From Oscillospiraceae bacterium (lineage in GTDB: Bacteria > Bacillota > Clostridia > Oscillospirales > Ruminococcaceae), in the NCBI GenBank assembly GCA_017847835.1, contig JAGASH010000006.1, positions 1 to 64,000 on the forward strand: a stretch of 64,000 nt of DNA, given 5' to 3'. Below the pieces are notes generated by a model. The model was given only the letters and a program-made list of their open reading frames with translations. It was not told where the DNA came from and searched no databases. Shown here piece after piece: positions 1-64,000 of the stretch; position 1 is the first letter of the stretch; the number at the start of each line of letters is the position of its first letter. A program made the translations under genes and the position numbers.

Positions 1-30
1 AAAAAAGTAAACATTTTTGTTTATTTTATA

Positions 31-70
31 TTGACTATCCTAAACCTTTATGTTATACTAAATAGTATAA
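31..70 (+). promoter_or_regulatory. Promoter and self-operator of the XRE gene
   Basis: TTGACT at 31-36 and TATACT at 54-59 are separated by 17 bases. A perfect dyad, TTATACT (53-59) and AGTATAA (64-70) around AAAT, covers the -10 box and the start region, as expected for a repressor that controls its own gene. A second dyad, TAAACA (8-13) and TGTTTA (18-23), lies just upstream of the -35 box. Operator function is inferred. Confidence 0.7.
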
Positions 71-85
71 AAGGAGTTGATTTGT

Positions 86-577
86 ATGGCAATAGGCGAA
101 AGAATACGGTTTATCCGTAATTTACGGGGTATGACGCAAAAGTGGCTTGGCATATCTGCCGGACTGCCCGAAAAGACCGCTGATATCCGTATGGCGCAGT
201 ACGAAAGCGGAACTCGTGTTCCTAAAACAGACCAGACCGAAAAGATAGCCGAAGCGCTGAATGTATCTCCTGCGGCTCTGAATGTTCCCGACATAGAAAG
301 CTATGTGGGAGTTATGCACACGCTGTTCGCTCTTGAGGACTTGTACGGCATAAAGATTGACGAGGTTGACGGCGAGCCTGTTATCCGCTTGAACGAAAAC
401 AGCAGGGAATTCTCCAAGATGTTTGATATGTTCAAAGCGTGGCAAAAGGAAGCAGAAAAGTGGCGCAACGGTGAGATTACCAAAGAGGAATACGACCAGT
501 GGCGTTACCGCTATCCCCTTGTTGAAGCAGAGCGCACTCACAAGCGTTTGAGCGAGAAGCGCAAAGCCCCTAAATAA
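86..577 (+). CDS. XRE-family helix-turn-helix regulator
   Basis: A 163-residue DNA-binding protein. Residues about 5-65 form a Cro/CI-type helix-turn-helix (GERIRFIRNLRGMTQKWLG, then the recognition segment ending in QYESGTRVP). The C-terminal half is charged and helical, with no recognisable ligand domain. The start at 86 is chosen because AAGGAG lies nine bases upstream; an in-frame TTG at 77 overlaps that site. Regulators of this type are common in clostridial conjugative elements and prophages. The gene sits alone at the window edge beside putative integrase-binding repeats, so it probably belongs to the integrated element rather than to the guaA operon. Its own promoter carries a dyad over the -10 box, suggesting autorepression. 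Target genes are probably off the left edge. Confidence 0.85.
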   Translation: MAIGERIRFIRNLRGMTQKWLGISAGLPEKTADIRMAQYESGTRVPKTDQTEKIAEALNVSPAALNVPDIESYVGVMHTLFALEDLYGIKIDEVDGEPVIRLNENSREFSKMFDMFKAWQKEAEKWRNGEITKEEYDQWRYRYPLVEAERTHKRLSEKRKAPK

Positions 578-584
578 CAAAAAA

Positions 585-620
585 GGCATTACCGACTGCA
601 TAAGTCGATAATGCCTTAAT
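585..620 (+). terminator. Terminator of the XRE gene
   Basis: GGCATTA (585-591) pairs with TAATGCC (609-615) and CGACT (593-597) with AGTCG (603-607), followed by TTAATTATTT. A second possible hairpin, AACCGC (639-644) with GCGGTT (665-670) followed by TTTCG, lies downstream. Confidence 0.7.
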
Positions 621-677
621 TATTTGGATACACCCGCAAACCGCTTGCTATAATCACAACAAATGCGGTTTTTCGCC

Positions 678-696
678 TGCTATCATTTTGCTATCA
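678..696. other. Direct repeats resembling integrase arm-type sites
   Basis: TGCTATCA occurs at 678-685 and again at 689-696, an 11-base period (one helical turn). On the other strand this reads TGATAGCA twice. Short, helically phased direct repeats close to the end of an element and to a conserved gene 3' end are typical arm-type sites of tyrosine recombinases. The guaA stop codon is about 58 bases away. No integrase gene is in the window, so the assignment is inferred. Confidence 0.45.
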
Positions 697-718
697 AATC
701 GGGGCTTGAAGTGCCACA

Positions 719-744
719 AATGGCTCTGTTAAGCCATTCTTTTT
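719..744 (+). terminator. Rightward terminator before guaA
   Basis: AATGGCT (719-725) and AGCCATT (732-738) form a seven-base stem with a six-base loop, followed by CTTTTT. Polarity fits transcripts coming from the left (the element side). The minus side is not followed by a U-run. Confidence 0.6.
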
Positions 745-753
745 GGATTTTAC

Positions 754-2295
754 TCATTCCCACTCGATAGTCGCCGGAGGCTTGCTCGTGATATCGTACA
801 CAACTCTGTTGATATTCTTGACCTCGTTTACAATTCTCACGGAAACCTTTTCGAGGACGTCGTAAGGTATTCTGAAGAAATCAGCGGTCATAAAGTCGCT
901 TGTGGAAACACCGCGGAGCGCGAGGGTGTAGTCATAGGTTCTGCCGTCGCCCATAACGCCGACCGAGCGCATATTTGTGAGGACTGCGAAGTACTGATTT
1001 ATGCTGCGGTCAAGACCGGCATTTGCGATTTCCTCACGGAAAATAGCGTCTGCGTCCTGCAAAATCTCAACCTTGTCCGGAGTGATATCTCCGATAATTC
1101 TGATTGCAAGTCCCGGTCCCGGGAACGGCTGCCGCCAGACGAGCTTTTCGTCAAGGCCAAGCGTTGTGCCGAGCGCGCGCACTTCGTCCTTGAACAACAG
1201 ACGCAGCGGCTCGATGATTTCCTTGAAGTCAACGTAATCGGGCAAACCTCCGACATTGTGGTGACTCTTTATAACAGCCGCGTCACCGGTACCGCTCTCG
1301 ATAACATCGGGATAAATCGTGCCCTGAACGAGATAGTCAACCTTGCCGATTTTCTTTGCTTCTTCCTCGAAAACACGGATAAATTCCTCGCCGATTATCT
1401 TGCGCTTTTTCTCGGGTTCGGACACACCCGCGAGCTTTGAGAGGAAGCGTTCTCCAGCGTTTACGCGAACGAAATTCACACCGCTGTCCTTGAACGCAGC
1501 CTCAACCTCGTCGCCCTCGTTTTTACGCATAAGTCCGTGGTCAACGAAGATACAGGTGAGCTGATTGCCGATAGCCTTTGCCATAAGCTTGCACGCAACC
1601 GAGCTGTCCACACCGCCCGAAAGAGCAAGCAGAGCCTTGCCGCTGCCGACCTTTTCGCGGATATCACGGATTGCAATTTCCGCGTAGTTTTCCATTGTCC
1701 AGTCGCCCTTGCAGCCGCAGATTTTGTACAGGAAATTGCCCAGCATATCGAAGCCCTGTACCGTGTGATTTACTTCGGGGTGGAACTGCACTCCGTAGAG
1801 CTTGCGCTTCTCGTCAGCCATTGCACCAAACGGACATTTCACGCTGTGACCGATAGACTTGAACCCGTCGGGAACACGCGATATGTAGTCGTTGTGGCTC
1901 ATCCAGACAATAGATTTTTCATCAAGACCATCGAAAAGCGGCGAAGAGGTATCCATCTCGCACTCGGTTCTGCCATATTCGGACAGCGAGGAGTCGCTCG
2001 CGGGCTCGATTGTACCGCCGAGAGCGTAAACCATAAACTGCGCGCCATAGCAAATTCCAAGCACGGGCACTCCGAGCTCCAGAATTTCCTTGCTCATTCT
2101 CGGGGAGTCGTCGAGATAGACGCTGTTCGGACCACCCGTGAAGATAATTCCGGACGGGTTCATCGCCTTGATTTCCTCGATAGGAGTTTTGTAGGATTTG
2201 ACCTCGCAGTAAATCTTATGCTCGCGCACTCTGCGTGCGATAAGCTGATTATACTGTCCTCCGAAGTCCAACACCAACACAATTTCGTTTTTCAT
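754..2295 (-). CDS. guaA: GMP synthase (glutamine-hydrolysing)
   Basis: Converts XMP to GMP with ATP and glutamine in purine synthesis; cytosolic. The 513 residues match the usual length. The N-terminal class I glutamine amidotransferase domain has the nucleophile Cys82 in LGICYGAQ and the catalytic His in QFHPEV near residue 170. The ATP-pyrophosphatase domain follows with the P-loop LSGGVDSS near 225. The C-terminal dimerisation domain ends in [13 protein letters not shown] lies before the ATG. It is the last gene of a minus-strand group (pncA, pncB, an unknown gene, guaA); 38 bases separate it from the unknown gene. Its extreme 3' end is a known integration site for genomic islands, and element-like sequence lies directly beyond its stop. 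Confidence 0.97.
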
Positions 2296-2333
2296 AAAAA
2301 TCTCCGTTTCTTTATTTTTTCACGCAAGAGAAT

Positions 2334-3632
2334 TTAACCTCTCACGTCAAGCATTGACAAAGTAATTCCCGCAGGACCGAAGCGTCTGAAAAAGTCGTTC
2401 AAGCGCTCTTTTGTATCGGGATTTTCAGCAATTCTGTCCGCGTAGGACAGCATTTGATACAGCATAAAGAACATAACCCTCACGCCGACGTCCTCGCCGT
2501 ATGAAAAATACTCGTCGAAATTTCCTGCGGCATTTTTCAGCTCGGCTATTTTCGGGACAAGCGTTTTCGGTACTTTTTGCTCGTCTGCAATAATATCGGA
2601 AAAAGCCCTTGCCGCTTCAAGAAGCTTTTCGCGGAGCTCGTTTCCGATAATCTCCATAGACAGCTTTCCGCTCTCGCAAAGCTCCCGCAGACTTCGGCTT
2701 GCCTTTATGTAAATATCGCCCCATACAGGTTCTTTTGACAGCTCTCCGCTTTTCTGGGGAGTTTTTTCTTCGGGCAGCTTTTCGGCAAACTCGCTCACCA
2801 TAAGCGCCGTTGTATCGGGCTTTACGGCAATCTCGGGCAGCTCCTCAAAAACAGGCTCGTCGTTGATTTCGCTGAGCGTTTTCGACAGGAAATCCAGCGT
2901 TTCCTCGCGGGACATCTGCTCGATTTGCTCACGGAAAGCGGCTTCGTTTTCGACAGGATTTTCGGGAATTTCGGGCGGTTTTTGTTCCTCGGACATACCG
3001 CTCAGCCACTCGATTTTTTCCTCTGCGACAGGCTTTTCTTCCGTCACGACCGCGCCGTGAAGCCACTCGATTTCCTCGGGGAAAGGCTCGGGCTGTTCCT
3101 CGATTACGGGAACCTCATTTTCGTGCGGGAGCGTCGGCTCGTCAAAAGTTTCGGGCAGTTCTTCGGCGGCTTTTTCAGCCGTTTCCGGAACCTTTTCAGC
3201 AGCGCTCTGAGCGAGCTTGACTTTAACCGTCACAGCCGCTTTTTCCTCGTGACTTTCGACGGCAGTTTCCGCTGTTTTTTCCTCAATTCCCTCGCAAAGC
3301 CCGTCGATGATTTGTTTGAGCTTGTGCTTGTCGATTGAGTAGTCGGAAATCCGCAGGTGAGAATGTTCGCCAGAAATATCAAGCTCGTCGGCAAAAGCGT
3401 CCTCCATGCTGCTGATAATCTGAACGGAACGTATTTTGCAGTAAGCTACATTTTTGACGGTGCCGTCAAAATTCACCATCATTTTCCGCCTCGAAAAGGC
3501 AATTCCGCGAGAGCCGTCGCAATCGGCTGACGTGTCGATAAACCCGACCTCTGCGTCGGCGAAAAGACACTCGGAAAGCCCGCTCTGACGGCAGCATTCG
3601 CGGCAGAGCGCTTCAAATTTTTCCCGCGTCAA
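2334..3632 (-). CDS. Acidic protein of unknown function
   Basis: 432 residues that I do not recognise. Residues 1-110 look like a compact mixed domain with several Cys and the pattern KMMVNFDGTVKNVAYCKI. Residues about 125-290 are strongly acidic, rich in Glu, Pro and Ala, probably disordered, and contain an imperfect repeat around EEIEWLHG and EKIEWLSG. The last 130 residues are predicted helical. No signal peptide or membrane segment is visible. Translation starts at TTG; GGGAGG sits nine bases upstream and overlaps the pncB stop codon, so it is translated right after pncB. Function unknown; the position between NAD salvage and guaA gives no firm hint. Confidence 0.75.
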   Translation of the reverse strand: MTREKFEALCRECCRQSGLSECLFADAEVGFIDTSADCDGSRGIAFSRRKMMVNFDGTVKNVAYCKIRSVQIISSMEDAFADELDISGEHSHLRISDYSIDKHKLKQIIDGLCEGIEEKTAETAVESHEEKAAVTVKVKLAQSAAEKVPETAEKAAEELPETFDEPTLPHENEVPVIEEQPEPFPEEIEWLHGAVVTEEKPVAEEKIEWLSGMSEEQKPPEIPENPVENEAAFREQIEQMSREETLDFLSKTLSEINDEPVFEELPEIAVKPDTTALMVSEFAEKLPEEKTPQKSGELSKEPVWGDIYIKASRSLRELCESGKLSMEIIGNELREKLLEAARAFSDIIADEQKVPKTLVPKIAELKNAAGNFDEYFSYGEDVGVRVMFFMLYQMLSYADRIAENPDTKERLNDFFRRFGPAGITLSMLDVRG

Positions 3633-3646
3633 GCGGACTCACCTCC

Positions 3647-5095
3647 CTATCGGATTTTTCCTTTTTCGGACAGCAGACCGTGCTTTATATTCCACAGCTT
3701 CTCCGACAAATCGACATAATATCTGTGCGGATTTTCAAACCGCAAAACCGAGTCCCACATTGTCGCGAGCTGCTCTGCGCAGTAGTTTTTGATACTCCCG
3801 ATATCGGGCGAATTGTACACGCGCTTTCCCTTCAAAAACACGGGAACCTGCAGCTCCTTCGCCGTGAAATCAGTGAAGGTTTTGCGCTTCCAGGTATAGT
3901 CGGGGTCGAACAGTTCCAGCGGCTTGCTCTCGTCGATTTTCTCGTCAAACACGCAAATCAAATCCGCTTCGGCTTTACCCGTTTTGTTGTCGAAAATGCG
4001 ATATAGCTTCTTGAAATGCGGATTTGTGATTTTCGCGACGTTCTCGCTTATCTTGATTTTCGGCTTGATTTCGCCGTTTTCTTCGACAGCGCAGAGCTTG
4101 TAAACCCCGCCGAAAACCGGCTCCGAAGAAGCGGTAATCAGCCGCTCTCCAACGCCGAAAAGGTCGATTTTCGCGCCTTGATTGAGCAAATCCGAGATGA
4201 TGTGCTCATCGAGCGAATTTGACGCGACAATTTTGCAGTCGGGATAGCCCGCCTCGTCCAGCATTTTCCTCGCTTCAACCGAGAGATACGCGATATCTCC
4301 GGAGTCAAGCCTTATTCCCACGGGACGCTTCCCCAGCGGCTTCAGCACGTTGTCGAAAGCTTTGATTGCGTTCGGGACGCCCGATTTGAGGACGTTGTAG
4401 GTGTCGACAAGCAGCGTCGTGCTGTCGGGATAAACGCGGCAGTACTCCTCGAACGCTTCAAGCTCCGTGTCGAACATCTGCACCCAAGAGTGCGCCATAG
4501 TTCCCGTCGCGGGAACACCGAAAAGCTTGTCCGAGAGCACACAAGCAGTTCCACCGCAGCCTCCGATATAAGCCGCTCTCGCTCCGAGAACAGCTCCCGA
4601 AGCGCCCTGCGCTCTCCGAGAACCGAACTCCGAAATCGCTCGACCTTTTGCCGCACGCACAATCCTGTTTGCCTTTGTGGCAATCAGCGACTGGTGATTG
4701 ACGAGAAGAAGCAGCATTGTTTCGATAAGCTGCGCCTGAATAGCGGGAGCGCGCACCGTAATCAGCGGCTCGTATGGAAAAACGGGAGTGCCCTCGGGTA
4801 TCGCAAAGATATCGCCCTCGAATTTGAAATTGCGAAGATACTCCAGAAACTCCTCGTCAAAAATTCCCTTTTTGCGAAGAAATTTGATATCATCTTCATC
4901 AAAATGCAGATTTTCGATATACCCGATAACCTGATCCAGTCCCGCGCAGACCGCGAAACCGCCGTTGTCGGGGATGCGTCTGAAAAACACGTCGAAATAC
5001 GCGATAGTGTCCTTGTGCTTTGATTTGAAATAACCGTTGCCCATTGTGAGCTGGTAAAAATCGCACAACATCGTGCAGTTTTGTTCGGTAATCAT
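3647..5095 (-). CDS. pncB: Nicotinate phosphoribosyltransferase
   Basis: Forms nicotinate mononucleotide from nicotinate and phosphoribosyl pyrophosphate, with ATP hydrolysis, in the Preiss-Handler route to NAD. The 482-residue length fits the family. Recognisable parts are the N-terminal DFYQLTMGNGYF substrate strand, the SEFGSRRAQG segment near residue 155, the GTMAHSWVQMF motif near 195, and VGIRLDSGD near 260, which binds the phosphoribosyl group. It lies 10 bases after pncA, the enzyme that supplies nicotinate, so the pair forms a nicotinamide salvage unit. Cytosolic. Confidence 0.95.
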   Translation of the reverse strand: MITEQNCTMLCDFYQLTMGNGYFKSKHKDTIAYFDVFFRRIPDNGGFAVCAGLDQVIGYIENLHFDEDDIKFLRKKGIFDEEFLEYLRNFKFEGDIFAIPEGTPVFPYEPLITVRAPAIQAQLIETMLLLLVNHQSLIATKANRIVRAAKGRAISEFGSRRAQGASGAVLGARAAYIGGCGGTACVLSDKLFGVPATGTMAHSWVQMFDTELEAFEEYCRVYPDSTTLLVDTYNVLKSGVPNAIKAFDNVLKPLGKRPVGIRLDSGDIAYLSVEARKMLDEAGYPDCKIVASNSLDEHIISDLLNQGAKIDLFGVGERLITASSEPVFGGVYKLCAVEENGEIKPKIKISENVAKITNPHFKKLYRIFDNKTGKAEADLICVFDEKIDESKPLELFDPDYTWKRKTFTDFTAKELQVPVFLKGKRVYNSPDIGSIKNYCAEQLATMWDSVLRFENPHRYYVDLSEKLWNIKHGLLSEKGKIR

Positions 5096-5105
5096 ATTTT
5101 CCCTC

Positions 5106-5627
5106 TTAAATCACATCAATCTGCACCCCGCGCATAACGCTGAGAGCGTTTTCGTGAGCCTGTCTGTTTCCGGAGCCGCAGGCATTGCTGTCAACCACAA
5201 TTTTCGCTTCGGGGAGCGAAGCTTTCGCGATAATCGCGTTTGAAACCACGCAGATATCCGTCACCAACCCGCAAAGCTCCACCTCGTCAAACGCGAATTT
5301 TTTCAGAATAACCGCTAAGTCCGTAGAGCCGAATGCGCGCTTTTTTATCACGATATCCGTGCGCGCGTCAACGCACTCCGCGACCTTTCCGAAAAGCCTA
5401 TGCCCGTCCGTACCGTCGATGCAGTGCGGCACAGGAAGCTTTTTTCCCTCGGCGGTTTCGAGGTAATTATCATAATGCGTGTCAAGCGTGAAGATAATCT
5501 TTCCGCCCTCAGCACGAGTTTTTTCAATCTTACTGACAATAACAGGTTCAAGCAGCTCTGCGCCCTCAAAGCCGAGAGCTCCGTTTACAAAATCCACCTG
5601 ATAATCTACAACGACTAACGCTTTCAT
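5106..5627 (-). CDS. pncA: Nicotinamidase (isochorismatase fold)
   Basis: Hydrolyses nicotinamide to nicotinate and ammonia; the product feeds the adjacent pncB. The 173 residues form a single isochorismatase-like domain. The catalytic triad is visible as Asp8 (VVVDYQ), Lys95 or Lys96 (IVIKKRAF) and Cys126 (VTDICVVSN). Asp49 and His51 (TLDTHYD) match metal ligands of known PncA proteins, and His68 may be another. The gene is first of the apparent operon pncA-pncB-unknown-guaA; 69 bases separate it from glmU upstream. Confidence 0.93.
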   Translation of the reverse strand: MKALVVVDYQVDFVNGALGFEGAELLEPVIVSKIEKTRAEGGKIIFTLDTHYDNYLETAEGKKLPVPHCIDGTDGHRLFGKVAECVDARTDIVIKKRAFGSTDLAVILKKFAFDEVELCGLVTDICVVSNAIIAKASLPEAKIVVDSNACGSGNRQAHENALSVMRGVQIDVI

Positions 5628-5696
5628 TCAAACCACCCTTTTCGTCAAGGCAAATATCCGTCCCTGCAAAACTTTCTGCGGCATTTGCGCGTCATA

Positions 5697-7064
5697 TTAT
5701 TTTTTCTTTCGTTCAAAATTTCCGTGCCAGTTTTCATAAATTTTCGCTTTTCCGCGTTCAACGGCAAGCGCATTTTCGGGAACATCAACCGTAATAGTCG
5801 AGCCCGCGCCCGTTGCCGCGTTTTCGCCGATTTTAACGGGAGCAATCAAATTTGTGTTGCAGCCGATAAAAGCGTGCGAGCCGATTTCCGTGCGATGCTT
5901 TTTCACTCCGTCATAGTTTGCCGTAACGCACCCGCAGCCGAAGTTTACACCGCGTCCGACGTCGCTGTCGCCGAGATAGGTGAGGTGAGCAACCGCAGTG
6001 TTTTCACCGATATTGCTGTTCTTGATTTCAACGAAATCTCCGATTTTAACTCCCTTTTTGATGACGCACCCCGGACGAAGCTGAGAAAACGGACCGATTT
6101 TTACGTCGTCCTCGATTGTCGAGGAAACCGCTTTCACGTTGTCGAGAACAACATTGTCGCCGATTGTGCAGTCCTCGATGTGAGAATTTGCGCCGATTTC
6201 GCAGTTTTTGCCGATAACGGTTTTGCCCGTGATGATTGTATTCGGCAAAATCAGCGTGTCTGCGCCGATTTTCACGTCCTTGCCTATTATAATTCCGTCG
6301 AGCGTGATAAACGAAACTCCCTCGTCCATCAGCTTATACAGGATTTTCTCGCGAACAGTGTTGTTGAGTTCAAAGAGGTCTTTTCGGGTATTTGCACCCG
6401 CGATAGTTTCGGGCTGCTCGCAGATATAAGCGGCAGCGTTTCCGATAATTTCAACGCAGTCCGTGAGATAAAACTCGCCGCTTGCGTTTTTGTTGTTGAG
6501 CTTCGGGAGCGCTTCGAGCAATTCAGCCGAATTGAACCAATAAGCGCCGCCGTTTATTTCGCATATTTCCGCTTCCTCGGGGGAACAATCCTTTTGCTCG
6601 CGGATTGCGGCAACCTTTCCCGAATTATCGCGGATAATTCTCCCGTAGCCGAACGGATTTGAAATCTCCGCTGAAATAATGGTGACACCCGCGTTTGTTT
6701 TCTCGTGGAGCGTGAGCGCGTTTTTGAGCGTTTCGGCGTTCATCAGCGGCGCGTCACCGCAAAGCACGCAAACCCTGTCAACGCTCTTTATCAGCTCAGC
6801 CGCGCGCGAAACCGCGTCACCCGTGCCCTTTTGCTCGTCCTGAAAGTATGTACTTATTTTGTCATAATTCTGCGATATATATTCCTCGGTCATCTCGCGT
6901 TTGTAACCCGTGACAACTCCGATTTTATCAAACCCGAAATCCTCTGCCGCGTCAAGCACCCACCCGAGCATAGGCTTTTTCAGCAGCTCGCAGAGCACTT
7001 TAGGCTTCTCGGACTTCATACGCTTGCCCGCGCCGCCCGCTAAAATCACGCAACCTGTGGTCAT
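5697..7064 (-). CDS. glmU: Bifunctional GlmU: N-acetyltransferase and uridylyltransferase
   Basis: Makes UDP-N-acetylglucosamine for cell-wall synthesis: acetylates glucosamine-1-phosphate and transfers UMP to the product. Residues 1-230 are a pyrophosphorylase domain with LAGGAGKRMKSEKPK at the N-terminus. From about 250 onward a left-handed beta-helix is evident from hexapeptide repeats (IGADTLI, IGKNCEI, IGDFVEI). The acetyltransferase end has HLTYLGDSDVG and NFGCGCVTANYDG. Length 455 is standard. The start codon is only 13 bases from the start of the divergent gene at 7078; its ribosome site (GGGGG, complement of 7072-7076) sits next to the plus-strand one. Confidence 0.96.
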   Translation of the reverse strand: MTTGCVILAGGAGKRMKSEKPKVLCELLKKPMLGWVLDAAEDFGFDKIGVVTGYKREMTEEYISQNYDKISTYFQDEQKGTGDAVSRAAELIKSVDRVCVLCGDAPLMNAETLKNALTLHEKTNAGVTIISAEISNPFGYGRIIRDNSGKVAAIREQKDCSPEEAEICEINGGAYWFNSAELLEALPKLNNKNASGEFYLTDCVEIIGNAAAYICEQPETIAGANTRKDLFELNNTVREKILYKLMDEGVSFITLDGIIIGKDVKIGADTLILPNTIITGKTVIGKNCEIGANSHIEDCTIGDNVVLDNVKAVSSTIEDDVKIGPFSQLRPGCVIKKGVKIGDFVEIKNSNIGENTAVAHLTYLGDSDVGRGVNFGCGCVTANYDGVKKHRTEIGSHAFIGCNTNLIAPVKIGENAATGAGSTITVDVPENALAVERGKAKIYENWHGNFERKKK

Positions 7065-7077
7065 AAAGGAACCCCCT

Positions 7078-8298
7078 ATGAAAGTAATTCTTTTTTATAT
7101 ACTGCGAATTTTCTTCGTTAAACTCGAATTAAAAGGCAGCCCGTTAATCATCGAAAAACGGCTGATTTTTCGCAAAACCGTGCTGATAAACCGACGCGAT
7201 ATCGTGAGAGTGCAGACCCGCCGTACTCTGCTTTTGCGCTTGCTTCACGGAAAAGAGGTGACGATTTTCACGCAAAACGGGAAAGCCGTGTTTTATCTTT
7301 CCGAGAGCGAATTTCCCGATTTTCTCCCGAAATCCCGAAACATCGGAATAAAGCCGCGTTTTCCCGAAATCCTTTTCGGCGCGTTTATCGACACGCGCGC
7401 TCTCGCGGGAATTGCGGTTTTCGCTTTTACGCTTCGGAAAATCGCGAAAATCTTCGGCGGAAGCTATTTCGACGGGATAATCCGTGCGATTTTCACGACT
7501 GCCGAAAGCCTTGCAAAAGCTCTTGAAATCGCGCACATCGTGTTCCCGAAAACAGCGGTTTTTCTGGCTGTTTTCGCGCTTTTGTCGTGGATTTTCTCGT
7601 TTATTCGGAAAATACTCTCGCTGTCGCGGTTTGAGATGAGCCGAAAAAACGGCTCGGTTTACGTCAAAAGCGGTCTGATAACATTATATGAAAACCTGCT
7701 CGTCCCGAATACCGCGGCTGTGATTTCCCGAAAAACGCTCTTTTCGTTTGTCACAAAGCGCGCGCCGATTTACTTTCGCGATGTGATGATTTTTCCGTGC
7801 GCAGGAGGGAAAGCCCGCGAAAAAATTCTGCGCTCGTTCTTCGATATCAAAATCCGCTCGCAAACTCCCGCAAAAAGCCCGCTCCGAGCTGTTTTCGGGC
7901 ACTGCGCTTTGCCGATGTGGTCGTTTTTCGGATTTTCGGCTGCGCTTTTGCTTTTGTTTATCACGGGCAACGGCTCTGCGCTTATCACGCGAACCCTGCT
8001 CACGGCGGGAATTATCATCTCGGCTTATCTTTTCGGGCTGTTTTTCCTGTTTATGAAAAACGCAGAAAGCTCGTTTTCCGACGACTTTCTGATGATTTCA
8101 ACCCGCAAAGGCACTGCGCTGTATTCCGCGTTCTTTCCGGCAGGTCTTGCAAGCGGGACGGTCTTCCGTCAAAGCGTTTTTCAGCAGCTTTCGGGCTTGT
8201 GCAGCGTTTCTGTAAAACTATACGAGCACAAAACCTGCACGGCGCGGCTTATTCCGTTCACCTCAAAACTCAGCCTTCAATTGAAGATTTTGCGATAA
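7078..8298 (+). CDS. Membrane protein with tandem PH-like domains (YdbT-like)
   Basis: 406 residues. I see a PH-like segment near residues 15-75, then hydrophobic segments around 95-120 and 160-190, a second PH-like stretch at about 195-265 (SVYVKSGLITLYENLLVP), two membrane segments at about 280-335, and a third short PH-like end. This layout resembles the bacterial PH-domain family of YdbT, whose role is poorly known but is linked to the cell envelope. AAGGA lies seven bases before ATG 7078. The gene is enclosed by minus-strand genes: 13 bases from the glmU start and overlapping the decarboxylase 3' end by 29 bases. Codon use is rich in TTT, TTC and CG-containing codons compared with its neighbours. 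Specific function unknown. Confidence 0.75.
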   Translation: MKVILFYILRIFFVKLELKGSPLIIEKRLIFRKTVLINRRDIVRVQTRRTLLLRLLHGKEVTIFTQNGKAVFYLSESEFPDFLPKSRNIGIKPRFPEILFGAFIDTRALAGIAVFAFTLRKIAKIFGGSYFDGIIRAIFTTAESLAKALEIAHIVFPKTAVFLAVFALLSWIFSFIRKILSLSRFEMSRKNGSVYVKSGLITLYENLLVPNTAAVISRKTLFSFVTKRAPIYFRDVMIFPCAGGKAREKILRSFFDIKIRSQTPAKSPLRAVFGHCALPMWSFFGFSAALLLLFITGNGSALITRTLLTAGIIISAYLFGLFFLFMKNAESSFSDDFLMISTRKGTALYSAFFPAGLASGTVFRQSVFQQLSGLCSVSVKLYEHKTCTARLIPFTSKLSLQLKILR

Positions 8299-9568
8299 TG
8301 GGAACGGTTTTCACGCCGTAAACCTTCAGCGCGTCAATAACCTCCCTGTCGATAACCTCTCCCGGCATAACAAGCGGTACTCCGGGCGGGCAGGGACATT
8401 TCAGTCCCGCGCAGACCTCGCCGTCCGCGTTTTCGATTGATACAACCCGCTGCGGCTTGAACATAGCCTCATATACAGGCATTTCTGCCTTAGGTATGAT
8501 TTTCGGATATGTAACAAGCGGCTTGGGCGCTCCCATTGTAACAAGCATTGAAGCCATTTCTGCGCGCTCGCAGTCCTCGATTGTCGTGAGCGCCGAGAAC
8601 ATCATCACAACATAGTTTTCATCAGCCATCTCACATTCAACGCCGTTTGAGCGGAGTCCTCTCGCGTATTCATAGCCGCTGAGTCCGCACTCGCGCGCAT
8701 TTATCGTGACGCGAAGCGGGTCGCTCTTTTTAAGCGGAATTCCCACGCTTGTCAGGCGCTCTTTCAGTTCAAGGACCGCTTCGCAGGCATTGTTTACAAG
8801 CTGAGAGTTTCGGGAAATCAGCCCGTTGAACCTGTCAAGGCTTTCGAGGATAAGATAAGACGGGCTCGATGAACCGAACATCGCCATCATTTCCTTTGCG
8901 CGCGCTCCGTCTGCACCGTCGGCAAAATGAAGATATGCGCCGCCCGTGATTACGGGAAGCGTTTTGTGCGCGGACTCGGCAACCATCATCGGATATCCGA
9001 GCTCCAACGGGTGAACATATTCCGTACCAAATCTGCGCTTGTCAAGGAATTTGAGATAAGAGCCGTGAGCGTTGTCGATAACCACGGGCAAATTCGGCTT
9101 AACAAATTTCCAAGTTCCGCCGAAATAGTCGATATTCGTGATAAATACAGCGTCCACACCCGAAAGCGTTTCGGAGTTATAGGCAACGTCCGCGCTCATA
9201 TATTCGTTCGGGTAAAGCCACTTTATATCCATTCTCAGGAGAGCCGCCGCCGAAACAAGCGACCTGTGCGAATAGCGCGACGCAGCAATTCTCCGGCAGC
9301 CCTTTGCTTTCAGAAGCGCAAGAGCAGCCTGAATTGCAAGCGTGCTTCCCCCGCAGGAATAGCAGGTTTTCTTTGCGCCGAAAAGCTCCGCGGCAATTTC
9401 CTCGCTTGTTCCGATAATTCCTCCCGAAATATCCGAGGAATACAGCTCGTCCGCGCCGAAAATTTCGGTGATGTCGTGCGGCACTTCGCCGTTATGACCC
9501 GGCATATGAAGCCTCAGACGGTTTTCATTTGCGTATTTTTCAAGGAAATTACAAATCGGTGTGTTCAT
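8270..9568 (-). CDS. Orn/Lys/Arg decarboxylase-like PLP enzyme
   Basis: A fold-type I PLP enzyme of the Orn/Lys/Arg decarboxylase family. The N-terminus has the typical LHMPGHNG and GGIIGTSEEIAAELFGAK; SCGGSTLAIQAA binds the PLP phosphate, VVIDNAHGS carries the ring Asp, and the Schiff-base Lys is in ESAHKTLPVITG. The C-terminal domain ends in CPPGVPLVMPGE, a family hallmark. At 432 residues it is the short clostridial form without the wing domain, so it could decarboxylate arginine, lysine or ornithine; the substrate cannot be told. ATG 9568 is chosen because GGAG lies seven bases upstream. The 3' end overlaps the converging gene by 29 bases. Confidence 0.88.
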   Translation of the reverse strand: MNTPICNFLEKYANENRLRLHMPGHNGEVPHDITEIFGADELYSSDISGGIIGTSEEIAAELFGAKKTCYSCGGSTLAIQAALALLKAKGCRRIAASRYSHRSLVSAAALLRMDIKWLYPNEYMSADVAYNSETLSGVDAVFITNIDYFGGTWKFVKPNLPVVIDNAHGSYLKFLDKRRFGTEYVHPLELGYPMMVAESAHKTLPVITGGAYLHFADGADGARAKEMMAMFGSSSPSYLILESLDRFNGLISRNSQLVNNACEAVLELKERLTSVGIPLKKSDPLRVTINARECGLSGYEYARGLRSNGVECEMADENYVVMMFSALTTIEDCERAEMASMLVTMGAPKPLVTYPKIIPKAEMPVYEAMFKPQRVVSIENADGEVCAGLKCPCPPGVPLVMPGEVIDREVIDALKVYGVKTVPIIAKSSIEG

Positions 9569-9598
9569 CATCAATCTCCATTCTCTTTGAAATTCTGA

Positions 9599-10852
9599 TT
9601 ACTGCGAGGTTTGTTCGTCCTCGGGCGGGTCTATCCCGAGAAGCTCATAATCCATATTGTCGTAAAAGCCGTATTCCTCTATCCACTCGGTTGTCCTGTC
9701 AACAAATTCCTGTTTTACAAGACTGTTGTAGATATTATTGACAATGCTTTGTCTTTCGCTGTCCTTCACCTTTGCTTCTGACGCGTAAATCATAATATGC
9801 ACGCCGTAATCGGTTACGCAGGTTGTTCTGTCACCGACTTTTTCGGGCACAAACGCAGCCTCCTGAAATTCCTTCATATACATCGTACCGTTAGGAATAA
9901 CAAGATAGCCGTCAGGATAAGACGCACTTGCCGAAGCGTCTGCGGAATAGGCGTTTGAAACAGCGTCCCAGTTTTCTCCCGCGTCAAGCTTGCCGATAAC
10001 CTCGTTCACCTTTTCATCAAGAGCCTCCGCTTTTTCCGCACGGAGATTATCTGCGCCCTCGTCATCGCCGGTCAGACGCATTGTCTGAAGCGCAGTCACA
10101 TCGTCATCGCTGAACGAAATCAGAATATGCTTTATATAACGCGAGCCCTCGGGAATATAATACTGTGAAATTCCGCTCTGCTCGTAATCGGAAATGCTGC
10201 TTTCATAGGTTTCCTTTGCAACTTTCGCATAGTCATCGAAAATTTTCTCGGCTTCCGAGCGGTCGATTTCTTCTCCGACTGCCTGCATAAGCTTATAGCT
10301 CAGCATATATTTTCTCTGCTTCGTGTAATAGTCGTCGCGCGTGAAGCCGTATTTTGCAAGCTCCTTGTCAAGCTCTTCTCCGCCGCGTTTTTTCTTTTCT
10401 TCTTCGGTGAGCGCAGACGGGTCAACGCTTCCGTAATCGGCATACTCCGCATAGAAGCTTATTCTCTGGTTAATTATACTGTCGGCTGCAATCTTGACTT
10501 GGTTTTCTTCTTCCTCGGTGAGGCCGGAAATTCCGTATTCCTCAGCCTTAACCGTGCAAATCTTTTCAAGGATAAGCGTCTTGATTATCTCCTCACGATA
10601 GCTCTTGCAGATATCCGAAACGCTATCCTGAGTATCGTCGGTTATTTCAAGAAGATTGAGGTAATAGGTATAGTCGTTCATAAACTCGGCATAGGTAATT
10701 CCGAGTTCATCGACAAGCGTGCTGTCCGAGGGTTTTGCAACATAATGATTGTTGTCGGGCTTGATGTTTGTGCCGAATTTGATTGAGCAGCCGCAGAGCG
10801 TTGCCGAAAGGACAATCGCAGCAGCTGAACGGAATAATCTGGTAAATTTCAT
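9599..10852 (-). CDS. PrsA/SurA-like peptidyl-prolyl isomerase lipoprotein
   Basis: 417 residues. A lipoprotein signal peptide ends in LCGC with the lipidated Cys at 22. The N-terminal half is helical, with SurA-N-like chaperone character. A parvulin-type rotamase domain follows from about residue 240 (RYIKHILISF, then LDAGENWDAV, and the closing TDYGVHIMIY). It should sit on the outer face of the membrane and help fold secreted proteins. It has its own upstream extended -10 promoter and is followed 30 bases later by the decarboxylase gene. The Cys at lipobox position -2 is slightly unusual. Confidence 0.85.
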   Translation of the reverse strand: MKFTRLFRSAAAIVLSATLCGCSIKFGTNIKPDNNHYVAKPSDSTLVDELGITYAEFMNDYTYYLNLLEITDDTQDSVSDICKSYREEIIKTLILEKICTVKAEEYGISGLTEEEENQVKIAADSIINQRISFYAEYADYGSVDPSALTEEEKKKRGGEELDKELAKYGFTRDDYYTKQRKYMLSYKLMQAVGEEIDRSEAEKIFDDYAKVAKETYESSISDYEQSGISQYYIPEGSRYIKHILISFSDDDVTALQTMRLTGDDEGADNLRAEKAEALDEKVNEVIGKLDAGENWDAVSNAYSADASASASYPDGYLVIPNGTMYMKEFQEAAFVPEKVGDRTTCVTDYGVHIMIYASEAKVKDSERQSIVNNIYNSLVKQEFVDRTTEWIEEYGFYDNMDYELLGIDPPEDEQTSQ

Positions 10853-10896
10853 AAAAATTTCCTTTCGCTAAGGGCTTTAAAAATTATATTCACTTC

Positions 10897-10905
10897 ATTA
10901 TAACA
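10897..10905 (-). promoter_or_regulatory. Extended -10 promoter of the foldase gene
   Basis: On the minus strand TGTTATAAT is an extended -10 box (10905-10897) about 45 bases before the start codon. No good -35 box is visible, as is common for extended -10 promoters. Confidence 0.5.
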
Positions 10906-10974
10906 CATTTTTAAAAAAAAATAAAGATAAACTTATAAATATTTAAAAAAAGTGATGATTTTTTTTTGAAAATA

Positions 10975-10983
10975 TGGTATAAT
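10975..10983 (+). promoter_or_regulatory. Extended -10 promoter of the BMP lipoprotein gene
   Basis: TGGTATAAT at 10975-10983 is an extended -10 box in an AT-rich divergent region, about 80 bases before the start at 11063. The -35 region is poor. Confidence 0.55.
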
Positions 10984-11062
10984 GGTTCAAGAGAACACAA
11001 AAAATGTCAAAAATTATTACAAGAAGTAATTTCACCTATCGATACAACAGGAGGTTATATCA

Positions 11063-12226
11063 ATGATATCAAAATTGCTCAAGGGCATAGCGGCAGCGCT
11101 TGCCTTGTGCGTTACGATAGGACTTGCGGGGTGCAGTGCCGAAACGCCGGAAGAGTCCTCGTCCGACAGCAGCTATTCCGAGGAAGAAGCCATCCACGTC
11201 AAGGTCGGATATATTTTCCACGATAAGGCGGAAAACGGCGGCATTACGGGACAGTTCAACACCCAGCGCCAGAAAGCCGCAAGACGCTGCGATGTGGAAA
11301 CGGTTTACATAGAGGACGTGTCGGTGCAGGATTTCGAGAGCGCAGTCAAAGCGCTTGTTTCTGATGGCTGCACGGAGATAGTTTCGTGCTCTCCCACGTT
11401 TACAAACGTTCTCGGAGCGATTTCCGGCAGGTATATGAATGTGAAATTCATAAACTACGGCGCGAATGCTATTGGCACGGCAAATGTTTTCAGCTACACC
11501 GAAACCGCTTATCAGGGCGCTTATGTTGCGGGAATTGCCGCGGCTTATAACTCAAAAACGCAGAAGGTCGGACTTGTCGCGGACCCCGAGCTGCTCTACA
11601 CCTACGCTACAACAAACGCGGCGGCAATGGGTGTGAGAATGGTTTTCGCAAACGGCTCGCTCTGCGTTGCGGGAGCTACCGAAAACAACGAAATCAAGCA
11701 GGCGGTTGACGCGCTTCTCGCGGCGGGCTGCGATGTGATTATAAGCTACACCGAGTCGCCGTACACCGCGGAATACTGCGAGCAAAAGGGCGTTAAATTC
11801 ATCGGAAACCTCGATTACAGCGGCTCCGAGGAAAACTATAAAAATATGCTGATGTACTATTACGCGAAACGCGACAGCTTGTTTGTTTCGCAGTTCAAGC
11901 AGCTGAAAATGGATACCTGGGAGCCGGGAGTTTACAAGGGCTCGATGGCAAACGGTATCATAAACATCTCCGAGGCAACATCGAATGCCGACAAGAGAAC
12001 GCAGGATATCATCGACGAGATTGTACCGCTTCTCACATCGGGAAAAGCGAGAATTTTCAGCGGCGAGATTAAGGACACGCTCGGAAACGTCCGCTATATG
12101 CAAAATGAAACAATGACCGAAAATCAGATTTACTCAATGGATTGGTATGTGCTCGGAGTTGAGCCGGTCGGAAACTTCCGCAAACCGCACGAAAGCCCGA
12201 CAAATTCATTTGAAATCAAGAGTTAA
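11063..12226 (+). CDS. BMP-family substrate-binding lipoprotein
   Basis: 387 residues. A signal peptide ends in the lipobox GLAGC (Cys24), followed by a Ser/Glu-rich linker. From about residue 45 the sequence follows the BMP/Med/PnrA fold: VKVGYIFHDKAENGGITGQFN, the central VFSYTETAYQGAYVAGIAAA, and VGLVADPE. Relatives bind nucleosides for ABC import or act as receptors. The usual ATPase and permease genes are not beside it; the gene is alone between its own promoter and a terminator, so it may be an orphan binding protein. AGGAGG precedes the ATG. Confidence is high for the family and low for the ligand. Confidence 0.85.
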   Translation: MISKLLKGIAAALALCVTIGLAGCSAETPEESSSDSSYSEEEAIHVKVGYIFHDKAENGGITGQFNTQRQKAARRCDVETVYIEDVSVQDFESAVKALVSDGCTEIVSCSPTFTNVLGAISGRYMNVKFINYGANAIGTANVFSYTETAYQGAYVAGIAAAYNSKTQKVGLVADPELLYTYATTNAAAMGVRMVFANGSLCVAGATENNEIKQAVDALLAAGCDVIISYTESPYTAEYCEQKGVKFIGNLDYSGSEENYKNMLMYYYAKRDSLFVSQFKQLKMDTWEPGVYKGSMANGIINISEATSNADKRTQDIIDEIVPLLTSGKARIFSGEIKDTLGNVRYMQNETMTENQIYSMDWYVLGVEPVGNFRKPHESPTNSFEIKS

Positions 12227-12242
12227 ATCAAATAACAACTAA

Positions 12243-12266
12243 GGCTGCCTTCGGGCAGCCCTTTTC
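12243..12266 (+). terminator. Terminator after the BMP lipoprotein gene
   Basis: GGCTGCC (12243-12249), a TTCG tetraloop and GGCAGCC (12254-12260), then CTTTTC. It lies directly before the convergent rsmA stop. Confidence 0.9.
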
Positions 12267-12268
12267 TT

Positions 12269-13117
12269 TTATTTAAGCAGTTTTGCAAGCCTCGCATAAT
12301 CTTCAAGCGAAAGCTCCTCGGCGCGAGCAGTCGGCTTGATACCCAGATTTTCAAAAATCCCGCAGAGCGCTGCCTTGTCAAGACCGAACGCACCCGAAAG
12401 AGGATTTGCAAGCTGCTTTCTGCGCTGAGAAAAGCCCGCCTTGATTATCCTGAACATACGCTTTTCCTCGTCGGCGGGAAGAGCGCTCTCGGGCTTCACG
12501 TCAAGCCGTATAACCGCGCTGTCAACATTCGGAGAGGGCATAAAGCTGCCTCTGTTGACGCGAAAGAGAATTTTCGGCGCGCTGTACCAACTCACCGCAT
12601 AGGAAATCGCGCCGCTTTCCCTTGTCGCGGGCTTCGCGCAAATCCTGTCCGCAGCCTCTTTCTGCACCATAACCGTGAGCGCTTTTATCGGAAGCCGCTC
12701 CTCAAGAATTTTCATAATCACCGGAGAAGTGATATAATACGGCAAATTCGCACAGACAACCGTTTCTTTTCCTCCGAATTTTTCCTCGATGATTTTGCGC
12801 AAATCGGTCTGCATAACGTCCGCGAAAATCACTTCCACGTTATCAAACTCCGCGAGAGTTTCCTCTAAAACGGGTTTCAGCCGCTCGTCAAGCTCCACCG
12901 CAACAACCTTGTCGCAGCGCTTTGCAAGCTCCTTTGTGAGCACGCCTACGCCCGTACCGATTTCGATTGCGCAGACGTTTTCTCCGCAGCCGCCCATTTC
13001 GGCAATTTTCGGGCAGGCGCTCGGATTTATAAGGAAATTCTGCCCGAGCGTTTTCGAGAACGAAAAGCCGTGCCGCGAAAACAAATCCTTAATAACGCCG
13101 ATATCCGTAAGTTCCAT
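12269..13117 (-). CDS. rsmA: 16S rRNA adenine dimethyltransferase
   Basis: Dimethylates two adjacent adenosines in helix 45 of 16S rRNA (KsgA). The 282-residue protein shows KTLGQNFLIN near the start, the SAM loop AIEIGTGVGVLT, the acidic VVAVELDERL, and the catalytic NLPYYITSP. The C-terminal helical domain ends near ARLAKLLK. The start at 13117 is chosen because it lies four bases past the stop of the dCMP deaminase gene, suggesting coupled translation; an in-frame TTG at 13144 would add nine residues. Third gene of a TPR-comEB-rsmA operon. Confidence 0.95.
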   Translation of the reverse strand: MELTDIGVIKDLFSRHGFSFSKTLGQNFLINPSACPKIAEMGGCGENVCAIEIGTGVGVLTKELAKRCDKVVAVELDERLKPVLEETLAEFDNVEVIFADVMQTDLRKIIEEKFGGKETVVCANLPYYITSPVIMKILEERLPIKALTVMVQKEAADRICAKPATRESGAISYAVSWYSAPKILFRVNRGSFMPSPNVDSAVIRLDVKPESALPADEEKRMFRIIKAGFSQRRKQLANPLSGAFGLDKAALCGIFENLGIKPTARAEELSLEDYARLAKLLK

Positions 13118-13121
13118 CAGC

Positions 13122-13613
13122 TCAATAACCGTCCGTTCCTTCAAGGCTGTCGTCGTTGTAAACCCAGCTGCTCACGGTAAATTCCTTGTGAGAATTGGGA
13201 GAAGTGCGAACGATAACCTTGTCAATTCCCGCGTTGATAATCAGCCTTTTGCACATCGAACAAGGCTCGACATTGCCCGAGAGTTCACCCGTCTGCGCGT
13301 CAAGACACGCAAGGTAAAGCGTTGAACCGAGCATATCTGTGCGCTGCGCGGAGATAATGCAGTTTGCCTCTGCGTGAACCGAACGGCAAAGCTCATAGCG
13401 CTGTCCGTGAGGGATATTGAGCCGTTCGCGGGTGCAGCTTCCCACGTCCGAGCAGTTTTTTCTGCCTCTGGGAGCGCCGTTGTAGCCTGTCGCGATAATT
13501 CCGTCGTTTTTGACGATAATTGCGCCGAAATTTCTCCGCAGACAAGTTCCGCGTTCGGCAACAGTCTGTGCAATATCGAGGTAATAGTTTATCTTGTCAA
13601 CGCGATTTTCCAT
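13122..13613 (-). CDS. comEB: dCMP deaminase
   Basis: Deaminates dCMP to dUMP, feeding thymidylate synthesis. 163 residues, the usual size. The zinc site is visible as VHAEANC (His and the proton-shuttling Glu) and PCSMC (two Cys ligands). The nucleotide-binding TGYNGAPRG precedes it, and an extra Cys-rich stretch (CSDVGSC) is typical of this family. AGAGGA lies before the ATG. It is in the same operon as the TPR protein (31 bases) and rsmA (4 bases). Confidence 0.93.
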   Translation of the reverse strand: MENRVDKINYYLDIAQTVAERGTCLRRNFGAIIVKNDGIIATGYNGAPRGRKNCSDVGSCTRERLNIPHGQRYELCRSVHAEANCIISAQRTDMLGSTLYLACLDAQTGELSGNVEPCSMCKRLIINAGIDKVIVRTSPNSHKEFTVSSWVYNDDSLEGTDGY

Positions 13614-13644
13614 AATGTCAAATCCTCTCTCAAATGCCGCCGGA

Positions 13645-13923
13645 TTACTTTCTCGGCTTCAGCAATTCCTCTGCGATTTCAAGCTGCTTTTTCAGATTGC
13701 CCGTTTCCTTGCAATACTGAACGACCTGCTTCAGCTCTTTGTTTGCGTCTCTCTTTCTTCCGATATTTACGAGAAGCTCTCCGAGTACGCAGCGATATTC
13801 CGCGGCAACCGACAAATTCCCCTTTTCGGTTTCGGCGTCAATCGCGGTTCTGAGCTCTTTTTCGGCTTTTTCATAGGAACCGAGATTGATATACTGAAGA
13901 GCCATTTCAAAATTAACATTCAT
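13645..13923 (-). CDS. Small TPR-repeat protein
   Basis: 92 residues, entirely helical, with two to three tetratricopeptide-like repeats (ALQYINLGSYEKAEKEL, then VLGELLVNIGRKRDANKEL). TPR proteins act as binding scaffolds; the partner is unknown. GGAGG lies nine bases before the ATG. It is first in the operon with comEB and rsmA and is driven by the strong promoter at 13970-13998, which it faces back-to-back with spoIIE. Confidence 0.8.
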   Translation of the reverse strand: MNVNFEMALQYINLGSYEKAEKELRTAIDAETEKGNLSVAAEYRCVLGELLVNIGRKRDANKELKQVVQYCKETGNLKKQLEIAEELLKPRK

Positions 13924-13969
13924 TTAAATATTCCTCCTACTCGGAAATTTTCCGATATTATTCTTTTAT

Positions 13970-13999
13970 ATTGTAACACAAATATGCCGATTTGTCAAA
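13970..13999 (-). promoter_or_regulatory. TPR operon promoter overlapping a possible 0A box
   Basis: On the minus strand TTGACA (13998-13993) and TACAAT (13975-13970) are 17 bases apart, a near-consensus promoter. On the plus strand the same -35 region reads TTTGTCAAA (13991-13999), which fits the Spo0A box. Spo0A bound here could activate spoIIE and repress the TPR operon; this is inference. Confidence 0.65.
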
Positions 14000-14079
14000 C
14001 ATAACTGAGAAATCCTCTGAAAAAATCATAAATTTCCAAAATATTCCAACTACTTGCGACGGTTTTTTCAGCTTTTTTG

Positions 14080-14088
14080 TGCTATTAT
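14080..14088 (+). promoter_or_regulatory. Extended -10 promoter of spoIIE
   Basis: TGCTATTAT at 14080-14088 is an extended -10 box 66 to 81 bases before the candidate start codons. TTGCGA at 14054-14059 is too far (23 bases) for a normal -35 box but is close to the 21-base spacing seen at Spo0A-dependent spoIIE promoters. Confidence 0.45.
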
Positions 14089-14153
14089 TGAGTAACAAGA
14101 AAGCAAAACCCGAGAAAAAGTTAGGTTTTGCGGAAAAAATTGGGGAAAACAAA

Positions 14154-16430
14154 ATGGGGGTAATCGAAATGAACGAAAAGGCAGCCGAATTTTCTCGGCA
14201 AACGTCGGCTTTTAACTGGCGGGAATTTGTGAAAAAAGACCTTGTTTGGGCAGCCGCAGGTTTTTTAATGGAGCTCGGCTCGTCGGCGCTTTCAGCAGCT
14301 CCCGCGTCGTTTGCGCTTATCGCGGGACTTTCCCGAAAACGCTCGGTCAGCGCGCTTTTCGGAGCGACAGCGGGCACGCTTCTTCACGGATTTCCCGACG
14401 CGTTTATCGGGCTTGCCGCGCTGATTATCGCAATGGCAGCGAAAGTAATTCCCGATTTCGGAAAACCGAAAATCCGCGCGGTAATCGCGTTTTTCTCGGC
14501 GATACTTGCGGGATTTTTCTCGCGGATAGCCGAAGCGCAAAGCACATCGGAGCTGCTTGTTCTGGTGATTTCTTCGCTCACGGCGGGAGCGTTTGCGCTT
14601 TGCGTGAGCCTTCTCGAAGCCTCGGTGACAGAGCGCGGAATTACGCTTTCGGACTCCCGCGACAGAGCGCTTGTCGTGATAATCTCGGCTCTTGCGTTTT
14701 TCTCGCTCGGTCAGCTTGACTATACATATATAAATATAGGACGGCTGATTATGGCGGCAGCGCTGCTTTGCGTGACCGAACGAAAAGGGCTTGTGTGGAG
14801 CGCAGCAATTGGACTTCCCGCAGTTTTCGGGCTTTGCGCGGCTAATCCCGAAATGGGTTCGGCGGGAGCTTGTATGGCTTTTTCCGCAGCGGCAAGCTGC
14901 GCGTTTTCAAGACGCGGAAAAATCACTCGGGCAATAGGATTTGTGTTCCTTACGGCGGCAGGAACTCTAGTTTCACGGATTGACGAGGGCTCCTGGAGAA
15001 TTCTGACGGAAACCGCAGCGGCTGCGCTGATTTACGCGGTTGTGCCTCTCGATAAGGTGAAAACCGCCGAAAATGATTTTTCGGACAGCGCGGTTTCGCT
15101 TATCATAAGAGAACGGCTGAATTTCGCGGCGGACGCTCTCGAAGGCGTCGGAGCGGGAATAACAGCGGCAGCAGAGGCTCTCGACAGGAAGTACAGCTTC
15201 AACATCGAGGAAATAAGCGAGCGTGCCGCAGATAAGGTGTGCCGTTCCTGTCCGAAAAGTATGGTTTGCTGGGGACGGAACTATGAGCTGTTCCGCAAGG
15301 AGTTTTCGCGACTTGTAATGCAGCTTCGGACGGGATTTGAGCTTACCGAATATTCGCTTTCTCCCGAATGTGCCGAGGAATGCGTAAATCCTGCAGGAGT
15401 GGCAAAAGCAATTTCCGCCGAGTATTCCCGATATATCTCAGCAATGTCCGATGAAAGAAGAATTCGCGAGCTTCGGAGAATTTACACGGACAGGCTTTCG
15501 GCAACGGAAGAAATTCTGCGCGAAATCAGTCGCTCGGGACTTGAACAAAGAGCGTTCGGGAAAAGCCGCGTTGCCGAAAAACGCGTTGAGAAAAAGCTTT
15601 CGGAATGTGGGGTTGAGTTCCCGCAGGCTTTCATCACAAAGGACAGACGCGGGAAAATCAGAATTGAGGCTTATGGGGCAACTCAGCCGAAGGTTGAACG
15701 GGATTATCTCGGGACAGCGCTCGGGAAAACGCTCGGACGAGAGCTGGAAGTGCCCGAAATTTCGGGAAGCAGCGGACGTTATCGGATAACGACAAGCGAG
15801 GTTCAGCCGCTTTCAGCGAAAATCGGGAGTTATCAGCTGCCGCAGGGACAAAACAAGGTTTGCGGGGATTGCTGCGAGAGTTTCACGGACGCAGAGGGCG
15901 CGCTGTATATAGTGCTGTCGGACGGAATGGGCACGGGAAGCCGCGCGAGGGTTGACTCGTCGATTGCGTGCTCGGTGCTGTCAAAGCTGATTAAGGCGGG
16001 AATTCCGCTTCCGTCGGCGCTTGAAACGGTGAACACGACGTTGCTTGTAAAGAGCGCAGACGAGAGTTTCGCGACAATGGATATCTGCAAAATCAATCTG
16101 GAAAACGGAGAATGCGCGGTGTATAAAGCGGGTGCAGCGACGACGTATATCAAGTCGGCAAACAAGCTGATAAGGGCGGCGATTTCGTCACCGCCTGCGG
16201 GGAGCGGAGGAAGAATGTCGGTGCCTGCGCAGAGGTTTAAGGTGAGCGCGGGAGATGTGATTGTAATGGCAACGGACGGGGCGGTGATTGACGAGGAGTG
16301 GCTGTCGCGGGAGTTGTCGAAAGAGAGCGCGCCGGAGGAGTTGTCGGAAAGGATTGCGAAAGCGGCGAGGTCTGCGGAAAACGGTGCAAGGGACGATATA
16401 AGCGTGGTAGCGGTGGCAATGGCAAGGTAA
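14154..16430 (+). CDS. spoIIE: Stage II sporulation protein E phosphatase
   Basis: Membrane PP2C phosphatase that dephosphorylates SpoIIAA to free sigma-F in the forespore. The N-terminal 320 residues hold about ten hydrophobic segments. A middle region follows with a Cys-rich stretch (CRSCPKSMVCWG). The C-terminal PP2C domain has the metal-binding LSDGMGTG, AGAATTYIK, and VIVMATDGAVID near the end. The frame is open upstream to 13992, but ATG 14154 (GGGGA seven bases before) or ATG 14169 (GGGGG eight bases before) have ribosome sites; either gives about 750-760 residues, slightly short of Bacillus SpoIIE. Together with spoVAC-D-E it marks an endospore former. Confidence 0.92.
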   Translation: MGVIEMNEKAAEFSRQTSAFNWREFVKKDLVWAAAGFLMELGSSALSAAPASFALIAGLSRKRSVSALFGATAGTLLHGFPDAFIGLAALIIAMAAKVIPDFGKPKIRAVIAFFSAILAGFFSRIAEAQSTSELLVLVISSLTAGAFALCVSLLEASVTERGITLSDSRDRALVVIISALAFFSLGQLDYTYINIGRLIMAAALLCVTERKGLVWSAAIGLPAVFGLCAANPEMGSAGACMAFSAAASCAFSRRGKITRAIGFVFLTAAGTLVSRIDEGSWRILTETAAAALIYAVVPLDKVKTAENDFSDSAVSLIIRERLNFAADALEGVGAGITAAAEALDRKYSFNIEEISERAADKVCRSCPKSMVCWGRNYELFRKEFSRLVMQLRTGFELTEYSLSPECAEECVNPAGVAKAISAEYSRYISAMSDERRIRELRRIYTDRLSATEEILREISRSGLEQRAFGKSRVAEKRVEKKLSECGVEFPQAFITKDRRGKIRIEAYGATQPKVERDYLGTALGKTLGRELEVPEISGSSGRYRITTSEVQPLSAKIGSYQLPQGQNKVCGDCCESFTDAEGALYIVLSDGMGTGSRARVDSSIACSVLSKLIKAGIPLPSALETVNTTLLVKSADESFATMDICKINLENGECAVYKAGAATTYIKSANKLIRAAISSPPAGSGGRMSVPAQRFKVSAGDVIVMATDGAVIDEEWLSRELSKESAPEELSERIAKAARSAENGARDDISVVAVAMAR

Positions 16431-16490
16431 CGCACACATCTAGCAAAGCCGTAATCGGGCACGCGAAGCGAAAAAGTCTTTTTGGAATTC

Positions 16491-16522
16491 TTAAAACCTT
16501 TTTCTTCAGAAAAAGGTTTTAA
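16491..16522. terminator. Strong hairpin after spoIIE
   Basis: A 14-base perfect stem, 16491-16504 with 16509-16522, around the loop TTCA. The arms read TTAAAACC...GGTTTTAA. The T-rich part lies within the stem, so it may stop transcription in either direction. Confidence 0.65.
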
Positions 16523-16710
16523 GTCGCCGAAGGCACTCGGCACGAAGTGCCGCTACTCGCGGCGAAGCCGTCAAAATCATAAAAATGAATTATCTCAAAC
16601 CAACAGTCTACAAAACCGACTTGAAATCCACGTTCGCAACCATTGCCAATTTTTTTGACGCAATGTCAAAAAAAATCGCAAACCCCATTTATCAACCTAA
16701 TCTTAACAGA

Positions 16711-16753
16711 GCGGGTTCATTCACGCGCGATGGGAGAGTGTGAATGAACCCGC
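16711..16753. repeat. 14-base perfect inverted repeat
   Basis: GCGGGTTCATTCAC (16711-16724) and GTGAATGAACCCGC (16740-16753) enclose a 15-base purine-rich loop. It is followed by GTATTTTCGCCC, so a terminator is possible, but it lies 300 bases from any stop codon. It might also be a protein-binding dyad. Confidence 0.6.
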
Positions 16754-16940
16754 GTATTTTCGCCCAAAACCAAATCGGGATTTTTACGAAATTGAGTGAA
16801 TATTATGTAAAAATTCTGCCAAAAAAATGAATAAAAACAGCCAATGTAAACGTTTTCACAAAGAATTTGTAAAACCATTGTAAAAGTGCACAAAATCAAC
16901 AGTATGAAATGTAAAAAATCATAGAATATTCACAAAGCAC

Positions 16941-16969
16941 TTGAAAAAAACTCTCAAATGTGCTAGAAT
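16941..16969 (+). promoter_or_regulatory. glgBCD promoter
   Basis: TTGAAA (16941-16946) and TAGAAT (16964-16969) are 17 bases apart, with TGC directly before the -10 box. The leader to glgB is about 107 bases. Confidence 0.8.
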
Positions 16970-17083
16970 AAGAATAGTAAAAAAGGGGTTTTTTGGGCAA
17001 ATACACAATATTGCTCACAATTTCACCTCAAAGACAACTTGCGCCAAAACATAAAGGCAGCAAGATTAAGGGAGGTTTTTTTA

Positions 17084-19099
17084 ATGGCAATAACGGTTCC
17101 CGAGGAATATCAGGTTCCGCTGCATTTGTTTTTCAAGGGGGAAAATTCTCATTCATACGAGTTTTTCGGCTCTCATAAGATGAAAAAGGACGGCAAAACA
17201 GGCGTCGTTTTCAGGTGCTGGGCTCCGCACGCAAAGTCCGTTTGCGTTGTCGGTGATTTCAACCACTGGGACAGAACCCGCAACTATATGAATAAAATCA
17301 ACGACGGCGGTATCTGGGAGCTGTTCATCGAAGGTATAAAGCAGTTCGACAACTATAAGTTCAGCGTAGAGGCTCCCGACGGGCTTATCAAACTCAAAGC
17401 CGACCCTTACGGAACACATATGGAGCTTCGTCCGAACACCGCTTCCAAGTTCTTCGATATCGACGGCTTTAACTGGGGCGACAAGCCTTATTTCGATAAG
17501 CTTGCAAAAACAAACGTCTACGATAGCCCAATAAATATCTATGAGGTTAATATCGGTTCGTGGAAAAAAGACGGCGAGAATTATCTCAGCTACCGCGAAA
17601 TCGCAAAGGAGCTCATTCCTTACGTCAAGGAAATGGGTTATACTCACGTTGAGCTTATGCCTATCGGTGAGTATCCGTTTGACGGCTCGTGGGGTTATCA
17701 GCAAATCGGCTACTATGCGCCGACTTCCCGCTTCGGTACTCCGCACGACTTTATGGATTTCGTAAACGAGTGCCATAAGGCAGGTATAGGTGTTATCGTG
17801 GACTGGGTTCCCGCGCATTTCCCGAAGGACGCAGCAGGTCTGTACGAATGGGACGGCGAGAGCTGCTATGAGTACTCCGACCCGCTCAAACGCGAGCACA
17901 AGTCCTGGGGTACGCATATCTTCGACTGGGGCAAGCCCGAGGTACAGTCGTTCCTCGTTTCAAATGCTAATTACTGGATTGAAAAATATCACGTTGACGG
18001 TCTGAGAGTTGACGCAGTAGCTTCTATGCTCTATCTCGACTATGACAGACGCGACGGTGAATGGCGTCCCAACAGCAGGGGCGGAAAAGAAAATCTCGAA
18101 GCTGTTGCGTTCCTGCAAAAGCTCAACGCAGCCGTTTTCAGAGAACACCCGAATATACTTATGATTGCCGAAGAGTCCACGGCTTGGCCGATGGTTACAA
18201 AGCCCGCTGATATCGGCGGCCTCGGCTTCAACTTCAAGTGGAATATGGGCTGGATGAACGATATGCTCAGATATATGAGTATGGACCCGCTCGGCAGACC
18301 GTATAACCACAATCTCGTAACTTTCTCGTTCTACTACGCGTTCTCGGAGAATTTCGTGCTCCCGATAAGCCACGACGAGGTTGTTTACGGGAAGTGCTCA
18401 ATGCTCGACAAAATGGGCGGTCCGCGCGAATACCGTTTCCACTCGATGAGAACGTTCCTCGGCTATATGATGGCTCACCCCGGCAAAAAGCTGATGTTTA
18501 TGGGACAGGAATTCGCGCAGTACAAGGAGTGGAATTTCCAGTCGCAGCTTGACTGGGAGGTTCTCGAATTCGACCCGCATCATCAGTATCACAACTACGT
18601 CAAGGCTATCAACAAGCTGTACAAGGAAACACCCGCGCTCTGGGAGTGCGACACAAGCTGGGAGGGCTTCCACTGGATTTCCGCGGAGGACAACTCAAAC
18701 AGCGTTATCGCATTCAGACGTATTTCCCGCAAAAAGGACGAGGTTATCGTTGTGTGCAACTTCCAGCCCGTTCGTCACGAAATCTATGAAATCGGCGTTC
18801 CGTATTACGCGGACTACGAGGAAATCTTCAACTCCGATGACGTGAAATTCGGCGGAAGCGGCATTACAAACGGTACCGTTACCGCAAAGAACGAGCCTAT
18901 GCACGACGAACAGTACAGGATTTCGCTCGATATCCCGCCGATGTCCGTGATGTATTTCGTTCCGAAGAATATACGTCTTCCCGAGGACGACAAGCCCGAG
19001 GCTGAGGATAAGGCTGAAAAAACCAAGGCAAAAGTTGACAAAACAGCGGACAAAACCGTTGTAAAAAACAATAAATCCCAAAAGGAAAACGATAAATAA
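17084..19099 (+). CDS. glgB: 1,4-alpha-glucan branching enzyme
   Basis: Creates alpha-1,6 branches in glycogen (GH13). 671 residues. An N-terminal CBM48-like domain (VVGDFNHWD) is followed by the catalytic barrel with [16 protein letters not shown] (nucleophile Asp), ILMIAEEST (acid/base Glu) and [12 protein letters not shown] (third acidic residue). The C-terminal beta domain ends near residue 630 and is followed by an unusual 40-residue Lys/Asp/Glu tail of low complexity. The start at 17084 has AAGGGAGG eight bases upstream. Followed 13 bases later by glgC and then glgD: a glycogen operon without glgA or glgP here. Confidence 0.96.
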
Positions 19100-19112
19100 C
19101 AGGAGGAAAGTT

Positions 19113-20318
19113 ATGAACCACATTAAAAAAGAGTGCGTCGCTATGCTGCTCGCAGGCGGACAGGGCAGCCGTCTTTACGCGCTTACTCAGGATATGGCAA
19201 AGCCTGCCGTTCCCTATGGCGGAAAATACAGAATTATCGACTTCCCGCTGTCAAACTGCGTCAACTCCGGTATCGATACCGTAGGCGTTCTCACGCAGTA
19301 TCAGCCGCTCGTTCTGAACGAGTACATAGGCAACGGTCAGCCTTGGGGTCTTGACCGCGCTCACGGAGGCGTACACGTTCTCCCGCCCTATGAAACCGCA
19401 GCAGGCAAGGCTTGGTACTCCGGTACGGCAAACGCGATTTATCAGAATATCGGCTTTGTTGACCGCTATAATCCCGAATATGTCGTAATCCTCTCGGGAG
19501 ACCACATCTACAAGATGGATTACTCGAAGATGGTTGACTTCCACAAGCAGCACAAGGCAGACGCGACAATCGCGGTTCTTGAAGTGCCGTGGGAAGAAGC
19601 GCCGCGTTTCGGTATTATGACCGCAAACGAGCAGGGACTTATCACAGAATTTGCCGAGAAGCCGAAAGAGCCTAAGTCAAACCTCGCTTCTATGGGTATT
19701 TATGTGTTCACCTGGGCAAAGCTTCGCAAGTACCTTATCGAAAACGAGCAGGACGAGGGCGCAACCAAGGACTTCGGCAAGAACATCATTCCCGCAATGC
19801 TCGACAACAACGAGAAGATGGTTGCTTACCACTTCGACGGCTATTGGAAGGACGTTGGTACAATCGACAGCTTGTGGGAAGCAAATATGGACGTTCTTGA
19901 CCCGAATGTTCCGCTTGATTTGCTCGACGACAGCTGGAAGATTTACTCCAGAAACCCTGTTATGCCGCCGCACTATGCGGGCGCGCAGAGCCATATTGAA
20001 AACTCAATGATTGCCGAGGGCTGCGAGATTAACGGTATGATTGACTTCTCGGTTCTTTTCGCAGGCGTTACCGTTGAAGAAGGCGCAATCGTCCGCGACA
20101 GTATCGTTATGCCGAACTCCGTTATCAAGAAGGGCGCGGTTATCGAATACGCTATCGTTGGTGAAAACTGCGTAATCGGTGAGGGCGCACACATCGGTGA
20201 ACGTCCCGAGCTTATCGAGGACAAGGACCAGTGGGGTGTTGCCGTTATCGGTCACAACGTAAACGTATCCGACAAGGCTGTCGCTCCCCCCAAGGCTATG
20301 ATTTCTAAAGATATTTAA
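19113..20318 (+). CDS. glgC: Glucose-1-phosphate adenylyltransferase, catalytic subunit
   Basis: Makes ADP-glucose, the donor for glycogen synthase. 401 residues. The pyrophosphorylase signature [14 protein letters not shown] and [19 protein letters not shown] are intact, as are [17 protein letters not shown] and the substrate region [20 protein letters not shown]. The C-terminal third is a left-handed beta-helix ([12 protein letters not shown]). AGGAGG lies before the ATG. Placed between glgB and glgD, it probably forms a mixed tetramer with GlgD. Confidence 0.97.
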
Positions 20319-20341
20319 TTGAAGGAAAGGATGTTTTTGAT

Positions 20342-21466
20342 ATGGCTAGTATGGCTAATGTTTTAGGCTTGATTTTCGCTAATATGCACGAACAGACCCT
20401 TCCCGAGCTTACAAAAGCGAGAGCAATGGCAAGCGTTCCGTTCGGAAGCAAATACCGTCTTGTCGATTTCCCGCTTTCGAGTATGGTTAATTCGGGAATT
20501 ACTCAGGTCGGAATTATCACAAAGCAGAATTACTACTCCCTGATGAACCACCTCGGAATGGGCTCTGAGTGGGATTTGGCAAGAAAGACCGGCGGTCTGC
20601 ATATTCTCCCGCCCTACGGCAGAGAAGGAAGCGGAATTTACCGCGGCAGACTTGAAGCTCTTGCGGGAGCTTATGAGTTCATCGATGAGAGCGCTGCTGA
20701 GTATGTGATTATGTCAGACAGCAACATCATCGCAAATATGGATTTGAAGCCGATTGTTGAGTTCCACGAAAAGAGCGAGGCTGATATCACCTGCGTTTAC
20801 GGACGCGGTGTTTACCCGACCGAGAGAGCTATGGCTCAGACGGTTCTGTGCGTTGACGACAACAACGTTGTTTACGACGTTCTCGCAAGACCTGCAATGA
20901 GCGGTGAAATGAACGTTGCGCTCAACGTTTACGTTATGAAGCGCCAGTTCCTTCAGGACCTTATCCGCGAGAGTGAGTGCCGCAGCCTTTACAGCTTTGA
21001 AACCGATATTCTCCAGCACAAGCTCCACGACTACAAGGTTCTCGGCTACAAGTACGAGAAGTACTACGAAATCATCGACTCAATGAAGACCTACTACAAG
21101 GCAACTATGGATATGATGAACCGTCAGATTTGCAAGGAAGTCTTCTCGCTCGAAACCCCGATTTACACAAAGGTTCGCGATGTCGCTCCCGCAAAATACG
21201 GAATTGACTGCGACGTCAAGACTTCTCTTATTGCGGACGGCTGCATTATCGAGGGTACCGTTGAAAACAGCGTGCTTTTCCGCGGCGTTAAGGTCGGCAA
21301 GGGTGCTGTTGTAAAGAACAGTATCGTTATGCAGGACGCTGTTATCGAGGAGAAATCCGCACTTATCAACGCAATTACCGATAAGGACGTGACAATCTCC
21401 AAGAACCGCACAATCACCGGTTCACCCGATTTCCCTGTTTACATAAGCAAGGGCGGTATCGTATAA
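20342..21466 (+). CDS. glgD: GlgD, regulatory ADP-glucose pyrophosphorylase subunit
   Basis: 374-residue paralogue of GlgC. It keeps the fold (SVPFGSKYRLVDFPLSSMVNSG, the beta-helix segment VKTSLIADGCIIEGTVENSVLF) but lacks the glycine-rich GGxGxRL signature at the N-terminus, where it reads LIFANMHEQTLPELT. In Firmicutes GlgD is a non-catalytic partner that stimulates GlgC. It is the last gene of the glgBCD operon, with a terminator directly after. Confidence 0.95.
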   Translation: MASMANVLGLIFANMHEQTLPELTKARAMASVPFGSKYRLVDFPLSSMVNSGITQVGIITKQNYYSLMNHLGMGSEWDLARKTGGLHILPPYGREGSGIYRGRLEALAGAYEFIDESAAEYVIMSDSNIIANMDLKPIVEFHEKSEADITCVYGRGVYPTERAMAQTVLCVDDNNVVYDVLARPAMSGEMNVALNVYVMKRQFLQDLIRESECRSLYSFETDILQHKLHDYKVLGYKYEKYYEIIDSMKTYYKATMDMMNRQICKEVFSLETPIYTKVRDVAPAKYGIDCDVKTSLIADGCIIEGTVENSVLFRGVKVGKGAVVKNSIVMQDAVIEEKSALINAITDKDVTISKNRTITGSPDFPVYISKGGIV

Positions 21467-21484
21467 TCGCAATTCAATAAAAAG

Positions 21485-21513
21485 AGCGCGGATTTTTCAG
21501 TCCGCGCTTTTTG
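21485..21513. terminator. Terminator between glgD and the HAD gene
   Basis: AGCGCGGA (21485-21492) pairs with TCCGCGCT (21501-21508), followed by TTTTTG. The A-run on the left side allows it to work for the converging HAD gene as well. Confidence 0.9.
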
Positions 21514-22053
21514 TTATGCCTTGATTTTGAATTTCCGCCAATCCTCAACATACTCGTCAACGTAAGGCTTGATATTTCCGTCGTTCACGGTGATTTCATC
21601 GTACACTCCGACAACGTAAAATCCCGCGTCCTTTGCCGTAGCAACAGCGTGAGGAACATCTTCAAAAACCACACATTCCGAGATTTCCGCGCCAAGCCGC
21701 TTTGCTGCAAGCAGAAAAACATCGGGCTTGTCCTTGTACGCGCCGATTTCTATGCAGTCGATGTAAAACTCCATAAAGTCCATAATCCCCGTTTTCACGA
21801 GAAACGGCTCGGCAATATCCCGACGCGTTGCGCTTGCTATGCACATCTTTATACTGCGCTCTTTTGCCGCGCGAAGAAAATCCAAAACTCCCGCTTTTAT
21901 CTCGATGTCCTCGGCATAGTGCTTTTTCATTCGCTGAAAAACGCGCTCCCAAGCCTCGTCATCGTCCGCTTTTTCCGCAGCGCACTCCCGCCGCCAGCAT
22001 TTCATCGAAGCGGCAAGCGTGCCGTCCATATCGAATATGTAAAAATTTTTCAT
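21514..22053 (-). CDS. HAD-family phosphatase
   Basis: 179 residues of the beta-phosphoglucomutase-like HAD class. Motif I is FDMDGTLAAS, motif II is CIASATRR, and motif III/IV is the Lys/Asp region KPDVFLLAAKRLG with VVFEDVPHAV. A small helical cap lies between residues 15 and 75. It probably removes phosphate from a sugar phosphate; the substrate is not clear. Next to the glg operon but oriented against it and with its own promoter. Confidence 0.85.
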   Translation of the reverse strand: MKNFYIFDMDGTLAASMKCWRRECAAEKADDDEAWERVFQRMKKHYAEDIEIKAGVLDFLRAAKERSIKMCIASATRRDIAEPFLVKTGIMDFMEFYIDCIEIGAYKDKPDVFLLAAKRLGAEISECVVFEDVPHAVATAKDAGFYVVGVYDEITVNDGNIKPYVDEYVEDWRKFKIKA

Positions 22054-22092
22054 TGTTTCCCTCTTTTCGACATTTTTCTATCTATTATAATA

Positions 22093-22121
22093 AGTATAGC
22101 ATATTTTTGCACGTTTGTAAA
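22093..22121 (-). promoter_or_regulatory. Promoter of the HAD phosphatase gene
   Basis: Minus strand TTTACA (22121-22116) and TATACT (22098-22093), 17-base spacing, with TGC before the -10 box. Confidence 0.7.
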
Positions 22122-22138
22122 GTGTGAAATTTTCACAC
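22122..22138. promoter_or_regulatory. Palindromic operator candidate
   Basis: GTGTGAAA-T-TTTCACAC is a perfect 17-base palindrome that touches the -35 box of the HAD promoter and lies 17 bases from the extended -10 box of the ABC operon. A third half-site-like TTTTCACA follows at 22141-22148. Confidence 0.55.
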
Positions 22139-22154
22139 AATTTTCACATTTGTG

Positions 22155-22163
22155 TGCTATAAT
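22155..22163 (+). promoter_or_regulatory. Extended -10 promoter of the ABC operon
   Basis: TGCTATAAT at 22155-22163, 29 bases before the ABC ATPase start. The -35 region overlaps the palindrome neighbourhood and is poor, which fits an activated or repressed promoter. Confidence 0.6.
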
Positions 22164-22191
22164 AGGATAAATCTATAAAGGGAGTGAAAAT

Positions 22192-23079
22192 ATGGTTCAA
22201 ATCAGAGGTCTGAAAAAGGCTTATGGCAATTTTTCCGTGCTTCGCGGTCTTGATATGAACATCAACGACGGCGATATATATGGTTTTCTCGGCAGAAACG
22301 GCTGCGGAAAAACCACAACAATGAACATCATCGCAAACATCATCGAAAAAGATGACGGCGAAATCAAGCTCGGTGACGGAAAACCCGTCAAAATCGGCTA
22401 TCTCCCCGAAAGTCCTATGATTTTCGGCTATATGACCGCGCGCGAATATCTCGAATATATTGCCGCGTGCAACGATTTTGACGGCGATATCAAGAGCCGT
22501 GTTTCCGAGGTGCTCGAAATCGTTGGGCTTTCAAGTGCCGCAGACCGCCGCACAAAGGGCTTTTCGCGCGGTATGACGCAGCGCCTCGGTATGGGTGCCG
22601 CTATCATCAGAAAGCCCGATTTGCTGCTGTTTGACGAGCCGACCTCTGCGCTTGACCCGCAGGGCAGACTTGAAGTTATCGATATCATCAACCGCCTGAA
22701 ATCGCTCGGCTGCACGATTGTCCTGTCAACGCACATTTTGTCCGATGTTGAAAGAATAGCAAACAGAATTGGAATTATGACGGGCGGCACGCTCGCAGAA
22801 GAGGGTAATCTGAAGGATATCCTCAAAAAACACGGCGGAGATGTCATCAACCTCACCGTGAGAAATCTCACGCAGGAAAACAAGCTCTCGCTCCTCAGAA
22901 TTGACTTCGCGAGAGCCGAATTTGACGAGAAAACGGGACTTTTCCGCTTCGGCTCGGACAATGCCGAGGAAACCGCCCGCAGACTTGTAAAAATTCTCGC
23001 GGAGCAGGAAATGACGGTCGAGAGCTTCAAAATCGGCACGGCAACTCTCGAAGAAGTTTTCAGAAAGGTGGCGGGTTAA
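22192..23079 (+). CDS. ABC transporter ATP-binding protein
   Basis: 295 residues. Walker A is GRNGCGKTT, the signature is FSRGMTQRLGMGAA (a degenerate LSGGQ), Walker B is LLLFDEPTSALDP, and the switch His is in STHILSDVERI. The C-terminal 80 residues resemble the extension of ABC-2 type exporters. GGGAG precedes the ATG. It abuts the permease gene with no spacing (stop at 23079, next start at 23080), so the two form an exporter. The substrate is not evident. Confidence 0.92.
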   Translation: MVQIRGLKKAYGNFSVLRGLDMNINDGDIYGFLGRNGCGKTTTMNIIANIIEKDDGEIKLGDGKPVKIGYLPESPMIFGYMTAREYLEYIAACNDFDGDIKSRVSEVLEIVGLSSAADRRTKGFSRGMTQRLGMGAAIIRKPDLLLFDEPTSALDPQGRLEVIDIINRLKSLGCTIVLSTHILSDVERIANRIGIMTGGTLAEEGNLKDILKKHGGDVINLTVRNLTQENKLSLLRIDFARAEFDEKTGLFRFGSDNAEETARRLVKILAEQEMTVESFKIGTATLEEVFRKVAG

Positions 23080-23949
23080 ATGCAGCTTAAATACAGTCTG
23101 AAAAAGGAATGGTCGCATTTCACAAGAACCTTCCGCTTTGCGGGAGTTATTATCGCGGCATTTGCCGTGGTGATTTTTTACCCGCTTATGTTCAAATTCG
23201 CGGGAGTTATCCTCAACGAAATGACGAAAATGAGCGGCTCGGTGTCGCTTGACGCAGGTGAAAACGGCTTGCTCGGGGGAATGTCGCTCGGAGATGTGAC
23301 GGATATGTACTTTGACGCGGGAATAATGTTCTCGGTCACAATGACAAGCGTTTTCTCAATGACGACGCTTATCATAATGCTGATAATCGGCTCGGCGGCA
23401 GGCGGTGAACAGAAAAAGCGCGCGATGATTATCCCGCTTTGCTCGGGACTGAACAACAAGCAATATGTTCTCGCGAAGTTCATCATCTACCCCGTGACAG
23501 CTTTCGTCGTGACTTTCCTTGCTTCCTTGCTCTGCGGAGTGATGTGCAATGCGCTTTTCCCCAACAACAAATTCGGCTTTGATATCCTGCTGCTCGGCTG
23601 TCTTATGTCGGGAATATACGTTCTTTTCATCGTGTCGATTTACCTCTCGCTCGGCATTTGCACCTCAAAGCCCATTGTTATGGCTGCGATTGTATTCATC
23701 GGAACGACGATTATCGACACGGTTCTCCAAAACCTCGGCATTGTAAACTATAACCCGTTCACGCTTTCAATGCTTGTTTCGGGCGGCTTGTTTTATTCGC
23801 CCGACTTCCCTGTCGCGGATTATACGGCGAGCATTGCTGTCGGTATCGCGATTTCGCTGCTTGTGAGCGCGCTTATGTGCCTGCTTGCGATAGCTGTTCT
23901 GAACGCGAAGAAAATCGACAACACCGAGGAGAAAAAGCCGGAGTTTTAA
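23080..23949 (+). CDS. ABC-2 type permease
   Basis: 289 residues with six hydrophobic segments, roughly at 22-45, 85-110, 130-155, 165-190, 200-225 and 245-275. There is a large outer loop after the first segment (residues 45-85). Typical of ABC-2 exporter permeases. It partners the ATPase encoded directly upstream. Ends 21 bases before a strong terminator. Confidence 0.85.
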   Translation: MQLKYSLKKEWSHFTRTFRFAGVIIAAFAVVIFYPLMFKFAGVILNEMTKMSGSVSLDAGENGLLGGMSLGDVTDMYFDAGIMFSVTMTSVFSMTTLIIMLIIGSAAGGEQKKRAMIIPLCSGLNNKQYVLAKFIIYPVTAFVVTFLASLLCGVMCNALFPNNKFGFDILLLGCLMSGIYVLFIVSIYLSLGICTSKPIVMAAIVFIGTTIIDTVLQNLGIVNYNPFTLSMLVSGGLFYSPDFPVADYTASIAVGIAISLLVSALMCLLAIAVLNAKKIDNTEEKKPEF

Positions 23950-23970
23950 CAGAATTTCTACAAACACAAA

Positions 23971-24003
23971 AATCCCGCCGATTTCGCTTGGCGGGATTTT
24001 TTG
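23971..24003. terminator. Bidirectional terminator between ABC operon and nth
   Basis: AATCCCGCC (23971-23979) pairs with GGCGGGATT (23990-23998), followed by TTTTTTG on the plus strand and TTTTTGTG on the minus strand. Confidence 0.9.
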
Positions 24004-24019
24004 ATAATATTTAAAACAA

Positions 24020-24122
24020 AGGCTGGTGAGAAAGCTCCAGATGCTAGGAAGCGGCTCCACGGCTAGGCTTTGCGCCTGCCGTGGAGCCGCTGACAACGCA
24101 GATGGGGCTTTATCGCCAGCCT
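24020..24122 (+). repeat. Structured repeat element, copy 1
   Basis: About 103 bases that fold into one long nested hairpin. Outer stems: AGGCTGG (24020-24026) with 24116-24122, then AAAGCTCC (24031-24038) with GGGGCTTT (24104-24111, one G-U). Next comes CAGATGC/GCAGATG-like pairing with two tandem G-A mismatches (24039-24044 with 24098-24103). An internal loop (TAGGA against GACAAC) follows, then a 14-base perfect stem (24050-24063 with 24078-24091) capped by AGGC/GCCT. It starts two bases after the nth stop codon. Copy 2 is at 46915-47077 and shares only the loop signature. Confidence 0.75.
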
Positions 24123-24124
24123 GC

Positions 24125-24757
24125 TCAGCGGGATTTGTTATATTTGCAGATATCTTTCAGCGCGCACTCCTCGCACCTCGGAGCTCTCGCGGAGCAAACT
24201 CCCCTGCCGTGCCAGACAAGACGGTGACAGAAATTCAAGCCCTCCTCGGCGGGAATTATCGCACGAAGCTGCTTTTCGACTTGAACAGCGTCCGTGCCTT
24301 TCGCAAGACCGAGCCTGTTTGTAAGCCGGATAACGTGAGTGTCGCAGACCATTGCGGGCTTTCCGTAAAGGTCGCCGACAATCAGATTTGCCGTTTTTCG
24401 CCCAACACCCGCAAGTTTCACAAGCTCCTCGATACTGTCGGGGACAACGCTCCCATAAATATCGCGAAGCTGCCTGCACATCTCCACGATATCCCGAGCC
24501 TTTGTGTGAAACAGCCCGCAGGACTTTATGTAACCCTCAACCTCGGAAACCTCCGCGTCCGCGAAAGCCTCGATTGTCGGGAAACGTTCAAAAAGCGCGG
24601 GAGTTACTAGATTTACGCGCTTGTCTGTACACTGCGCGGACAATCTCGTTGCAATCAGAAGCTCGTGCGGCTTTTCGTAAACGAGCGCGCACTTTACCTC
24701 TGGATATTCAGCTTTCAGCCGCTCGATAATCTCCGCGGCAAGTTCTTTTTTCTTCAT
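24125..24757 (-). CDS. nth: Endonuclease III
   Basis: Base-excision repair DNA glycosylase and AP lyase for oxidised pyrimidines. 210 residues. The helix-hairpin-helix ELVKLAGVGRKTANLI carries the catalytic Lys, VCDTHVIRLTNRLG the catalytic Asp, and the C-terminal Cys cluster (C-X6-C-X2-C-X5-C, around CSARAPRCEECALKDIC) holds the 4Fe-4S centre. Its start overlaps the stop of the CBS-domain gene by four bases (ATGA). Last gene of the metG operon; the structured repeat at 24020-24122 lies in its 3' untranslated region. Confidence 0.96.
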   Translation of the reverse strand: MKKKELAAEIIERLKAEYPEVKCALVYEKPHELLIATRLSAQCTDKRVNLVTPALFERFPTIEAFADAEVSEVEGYIKSCGLFHTKARDIVEMCRQLRDIYGSVVPDSIEELVKLAGVGRKTANLIVGDLYGKPAMVCDTHVIRLTNRLGLAKGTDAVQVEKQLRAIIPAEEGLNFCHRLVWHGRGVCSARAPRCEECALKDICKYNKSR

Positions 24758-25704
24758 TCTTCCTCTTCTTCACTCTGCGGGAGCTTTGTCGCACGGATTT
24801 TCAGAATGTTTCTGTCCTCAACCATTGTCACGACCAGCTTCACACCCTCGTATTCAACGGCAGGCGGCATAATGTCCGCGCCCTCGGGAATGTAACCGAG
24901 CTTGTCCGTCACAAATCCCGCAATCGTTTCGTATTCGTGGTCCTCGGGAAGCGTTACTCCAAACAGCGCGAAAACATCATCGGGGTCAGCGTCACCGAGC
25001 ACCTCGTAGGTGTTCTCGTCAAGACGGGTTATCTCGGCTTTCTCGTCGTCGTACTCGTCCTGAATGTTGCCCATAACCGCCTCGATGATATCTTCAAGCG
25101 TGACAATTCCCGCAGTGCCGCCGTATTCATCGACAACAACCGCCATTCCCGCTTTCATTTTCGTGAGCGTTTTGAAGGTGTCCGAGCAGGAGCAAGCCTC
25201 GGGTATAAAACTTACATCGCGCACGAAATCACGCGTGTTGAAATCGCTCAAATCGGGCTTTCCGATAAGGCAGAGCAAGTCCTTGACGATGATTATACCG
25301 ATGATTTTGTCAACGCTGTCCTCGTACACGGGAATACGCGAAAATCCCATATCCAGCGCGAGATAAATCAAATCGTCCAGCGTTATCGTGTTGATATCAA
25401 CGCCGACAATGCTTGTGCGGTGCGTCATAACATCGCCCGCAGTAAGCCCCGCAAACTCGAAAACGTTGCTTATCATCTGAGCGGAGTCTTCCTCAATTCC
25501 GCCCTCTTCCTCATCCTTTGCAAGCGCGTCAACCAAGTCCATAACCTCGTCCTCGGTCACGTCCGCGTAATTCGCGCCGAGCGCCCGTCTGAGAAAGCCC
25601 GTTGTCTTTTTGTTCAGCCAGCAAAGCGGCTTCAACAGAACCTTTGCAGCCTTGTGTTCCTTTTCTTCCCCTATGTTTCCCGTACTTCGAGAGCCGTCGT
25701 CCAT
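24754..25704 (-). CDS. CorC/HlyC-type CBS-domain protein
   Basis: 316 residues, starting at ATG 25704 with CGGAGG upstream. Two CBS motifs are visible (MTHRTSIVGVDINTITLDDL and MKAGMAVVVDEYGGTAGIVTLEDI), followed by the transporter-associated C-terminal domain (YEVLGDADPDDVFALFG). It lacks the N-terminal DUF21 membrane domain, as in the shorter CorC class linked to magnesium and cobalt efflux. It overlaps nth by four bases and lies 10 bases after the TatD-GNAT gene. The extended frame up to 25836 lies inside that gene and is not used. Confidence 0.87.
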   Translation of the reverse strand: MDDGSRSTGNIGEEKEHKAAKVLLKPLCWLNKKTTGFLRRALGANYADVTEDEVMDLVDALAKDEEEGGIEEDSAQMISNVFEFAGLTAGDVMTHRTSIVGVDINTITLDDLIYLALDMGFSRIPVYEDSVDKIIGIIIVKDLLCLIGKPDLSDFNTRDFVRDVSFIPEACSCSDTFKTLTKMKAGMAVVVDEYGGTAGIVTLEDIIEAVMGNIQDEYDDEKAEITRLDENTYEVLGDADPDDVFALFGVTLPEDHEYETIAGFVTDKLGYIPEGADIMPPAVEYEGVKLVVTMVEDRNILKIRATKLPQSEEEEE

Positions 25705-25714
25705 AATTCCTCCG

Positions 25715-26920
25715 TTAAAATATAAGTTCCATAAATTCCTCGGAACCGTTAAATCCAAGCGACTGATAAAGCGGTCTGCCGCTTTCGGTCGCGTCAAGAG
25801 TAATCTGCGTAACCCCGCGATTTCTCGCCTCGTCAAGCAGCTTTTTCATCATTTCACGCGCAATTCCTCGTCTGCGATAATCATCGCGCACATACACATT
25901 CATAACGTGCGCGCGTTTTCCCGTCGGGTGAGAATAAGTCGGCATTACATCAACATAGCAAATCGTCGCGCAGCCGACCGCGTTTTCCCCGTCAAAAGCA
26001 AGAACCGTGGTTTGAGCGCCGTTTGTGAAATATTCGCGCGAGCGTTCTCGGAAATCCTCGTCAAAGGTCTTGCCCTCGTTCACCACGGAAAGCATTTCCA
26101 TTCTTATCGCAAGAACCGCCGACAAGTCGCTTTCTTCCGCAATCCTTACCGCAATCTCACTCTTCACCAAAAACAGCCTCCTGCCGTTTTTGTTTGCAAT
26201 TTCAATCATCTCGTCAGCCGATACGCCTTTGATTTCAGCCATTCTCGCTCCCGTAAACGCAATCATAGAGCTGTCGCAGCGCTTTCCGCGAAACGGCTCG
26301 GGCGCCATATACGGGCAGTCGGTTTCCAGCAGCAGCCGCTCAATCGGCACAGCCTCGCAGGCGGCAATCGCTTTCTTCGCGTTTTTGAACGTGAGCACAC
26401 CTGTAAAGCCGACGTACATTCCGAGCTTCACGACCTCTTTCGCGATTTCCGCGCTGTACGAAAAGCAGTGCATAACACCGCGCGGCTTGTACTCCCGAAG
26501 CAGCTCCATTGTATCCTCGCAGGCGTCCCGCGAGTGAATTATCACGGGCAAATCCAGCTTTTTCGCAAGCTCCAGCTGCCTCGCGAACACCTCGCGCTGT
26601 TTTGATTTGTTGTCGCTGCCATAATGATAGTCCAGCCCAAACTCCCCCAAAGCCACAATTTTTTTCGCTTTGAGAGCAATTTCCAGCGTATTTTCCCAGT
26701 TTTCGGGCAAATCGTCAACAAATTCCGGATGAACTCCGAGCGCGCCGAAAATGTAATCGTGCCTTTCAACAAGCGCCGTCGTTTCCTCAAACTCGTCCAA
26801 TCCGCAGCCGACAGCAAGCACGCGCTCGACGTTTTTCTCCGGCAGCTCACCGAGCAGCTTTTCAAGGTCGTCGCCGAAATCGCGTTTCAGATAATGCGCG
26901 TGCGTATCAAATATCCCCAT
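25715..26920 (-). CDS. TatD-like metal hydrolase fused to a GNAT acetyltransferase
   Basis: 401 residues in two domains. Residues 1-255 are a TatD DNase with metal ligands in FDTHAHY, the Glu of GEFGLDYH, the His of IIHSRDA, the His of GVMHCFSY and the Asp of LLETDCPY. Residues about 258-401 are a GNAT domain with an acetyl-CoA loop at DDYRRRGIAREMMKKLLDEA and the closing YQSLGFNGSEEFMEL. No frameshift or stop lies between. ATG 26920 has AAAGG seven bases upstream and lies two bases past the previous stop; GTG 26938 is an alternative. TatD next to metG is a common arrangement; the GNAT fusion is not. Confidence 0.9.
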   Translation of the reverse strand: MGIFDTHAHYLKRDFGDDLEKLLGELPEKNVERVLAVGCGLDEFEETTALVERHDYIFGALGVHPEFVDDLPENWENTLEIALKAKKIVALGEFGLDYHYGSDNKSKQREVFARQLELAKKLDLPVIIHSRDACEDTMELLREYKPRGVMHCFSYSAEIAKEVVKLGMYVGFTGVLTFKNAKKAIAACEAVPIERLLLETDCPYMAPEPFRGKRCDSSMIAFTGARMAEIKGVSADEMIEIANKNGRRLFLVKSEIAVRIAEESDLSAVLAIRMEMLSVVNEGKTFDEDFRERSREYFTNGAQTTVLAFDGENAVGCATICYVDVMPTYSHPTGKRAHVMNVYVRDDYRRRGIAREMMKKLLDEARNRGVTQITLDATESGRPLYQSLGFNGSEEFMELIF

Positions 26921-26922
26921 AT

Positions 26923-27234
26923 TTATGCCTTTTCCCACGCGTATTCTGCGGATTTTTCACCCGTATCCATAAAATGTGCGGTAATCTTCATCACGTCGTC
27001 AAATGTCAGACCTTCGGGTTTAAGCGTGAATTTTTCGCTCAAATCCGAGTTTTTCCAGACTATTCCGCTTATCGTGCCGTTGGAAAAATCAACGTTCATC
27101 GCGAGCGAGTCAGCCTTGCACTCAATCGATGTGACGCTTGTATTCATCGACAGAATTCTCACGATATCCGCGCTGTTTCGCGCAATCGCTACCCTTCCGT
27201 CAGCGAAAATTATCTTTGAACCTACACAAAACAT
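26923..27234 (-). CDS. Hypothetical protein of 103 residues
   Basis: I do not recognise it. The sequence alternates beta strands (MFCVGSKIIFADGRVAIARN, TSIECKADSLAMNVDFSNGTISGIVW) and ends in a helical, acidic C-terminus. No signal peptide or membrane segment. It starts five bases past the previous stop codon and ends two bases before the TatD-GNAT start, so it is translated within the metG operon. Confidence 0.65.
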   Translation of the reverse strand: MFCVGSKIIFADGRVAIARNSADIVRILSMNTSVTSIECKADSLAMNVDFSNGTISGIVWKNSDLSEKFTLKPEGLTFDDVMKITAHFMDTGEKSAEYAWEKA

Positions 27235-27239
27235 TTTGC

Positions 27240-27890
27240 TTATTTCCCAATCCCATTAAAATAATTATCCATAACAAGCTGCTTTGTTTCATAGCTCTCC
27301 AAGGGCAGCCGTCCGCGTCCGCCAAACAGCTTTTCCGTGTCGTTGAACGCGCTCACAAACGAACGCTCCAGCAGATTTGTCTTGTTTTCGCTGTCGATGT
27401 TCACGCAGTCGAAGAACATCAGCAGCCGCGAAGCCGTTTCATCGGGCTGCCAGTATTCGGGGGAATTTTCCTCGGCAGCGGAATTTCCGTACATCTGCCG
27501 AAGCTGCGTCAGAAGCTCCTCCGCGTACATTTTCGCGCCGACGCTCGGCACGCTTCCCGACAAAACTTCACCCTGCTTAACGAACATTGCTCTGATTATG
27601 TGGCTTACACCCTTTGTCAGAAGCTCCTCGGGAGCTTTTTTCTCGCCCTCGGCAATCCGCTCCAGCTCCTTTTCACCTGCGTTTTCCTTTTGCGTGAGGT
27701 TGTTGTCGGAGCTTTGCTTCTGCGCCGAACGTTTCGTGTAAGCGGGCGTGAACGCTGCCTGACTTTTCACAAAGCTGTCCGTGTGCTCGGTCGTGAGCGT
27801 TGTGTTTTTCATCTCCGTGCGGTGCTCGGACGTTTTCGTCAAATTCGTCTGATTGACCGCAGGTATGTCCGCCATTCTTGATATATCCAT
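27240..27890 (-). CDS. Hypothetical protein, possibly DUF5610-like C-terminus
   Basis: 216 residues. The first 85 are polar, Thr/Lys/Glu-rich and probably disordered. The rest is helical and ends with NDTEKLFGGRGRLPLESY and a conserved-looking NYFNGIG. That end pattern recalls the DUF5610 family of unknown role, but the match is by eye only. GGGAGG lies 13 bases before the ATG, rather far; ATG 27875 is an alternative. Between metG (44 bases) and the 103-residue gene (5 bases). Confidence 0.6.
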   Translation of the reverse strand: MDISRMADIPAVNQTNLTKTSEHRTEMKNTTLTTEHTDSFVKSQAAFTPAYTKRSAQKQSSDNNLTQKENAGEKELERIAEGEKKAPEELLTKGVSHIIRAMFVKQGEVLSGSVPSVGAKMYAEELLTQLRQMYGNSAAEENSPEYWQPDETASRLLMFFDCVNIDSENKTNLLERSFVSAFNDTEKLFGGRGRLPLESYETKQLVMDNYFNGIGK

Positions 27891-27934
27891 ATATTACTGC
27901 CGACCTCCCTTCCCTGAGAGTTACAAAACGTGTT

Positions 27935-29872
27935 TTATCCTATGGGGCTTCCGTTCGGAATATCCTTATCCACAAACAGCACCTTTATATCCTCGTTTCC
28001 GCAGTCCGCCGCAAGTATCATTCCCTGCGACTCCTCACCGCAAAGCTTTCTCGGAGCGAGATTTGCCACGAAAACAATCTTCTTTCCGACAAGCTCCTCG
28101 GGAGTGTACCACTTCGCGATACCCGAAACAATCTGCCTGCCCTGTCTGCCGTCGTCAACCGTGAGTTTAAGCAGCTTTTTCGCTTTCGGCATTTTCTCGC
28201 AGGCGGTGATTTCACCCGTTCTCAGCTTAACCTCGGCAAACTGCTCGATACCGATTACATTCGCCTTATCCAAATCCTCGTCCTCACGAATGGTCTTCGC
28301 GGGAGTAAGAAGCGCGTTCAGCTCGTCGATTTCCTTTTCGATATCAATTCTCGGGAACAGAACCTCGCCCTTATGAACGGTGACGTTTGCGGGGAGTTTT
28401 CCGAATTCTCCCAAGACATTATACTCAACTTCCTCGGGTTTTGCGCCGATTTGCTCCCAAACCTTCGGCATTGTCTTAGGCATAAACGGGAACAGAAGTC
28501 CCGAACAAATTCTGATTGTTTCAAGCAGGTTGTACAAAACGCTTGCCAGACGCGGTCTGCTTGCCTCGTCCTTGCCGAGCTTCCACGGCTCGGTTTCGTC
28601 GATATACTTGTTCGCGCGCGAAACAACCTTGAAAATCTCTTCGAGCGCGTTTGACAATCTTGCTTCTTCAATCATCGGTGTAACGGTTTCGCGAAGTGCC
28701 GAAGCCATTTCCACAAGCTCGTCGTCAAGCTGGTCATAATCGCGTTCTTCGGGGAGAGTTCCGCCGAAATATTTATCAGCCATAGCAACCGTTCTTGAAA
28801 CAAGGTTGCCGAAATCGTTTGCCAAATCGGAATTAATGCGGGTAATCATAATCTCGTTCGAGAAATTCGAGTCGGAGCCGTACGGCATATCGCGCATAAT
28901 CTGATAACGAACAGCGTCCGAGCCGTATCTCTCGGCAAGAACAAACGGGTCGATTACGTTGCCGATGGATTTTGACATCTTCTGTCCGTTGAAGTTAATC
29001 CAGCCGTGACCGTAAAGCATCTTCGGCAGCGGCAAATCCAACATCATCAGAATGATTATCCAAACAATCGAGTGGAAACGCACGATTTCCTTTGCCGTCA
29101 TATGCATATCCGCGGGCCAGAATTTGCTGAAATCGTCGTAAGCGTCGTTTTCATAGCCGAGCGCGCTGATATAGTTTGCGAGCGCGTCAACCCAAACGTA
29201 AACAACATGCTTTTCATCAAAGGAAACGGGAACACCCCAAGTGAAAGAGGTTCTCGAAACGCAGAGGTCTTCAAGTCCCGGCTTGATGAAGTTGTTCACC
29301 ATTTCGTTTACGCGGGATTTCGGGCGGAGATAGTCGGTTTCGGTGAGGAATTTCTCGATTTTGTCCGCGAAGTCCGAAATTTTGAGGAAATACGCTTCCT
29401 CGTGCGCGTCAATAACAGGTCTGTGGCAGTCGGGACAGCAGCCGTTTTCGTCAAGCTGGCTCTCCGTCCAGAAGCTCTCGCACGGCGTGCAGTATTTTCC
29501 CGTGTACTCGCCCTTGTAGATGTAACCCTTGTCGTACAGCTTCTTGAAAATCGTCTGCACGGTTTTAACGTGATAATCATCGGTTGTGCGGACAAAACGG
29601 TCATTGCTTATGCCCATAACGTCCCACAGCTTCTTGAAATTCTCAACAATCGGGTCAACGTATTCCTTCGGGGTAACTCCGAGAGCCTTTGCTTTCTGCT
29701 CAATTTTCATTCCGTGCTCGTCCGTGCCCGTGAGAAACATCACATCAAAACCCTGCATACGCTTGAAGCGAGCAATCGTGTCGCACGCAACCGTTGTATA
29801 GCAGTGTCCGATATGCGGGTTGCCCGACGGATAATAAATCGGGGTTGTTATATAATACTTTTTCTTTTCCAT
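27935..29872 (-). CDS. metG: Methionyl-tRNA synthetase
   Basis: Charges tRNA-Met. 645 residues. Class I motifs NPHIGH near the N-terminus and NGQKMSKSIGN near residue 300. A zinc knuckle of two CxxC pairs (CTPC and CPDC) marks the four-Cys form. The last 110 residues are a Trbp111-like OB-fold tRNA-binding domain (VKLRTGEITACEKMPKAKKL). ATG 29872 is chosen for its AGGAAG; the open frame extends upstream to 29968 but covers the promoter. First gene of an operon to nth. Confidence 0.97.
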   Translation of the reverse strand: MEKKKYYITTPIYYPSGNPHIGHCYTTVACDTIARFKRMQGFDVMFLTGTDEHGMKIEQKAKALGVTPKEYVDPIVENFKKLWDVMGISNDRFVRTTDDYHVKTVQTIFKKLYDKGYIYKGEYTGKYCTPCESFWTESQLDENGCCPDCHRPVIDAHEEAYFLKISDFADKIEKFLTETDYLRPKSRVNEMVNNFIKPGLEDLCVSRTSFTWGVPVSFDEKHVVYVWVDALANYISALGYENDAYDDFSKFWPADMHMTAKEIVRFHSIVWIIILMMLDLPLPKMLYGHGWINFNGQKMSKSIGNVIDPFVLAERYGSDAVRYQIMRDMPYGSDSNFSNEIMITRINSDLANDFGNLVSRTVAMADKYFGGTLPEERDYDQLDDELVEMASALRETVTPMIEEARLSNALEEIFKVVSRANKYIDETEPWKLGKDEASRPRLASVLYNLLETIRICSGLLFPFMPKTMPKVWEQIGAKPEEVEYNVLGEFGKLPANVTVHKGEVLFPRIDIEKEIDELNALLTPAKTIREDEDLDKANVIGIEQFAEVKLRTGEITACEKMPKAKKLLKLTVDDGRQGRQIVSGIAKWYTPEELVGKKIVFVANLAPRKLCGEESQGMILAADCGNEDIKVLFVDKDIPNGSPIG

Positions 29873-29939
29873 TGGATTTCTTCCTTTTCTTTGTTGGTAA
29901 ATTTTGTAAAAAGCGTTTTGGGCGCTATTATATAAGTAT

Positions 29940-29968
29940 ATTATATACCTTTTTTCCACTTTTTTCAA
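29940..29968 (-). promoter_or_regulatory. metG promoter
   Basis: Minus strand TTGAAA (29968-29963) and TATAAT (29945-29940), 17-base spacing; 67 bases before the metG start. Confidence 0.8.
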
Positions 29969-30016
29969 TAATAATCAAAAAAATCAAGGAAATTTTACAT
30001 TTTACCTAAAAAACAC

Positions 30017-30045
30017 TTGATTTTTTTGAAGTTTTTTAGTACAAT
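30017..30045 (+). promoter_or_regulatory. Promoter of the CdaR-like regulator gene
   Basis: TTGATT (30017-30022) and TACAAT (30040-30045), 17-base spacing. The leader of about 105 bases contains a weak CCCCT/AGGGG hairpin near 30091-30112. Confidence 0.75.
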
Positions 30046-30154
30046 AGAGATAGGCACAAAAATCAATGGTTTAAACTGTGCAATTTTACCCCTCGGGAAT
30101 AATCAAGGGGAACTCTGGTAATTTCAGTTCATAAAAAGAAAGAGGTATATCAAG

Positions 30155-31240
30155 ATGTCAAACAGGCTTTTTCAGGGAATTGTTCATCAGATGAAGGACG
30201 CGATAAACAGAGTAATCGGCGTGATTGACGAAAACGGAACGGTTATCGCCTGCTCCGATTTAACAAAAGTCGGCGGCGGAAACGACTTCTTCTCAATCGA
30301 GCTTTCCGACTCGCACGAGGTGTTTATCCGCGACGGTTATACCTACAAGCCGTTTGGCGTTCACGTTAAGCCCGATTATGCGGTATTTGTCGAGGGGACC
30401 GACGAGCAGGCCGCAAAATTCGCGGGACTTATCTCAATCTCGCTGCTCGGTATCAAGCAGTACTATGACGAGAAATACGACAGAAACAACTTCGTAAAGA
30501 ACATAATCCTCGACAACGTTCTCCCCGGAGATATTACATTAAAGGCAAGAGAGCTTCACTTCAACGGAGATATCGGACGAGTTGTTTTCCTTATCAGCGT
30601 AATCGCTTCAAACGACGTTTCCGCTTATGACGTTATCCAGAACCTCTTCCCCGACAAGAACAAGGATTTCGTTTTCAACATCACCGAAACCGATATCGTT
30701 CTTGTAAAGGAAGTCAAGAACAACATCGATGTCAAGGACCTCGAAAAGCTTGCGAGAAGCATTTCCGATACGCTTTCGAGCGAGTTCTTCACAAAGGTAA
30801 ACATCGGTATCGGTACTCCCGTTATCGGAGTGAAGGATTTGGCTCGCTCGTTCAAGGAAGCGCAGACCGCTCTTGAAGTCGGAAAGGTTTTCGATACCGA
30901 CAAGAATATCGTTTCCTACGACAACCTCGGTATCGCAAGACTTATCTATCACCTTCCGACAACTCTCTGCGAAACCTTCCTGAAGGAAGTTTTCAAGAAG
31001 AATTCCATAGAGAGCCTCGACCACGAAACGCTTTTCACCATTCAGAAGTTCTTCGAGAACAGCCTCAACGTTTCGGAAACATCGAGAAAGCTCTTTGTAC
31101 ACAGAAATACATTGGTTTACCGTCTTGATAAAATCAAGAAGCTCACGGGACTTGATTTGCGCGAATTCGACCACGCGATTATCTTCAAAATCGCTCTTAT
31201 GGTCAAGAAATATCTCGCGGCAAATCCCACAAAATACTAA
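30155..31240 (+). CDS. CdaR/PucR-family transcriptional regulator
   Basis: 361 residues. The N-terminal sensor region begins with a sugar-diacid-recognition-like stretch (RLFQGIVHQMKDAINRVIGVIDENG). A middle GGDEF-like or PucR-type domain includes VNIGIGTPVIGVKDLARSFKEAQTALEVG. The C-terminal HTH has SLNVSETSRKLFVHRNTLVYRLDKI, a family hallmark. It should bind DNA in response to a small metabolite. AAAGAGG precedes the ATG. It is followed by ftsE with a hairpin between them; whether it controls the downstream division genes is unknown. Confidence 0.85.
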   Translation: MSNRLFQGIVHQMKDAINRVIGVIDENGTVIACSDLTKVGGGNDFFSIELSDSHEVFIRDGYTYKPFGVHVKPDYAVFVEGTDEQAAKFAGLISISLLGIKQYYDEKYDRNNFVKNIILDNVLPGDITLKARELHFNGDIGRVVFLISVIASNDVSAYDVIQNLFPDKNKDFVFNITETDIVLVKEVKNNIDVKDLEKLARSISDTLSSEFFTKVNIGIGTPVIGVKDLARSFKEAQTALEVGKVFDTDKNIVSYDNLGIARLIYHLPTTLCETFLKEVFKKNSIESLDHETLFTIQKFFENSLNVSETSRKLFVHRNTLVYRLDKIKKLTGLDLREFDHAIIFKIALMVKKYLAANPTKY

Positions 31241-31254
31241 TTAAGTTACTTATT

Positions 31255-31298
31255 TTCCCCCGTTTACAGCGGGGGAATACGGTTGAATATAGCGGGGG
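31255..31298 (+). promoter_or_regulatory. Possible alternative hairpin before ftsE
   Basis: TTCCCCCG (31255-31262) pairs perfectly with CGGGGGAA (31270-31277). The next copy of AGCGGGGG, at 31291-31298, is the ribosome site of ftsE and could pair with the same CCCCCG. No U-run follows, so it is not a normal terminator. A two-state translation control is possible but unproven. Confidence 0.4.
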
Positions 31299-31308
31299 TT
31301 AATATACA

Positions 31309-32001
31309 ATGGCAATGGTAGAAATGAAAAACGTCAACGTGCATTATTCAAGCGGTGTAGACGCGCTTGTTGACGTTAATCTTCGCATAAACGAAGGTGA
31401 ATTCGTGTTCATCGTCGGAAAAAGCGGCGCGGGAAAATCTACCCTTATGAAACTTATGATGAGAGAGCTTGAACCGTCCACGGGACGCGTTTTCGTAAAC
31501 GGCTACAACCTCTCCAAGCTCAAAGGCAACAAAATCTCAAAATTCCGTCGCTCTATCGGAGTGGTTTTTCAGGAATTCAGACTTATTCAGGACTACACGG
31601 TGTATGAGAACGTTTCTTTCGTGCTCAGAATTGCCGACCAGTCCAACAAATATATCAGACAAAGAGTGCCGTACGTCCTCAATCTCGTTGAGCTTGCGGG
31701 CAAGGCAAAGGCAAAAACAAGAGAGCTTTCGGGCGGTGAGCAGCAGCGCGTTGCCATTGCAAGAGCGCTCGCAAACGACCCGAATTTGCTTATCGTAGAC
31801 GAGCCGACGGGAAATCTCGACCCGGAGCGTTCCTATGAGCTTGTCGGGCTGCTGAAGGAAATCAATCGCTGCGGGACAACCGTTGTTATGATTACTCACG
31901 AGCACGAGCTTGTCAGAAATTTCGGCGGCAGAATTATCAACATCGAAGACGGCGAAATCACGTTTGATGAAACTATCGGAGGCAGCGATGAGAACGAGTA
32001 A
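31309..32001 (+). CDS. ftsE: Cell division ATP-binding protein FtsE
   Basis: 230-residue ABC ATPase. Walker A is VGKSGAGKSTLMK, the Q-loop is VVFQEFRLI, the signature ELSGGEQQRVAIARAL and Walker B LLIVDEPTGNLDP. The N-terminal VHYSSGVDALVDVNL and the short spacing are typical of FtsE. With FtsX it forms a membrane complex that transmits ATP hydrolysis to cell-wall hydrolases. GGGGG sits ten bases before the first ATG; ATG 31315 is a possible alternative. Overlaps ftsX by 14 bases. Confidence 0.95.
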   Translation: MAMVEMKNVNVHYSSGVDALVDVNLRINEGEFVFIVGKSGAGKSTLMKLMMRELEPSTGRVFVNGYNLSKLKGNKISKFRRSIGVVFQEFRLIQDYTVYENVSFVLRIADQSNKYIRQRVPYVLNLVELAGKAKAKTRELSGGEQQRVAIARALANDPNLLIVDEPTGNLDPERSYELVGLLKEINRCGTTVVMITHEHELVRNFGGRIINIEDGEITFDETIGGSDENE

Positions 32002-32890
32002 TGTAAGCTACCTTATCAAAAAAGGCATTTCTTCCGTCTGGAAAAACTTTATTATGTCGTTCGCTTCGTTCAGTATTCTCCTCGTCAGCCTTTTGCAGGT
32101 GAGTATGACCGTGCTTATTATGATGAACCTCAACATCATTATGGGCAATATCGAGGACACGAACGAGATTACGGTTTTCATTGAGGACGGCGTTTCCGAG
32201 GCTCAGGTAAACAAAATCCACAACACCCTCAACAACAACGACAACCTCACGGACGTTAGATTTATCCCCAAGGAAGAAGGTCTTGAAAACTTCAAGGAGA
32301 ATATGGGAGAATATTCCGAGCTTCTTTCCTATCTCGACGAAAATCCTGTTCCCGACACTTTCCTTGTGAGAGTAAAGGACTTGAAGAATATCAAGCTCGC
32401 AGTCACGGCTATTTCCAGCATTGACGGAGTTGAACTTGTAAAAACTTCCGACGATTTCGCGGGCGCACTTATCAACATCAGAAATACGTTTTCGGTAATA
32501 ATTATCGCGGTTCTGGCAACGCTGATTATCGTCAGCGTAATCGTGGTTTCAAACACAATCAGAACCAGCGTTTTCGCCCGCAGAAACGAAATCTCGATTA
32601 TGAAATACGTCGGCGCAACAAATACCTTCATAAAGCTTCCGTTCTTTGTTGAGGGTACGTTTATCGGAATTCTCTCGGGAGCGGCAGCCTGGGGACTGAC
32701 GTGGTTTATCTACGACTCGGTGTTCGCTCTCTTTACCGACAATCTCTCGCTCTGGGAAATGTTCGGTTTCTTCAACCTAATTCCTTTCAACAGCATAAGT
32801 CCGTTCGTGCTTATCATAAACTGCGTCACGGGAGCTGTTCTCGGTGCAGTCGGCACGGTTTTCAGCACGGGCAAGTATCTTAAGGTTTAA
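31988..32890 (+). CDS. ftsX: Cell division protein FtsX
   Basis: 300 residues. Four membrane segments in the FtsX order: one at about 25-50, a large extracellular domain (residues 50-170; EDTNEITVFIEDGVSEAQ), then three segments at about 175-200, 220-250 and 270-295. The FtsX motif FARRNEISIMKYVGATNTFIKLPF is clear. ATG 31988 has GGAGG five bases upstream within ftsE. Partner of FtsE. Confidence 0.95.
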   Translation: MRTSNVSYLIKKGISSVWKNFIMSFASFSILLVSLLQVSMTVLIMMNLNIIMGNIEDTNEITVFIEDGVSEAQVNKIHNTLNNNDNLTDVRFIPKEEGLENFKENMGEYSELLSYLDENPVPDTFLVRVKDLKNIKLAVTAISSIDGVELVKTSDDFAGALINIRNTFSVIIIAVLATLIIVSVIVVSNTIRTSVFARRNEISIMKYVGATNTFIKLPFFVEGTFIGILSGAAAWGLTWFIYDSVFALFTDNLSLWEMFGFFNLIPFNSISPFVLIINCVTGAVLGAVGTVFSTGKYLKV

Positions 32891-32911
32891 GCAATTTCAG
32901 GAGATAAAAAA

Positions 32912-34141
32912 GTGAACAAAAGAATTTCTTTGGGCGTGGCAATCAGCCTTATCGCAATCGGCTGTGCCATAACCTTCGTTCTGACCTGGACGGTTTCGCT
33001 CAACATCTACAACTCAAAAATCAGCAGCGCGGATAAATACGAGGGTGTTTACGAGAAGCTGCGCGAAATCGAAGCTGTTGTCAAGAACAACTACATCAAC
33101 GTCAATTCGATGAGCGATGAAGCTATCGAAAGCGGTATTATAAACGGCTATGTAAGCGGTATCGGCGACAAATACGCGTCCTATCTCGAAGCAAACAATT
33201 ACTATGAGCTTCAGCAGACCTCGAGCGGCGTTGTCAGCGGTGCGGGACTTGTCGCGCAGTCAGACGGCTCGGGCTATCTCGTGGTCACAAAGGTCTACAC
33301 AAACAGCTCCGCTTATCTGAACGGCGTGAAAGTCGGCGACATAATCACGGAAATCGACGGAAAATCCCTTCTCTCAATGGAAGAAAAAACCGCGATTGAA
33401 AAGCTTTCCGGCGAAATCGGAACAAAGCTTACAATGAAGCTTCTGCGCGACAGCGAGGAGCTTTCCGTCAGCCTTATCAGACAGCAAATCGATATCGAGT
33501 CCGTGACGGGCGAAATGCTCGACAACGGTATCGGATATATAAAAATCACTTCGTTTAACGATAAAACAGCCGAACAGTTCTCCGGCGCGCTCAGCTCGCT
33601 TACGGGCTCAACTCTCAACGCGCTTATCCTTGACGTTCGGCAAAATGGCGGCGGCTCAATTGCCCCGCTTAAATCAATGCTCAACAAGCTGCTTCCCGCT
33701 TGCGTTGCCGCAACAGCCGAATATGCAAACGGCGTCAGAAAAACGCTTATCGAAACCGACTCGGCTTCAAACATCAGCGTTCCTATGGCGGTTTTAGTGG
33801 ACGGCGGAACAGCCTCGGCAGCCGAGCTGTTTACCGTTGCGCTCAGAGATGAGGGTAATGCGCTGCTTATCGGCACGCAGACCTACGGGAAAGCGGTTAT
33901 TCAGGGAACTTACGGTTTCCCCGACGGAACCGCGCTCACAATCTCAAACGCAAAGATTATCCCGTCAAAATCCGCTTCCTATGACGGAGTCGGTCTGAAG
34001 CCCGATTACGTCACGGAGCTTCCCGCAGGAACAACCCTCGATACCGTTTCGCGTGAAAACGACTCTCAGCTGCAAAAGGCAATCGAAATCCTTACTCCCG
34101 CAGCTCCCGTTGAACCCGGCGAACCCGAAGAAAGCGAATAA
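32912..34141 (+). CDS. C-terminal processing peptidase (S41, CtpA-like)
   Basis: 409 residues, starting at GTG with AGGAG upstream. One N-terminal membrane anchor (residues 8-30), a PDZ domain at about 100-180 ([17 protein letters not shown]) and the S41 protease domain. The catalytic Ser is in [16 protein letters not shown] and the Lys in [27 protein letters not shown] is the substrate-binding loop. An ftsX-ctpA pairing is common in Firmicutes, where such proteases act on envelope proteins or sporulation signals. The tail is Pro/Glu-rich. Confidence 0.93.
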
Positions 34142-34176
34142 TTATCAATAAAATAAATTTTGGAGGAACAACTATT

Positions 34177-34665
34177 ATGAACAAGCCTATTACCGTTTTA
34201 ACCCGCAAGGGTGAGCAGCAGCTCAAAGACGAGCTTAACGAGCTTCGCTCCGTTCGCCGTCGTGAGGTTGCGGAAAAAATCAAGGTTGCGCTCTCTTTCG
34301 GCGACTTGTCCGAGAACAGCGAATACGATGAAGCTAAAAACGAACAGGGTATAATCGAGTCGAGAATTGCCGAAATCGAGGCTACTCTTGCTCACGCACA
34401 GGTTATCGACGACGACGATATCTCCACCGAAAAGGTAGGTATCGGCATCACGGTCAAGCTCTATGACGTTGAAATGGACGAGGAGCTTGAATTCAAGATT
34501 GTCGGCACAAAGGAAGCCGATATCAACAAGGGCAAAATGTCCGACGAAAGCCCTATCGGTGCCGCTCTTATCGGTCACAAGGTCGGCGACGAGGTTGATG
34601 TGGAAACTCCCGACGGTATCGAGAAGTTTAAGATTCTTGAAATAAAGAAAGAAGACGAGGAATAA
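34177..34665 (+). CDS. greA: Transcription elongation factor GreA
   Basis: 162 residues, standard length. The N-terminal coiled coil carries the acidic tip in [18 protein letters not shown], which stimulates RNA cleavage by stalled polymerase. The C-terminal FKBP-like domain has [29 protein letters not shown] precedes the ATG. Three bases separate it from lysS, the usual pairing in Clostridia. Confidence 0.97.
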
Positions 34666-34668
34666 ACG

Positions 34669-36177
34669 ATGGCAAACGAAGTAAATCAGAACGAGGAAGT
34701 TACCGAGGTAACACAGGAGGAGCTTGACGAGCAGCACAGAGTTCGTCTTGAAAAGCTCGCCGCTCTCAAAGAAGCGGGAAAAGACCCCTATACAATCACG
34801 CAGTTCCCCGTGGATATCTACAACAGCGAAATCCGTGAGCGTTTTGACGAGCTGGAAAACAGCGACGTTGTTATCGCGGGAAGAATGATGACGCGCAGAA
34901 TTATGGGCAAGGCAAGCTTTCTCGATATCCGCGACGCTTCCGACAGAATGCAGGTTTACGTTCGCAAGGACGATGTAGGCGACGATGATTACGCTGATTT
35001 CAAGAAGTGGGATATCGGCGATATCATCGGCGTTAAGGGCAAGGTTTTCCGTACAAAAATGGGTGAGATTTCCGTTCACGCAACCGAAATCAAGCTCCTG
35101 TCAAAGTCCCTGCTCCCGCTGCCCGAAAAATGGCACGGTCTGAAGGACAAGGAAGAGCGTTACCGCAAGCGTTACCTTGACTTAATCGCAAATCCCGAGG
35201 TCAAGGACGTGTTTATCAAGCGTTCGAAAATCATCTCCGAAATCAGAAAATTCCTCGACGGTCACGGCTATGTCGAGGTTGATACACCCGTGCTGCTCCC
35301 GCTTGAAATCGGAGCTTCTGCACGTCCCTTCAAAACTCACCACAATGCGCTCGATATCGATATGTATCTGCGTATCGAAACCGAGCTGTACTTAAAGCGA
35401 CTGATTGTCGGCGGTTTTGACAAGGTTTACGAGGTGGGAAGAATTTTCAGAAACGAGGGTATGGACAGCTCTCACAACCCCGAATTCACCTCAATCGAGA
35501 TGTATCAGGCATATATGAACTACACGCAGATGATGGATTTAATCGAGGATTTGTACAGAACCGTCACCCTCAACGTCTGCGGAACCGATACCGTGCCTTA
35601 TCAGGGCAAGGAAATCGCTGTCGGAAAGCCTTGGGAGCGCCTCACGATGATTGAGGCTGTAAAGAAATATGCCGGCGTTGACTACAACGACTGGGCTGAC
35701 GACGCTGCCGCCAGAGCCTGTGCAAAGGAAAAGGGCGTCGAGGAAATCACCGACAAGTCTACAAAGGGTGACGTACTTATCGCGTTCTTCGAGGAATATG
35801 TCGAGGACAAGCTTATTCAGCCGACGATTATCTACGATTATCCCGTCGAGAACTCTCCTCTTGCAAAGAGAAAGCCCGAATTCCCCGCATTTACCGAGCG
35901 CTTCGAGTACTTCATCAACGGAATGGAATTCGGAAATGCGTTCTCCGAGCTCAACGACCCGATTGACCAGAAACAGCGCTTCGTAAAGCAGGTTGAGGCA
36001 AAGCGCGCACAAGGCGGAAATGACGCACAGGTTGACGAGGATTTCGTCACCGCTCTGGAATACGGTCTGCCGCCCACGGCAGGTCTTGGCTTCGGTCTGG
36101 ACAGACTTGTTATGCTTTTGACCGACTCCGCAAGCATAAGAGATGTTTTGCTCTTCCCGACGATGAGGATACACTAA
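34669..36177 (+). CDS. lysS: Lysyl-tRNA synthetase, class II
   Basis: 502 residues. An OB-fold anticodon domain (DVVIAGRMMTRRIMGKASFLDIRD) precedes the class II core. Motif 2 is RNEGMDSSHNPEFT and motif 3 is GLGFGLDRLVMLLTD; the ending LLFPTMR is standard. An N-terminal extension of about 30 acidic residues is unremarkable. Translated directly after greA; followed three bases later by the membrane-protein gene. Confidence 0.97.
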   Translation: MANEVNQNEEVTEVTQEELDEQHRVRLEKLAALKEAGKDPYTITQFPVDIYNSEIRERFDELENSDVVIAGRMMTRRIMGKASFLDIRDASDRMQVYVRKDDVGDDDYADFKKWDIGDIIGVKGKVFRTKMGEISVHATEIKLLSKSLLPLPEKWHGLKDKEERYRKRYLDLIANPEVKDVFIKRSKIISEIRKFLDGHGYVEVDTPVLLPLEIGASARPFKTHHNALDIDMYLRIETELYLKRLIVGGFDKVYEVGRIFRNEGMDSSHNPEFTSIEMYQAYMNYTQMMDLIEDLYRTVTLNVCGTDTVPYQGKEIAVGKPWERLTMIEAVKKYAGVDYNDWADDAAARACAKEKGVEEITDKSTKGDVLIAFFEEYVEDKLIQPTIIYDYPVENSPLAKRKPEFPAFTERFEYFINGMEFGNAFSELNDPIDQKQRFVKQVEAKRAQGGNDAQVDEDFVTALEYGLPPTAGLGFGLDRLVMLLTDSASIRDVLLFPTMRIH

Positions 36178-36180
36178 GCT

Positions 36181-36954
36181 ATGGCAAAAAGTCAACAGGA
36201 AGAAGAACGGCTTCGCAATGAAAGGCTGGAGCTTCTGAAAATGAAGCAGGGTATTATCGAGGAAAGCGAGATAATTCCCGAAAGCACGGGAGAAAGCGCA
36301 AGACAATACGAAAAACCGCGAGGCTGGAAGAAGGTCACAAATTTCTTCTACCTGAACAAGTGGATTATTATTCCCGCGTTAATTGCAGCGGCTTTGCTGT
36401 CATATCTCACGGTTCAGTTCTTCACGCGCGAACAAGCCGATATCAGCATTATTGTTGCCGTGAGCGAAAAGGAAAACTCAAGCCTGCTGCTCAAAACGCA
36501 ATTAATCGAGGAAACAATCGAAATGTATTGTCCCGATTTTGACGGAAACGGCAAGGTTCACGCAAGCATAATTACCATAAATATGGCTCTCGGAACCGAT
36601 TACGCACAGTACTCCGACGTGGAAAACCAAAAGCTCACGCAGGAGCTTGTAAGGTTTGATAACCCAATTGCGATTTGCGATACGGGATTTATCACAAATG
36701 ATATCCCGAATTTCGGTCATTTAGACGTGCTCTACACCGACCTCTCCGACAGCTATCCCGAGGATTTGCTTTATCGGAACAAGGGTGTGCTCTGCTCAAA
36801 GCTTGACGCGGGACTTCCGCAGGACGCTTTGATTTGCGTTCGTGCAGTTCCCGCAGGCGAAAAAGGTCAGAAAAAAGAAGTAGCCGAGCTTCGCGAAAGA
36901 GCTTTGATTGTTCTGAAAAACATCGTTGAGGGAAATGTAATCAATCCAAAATAA
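36181..36954 (+). CDS. Membrane-anchored protein of unknown function
   Basis: 257 residues. A charged cytoplasmic N-terminus (residues 1-58, Glu-rich), one membrane segment at about 60-80 (KWIIIPALIAAALLSYLTV) and an extracellular region with strand-helix alternation. I do not recognise the family. It starts three bases after lysS and ends at a strong terminator, so it is the last gene of the ftsE-lysS operon. Confidence 0.7.
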   Translation: MAKSQQEEERLRNERLELLKMKQGIIEESEIIPESTGESARQYEKPRGWKKVTNFFYLNKWIIIPALIAAALLSYLTVQFFTREQADISIIVAVSEKENSSLLLKTQLIEETIEMYCPDFDGNGKVHASIITINMALGTDYAQYSDVENQKLTQELVRFDNPIAICDTGFITNDIPNFGHLDVLYTDLSDSYPEDLLYRNKGVLCSKLDAGLPQDALICVRAVPAGEKGQKKEVAELRERALIVLKNIVEGNVINPK

Positions 36955-36958
36955 CCTG

Positions 36959-36988
36959 AAACCCGCTCTTTTTCCGAGCGGGTTTTTT
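36959..36988 (+). terminator. Terminator of the ftsE-lysS operon
   Basis: AAACCCGCTC (36959-36968) pairs with GAGCGGGTTT (36976-36985), followed by further T residues. Confidence 0.92.
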
Positions 36989-37101
36989 CCTGCAAAATCA
37001 GAATTTCGGAGAATTTTCCTCACACGAAACAGGACTGTGCGCCGTTTTCCCGCGTCCTGCCTTTATGTCGCACGGAATGTGTTCAGACAGCGGACGCGTC
37101 C

Positions 37102-37548
37102 TCATAGATACTTTTTCAGACTTTCACAATATTCCTGTTCGCGCTGCAAAAGCCGCTCTGCGCTCTCCTTAATTCTGGGGTCGGCATTGTGAGAACGGTT
37201 TACGGCGTGCTGCATATCGATTATGCCCATTGTTGTGCCCTGAACCATAATTTTCGCGATGTTGTGGCCGCTCTGATTTGACGCGGTTTTCATCGCAATT
37301 CCCATTTTCGACATAAGTTTCCCGAACGGCGCAACTTCCTCGGCGGTTTCGTTTCTCTTAATCAGCTCGTTTTTCGCTTGTTCGGCAACGTTTTTATAGC
37401 GCTCCTTTTCACGGTTTATCTCACGATAAAGCATATTGTTTTTGCAATGCTTCAAAACGTCCGAGGACGCTTCATAAGCCATTTGCGAGTTACGGTAAAC
37501 CGCTTGCAGGATTTCAGCGCTTTGTCGGTTTTTGATGTTGTTCGACAT
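37102..37548 (-). CDS. Hypothetical helical protein, ferritin-like
   Basis: 148 residues, almost fully helical in four long helices (AVYRNSQMAYEASSDVLKHC, the Lys/Glu-rich second helix, IAMKTASNQSGHNIAKIMVQG, and KESAERLLQREQEYCESLKKYL). The layout resembles a four-helix bundle of the ferritin-like or DUF2383 kind, but metal ligands are not obvious. ATG 37548 has GAGG eight bases upstream and is preferred to the longer frame at 37572. A single gene between two terminators. Confidence 0.65.
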   Translation of the reverse strand: MSNNIKNRQSAEILQAVYRNSQMAYEASSDVLKHCKNNMLYREINREKERYKNVAEQAKNELIKRNETAEEVAPFGKLMSKMGIAMKTASNQSGHNIAKIMVQGTTMGIIDMQHAVNRSHNADPRIKESAERLLQREQEYCESLKKYL

Positions 37549-37615
37549 TTCGATTACCTCGCTTTCCTGCAATATTTTGTGCAGAAATTGAGGAAATATT
37601 GTTGTTAAAAAAAGG

Positions 37616-37642
37616 AAAACCGCCGATTTATCGACGGTTTTT
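37616..37642 (-). terminator. Terminator of the long 46.9-37.6 kb operon
   Basis: AAAACCG (37616-37622) and CGGTTTT (37635-37641) form a stem; on the minus strand the hairpin is followed by CCTTTTTTT. Confidence 0.85.
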
Positions 37643-37647
37643 GTTTA

Positions 37648-39255
37648 TCAGGACAAGTCACCGAGCGCGTATTTCGCAAGGTCGGGAAGCTCGTCGCGCG
37701 TGATGAAAAGCGTGCTGTTGTAAGCGTTGTTGAGAGAGGACAGCGAGTTGAATTCCGCAGAAAACTGCCCGTTTTCCTTTATGACGTACTTTCCGCTTTC
37801 AAGCGCGCTCCACAGCCACAAGGCATTGTCACGCTTCAACAAATCCGCGCTCGGAAGCACGTCCCTTGAAGTCGCGCAAATCGGCTTTCTTGTCAGAAAT
37901 TCATCGCAGAGCGCGGAAAATCTTCCCGCAAATGACGCGTTTGAGTTCTCGAAAATGCTCTGCCCGATGATATCGCAATAGCGCGTTCCCGGGAAATACT
38001 CCTCGGTGCTGCCGCTCCACACCCAAATCAGATTTGTCAGCTTGTGGTATCGGCAAAGTCTGTCAAAAATCAGCCGATAGAGCTTTCCGTGGCACTCCGT
38101 GTCATCACCCCACCAATAAAGTCCCGAGTCAGCGTTCGGGACAGGCTCGAACACAACGGGAATTTTCGCATCGCTGAACTGCTTGAGCACCTCCGCGACT
38201 TTATCTATATCATTCATCAGCGAAACTATATTCGGTGACAAATAGCCGTTCTCGACCATCAGCTTCAGCTCGTCCGCGTCCATTAGCGCGACCTCGTCGA
38301 GATTTTTCGCCGAAAGCGCTTCGTCCATTTCAAACGAGCCTGTGTTTACCGAGTGCTTTGTGTTCGGCGAGTACCAGTGCCACTTATACGAAACAATTCC
38401 GTTTGATTTGCCCCAATCGAGCGCAAGAGCGACGTCATTTTTCAGCTTTTCCGTGTTCTCCTCAATGTCAAGAGTAGCATACGCAAGTTCGCTTGTCCGG
38501 ATTGCGGGATAGCGTCCCGTTGACTTATAAACCGCGTCAATCTCAGCATTTGTCCCGAGCGACACGTTTGCCGCCGCAAGAACACCGCTTCCGTAAACCT
38601 CCGACAAATATTTCATCACGCCGACTGTTTCCAGACTTGCCGAGGGATTTACCGCGGAAGTTCCCACGCGATAGCAGTCCTCGCTCACCGCTTCAGAGTT
38701 TTCGACAAGAATATAGTCGATGTCCGCAGTTCCCTTTTCCACAACAAAATCCAGCGTATTCGCACCGCTTGTGAGGTAAATCGTGTCAACCGAGCAATAT
38801 TCAAACTCCGCGTTTTCCTTGTCAGCCGCAGGTATGTAAATCACACCCTCAGCCTTTTTCTTTACATACACCTTCACCGCAGCTCCGCTTTCAGAGCGCG
38901 CCGAGATGATTATTCTGTAAAGCTGAGAGGTGTTCGCGTTCACGATATGCGTGAGCCGTCCGCCCTCATTGAACGAAAGAAATCCTTTCCCGTCAAATTC
39001 ACCGTCCGTGCGCTCCGAAGCGCCCTCGAAAACCCCGCCCTCAGCGTTGAGTTTTGAGAGAAATTTCTGCTTCACCACAATGTAATCCGATGTGGAAAAT
39101 TTGTCCGAAATCTGCGAAATTTCCGCAGAGGACTGTTCAAGGTCGGCGCTTTCGCTCGGTAAATCCGAAATTCCCGAATAATCAGGAATTTTTGCGCAGC
39201 CCGTTATTCCCGCAAACAAAAGCAAAGCCGCTGCCGCTTTTATGATTTTTTTCAT
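37648..39255 (-). CDS. GH26-fold lipoprotein lacking catalytic glutamates
   Basis: 535 residues. Signal peptide with lipobox GITGC (Cys20). Residues about 60-190 look like a CBM35-type carbohydrate-binding domain. The rest follows the GH26 mannanase fold: GIVSYKWHWYSPN, IPVVFEPVPNADSGLYWWG, NLIWVWSG, YFPGTRYCDIIGQS. In active GH26 enzymes the fourth strand reads RPxHE and strand seven carries TExG; here these positions read EPVPN and ATSRD, so both the acid/base and nucleophile Glu are missing. It probably binds polysaccharide or cell-wall glycans on the cell surface rather than cutting them. It is last in a long operon, 12 bases after the FtsA-like gene. Confidence 0.8.
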   Translation of the reverse strand: MKKIIKAAAALLLFAGITGCAKIPDYSGISDLPSESADLEQSSAEISQISDKFSTSDYIVVKQKFLSKLNAEGGVFEGASERTDGEFDGKGFLSFNEGGRLTHIVNANTSQLYRIIISARSESGAAVKVYVKKKAEGVIYIPAADKENAEFEYCSVDTIYLTSGANTLDFVVEKGTADIDYILVENSEAVSEDCYRVGTSAVNPSASLETVGVMKYLSEVYGSGVLAAANVSLGTNAEIDAVYKSTGRYPAIRTSELAYATLDIEENTEKLKNDVALALDWGKSNGIVSYKWHWYSPNTKHSVNTGSFEMDEALSAKNLDEVALMDADELKLMVENGYLSPNIVSLMNDIDKVAEVLKQFSDAKIPVVFEPVPNADSGLYWWGDDTECHGKLYRLIFDRLCRYHKLTNLIWVWSGSTEEYFPGTRYCDIIGQSIFENSNASFAGRFSALCDEFLTRKPICATSRDVLPSADLLKRDNALWLWSALESGKYVIKENGQFSAEFNSLSSLNNAYNSTLFITRDELPDLAKYALGDLS

Positions 39256-39267
39256 CGCTCAAAACCT

Positions 39268-41349
39268 TTACTCGATTACAATTACATCGCCGTCGTGAAT
39301 TTCCTCGTCAAGACGCGCGATTTTGCCGTTTATGGTTATCGTTCCCGCACGCGAAAGCAGCTTTGTCGGGTCGTCGGAAAACGCTGCCGCAACATCGAGA
39401 AAAATCGGCGCTCTGCCGTCCTCGCGAAGAGGAAACTGCGTTTCGATACCGTTCACCGTGATAATGGGATTTTTGCGCGGCTCTTCGGCTTTCTCCTGCG
39501 TTTCCTCGGCAGCCGACGCTTCTTCAACGCGATTTACCTCAAAACTCGGCTTTGCATACTCGATTACATCACCGCTTCTGAGCGTTTCCGAGCCTGCCGC
39601 TTTTTCACCGTTTATGACAACTTCGTCCGTGATTTCAAGCGCTTTCAGAAGCTTTTCAAGCGTGTCGCGTTCAACAAGCGCAATTTCATCGTTATCGTTA
39701 ATTCTGCGCTCACCCGAAGCCTCTTTTCCGTTCAGAAGAACATACTTTCCTGCGCGCGTTTTTTCACCGAAAACGGTTATCCAGAAGCCCTTTGTCGTAT
39801 GCAGATTGAAATAATCCGAAAGGTGCGCAGACGCGTTTTCACCGCGCTTTGCGGGAGTTATCACAACCTCGTCACCCTTTGTGACAACCGTGTTGAGCGA
39901 GGCAAGAGAGCCGTTTACGAGAATTTCCGAGGGCTTTGCGGGTTTTCCGCGCAGGTTGATAATCTCACCGTTCAGCGTGAACGAAAGCGGTTTTCCTGCG
40001 CCCGCGATAAGCTCCTCGGGCTTGATTTTCGCGAAATTCAACAGCTCGAATACCGTCAGGCGGTTTGTGTCAAGCGCACGCAGCTTTTTCCCGTTGACCG
40101 TGATTGTCGTGTAGTCATACGAAACACCCTCTCCATAGCTCAGCGCAATTCCGAGCGGGGTTGTGTGCTCCGCTCCGAGAGGCATTTCTTCGGGTGCGTT
40201 TATACGGCGAAGCAGCTCGCGTCTGCCCGCGATAACGCGCGAAACGTCCATATTAAGCTCGCGCGCAACACGTTCCGGCAAGCCCTCCAGCTTGCTTCCT
40301 CCGCCGACAAGAAAAACAGCCTGCGGGGGAGTTGCATTTGCAGCGATAATCTCCTGTGCGATAACCTTTGCCAGCTCGTCCGCAGCAGGCTCGATTATCT
40401 CAGCGACGCGCTTTTTCGTGATTTTGTTCTGCATAAGCAGAATATTCGTGTATGTAATTTCGTCCTCGGCACTTGTTTTGATAGCCTCTGCGGTGTTGAA
40501 GTCAACGAGCAGCTCTTTCATCAGCACCTCGGTTATCTCGTTGCCCGCGGTTGTTGCCATTCCGTATGCAACCACGCTTCCGTCGCGCGATATCGCAACG
40601 TCTGAAGTGCCCGCACCGATATCGCACAGCGCGAGATTTATAAGTCGGAGCTCCTGCGGGATAACCGCGTTCATCGCGGCAATCGGCTCCAGCGTAATTC
40701 CCGCGATTTCAAGTCCCGCTTCGTCAACCGCCGCGCAAAGGCTCTCCACAACATAAGCGGGCAGAAAAGCCGCGATAATCTCGGTTGTGAGGCACTCGCC
40801 GCGATGTCCCTCGGGCTTCGTCACCTTGAACCCGTCCAGCGACAGCGAAATCACGCTGTGTCCCACGCAATAAAACGCAGCAGCGTCGTTTTTCGCGGAA
40901 AAATCTGCACAGGTTCTTCTTACAGCGTCAAGCTCGGTTGCACTCAGGATTTCATCGGTTATCATCTTCTCCTTGTCGAGCTTGTACTCCCACGAGCTGC
41001 GCACGGTTTTGAGAGCGCGTCCCGCAGCCGCTATACAAGCCGATTTGAGCGAGATTTTGTTTTTCTGTTCAAGAGCGCGCCGAACTTTTTTGATGTCCTC
41101 GGCAACCGTCTTGATATCCTCAATCTGCCCGTCGTTCATACAACGCTTTTCGTGAGCCACGGTTTCGATATCGAGAATTTCACAGCCTGTCGCGAGCTTT
41201 TTTGCAAGCACTCCGACAATTGTCCGCGTGCCGATATCCAGCGCGAAAATAATATCCTCCTGAGGAATTTTCTTCGCGGCGGATTTTTTGGCGCTCGTCT
41301 GAACCGCTGCGTTTTTCCTTGGTCTGCCTGCGCGTTTTTTCTGTTCCAT
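39268..41349 (-). CDS. FtsA-like ATPase with C-terminal beta-grasp-like repeats
   Basis: 693 residues. A basic N-terminal tail (residues 1-30) precedes an actin-like ATPase with FALDIGTRTIVG (phosphate 1), an SHS2-like insertion, LALCDIGAGTSDVAIS (phosphate 2) and AVFLVGGGSKLEGLPE (adenosine). The first 400 residues resemble FtsA or PilM. The C-terminal part contains at least three units of the form I-x-NG...L...GD-x-V-x-I (around ILVNGSLASLNT, VVINGEKAAGSET, ITINGKIARLDEE), which look like small beta-grasp or S4-like modules. FtsA proper is about 420 residues, so this is a different member. It is probably cytoplasmic and linked to envelope or division. Confidence 0.8.
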   Translation of the reverse strand: MEQKKRAGRPRKNAAVQTSAKKSAAKKIPQEDIIFALDIGTRTIVGVLAKKLATGCEILDIETVAHEKRCMNDGQIEDIKTVAEDIKKVRRALEQKNKISLKSACIAAAGRALKTVRSSWEYKLDKEKMITDEILSATELDAVRRTCADFSAKNDAAAFYCVGHSVISLSLDGFKVTKPEGHRGECLTTEIIAAFLPAYVVESLCAAVDEAGLEIAGITLEPIAAMNAVIPQELRLINLALCDIGAGTSDVAISRDGSVVAYGMATTAGNEITEVLMKELLVDFNTAEAIKTSAEDEITYTNILLMQNKITKKRVAEIIEPAADELAKVIAQEIIAANATPPQAVFLVGGGSKLEGLPERVARELNMDVSRVIAGRRELLRRINAPEEMPLGAEHTTPLGIALSYGEGVSYDYTTITVNGKKLRALDTNRLTVFELLNFAKIKPEELIAGAGKPLSFTLNGEIINLRGKPAKPSEILVNGSLASLNTVVTKGDEVVITPAKRGENASAHLSDYFNLHTTKGFWITVFGEKTRAGKYVLLNGKEASGERRINDNDEIALVERDTLEKLLKALEITDEVVINGEKAAGSETLRSGDVIEYAKPSFEVNRVEEASAAEETQEKAEEPRKNPIITVNGIETQFPLREDGRAPIFLDVAAAFSDDPTKLLSRAGTITINGKIARLDEEIHDGDVIVIE

Positions 41350-41360
41350 ATTTCCCACCG

Positions 41361-42029
41361 TCAATCCTTGATTTTAAGAGCCTTTCTGAGCTCTTTTTCC
41401 TTGGAATTCATCATAACCAACAGCACAACATCACCGCTCCACAAAATCGTTGCACCACGCGGGATTATCGTTCTGCCGCCTCGGTTTATGCAGGCTATGT
41501 TGCACTCTGCTGGCAGCGAAAGCTCCGCCAGCTTTTTCCCCTCGTAGACGTAATTATCGGGGAGCGTTATCTCGACAAGCGACGCGTCGTCAAATTCCTC
41601 GTCAATCGACAGCAGCTTTTTCATCGCGCTGAAATTAACCTCGTGTTCAAGCTGCTGAATGATGTTGTCGGTTGCCGAAACCACGATATCAACGCCGAGC
41701 TGTTTCATAACATCGGCATTTTTCGGGTTGTTTACCTTTGCAATCGTTTTGCGCACATTGAAAGCCTTTTTCGCAACCTGACAGGTGATAAGGTTGCACT
41801 CGTCCTTTCCCGTCACCGCAATCACACAATCCGCTTTGTCTGCACCGCAAGCCAGAAGCGTTTCAACGCTTGTTCCGTCACCGCAGTCAACCTCCGCTTC
41901 AAGGTGATTTGCGCAATAGTGGCTCTGCTCCTTGTCGCGCTCGATAACCGTGACCGTATATCCTTTCTCCAGAAGCGTTTTCGCGAGGTAAAAGCCGACC
42001 TTTCCCCCGCCGACAATAATTGCTTTCAT
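41361..42029 (-). CDS. TrkA/KtrA-type potassium uptake regulator, first copy
   Basis: 222 residues: an N-terminal RCK Rossmann domain (MKAIIVGGGKVGFYLAKTLLEKG binds NAD or ATP; acidic VIERDKEQ) and a C-terminal RCK_C domain. It controls Trk/Ktr potassium channels, but no membrane partner gene is in the window. It lies 11 bases after the second TrkA-type gene and 11 bases before the FtsA-like gene. Confidence 0.88.
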   Translation of the reverse strand: MKAIIVGGGKVGFYLAKTLLEKGYTVTVIERDKEQSHYCANHLEAEVDCGDGTSVETLLACGADKADCVIAVTGKDECNLITCQVAKKAFNVRKTIAKVNNPKNADVMKQLGVDIVVSATDNIIQQLEHEVNFSAMKKLLSIDEEFDDASLVEITLPDNYVYEGKKLAELSLPAECNIACINRGGRTIIPRGATILWSGDVVLLVMMNSKEKELRKALKIKD

Positions 42030-42040
42030 ATCCTGTTACC

Positions 42041-42661
42041 TCAATTCTTTTTCGCAAAAACCAGCTTGTCACCCGACTCAAATGCAACGGGCACGTTGTT
42101 ATACAGAATAAATCCCGCTTCACCGCGGATTATTCCGAAAAGCGTTTCTTCCTCTTCAAGCTCGATGTCCTCGGGCACGCTGCCGACATAATTCTCCGGC
42201 AGGTCGATTATCGAGAATGTTATCCGAGCGTTTCCGAATGAAAGCACTCTGTCCCTTGTCGCTTCCTCTTCGAGAGCCGCGCACGCTGCGCTGACCGTGA
42301 GCTTTGTGGGACTGATGATATTTACACCGACATTCTCGAAAACACGGCATTTTCCGATGTTATCCACGCGCACGAAAATCTTCGGGATATTGAAAACCTC
42401 GCGTGCAATCTGCGCGGTCATAAGGTTCATATCATCGTTTTCAGTCACCGCGAAAAACGCGTCGCAGGCTTCAATTCCCGCGCGTTTGAGCACGTCGCGG
42501 TCAATTGCAACACCTGTTGCCGTAAAACCGTTGAAATCAGGAGGCAGCGCCTCAAAGCTCTCGGGATTTCTGTCAATAATCGAAATATCGTTTCCCTTTC
42601 GGTCAAGCTCTGCCGCGAGAGTACTTCCCATAGTGCCGCAGCCGATAATCAAAATATTCAT
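42041..42661 (-). CDS. TrkA/KtrA-type potassium uptake regulator, second copy
   Basis: 206 residues with MNILIIGCGTMGSTLAAELDRKG and SIIDRNPESFEALPPDFNG in the Rossmann domain and a shorter RCK_C domain. Only moderately similar to its neighbour at 41361, so the pair may form a mixed ring, as the two RCK halves of full-length TrkA do. No TrkH or KtrB membrane subunit nearby. Confidence 0.88.
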   Translation of the reverse strand: MNILIIGCGTMGSTLAAELDRKGNDISIIDRNPESFEALPPDFNGFTATGVAIDRDVLKRAGIEACDAFFAVTENDDMNLMTAQIAREVFNIPKIFVRVDNIGKCRVFENVGVNIISPTKLTVSAACAALEEEATRDRVLSFGNARITFSIIDLPENYVGSVPEDIELEEEETLFGIIRGEAGFILYNNVPVAFESGDKLVFAKKN

Positions 42662-42704
42662 ATTCCACCTCTATGTACAGGCAGCAAAATCAACCTGCCG
42701 CCTT

Positions 42705-44069
42705 TTATTTTCCGACGCAAAACCGCTTGAAAACCTCCGCGATAACCTCGTCCGAAGCACGTTTTCCCGAAAGCTCGTAAACCGCGTCCAGAGCCGCTTC
42801 AAGCTCAACTCCCACTGCGTCGGGAGTGACGCCCGCTTTTGCCGCCGAAAGCGCTTCAAAAACGTGCTCACGCGCACGCAAAACGCAGCTTCTCTGTCGC
42901 TCGTTTGCAAGAAATCCCGCGTTTGCGTCAAACCTGTCGAGATTGAGCCGCGACGTTATCTCACGCGCGATAATTTCCGCCGTGTTTTTCTCCTTCGCCG
43001 AAATCACCGCCGCTTTGCCGAGATTTTCTTCGAGATACGCAAAATCGAGCTTTGTTTCAAGGTCGCTTTTGTTTACCACGGGCACAACATTCTTGCCTTT
43101 TATCAAGTCAACTAGCCGCTTGTCCTCGTCGGACAGCTCCCGCGAGCCGTCAAAAACCGCAAGCACAATATCCGCGTTTTCAAGCCGTTTGAGCATTATC
43201 TCAACACCGATTTTCTCGATTTCATCATCGGTTTCGCGTATTCCCGCGCAGTCCGACAGCAGGCAAACCGCTCCGTTTAAATTCACGGTTTCCTCGACAA
43301 TATCGCGCGTTGTGCCCGCAACGGAGCTGACGATACTTCTCTCGCGCCCCGAAAGCAAATTCATAATCGTGGACTTGCCGACGTTCGGTTTCCCGACAAT
43401 CGCGCAGGAAATTCCCTCGCGGATAAGCCGTCCAGCGTCGTATTCCGAAAGCAGCTCCCCGAAATCCTCGTCGATAGCCGAAAGCCGCTCACAGAGCCAT
43501 TCTTCCGTCACCACGGGCGTGTCGTCGTCGGGATAATCAATCCACGCGGAAATCTGCGCGGATACTTCCATAATCTTCTCGGAAATTCCCTCGCAGCGCC
43601 GATACAGCGCACCCTCGCGCTGAGCGTTTGAGCAGGACAAAAGCTGCTGTCCCTGAGCGGAAATTATGTCGGCGACCGCTTCTGCCTGAGTGAGCGACAT
43701 TTTGCCGTTAAGCAGCGCTCTTTTCGTGAATTCACCGGCAGCCGCGGGCTCTGCTCCCGCTTTAAGGCAAGCCGTGAGCACGCGCTGTGTGACGTAAATT
43801 CCGCCGTGACAGAAAATCTCGCAGACGTCCTCGCCGGTGTAGGAGTGAGGCGCTCGGTAAACGAGCAAAACCCCGTCGTCAAGCCGCTCTGTGCCGTCAA
43901 AAATCTTGCCGTAAGCCGCCGTGTAGCCGCTCATTTCGCTCACGTTCACCGCGGGAAAAATCGCCTTGAACACGCTCTCGGCAACCGAAAACGCACTCTC
44001 CCCCGAAATCCTCACCGCCGAAATTCCCCCGACAGCCGCAGGTGTTGCAATCGCGCAAACCGTTGACAA
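42705..44069 (-). CDS. mnmE: tRNA modification GTPase MnmE
   Basis: With MnmG modifies the wobble uridine of several tRNAs. 454 residues. N-terminal formyl-THF-binding domain (AICSTVCAIATPAAVGGISAVRISG region), then a G domain inserted in a helical bundle: GKPNVGKSTIMN, DCAGIRETDD and VNKSDL. The C-terminal CVGK motif is intact. The GTPase switch DCAG replaces the usual DTAG. Nine bases after the SecA2-like gene in the long operon. Confidence 0.96.
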   Translation of the reverse strand: MSTVCAIATPAAVGGISAVRISGESAFSVAESVFKAIFPAVNVSEMSGYTAAYGKIFDGTERLDDGVLLVYRAPHSYTGEDVCEIFCHGGIYVTQRVLTACLKAGAEPAAAGEFTKRALLNGKMSLTQAEAVADIISAQGQQLLSCSNAQREGALYRRCEGISEKIMEVSAQISAWIDYPDDDTPVVTEEWLCERLSAIDEDFGELLSEYDAGRLIREGISCAIVGKPNVGKSTIMNLLSGRERSIVSSVAGTTRDIVEETVNLNGAVCLLSDCAGIRETDDEIEKIGVEIMLKRLENADIVLAVFDGSRELSDEDKRLVDLIKGKNVVPVVNKSDLETKLDFAYLEENLGKAAVISAKEKNTAEIIAREITSRLNLDRFDANAGFLANERQRSCVLRAREHVFEALSAAKAGVTPDAVGVELEAALDAVYELSGKRASDEVIAEVFKRFCVGK

Positions 44070-44078
44070 ATTCTCACC

Positions 44079-46346
44079 TTATTTCTTTCCGAATAGTTTC
44101 TTGAAAAAGCCCTGTTTTTCGCCCTTTTCCTCGGTTTTTTCGGACTTTGCGGAATTCTCCTCAGCAAAATCCTCCTCCGAGAAAACATTCAGCAAAATCG
44201 GTTTTGCCTTGAATTCCTCGGCTAAATCGTTCAGCAGATAAGTATAAATTCCCGTGGGCTTTTCTATCACATAATCCTCGATTTTATCGCATTTCAAAAG
44301 CGTTTCGAGCTTCTCGCACATTCTCTCGGGAAGCGATTCGGCAGCGCTTTCATAGTACTCCTCGCAGGCGATATTGTACTCGTCCGCGGGATTTCGTCCG
44401 GCAATCTGTGTGAGGTGAATTCCCTCGCGAAGGTATGCCGTGTAGTCGAGATAATCGCTGTGAAACTCGTTCAGAAGCGCCGCGAGGACCTTGTTTTCGA
44501 GAGTCTGAACCGCGTTCTCTCCGAATTTCCCGCAGGCTTTTTCGAACAGCTCGGGTGCGTTTTTCTGCCACAAATCGCTGTCATACTCGCCGTCAAGCAG
44601 CGCGTTTCTCTTGGAAAACGTCATCTCGCGGTGCTTTTCGCCGATAAGCGTGTACTTCATCAAATTCACGCGCTCGTCAAAACCGTCACCCTCGGAAATC
44701 CTCTGAACGCGCTCTGCCTCTCGCAGGACAGCCTTGTCGGTTATCGCGCCCTCGACTTTTGCCGACGGGAAATGCCGCCCGCAAAGCCTCCGAAGGTCGT
44801 TCTTTATCATAATTTCATCATCGAGCGCCGCGAAAAATCTGCTCTCGCCGACGTCGCCCTGTCGTCCCGCGCGCCCTCTTAATTGCTGGGCAATCCGCGA
44901 GCTTTCGCGCATTGACGTGATTATGACAAGCAGTCCGCCGACCGACTCCACAAACTCCTTATCCGAGCAGTCCTCACCGCCGAGCTTTATATCAACACCG
45001 CGTCCCGCCATATTTGTCGAAATCGTCACCGCGCCGCGCTCTCCCGCTTTTGCGATAATTCCTGCTTCCTCGAAGTTGTTCTTCGCGTTCAGCACCTTGC
45101 AATCCACACCGATTTTTCTCAAATCAGCCGCAAGACTTTCGCTCTCCTCAATGCTTTCCGTACCCACAAGCACGGGACGTTTTTTCTCAAAAGCCTCGGA
45201 AACCGCTGCGATAATCGCCTTGCGCTTTTCGGTTTTATCAAAGTAGATTTCAAGCGGGCGGTCAACTCTCGCGCAGGGCAGTCTTGTCGGGATAACCTCG
45301 GTCAGAATGCCGTAAATCTTCTCAAATTCCTCGCGGGAGGACTCCGCCGTGCCCGTCATTCCCGAGATTTTCGGGTATAGCCGCGCGAAATACTGCAAAG
45401 CGATATTGCCCATAATTCTGCCGCGCGACGTGATTTTGAGATTATGTTTTGCCTCACAAGCGGGCTGAAGCTCACCGGGGAAAACTCGTCCCGCAGCAGC
45501 TCTTCCCGTAAACTCGTCGATAAGCACGATTTTCCCGTCACGGACAATGTAATCCTTGTCCTCTTTGAGGATATCGCGCGCCTTTATGCAAGCGGTGATT
45601 TTCGCGAGCAGCCCCGCGTTTTTCTCACCGTAAATGTTCTCGACAGAGAACAGCTTTTCCGCTTTATCCGCGCCGTTGTCCGTGAGATAAATGTTGCGCG
45701 AGTCCTCGTCAAACTCGTAGTCGCCGTCGGCAAATTCACCGATTTTCGCGTAAACCTTCGCTGTGCTTTCGTCCTCGTGTACAGCGACATCGCCCGCGAT
45801 TACAAGCGGAATTCTAGCTTCATCGATAAGGATACTGTCCGCCTCATCAAAAATCGCGAAATCGGGCTTCGGGAAACACATCTCCTCGGTTTCATAGCAA
45901 ACAAAGTCTTTCAGATAGTCAAAGCCCGCTTCTTTCGCGGTGATGTAGACAACCTGCTTCTGATAGAGCGATTTTCGTTCATCACGCGGGGTTTCCTCGG
46001 TGATACAGCCGACCGAAACGCCCATTTCCTCGTAAACGGGCTTCATCCACTCGCAGTCACGGTGAGCGAGATAATCATTGAAGGTGAGGACGTGAGTGTA
46101 ACCGCCGTTTAAAGCGTGCGCGCAAGCCGCGAAAACCGCGCAGAGCGTCTTGCCCTCGCCCGTCTGCATTTGCACCATTTTCCCGTCATTCAGCGCAAGA
46201 GCCGCCGAAAGCTGCTCGTCAAAAGGCGTTATCCCAAGCGTTTTTTCCACAGCTTTATAGCACCGCGCGAAAATTTCCTCAACGGAATTTCCCGAAAAAT
46301 CTCCCGCCTCGGCAAGCTGTTTTATTTTTTCCACAGTCTTATTCAA
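44079..46346 (-). CDS. SecA2-like accessory preprotein translocase ATPase
   Basis: 755 residues, starting at TTG 46346 with GGAGG eight bases upstream; the frame is open further but lies within the NUDIX gene. DEAD-like motor with QMQTGEGKTL (Walker A), IFDEADSILIDEARIPLVI (Walker B), SGMTGTAESSREEFEKIY and the second motor region STNMAGRGVDIKLGGEDC and QLRGRAGRQGDVGESRF. It is about 100 residues shorter than SecA1, lacks the C-terminal Cys-rich zinc motif and ends in a Lys-rich FFKKLFGKK. The motor helicase motif preceding QLRGR is divergent (ITSMRESSRIAQ instead of GTERHESRRID). No accessory Sec channel gene nearby. Confidence 0.85.
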   Translation of the reverse strand: MNKTVEKIKQLAEAGDFSGNSVEEIFARCYKAVEKTLGITPFDEQLSAALALNDGKMVQMQTGEGKTLCAVFAACAHALNGGYTHVLTFNDYLAHRDCEWMKPVYEEMGVSVGCITEETPRDERKSLYQKQVVYITAKEAGFDYLKDFVCYETEEMCFPKPDFAIFDEADSILIDEARIPLVIAGDVAVHEDESTAKVYAKIGEFADGDYEFDEDSRNIYLTDNGADKAEKLFSVENIYGEKNAGLLAKITACIKARDILKEDKDYIVRDGKIVLIDEFTGRAAAGRVFPGELQPACEAKHNLKITSRGRIMGNIALQYFARLYPKISGMTGTAESSREEFEKIYGILTEVIPTRLPCARVDRPLEIYFDKTEKRKAIIAAVSEAFEKKRPVLVGTESIEESESLAADLRKIGVDCKVLNAKNNFEEAGIIAKAGERGAVTISTNMAGRGVDIKLGGEDCSDKEFVESVGGLLVIITSMRESSRIAQQLRGRAGRQGDVGESRFFAALDDEIMIKNDLRRLCGRHFPSAKVEGAITDKAVLREAERVQRISEGDGFDERVNLMKYTLIGEKHREMTFSKRNALLDGEYDSDLWQKNAPELFEKACGKFGENAVQTLENKVLAALLNEFHSDYLDYTAYLREGIHLTQIAGRNPADEYNIACEEYYESAAESLPERMCEKLETLLKCDKIEDYVIEKPTGIYTYLLNDLAEEFKAKPILLNVFSEEDFAEENSAKSEKTEEKGEKQGFFKKLFGKK

Positions 46347-46365
46347 CCGAAATTCCTCCGATAAT

Positions 46366-46887
46366 TCAAGCCTCGCTCTTTGCCCTTTGCGTAAGCGAAA
46401 GCAGCTCGCTTCTGCGGCTGTTGAGCCAGCGCATAACCGTGCGGGTTGTCTGACCGTTTCTTGCCATTTCGCAGAGCCTGTCAAACGAAACCCACTTTGC
46501 TGCGCAAACCTCGGCTGACTGCAATTTCAGCGCAGAAAGAGGCACATCGCGCACAACAATGTAAAAATCCCTCAGCATACTTTCTGTCACCATAGTCCAT
46601 TCGTGCTGAAGGTCCTCGGGACGCGCTTTTATGCCGGTTTCCTCGAAAAGCTCTCTGCAAGCAGCCTCGCGCGAGGTTTCTCCGACAACAGCACAGCCGC
46701 CCGAGCACTCCCATTTTCCGCCGCTTGTTTTTTCGGGAACGCGCTGGGTGAGCAGGATTTCTCCGTTCTTATTCACCGTCATAACCTGAACCACGATGTG
46801 ATACTCCCCGAAAGGTATGGGTGCGCCGCGCTGAACCTTTCTTCCAAGAGGCTCGCGGTTGATTGAATACAAGTCAAAATACTCCAT
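46366..46887 (-). CDS. NUDIX hydrolase
   Basis: 173 residues. The Nudix box is complete: GETSREAACRELFEETGI, preceded by GGKWECSGGCAVV. The N-terminal part (YSINREPLGRKVQRG) suggests a nucleotide-sugar or isopentenyl-diphosphate-like branch, but the substrate cannot be assigned. CGGAG precedes the ATG. It is first in the long operon (NUDIX, SecA2, mnmE, two trkA, FtsA-like, GH26-like). Its leader, about 210 bases from the promoter at 47106-47134, contains the second structured repeat. Confidence 0.88.
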   Translation of the reverse strand: MEYFDLYSINREPLGRKVQRGAPIPFGEYHIVVQVMTVNKNGEILLTQRVPEKTSGGKWECSGGCAVVGETSREAACRELFEETGIKARPEDLQHEWTMVTESMLRDFYIVVRDVPLSALKLQSAEVCAAKWVSFDRLCEMARNGQTTRTVMRWLNSRRSELLSLTQRAKSEA

Positions 46888-46914
46888 AAAAATAACTCCG
46901 TTTTATTCATTGTT

Positions 46915-47077
46915 GGGGTTCTCTAAAAACCGGGACACGAGCAGATTTTCGTATATGACTTGTATCAGATGCAAGGCGTCAAACCGAAGGAATACTGTAT
47001 GTATTTCAAGGTTTGACAACGCAGCAGATGATACAAGTCATAGAAAAGCTGCCGTGAAGGAGGTTTTTAGGGGTTCC
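46915..47077 (+). repeat. Structured repeat element, copy 2
   Basis: About 160 bases, one nested hairpin. Ends CTAAAAACC (46923-46931) and GGTTTTTAG (47062-47070), bordered by direct GGGTTC copies (46916-46921 and 47071-47076) that could be a target duplication. Inner stems: CACG-A-GCAG (46936-46944) with CTGCCGTG (47049-47056), TTTTC with GAAAA, a 12-base perfect stem (46954-46965 with 47031-47042), CAGATGC (46966-46972) with GCAGATG (47024-47030) with two tandem G-A mismatches, loop AAGGC against AACGCA, and GTCAAACC (46978-46985) with GGTTTGAC (47010-47017). Lies in the NUDIX leader. Confidence 0.75.
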
Positions 47078-47105
47078 CTTTTGAATATAATACATATTAC
47101 ATTCT

Positions 47106-47134
47106 ATTATAGCACATTTCTGCGAAAATTTCAA
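47106..47134 (-). promoter_or_regulatory. Promoter of the NUDIX operon
   Basis: Minus strand TTGAAA (47134-47129) and TATAAT (47111-47106), 17-base spacing with TGC before the -10 box. Transcripts would cross the structured repeat before reaching the NUDIX start. Confidence 0.75.
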
Positions 47135-47136
47135 GG

Positions 47137-47165
47137 TTGACAGATCATTTTTTCCGTGCTATAAT
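47137..47165 (+). promoter_or_regulatory. Consensus promoter of gph
   Basis: TTGACA (47137-47142) and TATAAT (47160-47165), exactly 17 bases apart, with TGC before the -10 box: a full-consensus promoter. Confidence 0.88.
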
Positions 47166-47202
47166 AGAGCAGAGCAAAAAAATTCTATTGGAGTGAAAAA
47201 CT

Positions 47203-47853
47203 ATGTACTTTCCCGTGATTTTTGACCTTGACGGAACGCTGCTGAATACGCTCGGCGACCTTGCCGCTGCGTGCAATTTCGCACTTTCTCAAATGGGATT
47301 TCCTACGCACGAGGTGAACAAATACCGCTATTTTGTCGGAAACGGCGTGCCGAAGCTAATCGAGAGAATTCTTCCCGAAAACCACACCGAGGCTGATTTC
47401 AACACGGCTTATCGGCTTTTCGGAGAGTACTACGAGCAGCACAAAACCGACACAACCGTGCCGTATGACGGTATTCCCGAGCTGCTTGAAACGCTTAATT
47501 CGCGCGGGATAACCTGCCTTTGCAACACAAACAAGTCACATTCGTTTTCCTGCGAGCTGCTCAAAGGATTTTTCGGGGACAACATAACCGAGATTGTCGG
47601 CGGAGAGCACGGCTACCCGAAAAAACCTGCTCCCGACGCAGCGCTTTACCTTGCCGAAAAGTACAAAAAGGACGGTTTTTCACCCATTTACATCGGTGAC
47701 AGCTCGGTTGATATGCAAACCGCCGCAAACGCGGGTTTTGACGCTTGCGGGGTTTTGTGGGGCTTCCGCGACCGCGCTGAGCTTGAAAGCTTTCACCCGA
47801 AATATATTGCCGAAAATGTCGGGGATTTGCTGAAAATTATACTTGGAGAATAA
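47203..47853 (+). CDS. gph: Phosphoglycolate phosphatase-like HAD hydrolase
   Basis: 216 residues. Motif [16 protein letters not shown], a helical cap (residues 15-85), motif [11 protein letters not shown], the Lys of [13 protein letters not shown], and motif [18 protein letters not shown]. This matches Gph/PPase-like HAD enzymes that remove phosphate from 2-phosphoglycolate or pyrophosphate. Strong promoter upstream. The next gene starts one base after its stop codon. Confidence 0.88.
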
Positions 47854-47854
47854 G

Positions 47855-48031
47855 ATGAAAATTGAACATATCGCGATAAGCGTCGGGGGCAAGGAAAAGG
47901 TTGTCGGGCTCACGCAATTGCTTGAAAAGGACGGCTTTGAAATCGCAAGCGCTCCCCGTACAACGGGTGACGGGTATTTCGAGAGCGTTGTCGTGGATTT
48001 TGACGGGAATTTGATTGAAATAACGGTTTAA
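47855..48031 (+). CDS. Half-length VOC (glyoxalase-like) protein
   Basis: 58 residues. The sequence [12 protein letters not shown]...[12 protein letters not shown]...GNLIEITV matches the second half of VOC-family proteins of about 125 residues, in which the first strand (MKIEHIA) and the mid-protein strand (HIAFSVGSKEKV type) resemble each other. Here the first is joined directly to the second half, as if recombination between the internal repeats removed about 65 residues. It may still fold as a dimer of half-domains or be a decaying gene. GGAG precedes ATG 47855; coupled to gph. Confidence 0.65.
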
Positions 48032-48057
48032 CGCGGACGTTTTGCGCCCGCGTTTTT
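48030..48057 (+). terminator. Terminator of the gph operon
   Basis: AACGCGG (48030-48036) and CCGCGTT (48048-48054), then TTTTT, overlapping the stop codon of the VOC gene and nine bases before the converging spoVAE stop. Confidence 0.8.
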
Positions 48058-48065
48058 GCTTATTG

Positions 48066-48446
48066 TCAAGAGGTTTCGTTGATTTTCGAGCCACTTTTGA
48101 ACACAAGTGCCGCAAGCAATCCGAAGAAAATCGCTGCCGATACTCCGACTGCCGCGGACGTGAAGCCGCCCATAAAAGCACCCAGAAGCCCGTTTTCATC
48201 AACAGCACGGCGCACTCCCTTTGCGAGAAGATTGCCGAAACCCGTGAGCGGTACCGTAGCACCGCCGCCCGCAAAATCCACAATCGGCTCGTACCAGCCC
48301 AGCGCGCCCAGAATTACCCCTGCCACAACGTATGACGTGAGTATTCTCGCGGGCGTGAGCTTCGTCAGGTCGATAAGAACCTGTCCGATTGCGCAAAGCG
48401 CACCGCCGACTAAAAATGCCCAAAGATAATCCAGAAAAATATCCAT
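48066..48446 (-). CDS. spoVAE: Stage V sporulation protein AE
   Basis: 126-residue membrane protein with about four hydrophobic helices and the hallmark ATVPLTGFGNLLAKG. Part of the SpoVA channel that moves dipicolinic acid into the forespore and out at germination. ATG 48446 has GGGGG eight bases upstream; ATG 48452 is too close to it. Downstream of spoVAD (26 bases). Confidence 0.92.
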   Translation of the reverse strand: MDIFLDYLWAFLVGGALCAIGQVLIDLTKLTPARILTSYVVAGVILGALGWYEPIVDFAGGGATVPLTGFGNLLAKGVRRAVDENGLLGAFMGGFTSAAVGVSAAIFFGLLAALVFKSGSKINETS

Positions 48447-48472
48447 TTTCATTTCCCCCTAAGACGCTTTTC

Positions 48473-49477
48473 TCATTTGTGCGTTATCTCAACCGCGTGC
48501 GCTATTCCGGGGATATTTCCCCCTTGCTGAACCATTGTCGGTGACATCAGCGCACCGGTCGCCACATACAAAATCCGCTTTAAACCGCCGTTTTCGACGT
48601 TTTTCAGGAAGTGCCCGCACATCATTGAAGCAGAGCAGCCGCAGCCGCTTCCTCCCGCGTGAACGTCCTGTTTCTCACGGTCGTAAATCAGCAGCCCGCA
48701 GTCCTTGTGACGCTCTTCAAGAGCAACCCCGTCACGTCGGAACAGCTCGTACAGCATATTGCTTCCGACTTCGCCGAGGTCGCCCGTGATAATCGCGTCA
48801 TAGTCCTCAGGGTGAGAGCCCATATGCTTCAAATGCCGCGAAATCGTGTCATAAGCAGCTCCCGCCATTGCCGCACCCATATTGTTTAAGTCGGAAATAC
48901 CCATATCCTGTATTTTTCCGACGGTTGCCGCCTTGATGAACGGCGGGTTCTGGCTCGCAGAAACGATTGCCGCACCCGCAGCCGTTGCCGTCCACTGGGC
49001 TGTCGGTGTTCGCACACCGCCGTAGTTCAGCGGGAAGCGAAACTGCCGCTCTGCCGACGAAAAGTGCGACGAGGAAACCGCCGCTGCGTTTTCCACATAG
49101 CCCGCGTTGACCATCGCGCCTGCCAGTAAAAGACCTTCGGCAAACGTTGAACACGCGCCGTAAATTCCCAGAAACGGCACATAGAAATCCTTCAGACCGT
49201 AGGACGAGCCAGTGCATTGATTTAGCAAATCTCCCGCAAAAATCAAGTCCATTTTCTCGGGAACAAGATTTGCCTTTTCCATTGCCCGCTTCAGCGCCTT
49301 CTGTTGAAAAAGTGCCTCAGCCTGCTCCCAAGTGTCTGCGCTGCCCTTGTTATCCTCAATTATCTCGTCAAATTCGTCCCCGAAAGGCCCGTCGCTCTCG
49401 ACCTTTCCCGCAACGCTCCCGTATGAAACTATCGACGCGTTGCTGTATCGAAAGGTTTTTCCCTCGCAAATAGCCAC
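48473..49477 (-). CDS. spoVAD: Stage V sporulation protein AD
   Basis: 334 residues with a thiolase-like fold that binds dipicolinic acid. Characteristic stretches are LLNQCTGSSYGLKDFYVPFLGIYGACSTFAEGL, FSSAERQFRFPLNYG and HAGGSGCGCSASMMCGHFL. Between spoVAC (12 bases) and spoVAE. Confidence 0.96.
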   Translation of the reverse strand: MAICEGKTFRYSNASIVSYGSVAGKVESDGPFGDEFDEIIEDNKGSADTWEQAEALFQQKALKRAMEKANLVPEKMDLIFAGDLLNQCTGSSYGLKDFYVPFLGIYGACSTFAEGLLLAGAMVNAGYVENAAAVSSSHFSSAERQFRFPLNYGGVRTPTAQWTATAAGAAIVSASQNPPFIKAATVGKIQDMGISDLNNMGAAMAGAAYDTISRHLKHMGSHPEDYDAIITGDLGEVGSNMLYELFRRDGVALEERHKDCGLLIYDREKQDVHAGGSGCGCSASMMCGHFLKNVENGGLKRILYVATGALMSPTMVQQGGNIPGIAHAVEITHK

Positions 49478-49489
49478 AAAAATCCCTCC

Positions 49490-49933
49490 TTACAACAGCG
49501 TTTGGATATAGTAGATTATCCCGTAAACAATCGAAGCCGAAATGCCGTAAACCAGCACGGGACCTGCGATTACAAACATTTTCGCTCCAAGACCGAGCAC
49601 AAATCCCTCGGACTTGAATTCAAGCGCGGGCGATACAATCGAGTTTGCAAAGCCTGTTATCGGGACGAGAGTGCCTGCGCCCGCGTGCTGAGCAATCCTG
49701 TCGTACAGCTTCAAGCCCGTCAAAAGCGCGCTCAAAAAAATCAGCGACATTGAAGTGAGCGCGCCGGCGTCGTCCTGCGAAAATCCAAGTGCCGCGTACA
49801 TATTTAAAAGCGCCTCACCGAGCGTGCAGATTGCGCCGCCGATAAGGAAAGCCATCGGTATTGTTTTTGCCATTGATGAAGGCGGTGAAACGCGCTTTGC
49901 AAGCTCGCCGTACTCTTGATTTGAAATATTCAT
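49490..49933 (-). CDS. spoVAC: Stage V sporulation protein AC
   Basis: 147-residue membrane protein with four predicted helices and the motif GTLVPITGFANSIVSPALEFKSEGFVLG, paralogous to SpoVAE. In Bacillus it acts as a mechanosensitive channel subunit. GAGGAG precedes the ATG. First gene of spoVAC-D-E, the short clostridial operon without spoVAA, AB or AF. Confidence 0.95.
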   Translation of the reverse strand: MNISNQEYGELAKRVSPPSSMAKTIPMAFLIGGAICTLGEALLNMYAALGFSQDDAGALTSMSLIFLSALLTGLKLYDRIAQHAGAGTLVPITGFANSIVSPALEFKSEGFVLGLGAKMFVIAGPVLVYGISASIVYGIIYYIQTLL

Positions 49934-49963
49934 AGAAATCTCCTCTCAAAAAGATTTTACAAA

Positions 49964-49992
49964 TATTTTGCCGATTTATCGCGAAAAAATGC
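49964..49992 (-). promoter_or_regulatory. Possible forespore (sigma-F/G) promoter of spoVAC
   Basis: On the minus strand GCATT (49992-49988) and CAAAATA (49970-49964) are 17 bases apart, resembling the sigma-G boxes GHATR and CATNNTA with one mismatch in the -10 box. No housekeeping promoter is visible. Weak by sequence; supported by gene function. Confidence 0.35.
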
Positions 49993-50017
49993 GCATTTTG
50001 AGCAGGCAAATTTTCAC

Positions 50018-50047
50018 AAAAAAATCCCCGCCTTTTCGACGGGGATT
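50018..50047 (-). terminator. Terminator of the GGDEF gene
   Basis: AATCCCCG (50023-50030) and CGGGGATT (50040-50047); on the minus strand the hairpin is followed by a T-run. Confidence 0.85.
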
Positions 50048-50081
50048 ATAACTTTTTGTATAATTATCGGAAAATCTACAA

Positions 50082-52001
50082 TCAGTTGATGAACGCGTAG
50101 TTGGACTTACCGCTCTTCTTAACGGAGTACATCGCGTCGTCCGCTTTACCGATGAGGTATTCAACGCGGGTGTTGTAGTTGTCCTTGATGAGCGCGATAC
50201 CGATAGAAACGCTTACCGAAAGACGCTCGCCGATATCAGCGTCAAAGCCCTCGTTGAGCTTCGTGATAACACGCTGAGCAAAGAGCGCAGGGTCGTTTGT
50301 TTCCGCGTCACGGAGCAGAACGATGAACTCATCGCCTCCGTATCTTCCCGCAAATCCAACGCCCTCAACCTCGGTCTTAATCGTTCTTGCGAGGAATTTA
50401 AGAACCTGGTCGCCTGTTGCGTGGCTGTAATTATCGTTGTAGTGCTTGAAATCGTCGACGTCGATGAACAGAACAGCCATCTCAGATTTACGCATCTCGG
50501 AGAGCGAAATCTCGTTGTCAATCTGATTTTCAATTGTTTCACGGTTGTAAAGCTCGGTGAGAGCGTCATAGCTTGCGCGCTCGGTGAGCTGCTGCTCGGA
50601 CTTCTTTCCGCGGTCGATATCAACCATAACTCCGACAACCTTTACGGGCTTGCCGTCGTTGTCCTTCAGCGTTGCGGTTCTCATAAGAACCCAGATAAAG
50701 TCGCCGTAGATATTCTTGATACGATACTCGTTGCGCTCGAAATCCTTACCCTTTTCGAGCTGGTCAAGGTCTTTTCTGTATCTGTCAAGGTCGTCGGGGT
50801 GAACCTTTGCCTTGAGCAGGAAGCTGTCGCCGAAGTGGTTGGAAGGAGCACGATAGCTGAACTTCTTGTTGAAGTTGTTGGAGAAAACAACCTCGTTTGT
50901 CTTGAAGTTCCACTCGAAGATGATGTTGTCGGACATCTCGGAGATGTTTCTGTATCTGTCCTCGCTGACAACGATATCGTCAACCAGATTGTTAAACGCT
51001 CTTGAAAGCTGACCATACTCGTTGTTATTCATATTGCGGATACGAGCCTCGTGGTCGCCGTTGCGGATAGTTTCAAGGGTTGACTGAATATTCTTGAGCG
51101 GTGCCGTGAGGATTTTGGAAACGACAATTGCAGCAACAATGCAGATTACTGCAAGAACAATCGACATTACAACAATTGTAGTCGAGGGGTGACGGGAGAA
51201 ATAAATCGCTCTTGCCGACGGGCAGCTTACAATAGCTGTAAGTCCGTTTTCACCGCCGACCTTGACTGCCGCGCCGACATTTTCAACATCGTCGTTTGCA
51301 ACGTACTTGAAAACGCCTGTGCTCTGACCGTCTGCAAGTCCGGAAATCTTTGCCTTAAGCTCCTCGTTAAGAACGGAAGCGCTGGAATAGCCCTTGCCCT
51401 TGCTCCAATTGAGCTTTGAGTCAACAATTATGACATTTCCTTCACTGTAGAACTTTGCGTCGTCGCAAATTCTCGCAAGAAGCGTGTTGTTTTCTGCGAT
51501 ATCATAAGAAATCAAGATGAAGCACTGACCGATGTTCTTCTTGATAACCATAGTCGAATTTGTGTTTGTTTTGCCCGAAACTTCATCGAAATAAAGTGCA
51601 TCGTCGCTGAAAGCATAATATCCCGAAGCGTTATCCAGATTGCTTCCGGAGTCTGTGCCCGCGATAATCTTTCCGCTGTTGTTTACAAGTCTTGCTCCGA
51701 CAACAAGCGCGTTTCCGTCAGCAAAGTTTTTCAGAACTGCGTCTGCTTCCGAATTTGCCGAGCCGGAAGTTGCCGCACCCTTTACAGCGTCAAAATTTGC
51801 GAGGAAGCTGATATCGGATTTTGCGCCGGTAATCAAGGAATTCATCGGAGCAGCCTGATTTTCCGCAAGGGAAGTGACGATTTTATTCAGCTCTTCTTCG
51901 CCGCTTGCGCTGAGCGCATTGTTGCCGACAATCGCGAAAGCCACCATCGGAATAATGGCAAACACCATCGCAGCAATCATAAGTACTTTTTTGAATTTCA
52001 T
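50082..52001 (-). CDS. Membrane diguanylate cyclase: Cache-HAMP-PAS-GGDEF
   Basis: 639 residues. Membrane helix at 5-28, a Cache-like extracellular sensor at about 35-270, a second helix at 275-298, HAMP at about 298-350 (LTAPLKNIQSTLETIRNGDHEARI), a PAS_3-type domain at about 355-470 (ending in VVGVMVDIDRGKKSEQQ) and GGDEF at about 475-639. The active-site motif is GRYGGDEFIVLLRD, intact, so it should make cyclic di-GMP. No RxxD inhibitory site lies upstream of the GGDEF motif, so product inhibition may be absent. Single gene with its own promoter and terminator; no c-di-GMP effector is nearby. Confidence 0.93.
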   Translation of the reverse strand: MKFKKVLMIAAMVFAIIPMVAFAIVGNNALSASGEEELNKIVTSLAENQAAPMNSLITGAKSDISFLANFDAVKGAATSGSANSEADAVLKNFADGNALVVGARLVNNSGKIIAGTDSGSNLDNASGYYAFSDDALYFDEVSGKTNTNSTMVIKKNIGQCFILISYDIAENNTLLARICDDAKFYSEGNVIIVDSKLNWSKGKGYSSASVLNEELKAKISGLADGQSTGVFKYVANDDVENVGAAVKVGGENGLTAIVSCPSARAIYFSRHPSTTIVVMSIVLAVICIVAAIVVSKILTAPLKNIQSTLETIRNGDHEARIRNMNNNEYGQLSRAFNNLVDDIVVSEDRYRNISEMSDNIIFEWNFKTNEVVFSNNFNKKFSYRAPSNHFGDSFLLKAKVHPDDLDRYRKDLDQLEKGKDFERNEYRIKNIYGDFIWVLMRTATLKDNDGKPVKVVGVMVDIDRGKKSEQQLTERASYDALTELYNRETIENQIDNEISLSEMRKSEMAVLFIDVDDFKHYNDNYSHATGDQVLKFLARTIKTEVEGVGFAGRYGGDEFIVLLRDAETNDPALFAQRVITKLNEGFDADIGERLSVSVSIGIALIKDNYNTRVEYLIGKADDAMYSVKKSGKSNYAFIN

Positions 52002-52080
52002 TGCATTCTCCCCGTTTCACAAAATGTATTTTTCAAGAACACCCACACTTGCAGGTATTCCGTTGTAGAGGCTTAAAATC

Positions 52081-52109
52081 ATTATATCACATATTTTTCT
52101 TTTTGTAAA
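52081..52109 (-). promoter_or_regulatory. Promoter of the GGDEF gene
   Basis: Minus strand TTTACA (52109-52104) and TATAAT (52086-52081), 17-base spacing; about 75-base leader. Confidence 0.8.
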
Positions 52110-52226
52110 CCTCTATATAAAATCTTCGGGGCATTTTTTGAATTTTTATTACTTTTTCACAAAAACACAAAAAGCGTTTTGTGAAGATTACATTGTAGTT
52201 TTGAGAAAAAACGTCGGGCACACCAC

Positions 52227-52255
52227 TTGAATAAATGGAAAAAAAGTGATATAAT
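52227..52255 (+). promoter_or_regulatory. Promoter of the FliM-motif repeat gene
   Basis: TTGAAT (52227-52232) and TATAAT (52250-52255), 17-base spacing; about 70-base leader. Confidence 0.8.
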
Positions 52256-52331
52256 AATAATGAATTATTGTAAGACTTACTTTGCGGCGAACAAACAGCC
52301 GCGTTCCATAAACTAACTCGGAGGAACAGAC

Positions 52332-53867
52332 ATGGGAAATGTTTTAAAGCGCAACCGTTACAGATTGGTGGACAATCATTCGTTTGAGCTGCCGCTGCCG
52401 ATGAAATTTGAGCTGTACAAGGAAAACAGCCCTGTCGCAGAGTATGAAATTTCACCCGACCACAAGGTGAACTACCGAATACTCACGAAATACAAAGAGC
52501 AAATGCTCACGCCCATAAACCGTCCGATTTCTATTTCCGATATATATTTCTTCCTTTCGTGCCGTGTTTTTCAGGACAACACACCGTTTACAAGAATTGC
52601 GCTTTCTTCGGTCGGTCTTGAAAAGTACAACGTTATGGATATCGCCAGAAAAACGCGCGGAATGACGCCGTATGACAGCTATTGGGTGAAATTCGAGGGC
52701 GACGATATTACATACGAACAGGCTCTCGAAAATTTCGAGGAGCTGTTCAATTCCGGCGCGCCTGCTTTTCAGAGCGCTCCCGCTGCTCAGCCGCAGCCCG
52801 CTCCCCGTCCCGCTGCTCAGCCACAGGCTACTCCCCGTCCCGTTTCGCAGCCTGTCGAAACACAGAGCGCGAGCATTGCCGATAAAGAGGAAATTCTCAG
52901 CCAGCACAAGGCAGACGTTTCGGCAATCAAGGAAGAGCTCGGAGTTCCGGAAATGCCGGAGGCTGCTCCCGAAGCCGAAGAAGAGCCGCTTCGCAACAAT
53001 ATGATGACCGCCGATGAAATCGAGGCTTTGCTTGCAAAATCGGGGCTCACCGACTCTCCGGCAATCGACCACTGTGATTTTGACGACAATGAAATATCCG
53101 ACGGTGGCAAGATGTCGCAGGACGATATCGAGGCGCTGATTGCCGCGCAGACCGTAGCAGCTCAGCCCGCTCCCGAGCCCAAATCCGACGGAGGCAAGAT
53201 GTCGCAGGACGATATCGAAGCGCTGATTGCTGCACAGACCGCAGCAGCTCAGCCCGCTCCCGAGCCCAAATCCGACGGTGGCAAGATGTCGCAGGACGAT
53301 ATCGAGGCTCTGATAGCCGCGCAGACCGCAGCAGCTCAGCCCGCTCCCGAGCCCAAATCCGACGGAGGCAAGATGTCGCAGGACGATATCGAGGCGCTGA
53401 TTGCCGCGCAGACTGCCGCAGCCCAGCTTGCTTCCGAGCCCAAATCCGACGGTGGCAAGATGTCGCAGGACGATATCGAAGCGCTGATTGCCGCTCAGAC
53501 CGCCGCAGCTCAGCCCGCTCCCGAGCCCAAATCCGACGGAGGCAAGATGTCGCAGGACGATATCGAGGCTCTGATTGCCGCGCAGACTGCCGCTGCTCAG
53601 CCCGCTCCCGAGCCTAAATCCGACGGTGGCAAGATGTCGCAGGACGATATCGAGGCGCTGATTGCCGCGCAGACTGCCGCAGCTCAGCCCGCTCCCGAGC
53701 CCAAATCCGACGGAGGCAAAATGTCACAGGACGATATCGAGGCGCTGATTGCCGCGCAAACCGCAGCTGCTCAGCCCGCTCCCGAGCCCAAATCCGACGG
53801 AGGCAAGATGTCGCAGGACGATATCGAGGCGCTGCTCAGCGGAATGAAACAAGACGCTTCCAAGTAA
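52332..53867 (+). CDS. Protein with nine tandem FliM/FliN-like motifs
   Basis: 511 residues. Residues 1-145 form a compact domain (KYRILTKYKE-like strands, then GMTPYDSYWVKFEGDDITYEQ) that I do not recognise with certainty. A Pro/Ala/Gln-rich linker follows, with one degenerate motif (ADEIEALLAKSG). From about residue 256 there are nine 29-residue repeats of the form SDGGKMSQDDIEALIAAQ plus a Pro/Ala/Glu spacer; the ninth ends in EALLSGMK. MSQDDIEALL closely matches the N-terminal peptide of FliM and FliY (LSQxEIDALL), which in flagellar motors binds CheY-P or another partner. No flagellar gene is in the window. GGAGG precedes the ATG. Confidence 0.85.
   Translation: MGNVLKRNRYRLVDNHSFELPLPMKFELYKENSPVAEYEISPDHKVNYRILTKYKEQMLTPINRPISISDIYFFLSCRVFQDNTPFTRIALSSVGLEKYNVMDIARKTRGMTPYDSYWVKFEGDDITYEQALENFEELFNSGAPAFQSAPAAQPQPAPRPAAQPQATPRPVSQPVETQSASIADKEEILSQHKADVSAIKEELGVPEMPEAAPEAEEEPLRNNMMTADEIEALLAKSGLTDSPAIDHCDFDDNEISDGGKMSQDDIEALIAAQTVAAQPAPEPKSDGGKMSQDDIEALIAAQTAAAQPAPEPKSDGGKMSQDDIEALIAAQTAAAQPAPEPKSDGGKMSQDDIEALIAAQTAAAQLASEPKSDGGKMSQDDIEALIAAQTAAAQPAPEPKSDGGKMSQDDIEALIAAQTAAAQPAPEPKSDGGKMSQDDIEALIAAQTAAAQPAPEPKSDGGKMSQDDIEALIAAQTAAAQPAPEPKSDGGKMSQDDIEALLSGMKQDASK
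53097..53857 (+). repeat. Nine 87-base coding tandem repeats
   Basis: Units begin every 87 bases; the ATG of the MSQDD motif is at 53112, 53199, and so on to 53808. The glycine codon in SDGG alternates GGT/GGA through units 1 to 8, showing that two-unit (174-base) blocks were copied. Most other differences are synonymous. Confidence 0.92.
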
Positions 53868-53955
53868 CTTTCACAAACTCTTCACACGGTTTTAACACAC
53901 TTTCTTCTTTTGAGGTGTATAATTTTACTATAACTTTTGAAAGGAAGTTGGAAAA

Positions 53956-54651
53956 ATGACGCTCAAAAAGAAAAAGCAAGCTTCCCCAACGGCGCTTGCT
54001 CCCGTTAAACAGCTCCTTGCCGAAAACAGCCAGCAGGCGGTTATGGAGCAGATGTACAAGTTTATCGAGCTTGAACACCTCTACGACTCCGCAATCCGCG
54101 AGGTCAAAACGAAGCTGGAAATCCTTGACAGCGAATTCCGCACGAAATACTCCTACAATCCCATTCACCACATCGAGGACCGCTTGAAGTCCCCCGAAAG
54201 CATGTTCAAAAAGCTCCGGAGGAACAATCTTCCATTCACCGTTGAAGCTGTGCGCGAAAATCTGTTTGATATCGCGGGAGTGCGCGTAATCTGCAACTAT
54301 ATCGAGGATATCTATCAGGTTGCCGACCTTCTCACGGCGCAGGACGACGTTACCCTTATCAAGCGCAAGGACTACATCGCAAATCCCAAGGCAAACGGCT
54401 ATCGCAGCCTTCATCTTGTAATCGAAACTCCCGTTTATCTTTCCGAGAAAAAGGAGCTGGTAAACGTCGAGGTGCAGATTAGAACGATTGCTATGGACTT
54501 CTGGGCAAGCCTTGAACACGAGCTGAAATACAAGACCGATACCGAGGTTTCCGCGGAGCTTGCCGAGCAGCTTCGGATTTGCGCGGAAACAATCGCTCAG
54601 ACAGATATGAAAATGCAGCAGATTTACCGGACGCTGAAGCAAATTGACTAA
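53956..54651 (+). CDS. Small alarmone synthetase (RelQ/YjbM type)
   Basis: 231 residues. Synthesises pppGpp/ppGpp from ATP and GTP or GDP without a hydrolase domain. Visible motifs: HIEDRLKSPESMFKKLRR, DIAGVRVICNY with the catalytic Asp, RKDYIANPKANGYRSLHLVI and VEVQIRTIAMDFWASLEHELKYK. The C-terminal helix suits tetramer formation as in RelQ. It follows the repeat gene by 88 bases and ends at a hairpin. AGGAAG before the ATG. Confidence 0.93.
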   Translation: MTLKKKKQASPTALAPVKQLLAENSQQAVMEQMYKFIELEHLYDSAIREVKTKLEILDSEFRTKYSYNPIHHIEDRLKSPESMFKKLRRNNLPFTVEAVRENLFDIAGVRVICNYIEDIYQVADLLTAQDDVTLIKRKDYIANPKANGYRSLHLVIETPVYLSEKKELVNVEVQIRTIAMDFWASLEHELKYKTDTEVSAELAEQLRICAETIAQTDMKMQQIYRTLKQID

Positions 54652-54655
54652 TAAA

Positions 54656-54690
54656 AAGGCTGTTGACATCTATCAACAGCCTTAATTTCG
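54656..54690. terminator. Bidirectional terminator between alarmone synthetase and kinase genes
   Basis: AAGGCTGTTGA (54656-54666) and TCAACAGCCTT (54673-54683); the minus side is followed by TTTTTATT, the plus side by AATTTC. Confidence 0.85.
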
Positions 54691-54691
54691 G

Positions 54692-55285
54692 TTATTTGAA
54701 ATATTCTCCGGCGAATTTTTCGAGCAGGTCAACCGTGCCGTCAATTCCGAGCGCGGAGCTGTCCAGACAAATATGATAATTCTGAGGCTGTCCCCAGCGT
54801 TTGTCCGTGTAATAATTATAATAGGAAACACGCTGCTTGTCAATGCGTTTTACATAGTCCTCCGCGTGCTTTTCGGCAATCCCGTAAACCTCAACGGCGC
54901 GCTTTACGCGGACTTCAAGCGGCGCTGTTATGAAAACATTCAGCACCTTTTTAAAATCGCGCAGAGCATAATCCGCACATCTTCCGATTATCACGCAGTC
55001 CTCCTCCGAGGCAACTTTGCGCACGGCATTCTGTGTGGCAAAGAAAAGCGAGTCGTCAAACGGCACGCCTCCCTGTCCGTAGGTCGTGGACAAAAGGTAA
55101 AGGAAGCTGTTGGTGCGCTTTTCGTCGTTTTCGACAAAATGGCTTTGGTGTATGCCGCTGTTTTTTGCCGCTTCTTCAAGCAGCTCGTGGTCATAATAGC
55201 CCGTGCCGAGCCTTTCTGCAAGCTTCTGCCCGATTTCGCGGCCGCCGCTTGCATAGTGTCTTGAAACCGTGATGATTTTCCTCAT
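54692..55285 (-). CDS. Cytidylate kinase-like protein
   Basis: 197 residues of the Cmk-like family (often AAK6-like annotated). Residues 5-25 (IITVSRHYASGGREIGQKLA) form a variant P-loop in which GxxxxGK is GGREIG, then LGTGYYDHELLEEAAKNSG. CVIIGRCADYAL and the lid VKRIDKQRVSYYNYYTDKRWG follow. Such proteins are widespread in Clostridia and their true substrate is unclear; a true cmk is about 220 residues and more canonical. ATG 55285 has AAGG eight bases upstream. Confidence 0.8.
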   Translation of the reverse strand: MRKIITVSRHYASGGREIGQKLAERLGTGYYDHELLEEAAKNSGIHQSHFVENDEKRTNSFLYLLSTTYGQGGVPFDDSLFFATQNAVRKVASEEDCVIIGRCADYALRDFKKVLNVFITAPLEVRVKRAVEVYGIAEKHAEDYVKRIDKQRVSYYNYYTDKRWGQPQNYHICLDSSALGIDGTVDLLEKFAGEYFK

Positions 55286-55324
55286 AAACAGCACCTTCTT
55301 TCACAAAATTATTTTGTTTATATT

Positions 55325-55353
55325 ATTATATCACATTTCCGTGGATTTGTCGA
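55325..55353 (-). promoter_or_regulatory. Promoter of the kinase-like gene
   Basis: Minus strand TCGACA (55353-55348) and TATAAT (55330-55325), 17-base spacing. Confidence 0.7.
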
Positions 55354-55483
55354 TGATTTTGATAAATTTTCGGTTGTTTTGTGCAAATTTTTGTGAAAAT
55401 ATACAAATTTGCGAAAAGAATTTGTAAAAATTCATTTGTAAGGCAGATTATTTTATTCAAAATGATGAAATTTTTCTAAGCCC

Positions 55484-55512
55484 TTTACTTTTTCGGAAAA
55501 ATTATGTATAAT
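55484..55512 (+). promoter_or_regulatory. Promoter of the Na/Pi symporter gene
   Basis: TTTACT (55484-55489) and TATAAT (55507-55512), 17-base spacing, about 50 bases before the start. Confidence 0.7.
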
Positions 55513-55565
55513 AAAGGTGTATGGAAAAATGAAATAAGACAAAGAAAAATCGGGAGTAAGATTTT

Positions 55566-57329
55566 ATGAGCTTTCAGGATTTGCTTGGAATGTTCGGCGG
55601 ACTTGCGGTGTTTATGTTCGGAATGCACACCTTGAGCGGCGCTCTGGAAAAGCTGGCGGGCGGACGAATTGAAACACTGCTCGAAAAAATGACCTCAAAC
55701 CCTTTAAAAGGCGTGGGCTTGGGCGCGCTTGTAACCGCGCTTATTCAGTCCTCTGCGGCAACAACGGTTATGATGGTCGGCTTCGTAAACTCGGGGCTGA
55801 TGAAGCTGTCGCAGGTAATCGGCGTCATTATGGGCGCAAATATCGGTACAACCGCGACTGCGTGGCTTGTGAGCCTTTCTTCGGTCGGCGGAGAAGGAGA
55901 TATGGTAACGCAGATTTTCAGCGTGAAAACCTTCACCACGGTTCTCGCTGTTCTCGGAATTATCCTCGCGATGTTCACGAAATCCGACAAAAAACGAACC
56001 GTCGGTACAATAATGGTAGGCTTTGCGCTTTTGATGTTCGGTATGAACTCGATGTCCTCGGCTGCCGAAAGCCTGAAGGATAACGAGCAGTTCACGAGCA
56101 TTATGACAATGTTCTCGAACCCGATTTTGGGTGTTCTCGCGGGCGCGCTTCTGACAGCGGTTTTGCAGTCGTCGTCCGTGTCAATCGGTATTTTGCAGTC
56201 AATCTCGAACAAAACGGGAACCGTGACCTATTCAATCGCGCTCCCGATAATTCTCGGACAGAATATCGGCTCGTGCGTGACCGCGCTTATCTCGTCAATC
56301 GGCGCAAACAAGTCCGCGAAACGCGTCGCTATCGTTCACCTTTACTTCAACGTTATCGGTACGGTTGTTTTCCTCGGGCTGTTTTATCTGGTAAACGCGC
56401 TTATCGATTTGCCGTTTATGCAGGAACAGCTGAACTCCGTGGGAATTGCAATTATTCACACCTGTTTCAACGTACTTGTAACGGCGCTGTTCCTCCCGTT
56501 CACAAAGCAGCTCGAAAAGCTCGCCTGCCTCACAATCCGCGACAAGCCCGGAGAGGCTACTGCGGAAATGCCTATGCTGGACAAGCGCTTCCTCAACACT
56601 CCTTCCGTTGCTATCGAGCAGTGCAAGAATGTTGCCTATAAAATGGCAAATCTCACCAAGGAAACCCTGCTGATGTCGCTCGGTCTTGTCAAGGAGTATG
56701 ACGCGAAAATCGCGCAGGAAGTTGTCGACAACGAGAACACAATCGATATCTACGAGGACAAAATCGGCTCGTATATTTTACAGGTTGCTTCAAAGGATTT
56801 GTCGGTGAGCGACAGTCAGGTTGTGTCAAATCTTCTTCACACAATCGGCGACCTTGAACGAATTTCCGACCACGCAGTCAACATCAAGGAAACCGCCGAA
56901 GAAATGCACACGAAGAAAATACGTTTTTCCGAGGCTGCCGAAAAAGAAGTTGAAGTTATGACAAACGCGCTTATGGAAATTCTCGATATGTCAATAAGCT
57001 CGTTTATGAACGGCGATATCAAGCTCGCGAAAGAGGTTGAGCCGCTCGAAGACGTAATCGACACGCTTCGCGCGGAGCTGAAAAACCGTCACATCGAGCG
57101 TCTGCGCTCGGGTATCTGCACAATCGAGCTCGGCTTTATTTTACAGGATTTGCTCACGAACTTTGAGCGCGTTTCCGACCACTGCTCAAATATTGCGGTT
57201 TGCCTTATTCAAATTCAGGAAAACAGCCTCGATACTCACGAATACATCAACGAGCTCAAAAAACTCGAAAAATCCGAGTTTATGGACGAGTTCAATGATT
57301 ACAAGGCAAAGTACGTTTTACCCGATTAA
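55566..57329 (+). CDS. Na/Pi cotransporter with PhoU-like domain
   Basis: 587 residues. The N-terminal 330 hold eight or so membrane helices and the inverted family repeat: LVTALIQSSAATTVMMVGFV and LLTAVLQSSSVSIGILQS carry the QSS motifs that bind sodium and phosphate. The C-terminal 220 residues are a PhoU-like helical domain (two halves, ISDHAVNIKETAEEMHTKK and RVSDHCSNIAVCLIQIQEN). It resembles the NptA/YjbB class. No pst or pho genes nearby. Confidence 0.93.
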   Translation: MSFQDLLGMFGGLAVFMFGMHTLSGALEKLAGGRIETLLEKMTSNPLKGVGLGALVTALIQSSAATTVMMVGFVNSGLMKLSQVIGVIMGANIGTTATAWLVSLSSVGGEGDMVTQIFSVKTFTTVLAVLGIILAMFTKSDKKRTVGTIMVGFALLMFGMNSMSSAAESLKDNEQFTSIMTMFSNPILGVLAGALLTAVLQSSSVSIGILQSISNKTGTVTYSIALPIILGQNIGSCVTALISSIGANKSAKRVAIVHLYFNVIGTVVFLGLFYLVNALIDLPFMQEQLNSVGIAIIHTCFNVLVTALFLPFTKQLEKLACLTIRDKPGEATAEMPMLDKRFLNTPSVAIEQCKNVAYKMANLTKETLLMSLGLVKEYDAKIAQEVVDNENTIDIYEDKIGSYILQVASKDLSVSDSQVVSNLLHTIGDLERISDHAVNIKETAEEMHTKKIRFSEAAEKEVEVMTNALMEILDMSISSFMNGDIKLAKEVEPLEDVIDTLRAELKNRHIERLRSGICTIELGFILQDLLTNFERVSDHCSNIAVCLIQIQENSLDTHEYINELKKLEKSEFMDEFNDYKAKYVLPD

Positions 57330-57375
57330 AAATACAAAAGCTGCTTTTGATACAATTTTTCAAAAAGGAGAAAAA

Positions 57376-57906
57376 ATGGAAAACCTCAAGCAATTAACCG
57401 ATGAAATGATTTTAGAAAAGCTCAACCCAAATACGGCTTTTATTATAATTGTTGGACTGGTTGTTATCGGTGTTGGAGTTCTGCTGTTTTTCCTGCTCAG
57501 AAATGCTCCCAAAATCAAAAATTCCAAGGCGAAATACCTGATAATCGTGCCGTTTGCCGTAATGGGATTGATTTGCTTTATCATCGGATTTCCAAAGCTT
57601 TTCGGCAAAGAAGCGACAACGGAAGATTTTGTTGTCATTCAAAGCGAGGTTATCAACAAATATAAGAAAAAGAAACCAGGCGATACCCTAAAACCCGACG
57701 CAACGGCAGTCCATTGGTACTACATCAACTGCAAGGGTTTTGACGAGGACATCAGAATTACACAACATATGTATTATAACAGGTTTGAAAAGGGCGACAA
57801 GCTGTTTATTGTTATAGAACTACAAAAAGGCACTCCCGCTCTCGATTTAATTTATAATGCCGACGAGTATGAATATGTCGGCGAGAGATTGAAAAATTCA
57901 TATTGA
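57376..57906 (+). CDS. Two-helix membrane protein of unknown function
   Basis: 176 residues. AAGGAG precedes ATG 57376, which fixes the start well inside a longer open frame. Two membrane segments at about 20-40 (IIIVGLVVIGVGVLLFFLL) and 52-72, then a soluble domain with strand-rich sequence (VVIQSEVINKYKKKKPGD; YVGERLKNSY end). Its codon use and lower GC resemble the AT-richer genes. It follows the Na/Pi gene by 46 bases and ends at a terminator. Confidence 0.72.
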   Translation: MENLKQLTDEMILEKLNPNTAFIIIVGLVVIGVGVLLFFLLRNAPKIKNSKAKYLIIVPFAVMGLICFIIGFPKLFGKEATTEDFVVIQSEVINKYKKKKPGDTLKPDATAVHWYYINCKGFDEDIRITQHMYYNRFEKGDKLFIVIELQKGTPALDLIYNADEYEYVGERLKNSY

Positions 57907-57910
57907 CAGA

Positions 57911-57942
57911 ACTGCCCGAGATTTTACTCTCGGGCGGTTTTG
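57911..57942 (+). terminator. Terminator before the copA 3' end
   Basis: GCCCGAGA (57914-57921) and TCTCGGGC (57928-57935), then GGTTTTGTTT. Confidence 0.88.
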
Positions 57943-57943
57943 T

Positions 57944-58147
57944 TTACGAAATTACTTTATAGTCCTTGTCCTCAACAGCCTTTTTCAGCACCGCGAAATC
58001 GGTTTCGGCGGAGAGCTTGACTTTTGCCGTGCCTGTTTTGTGGGAAACCTCCGCGCTCTCGACAGTCGGGATTGCTTCAAGTGCCTTTTTCACCGTCGCT
58101 TCGCAGTGCCCGCACATCATTCCCTCAATCTTCATCGTAACTTCCAT
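57944..58147 (-). CDS. copZ: Internal CopZ-like copper chaperone reading frame
   Basis: In-frame 3' portion of copA (67 residues). AAGGAGG (complement of 58156-58162) lies exactly eight bases before ATG 58147, an ideal ribosome site inside the gene. The product would be a free heavy-metal-associated domain: MKIEGMMCGHCEATVKKAL with the CxxC metal site, ending in KDYKVIS, the exact size of CopZ. So the cell could make both full-length CopA with a C-terminal CopZ domain and free CopZ. Production of the free form is inferred. Confidence 0.55.
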   Translation of the reverse strand: MEVTMKIEGMMCGHCEATVKKALEAIPTVESAEVSHKTGTAKVKLSAETDFAVLKKAVEDKDYKVIS

Positions 58148-60448
58148 TATTTCTTCCTCCTTGTGTATTTTTGGTCCGCGTTTTGCGCGGATTTTTTTGT
58201 CGTGCTTTTCGTTGTAGATTTTCGTCAAATTCAACCGAAGCGCGTTTGTCACCACGAACACGCTCGACAGGCTCATAGCAGCCGCGCCGAACATCGGGTT
58301 CAGCCGCCAGCCAAACAGCGGTATCCAAATTCCTGCGGCAAGCGGAATGCCGATAACGTTGTAGAAAAACGCCCAGAACAGGTTTTGATGAATGTTCCGC
58401 AGAGACGCGCGCGAAAGCCGGATTGCCGCGGGAACGTCCATTAGAGTGCTTTTCATCAGCACAACGTCCGCTGCGTCTATCGCGATGTCCGTGCCCGCGC
58501 CCACGGCAATTCCCGTATCTGCACGGGTTAAAGCGGGAGCGTCGTTTATACCGTCACCGACCATAGCGACTTTACCTTGCTTTTGCAGTTCCCGGACAAC
58601 GTCCTCCTTGTCACCCGGCAAAACCTCCGCGATAACCTCGTCAACTCCCGCGATTTTTCCAACGGCTTCGGCAGTTCTGCGATTATCTCCCGTGAGCATA
58701 ACCGTCTTTATGCCCATATTTCTGAGCTGCGAAATTGCGCGCGGGCTGTCCTCTTTCACCGCGTCCGCGACCGCGATTATGCCCATAAGTCTGCTCTCAC
58801 GGCAGAAAAACAGCGGCGTTTTGCCCTCCTCGGCAAGCATTTCGGCTCTCTCGCGCATTTGCCTCGGTATATCGCAGTACGTTTCGCAGAGCCGCAGATT
58901 TCCCGCGATATGCTCACGACCGTTAAGCGTTGCCGCAAGACCGCTTCCCCTCAAAACCTTGAATTCTGTCGGCTCGTCCGCGGTAAATCCGCGCTCGTTT
59001 CCGCAGCTCACAATCGCAGCGGCAAGCGGGTGTTCGCTGCGTTTTTCAAGCGAAAATGCGGTCTGCAAAAGCTCGTTTTCGTCAACATTTTCCACGGGAA
59101 CAACGTCCGTCACCTCGGGCTGTCCCTTTGTAATCGTTCCTGTTTTATCGATAAGAACAATATCGGTTTTGCCTGTCTGCTCCAGAGAAACGGCGGTTTT
59201 GAACAAAATTCCGTTCTTTGCGCCGACGCCGTTTCCGACCATAATTGCCACAGGCGTCGCCAGACCGAGCGCGCACGGGCAGGATATCACAAGAACCGAA
59301 ATTCCGCGCTCCAGAGCAAATCCTGCGCCAAATCCGCACAACAGCCACACCAGAATTGTTACGAGCGCAATGCCGATAACCACGGGCACAAACACTCCCG
59401 AAACCTTGTCCGCGACTTTTGCAATCGGGGCTTTTGTCGCGGAAGCGTCGCTCACCATTTTGATGATTTTCGCAAGGGACGTGTCCTCGCCAACTCTTGT
59501 CGCGCGACAGCGGATATAACCCGACTGATTGATAGTCGCAGCGGAAACCTCGTCCCCGACGATTTTGTCCGCGGGAACGCTTTCACCCGTGAGCGCGCTC
59601 TCGTCAACTGCTGTTTCTCCCTCAACCACAATTCCGTCAACCGGCACGCTTTCGCCGGGCTTTACGCTGAAAATATCGCCGATTTTCACCTGCTCAACCG
59701 GTACTATAGTTTCGGTTCCGTTCTCGATAAGCACGGCGGTTTTCGGCGCGAGTTTCATAAGTCCCCGAAGCGCGTTTGTGGTTTTGCCTTTGGAATAGCT
59801 TTCAAGCAGCTTCCCGAGAGTAATCAGCGTGAGTATCATTCCCGCGCTCTCAAAATACAGCTCGTGCATATACTTCATCACGGTTTCTCCGTCACCGAGA
59901 GCCTGCGCGTTTGACATCACAAAAAGTGCGTAGACGCTGTACCCGAAAGCAGCCGCGGCTCCGAGCGACACAAGCGTGTCCATATTCGGGGATTTGTGGA
60001 TTATCCCGCGAAATCCGCTTATGAAGAATTTCTGGTTGATAACCATAATTATTGTCGTGAGCAAAAGCTGCGCGAGCGCCATTGAAACGTGGTCGTTTGC
60101 CATAAACGGCGGCAGCGGAAATCCCCACATCATCGCGCCCATTGAGATATACATTAATATAAGCAGGAATCCCAAGCTCCAGAAAAGCCGCGTTTTCATT
60201 TTCGCGAAATCCTTGTTTTCAAGCGGGCTGTCCTCGGTATCTGTGGATTTTTGTCCTTTGAGAGAAGCGCCGTAGCCCGCTTTTTCCACGGCTTTTATGA
60301 TATCGGCGCTCTTTCCGCCCTCAACAGTCATTGAGTTTGTAAGCAGGTTTACCGAGCAGTCCGAAACGCCCGTTACCGCTTTCACTGCCTTTTCAACCCG
60401 CGCCGAGCAAGCCGCGCAGGTCATTCCCGTAATGTTGAACCGTTCCAT
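57944..60448 (-). CDS. copA: Copper-exporting P-type ATPase with C-terminal CopZ domain
   Basis: 834 residues. N-terminal HMA domain (GMTCAACSARVEKAV), eight membrane helices, the A-domain SALTGES, the membrane metal site SCPCALGLATPV, the phosphorylation loop DKTGTITKG, and GDGINDAPAL. After a charged linker (about 730-768) a second HMA domain at the C-terminus (GMMCGHC) matches CopZ. P1B ATPases usually have the HMA domains only at the N-terminus, so this is a CopA-CopZ fusion. Seven bases after csoR and under its control. Exports Cu(I) from the cytosol. Confidence 0.95.
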   Translation of the reverse strand: MERFNITGMTCAACSARVEKAVKAVTGVSDCSVNLLTNSMTVEGGKSADIIKAVEKAGYGASLKGQKSTDTEDSPLENKDFAKMKTRLFWSLGFLLILMYISMGAMMWGFPLPPFMANDHVSMALAQLLLTTIIMVINQKFFISGFRGIIHKSPNMDTLVSLGAAAAFGYSVYALFVMSNAQALGDGETVMKYMHELYFESAGMILTLITLGKLLESYSKGKTTNALRGLMKLAPKTAVLIENGTETIVPVEQVKIGDIFSVKPGESVPVDGIVVEGETAVDESALTGESVPADKIVGDEVSAATINQSGYIRCRATRVGEDTSLAKIIKMVSDASATKAPIAKVADKVSGVFVPVVIGIALVTILVWLLCGFGAGFALERGISVLVISCPCALGLATPVAIMVGNGVGAKNGILFKTAVSLEQTGKTDIVLIDKTGTITKGQPEVTDVVPVENVDENELLQTAFSLEKRSEHPLAAAIVSCGNERGFTADEPTEFKVLRGSGLAATLNGREHIAGNLRLCETYCDIPRQMRERAEMLAEEGKTPLFFCRESRLMGIIAVADAVKEDSPRAISQLRNMGIKTVMLTGDNRRTAEAVGKIAGVDEVIAEVLPGDKEDVVRELQKQGKVAMVGDGINDAPALTRADTGIAVGAGTDIAIDAADVVLMKSTLMDVPAAIRLSRASLRNIHQNLFWAFFYNVIGIPLAAGIWIPLFGWRLNPMFGAAAMSLSSVFVVTNALRLNLTKIYNEKHDKKIRAKRGPKIHKEEEIMEVTMKIEGMMCGHCEATVKKALEAIPTVESAEVSHKTGTAKVKLSAETDFAVLKKAVEDKDYKVIS

Positions 60449-60455
60449 TTTTCAC

Positions 60456-60755
60456 CTACTTCATCATTTTCCGAAGAATATCAACAAGCTCCTCGACAAC
60501 ATCATCGTTTCCTTTTCTGATATTATCCGCAACGCAGGTTCTTATATGCTCGTCAAGCAGCACTCTTTCAAAGGAATCAAGCGCCGCCGAAGCCGCCGCG
60601 CTCTGCGTTAAAATATCAACGCAGTATTCATCGTTTTCCAGCATTTTTTTCAGCCCGTTTATCTGCCCCGAAATCCTGTTCAGGCGGTTAATCAGCCGTT
60701 TTTTCTCCTCGGGTGAACGGACTTTTTTCTTTGAACAACAGCATTTTTCTTCCAT
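60456..60755 (-). CDS. csoR: CsoR copper-sensing repressor
   Basis: 99 residues, all helical (DUF156). The Cu(I) ligand set is Cys45, His70 and Cys74 (DEYCVDILTQ and DEHIRTC), as in CsoR. An extra N-terminal CCC (residues 5-7) could bind further metal. Copper binding releases it from DNA. It is first in the csoR-copA operon; its promoter holds the operator at 60782-60798. Confidence 0.92.
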   Translation of the reverse strand: MEEKCCCSKKKVRSPEEKKRLINRLNRISGQINGLKKMLENDEYCVDILTQSAAASAALDSFERVLLDEHIRTCVADNIRKGNDDVVEELVDILRKMMK

Positions 60756-60776
60756 TTCAGCACTCCTTTCGTTTAT

Positions 60777-60805
60777 ATTATATACCCTATGGGGGTATTT
60801 GTCAA
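60777..60805 (-). promoter_or_regulatory. csoR-copA promoter with CsoR operator in the spacer
   Basis: Minus strand TTGACA (60805-60800) and TATAAT (60782-60777), both consensus and 17 bases apart. The spacer contains the dyad ATACCC (60782-60787), TATGG, GGGTAT (60793-60798), which matches the GC-rich CsoR box. A repressor here would block polymerase directly. Confidence 0.85.
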
Positions 60806-60866
60806 GGCTTTTTCAAAATTTCCAAAAATTTTTATAAAATTTTGTGCAACTTTTTATTAAAAACGC

Positions 60867-60895
60867 TTGACAAATTAATAAATGTATGATAAAAT
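60867..60895 (+). promoter_or_regulatory. Promoter of the RHH-clpB operon
   Basis: TTGACA (60867-60872) and TAAAAT (60890-60895), 17-base spacing. No CIRCE (TTAGCACTC dyad) or CtsR box was seen nearby. Confidence 0.78.
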
Positions 60896-60934
60896 TAATA
60901 ACATAAACAGCAAGTTCTCAAAGAGGTGATAAAA

Positions 60935-61588
60935 ATGGGGAACAGTATTTACAGTCTTGTGCTGTCGGACGATGTTGTGGACGCGGTGGACGCGCTCGCG
61001 CACGGAAACGGGCTGTCGCGCTCGGCGATGATAAACAGGATTTTAGCGGAGCGAGTGGCTCTCACAACTCCCGAAATGCGCTTGCAGGAAATTCTGGAAG
61101 CGGTTCGCGGAGCAATGGGAGAATGCTTTGTGCTGACGGAAATGCCCGGCTCGGGAGCAATCAGCGCGCGCTCGTCGCTTAAATACCGCTACAAGCCGAC
61201 CGCGAGATATTCCGTTGAAATCTACTCGGGAAACGGCAAGAAAGCAGGCGAAATCCGCGTGTCGTTCCGAACGCAGAACGCGGAGCTAATCGAAGCTCTG
61301 GACGGGTTTTTCGGGTGCTGGATTGAGCTGGAAAAGAAGTATATTTCGCGCGCGCTGTCCGATGATATAGTGTTCACGATAAACGCGGGAAAGTTCACGA
61401 GAACGCTCAATATGCCGCGTGAGAACATCTCGGACGACGCTCTCGGAGAAGCTGTCGCGGATTATATGGCAATGCTTGACGGGACGATGAAGGAGTATTT
61501 CGGGGCGCTGCCCGATGAACGTGAAGCACGGACGGCTGCCGAGAATTTCTACAAAACAGCTTTGGCAAAACAGAAATTTATTATATAA
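60935..61588 (+). CDS. Ribbon-helix-helix protein of unknown function
   Basis: 217 residues. The first 50 ([32 protein letters not shown]) fit a CopG/ParD-type ribbon-helix-helix DNA-binding domain. The rest is an unfamiliar strand-rich domain ([38 protein letters not shown]) followed by a helical C-terminus. It starts at ATG 60935 with GAGGTG upstream. It ends 16 bases before clpB and shares its promoter, so it could be the regulator of the operon. No toxin-like partner is present. Confidence 0.72.
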
Positions 61589-61604
61589 GAAAGGGGTCTG
61601 TTTT

Positions 61605-64000
61605 ATGAATGCAAACAAATTAACACAAAAATCAATGGAAGCCGTTCAGGCTGCGCAGGACATCTCCATAAGCTACCAAAACAACTGCGTTGAGCAAATG
61701 CACTTGCTTTATGCGCTGATGAACGACGAGGGCGGGCTTGTACCGCAGCTTTTCTCGAAAACGGGTATTGACGCAAACGGCTTGAAGCAGGCTGCTCTCA
61801 AATTTATCGAGGGTATGCCGCGCGTTTCCGGAAGCGGCAGAGAAGTCGGGAAAATCTATATTTCCTCCGACCTTGATAAGGTTTTCACCGAGGCTGAAAG
61901 CCAAGCCGAGCGTATGAAAGACGAATATGTTTCGGTTGAGCACCTGCTTATGGCGCTGCTTGAAAAGGCAGACAGCGGTGTTGCGGGACTTATAAAGAGC
62001 TTCGGAATCGACAAGAAGAAAATCCTCGCGGCTTTGCAGGAAGTTCGCGGAAATCAGCGCGTAACCTCGCAAAATCCCGAGGAAACCTATGATGTGCTCA
62101 AAAAATACGGCACGGATTTGGTTGAACTCGCGCGGCAGAACAAGCTCGACCCTGTTATCGGCCGCGACAGCGAAATCCGCAGCGTTATCCGTATTCTTTC
62201 GCGTAAAACCAAGAACAATCCCTGCTTAATCGGTGAGCCGGGCGTTGGTAAAACCGCGATTGCCGAGGGACTTGCTTTGCGTATCGTTCGCGGAGATGTT
62301 CCCGCAAATCTGAAAAACCGCAAGCTGTTCTCGCTGGATATGGGTGCGCTGATTGCGGGCGCGAAGTATCAGGGTGAGTTTGAGGAACGTCTGAAAGCCG
62401 TGCTGAACGAAGTGAAGAAGAGCGAGGGACAGATTATTATGTTCATCGATGAGCTTCACCTTATCGTCGGCGCAGGCAAAAACGGCGGCGCAATGGACGC
62501 GGGAAATCTGCTCAAACCTATGCTGGCACGCGGTGAGCTGCACTGTATCGGCGCGACAACACTTGACGAATACTCGAAATATATCGAGAAAGACCCCGCG
62601 CTCGAACGTCGTTTTCAGACGGTTCTCGTGGACGAGCCGAACGTTGAGGACACGATTTCCATTCTTCGTGGACTTAAAGAAAGATATGAAGTTTTCCACG
62701 GAGTAAAAATTCAGGACAACGCGATAATCGCTGCGGCAACCCTGTCTAACCGCTATATCACCGACAGATTTTTGCCCGATAAGGCGATTGATTTGGTCGA
62801 TGAAGCCTGCGCGATGATACGCACCGAAATGGACAGTATGCCCGCAGAGCTGGACGAGATTTCCCGCGATATTATGCAGCACGAAATCGAAGAAGCCGCT
62901 CTTAAAAAGGAAACCGACAAGCTCTCCGAGGAACACCTTGCCGAAATCCGCAAAGAACTCGCCGAAAAGCGCGAGAAGTTTGCCGCGATGAAGGCAAAGT
63001 GGGAAAACGAGAAAAACGCTATTTCCAAGGTTCAGGATTTGCGCAAGGAAATCGAGCAGACAAATGCCGATATCGAAAAGGCAAAGCGCGAATATAATAT
63101 GAATAAGGCGGCAGAGCTGATGTACGGAAAGCTGCCGAAATTACAGGAAGAACTCAAAAACGAGGAAGAAATTGCCGAAAAAGCAAAGGCAAACTCGCTG
63201 CTTCGAGATAAAGTCACCGAGGAGGAAATCGCAAGGATTGTAGGGCGCTGGACGGGTATTCCCGTGAGCAAGCTGGTCGAGGGTGAGCGCGAGAAAATCC
63301 TTCACCTCGCAGATACGCTTCACAAGAGGGTTAAAGGTCAGGACGAGGCTGTTCAGCGCGTTACCGAGAGCATTATGCGTTCAAGAGCGGGCATAAACGA
63401 CCCGAGAAAACCGCTCGGCTCGTTCCTGTTCTTAGGTCCGACGGGCGTTGGTAAAACCGAGCTTGCAAAGGCTCTCGCAGAGGCTCTTTTCGATGACGAA
63501 CACAATATTGTCCGCCTCGATATGAGCGAATATATGGAGAAACACACCGTGTCGCGTTTGATTGGCGCGCCTCCCGGATATGTCGGATATGAGGAGGGCG
63601 GTCAGCTCACGGACGCGGTTCGCAGAAAGCCGTACTCCGTGGTGCTGTTCGACGAGGTTGAAAAAGCGCACCCCGATGTGTTCAATGTGCTGCTGCAAAT
63701 TCTCGATGACGGTCGAGTAACCGACAGTCAGGGCAGGACGGTTGACTTCAAGAACACGATTATAATTCTCACGTCAAACCTCGGTTCGCAGTATATTCTG
63801 GACGGTATCGGCGAGAACGGCGAGATTACCGAAGAAGCGAGAAAGAATGTTGATAAGCTGCTGAAGGGGTCGTTCAGACCGGAGTTCCTCAACCGACTTG
63901 ATGAGATTGTGTTCTACAAGCCGCTGACGAAGGAGAATATTTTCGGGATTATCGAGCTTCAGGCTGCGGATTTGGCGAAGCGGTTGAAGGAGAAGCAGCT
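61605..64000 (+). CDS. clpB: ClpB disaggregase (3' end outside the window)
   Basis: 798 residues visible without a stop; ClpB is about 860. N-terminal Clp domain ([19 protein letters not shown]), first AAA+ domain with [13 protein letters not shown] and Walker [17 protein letters not shown], a long coiled-coil middle domain at about 405-530 (Glu/Lys-rich; [20 protein letters not shown]), then a second AAA+ with [16 protein letters not shown] and [16 protein letters not shown]. The long middle domain separates ClpB from ClpC. It rescues aggregated proteins with DnaK. AAGGGG precedes the ATG; transcribed with the RHH gene. Confidence 0.96.

What the first reader, a model, noticed from the sequence alone, without database searches (positions are those of the whole stretch)
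24020..24122. Two copies of a structured repeat share a loop signature but have different, compensated stems (copy 1)
The element at 24020-24122 and the one at 46915-47077 each fold into one long nested hairpin. The shared parts are CAGATGC-A/T-AGG on the 5' side and GACAACGCAG on the 3' side, and in both the pairing CAGATGC/GCAGATG contains two tandem G-A mismatches. The stems above and below are unrelated in sequence (GC-rich in copy 1, AT-rich in copy 2) but perfectly base-paired. Such compensation indicates selection for structure. Tandem G-A pairs are favourable in RNA when read in this orientation, giving kink-turn-like character. Copy 1 starts two bases after the nth stop codon. I know of no named family that fits.
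Basis: partly seen in the sequence, partly recalled or inferred. Interest (0 to 1): 0.75.

Follow-up and report, generated by a model that had tools for sequence, protein, structure and literature searches.

The report
Portable hairpin shared by unrelated transposons
The window holds two short elements from two different mobile-element families that carry the same folded hairpin; the hairpin recurs in bacteria labelled as at least four phyla, inside elements that were likely moved by unrelated transposases, and it probably works as a single-strand (RNA) signal whose partner is still unknown.

Summary
Copy 1 (24020-24122) and copy 2 (46915-47078) share an internal-loop signature on stems that differ in sequence yet pair. 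A covariance model finds 16 places in the host genome (antisense duplicate dropped), matches in 40 of 43 genus genomes, and a broader model matches in 9 of 348 phylum genomes. The core also occurs in Negativicutes, Desulfobulbales and other deltaproteobacteria, Omnitrophota and Eremiobacterota. Covariation is strong (22 of 40 pairs), and wobbles are mostly G-T, rarely A-C, so the strand as read folds.

They are non-autonomous transposons. Type A (copy 1) shares ends (17 of 19 bases) and a target habit, duplication of a whole terminator palindrome, with an IS1182-family element of the same genus. Type B (copy 2) has another terminal repeat and 4-bp duplications. The deltaproteobacterial form has 8-bp duplications and the 13-base ends of an IS66 element. 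Neither IS carries the hairpin. One hairpin thus rides in unrelated frames. Its partner and task are unknown; an RNA role is inferred, not shown.

The parts
24020..24122 (+). Copy 1, type A element body: 103-nt hairpin. Outer stem AGGCTGG/CCAGCCT is the region of the right terminal repeat paired with an inner second copy of the left one
24038..24050 (+). 5' half of the loop signature, CAGATGCTAGGAA
24051..24090 (+). Inner stem, fast-changing but paired across copies, with apical GGCTAGGCTTTGCGCCTGCC (bulged T)
24091..24104 (+). 3' half of the loop signature, TGACAACGCAGATG
23996..24019 (+). Place where the outer left repeat (CAGYNTGTAKAAAAAGTC) sits in fresh copies; in copy 1 it is degenerate (inferred)
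23968..24002 (+). Terminator-like hairpin of the upstream gene (CCCGCC..GGCGGG + T run), the likely target; GCGGGATTT recurs at 24128-24136 to the right of the element, a possible remnant of a duplicated target (score 9; 0.5% of permuted pairs score 9 or more)
24125..24757 (-). nth-like gene (HhH-GPD); its C-terminus (..CKYNKSR) differs from that of the nearest relative, which lacks the element (..CKFKK)
46915..47078 (+). Copy 2, type B element, 164 bp, whole element foldable
46915..46931 (+). Type B left terminal repeat GGGGTTCTCTAAAAACC
47062..47078 (+). Type B right terminal repeat GGTTTTTAGGGGTTCCC
46966..46976 (+). 5' half of the loop signature in copy 2, CAGATGCAAGG
47015..47030 (+). 3' half of the loop signature in copy 2, GACAACGCAGCAGATG

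Best explanation
Both copies belong to families of short non-autonomous mobile elements that share one hairpin module, and the module's strand as read here appears to be kept folded by selection and probably acts as RNA once the element sits in a transcribed region. Shown: the shared loop signature with changing but paired stems, many dispersed copies, target duplications in relatives, and IS elements with matching ends for two of the frames. Inferred: copy 1's family was moved by an IS1182-type transposase into transcription terminators (copy 1 itself keeps at most a 9-base remnant of a duplicated target); copy 2's family was moved by a transposase not identified here; and the hairpin module is a passenger that MITEs of unrelated transposon families have taken up. 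Most likely mechanism, not tested: read-through transcripts of the element fold into the long hairpin, and the conserved internal loop (N-A-G-GA-A / U-GA-C-RAM with a second tandem G-A step) is bound or processed by a widely conserved bacterial RNA-binding protein or nuclease, which makes insertions tolerable to the host or the element's transcripts stable.
For: Covariation: 22 of 40 pairs with changes on both sides, score 0.480 against 0.154 shuffled and at most 0.071 slid (25 copies); across all frames 14 of 17 pairs, 0.682 against 0.182 (32 copies). The loop is near invariant in those 32 copies, and one copy (L225) swaps the loop's G-C for U-A. Strand: in six ungapped outer pairs G-T 64 against A-C 1 (79 type A copies) and 104 against 5 (44 deltaproteobacterial copies, many by descent); 184 against 32 in 88 model-aligned copies, 22 of 28 informative columns; the plus strand folds better. 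Mobility: 10 of 81 type A copies have flanking repeats scoring 10 or more against 0 of 399 permuted pairs, nine of them 14-29 bases, most being complete terminator palindromes; empty site in G018 against filled site in G062 beside nth; IS1182 element (NF033551, 379 bits, cut-off 270) with 17 of 19 end bases and a 34-bp duplicated palindrome; published IS1272 and TnSha1 insert into hairpins and terminators, and IS1272L has a tandem 25-bp left-end repeat as type A has (passages of PMC4923244 and PMC5678879). Type B: 13 of 20 distinct elements with an exact 4-bp duplication. Deltaproteobacterial form: 8-bp duplication, 56% identity against 25% (24 of 42 copies that keep a left end), and an IS66 element with the same 13-base ends and an exact 8-bp duplication. 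The hairpin is in neither IS.
Against: No transcript was seen. Type A shows no orientation preference (24 with and 22 against both neighbouring genes), and the deltaproteobacterial form is mostly antisense to its neighbours (19 against 3) with a crude ORF caller, so read-through mRNA would often carry the other strand. 64 of 81 type A copies show no detectable target duplication (score under 8). IS1182 transposases over the cut-off are in only 3 of 43 genus genomes, and none was found in the copy-rich G005, G006, G007, G010 and G013. Only 1 of 12 searched deltaproteobacterial-type genomes has an IS66 transposase. No partner protein is known.
Confidence: 0.55

Rival explanations
1. The hairpin acts as single-stranded DNA of one polarity (as attC sites or IS200/IS605 and REP hairpins do), during replication or transposition, not as RNA.
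For: Strand-specific folding fits ssDNA as well as RNA, because G-T wobbles are tolerated in both; the strand also folds as DNA at -43.1 against -37.8 kcal/mol for the other strand. IS1182-family targets are hairpins. Orientation to genes is unbiased in type A.
Against: No Y1 transposase (PF01797) in G000, G005, G007, G010 or G033; the identified partners are DDE transposases with target duplications; four unrelated frames would need the same ssDNA-binding factor.
Confidence: 0.25
2. The stems stay complementary through templated correction of quasi-palindromes (strand switching during replication), without selection for a folded molecule.
For: One type B copy (L232) has its second internal loop turned into a perfect match of the opposite arm, as such a switch would do.
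Against: The mismatched loop is kept in the other copies, across phyla; correction should remove G-T and A-C alike, yet G-T far exceeds A-C.
Confidence: 0.12
3. The conserved core is a transposase-binding site in double-stranded DNA, conserved by sequence, and the folding is incidental.
For: The core lies next to the ends in all frames; end sequences are conserved within a frame.
Against: The same core sits in frames with unrelated ends and different duplications, and is absent from the IS1182 and IS66 elements with matching ends; the stems covary.
Confidence: 0.06
4. A free-standing regulatory RNA gene family that is not mobile.
For: Strong covariation and orthologous retention at some sites, for example near nth in G000 and G062.
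Against: Dispersed copies, empty sites, target duplications; no recurrent neighbour gene that would suggest a regulon.
Confidence: 0.02

Closest known systems
IS1182-family elements (IS1272, TnSha1) and MITEs derived from them
   Same: Ends, hairpin/terminator targets, a second tandem copy of the left end (IS1272L, 25 bp); IS1182 elements of this genus duplicate whole palindromes
   Different: Type A is about 130 bp, has no gene, and carries a covarying hairpin that is absent from the IS; IS1272 replaces or deletes part of its target and makes no target duplication in those papers
IS66-family MITEs (deltaproteobacterial form)
   Same: 13-base ends GTAACTATCCAGC and 8-bp duplication as in the IS66 element L298
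   Different: Carries the hairpin; the IS does not
RNA-folding MITEs of bacteria (Correia/NEMIS, ERIC, BOX, QMITE2)
   Same: Short, intergenic, transcripts fold into long stem-loops, some cut by RNase III or E (passages of the review PMC10969869)
   Different: There the structure is described within one MITE family; here one loop signature with compensated stems is shared by MITEs with unrelated ends across phyla
REP/REPIN hairpins moved by RAYT (Y1) transposases
   Same: Dispersed hairpins of about 100 bp (recalled)
   Different: No Y1 transposase gene found in five carriers of the genus; target duplications; loop signature
Integron attC sites
   Same: Structure kept, sequence free, one strand meaningful (recalled)
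   Different: Single copies with target duplications; no array; no integrase search was made

Membership tests
MITE (any) | Short, no transposase gene, terminal inverted repeats | tested here: met
   No kept reading frame; inverted ends in types A, B and the deltaproteobacterial form
MITE (any) | Target site duplications | tested here: met
   For the families: type A 10 of 81, type B 13 of 20, deltaproteobacterial form peak at 8 bp. For window copy 1 only a 9-base candidate; for copy 2 no exact duplication
IS1182-mobilised MITE (type A) | Ends shared with an IS1182-family element | tested here: met
   17 of 19 bases against the L014 right end, element with NF033551 transposase; other ends 13-14 of 18-19
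IS1182-mobilised MITE (type A) | Active transposase in the same genome moves it | not testable with these tools
   Only a broken, below-cut-off relative in G000
IS66-mobilised MITE (deltaproteobacterial form) | IS66 ends and 8-bp duplication | tested here: met
   L298: both ends 13 of 13, flanks GAATATTT on both sides
Named Rfam family | Match at gathering score | tested here: not met
   0 in window; none over an element at relaxed thresholds except a 23.7-bit mir-252 chance-level hit over one copy
REP/REPIN with RAYT | Y1 (PF01797) transposase in carriers | tested here: not met
   Absent from 5 of 5 copy-bearing genus genomes searched (G000, G005, G007, G010, G033); 9 of all 17 genomes searched have one
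Kink-turn | Three-base bulge directly followed by tandem sheared G-A pairs | tested here: not met
   In the core loop a conserved G-C pair separates the 2x3 loop from the G-A pairs; consensus recalled
Integron attC | Paired R and L boxes, adjacent integrase or array | not tested
   Boxes recalled only; no integrase search made

The most novel reading that the evidence does not exclude
A portable structured-RNA module that travels independently of any one transposase: the same hairpin, recognisable by one internal-loop signature and sometimes bearing that loop two or more times in a stack, has been taken up by MITEs of at least four unrelated frames (IS1182-type, IS66-type, a 4-bp-duplication type and a TAGTGTCC-ended type in Selenomonadales) across at least four phyla, because it gives any transposon that carries it an advantage through a universally conserved host factor.
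Probability: 0.45. Interest if true: 0.85.

Novelty: new variant of a known kind. Interest (0 to 1): 0.7.

Why it matters
Bacterial MITEs are usually seen as stripped copies of one IS. Here a hairpin that neither matching IS carries is kept, fold and loop, in MITEs with unrelated ends and in distant phyla. If the module is an RNA, it points to an unknown, widely conserved partner that mobile elements exploit, and it gives an easy handle (a covariance model and thousands of natural variants) to find it. It also shows terminator-targeting IS1182 transposition with whole-palindrome duplication, and it warns that frames running through such elements can be annotated as protein ends.

Tried and rejected
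Coding: open frames run through several copies (for example RKPQMLGSATATSLCGCC...), but the frame breaks in copies with one extra base and the stem changes alter the residues. RAYT/Y1 mobilisation: rejected for the genus. Rfam: nothing at gathering score; at relaxed thresholds a weak STnc490 match in L046 lies away from the element. Named literature: the letters of the signature were searched in full text twice; of the titles listed (20 of 43 and 20 of 31 papers) none is about a bacterial repeat, and I opened none of them; three further topic searches gave no paper on such a module in their listings. Plasmids and E. coli genomes: no match to copy 1; IMG/VR: 0. Autonomous carrier: no recurrent transposase within 2.5 kb of the copies held, no hairpin in nine IS1182-like loci (one half-motif with a mismatch in L297 and in L273). 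L281 seemed by eye to lie before a 23S rRNA start (recalled); Rfam at E 0.001 did not confirm it, so I do not use it. Two of the named-scan matches look like chance, without an outer stem (L105 Lachnospiraceae, L154 Methanomassiliicoccus); of the other 114 of 116 matches 112 pair in 9 or more of 12 outer positions, one (L115) in 7, and one (L155) is cut by the contig end. Dropped rows: two type B loci mis-hit by the fuzzy pattern (L213, L226) and one deltaproteobacterial copy (L169) were left out of alignment A3. Match counts include antisense matches to the same copies (one search shows how common these are), so they are not copy numbers.

Full report
Observation. Copy 1 (24020-24122) is a single nested hairpin, -78.6 kcal/mol, z -12.4; the opposite strand reaches -68.8, z -9.2. 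Copy 2 is a 164-bp element, 46915-47078, with terminal inverted repeats GGGGTTCTCTAAAAACC / GGTTTTTAGGGGTTCCC. Both carry the two halves of the loop signature. In the window the halves taken alone are not rare with one mismatch; the two-part pattern occurs four times in the genome with 0 in the reversed control.

Family in the genus. The exact pattern is in 15 of 61 relatives, all of one genus; 0 of 24 genomes from other families of the order have it. Twenty-five type A copies align over 111 columns. RNAalifold gives 42 pairs, 22 with compensatory double changes. On a 40-pair structure 97.9% of cells pair, 22 pairs change on both sides, score 0.480 against 0.154 shuffled and 0.059-0.071 slid. 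Model R1 gives 17 matches in the host genome, 16 after dropping the antisense match of copy 1, and matches in 40 of 43 genus genomes (counts there include antisense matches).

Beyond the genus. 112 of 116 matches pair in at least 9 of 12 outer positions. These are mostly MAGs, so labels carry the usual binning risk; Omnitrophota and Eremiobacterota rest on one copy each. A model from 32 hairpins of all frames (A3; 95.4% paired, 14 of 17 pairs changed on both sides, 0.682 against 0.182) matches 9 of 348 genomes and 7 of 240 genera of the phylum: patchy, as for mobile DNA.

Anatomy of the module. Near invariant in A3 are ATGC-N-AG-GA-A on one side and T-GA-C-RAM-GCAG on the other. G16-C70 behaves as a pair: 31 of 32 are G-C, and L225 is U-A. 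So tandem G-A steps flank a G-C pair next to a 2x3 loop, and a second G-A step lies below it. Several type B and other copies carry a second loop of the same make, turned round (sequences). The apical part differs between frames.

Which strand. In six ungapped outer pairs of 79 type A copies there are 402 Watson-Crick, 64 G-T, 1 A-C and 7 other cells; in 44 deltaproteobacterial copies 146, 104, 5 and 9; in the remaining 23 copies 91, 30, 4 and 13; inner ten pairs of type A 660, 61, 19 and 50. In 88 model-aligned copies 184 G-T against 32 A-C, more G-T in 22 columns and more A-C in 6 (that alignment is fitted to a model that tolerates G-U). Cells are not independent events. A cruciform or blind templated correction would give equal numbers, so I read this as one folded single strand, RNA or ssDNA.

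Type A is a transposon. Conservation reaches from an outer left repeat (CAGYNTGTAKAAAAAGTC, about 24 bases before the inner copy) to the right end. For 81 copies the best flanking direct repeat scores 10 or more in 10, against 0 of 399 permuted pairs; nine repeats are 14-29 bases, mostly whole terminator palindromes, and they abut the two ends. 64 of 81 score below 8: old, or made without duplication. Beside nth, the nearest relative (nth 95% identical) lacks the element, another (G062) has one in the same place and orientation, and G018 shows an empty terminator there. In G033 an IS1182-family element (NF033551, 379 bits) of 1551 bp has an end matching the type A end in 17 of 19 bases and is flanked by an exact 34-bp palindrome duplication. 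L290 and L295, two more IS1182-like loci, also lie between repeated palindromes. Published IS1272 and TnSha1 target hairpins and terminators, without duplications there (passages only), and IS1272L doubles its left 25 bp. Against a live system: the transposase is over its cut-off in 3 of 43 genomes, and PF13751 is in 4 of 15 searched.

Type B. Twenty distinct elements of 90-296 bp with these ends; 13 have an exact 4-bp duplication, copy 2 does not. Eleven of 19 printed carry the signature within 3 mismatches. Its transposase was not found.

Deltaproteobacterial frame. 24 of 42 copies keep a left end GTAACTATCCAGC about 65 bases before the core; flank identity is 56% at 8 bp against 25% for permuted flanks, with no such peak at 7 or 9 (6 bp: 40% against 25%). 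One of 12 searched genomes has an IS66 transposase (PF03050); that element has GTAACTATCCAGC at both ends, 13 of 13, and an exact 8-bp duplication. In Selenomonadales the hairpin lies within ends TAGTGTCCCACCTCG, a further frame whose mover I did not seek.

Passenger. Neither the IS1182 nor the IS66 element has the two halves in order within 2 mismatches, nor have the other eight IS1182-like loci; no transposase recurs beside the copies. So the hairpin is not a remnant of these ISs.

What it does. I favour RNA: strand polarity, loop conservation and the example of RNA-folding MITEs cut by RNases (review passages). The orientation data do not help it: type A is unbiased and the deltaproteobacterial form mostly antisense to its neighbours. 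An ssDNA role remains open. The host factor is a guess.

Noticed in passing
L046 2351-2464 (host genome, contig C9 near its end): Weak match (27.1 bits, gathering 56) to STnc490, away from the hairpin, at a contig end; may mark an IS200-like end lost in assembly
   Followed up: partly
L232 1360-1518: Type B copy in which the second internal loop has become a perfect complement of the other arm, as expected from a template switch
   Followed up: partly
L043 and L046, 1501 onwards: Type A copies with extra sequence, up to a further hairpin, inserted in the apical loop
   Followed up: no
L106 4541-4604 and L170 3459-3535: Short type A forms that keep the ends and parts of the loop signature but have lost most of the inner stem
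   Followed up: no
L290 1289 and 2842; L295 1333 and 2787: IS1182-like loci between repeated 20- and 30-base palindromes: whole-palindrome target duplication seems usual in this genus
   Followed up: partly
L085, L096, L112, L122, L150, L167: Deltaproteobacterial copies at the same place behind a RelA/SpoT-like gene (by eye) in several genomes, with compensated outer stems
   Followed up: partly
window 24026-24610 and other loci: Open frames run through the element; such read-through could be annotated as spurious protein ends
   Followed up: partly
L279-L285: Further carriers in the phylum with other outer stems, possibly more transposon frames, some with two or three stacked loops
   Followed up: no
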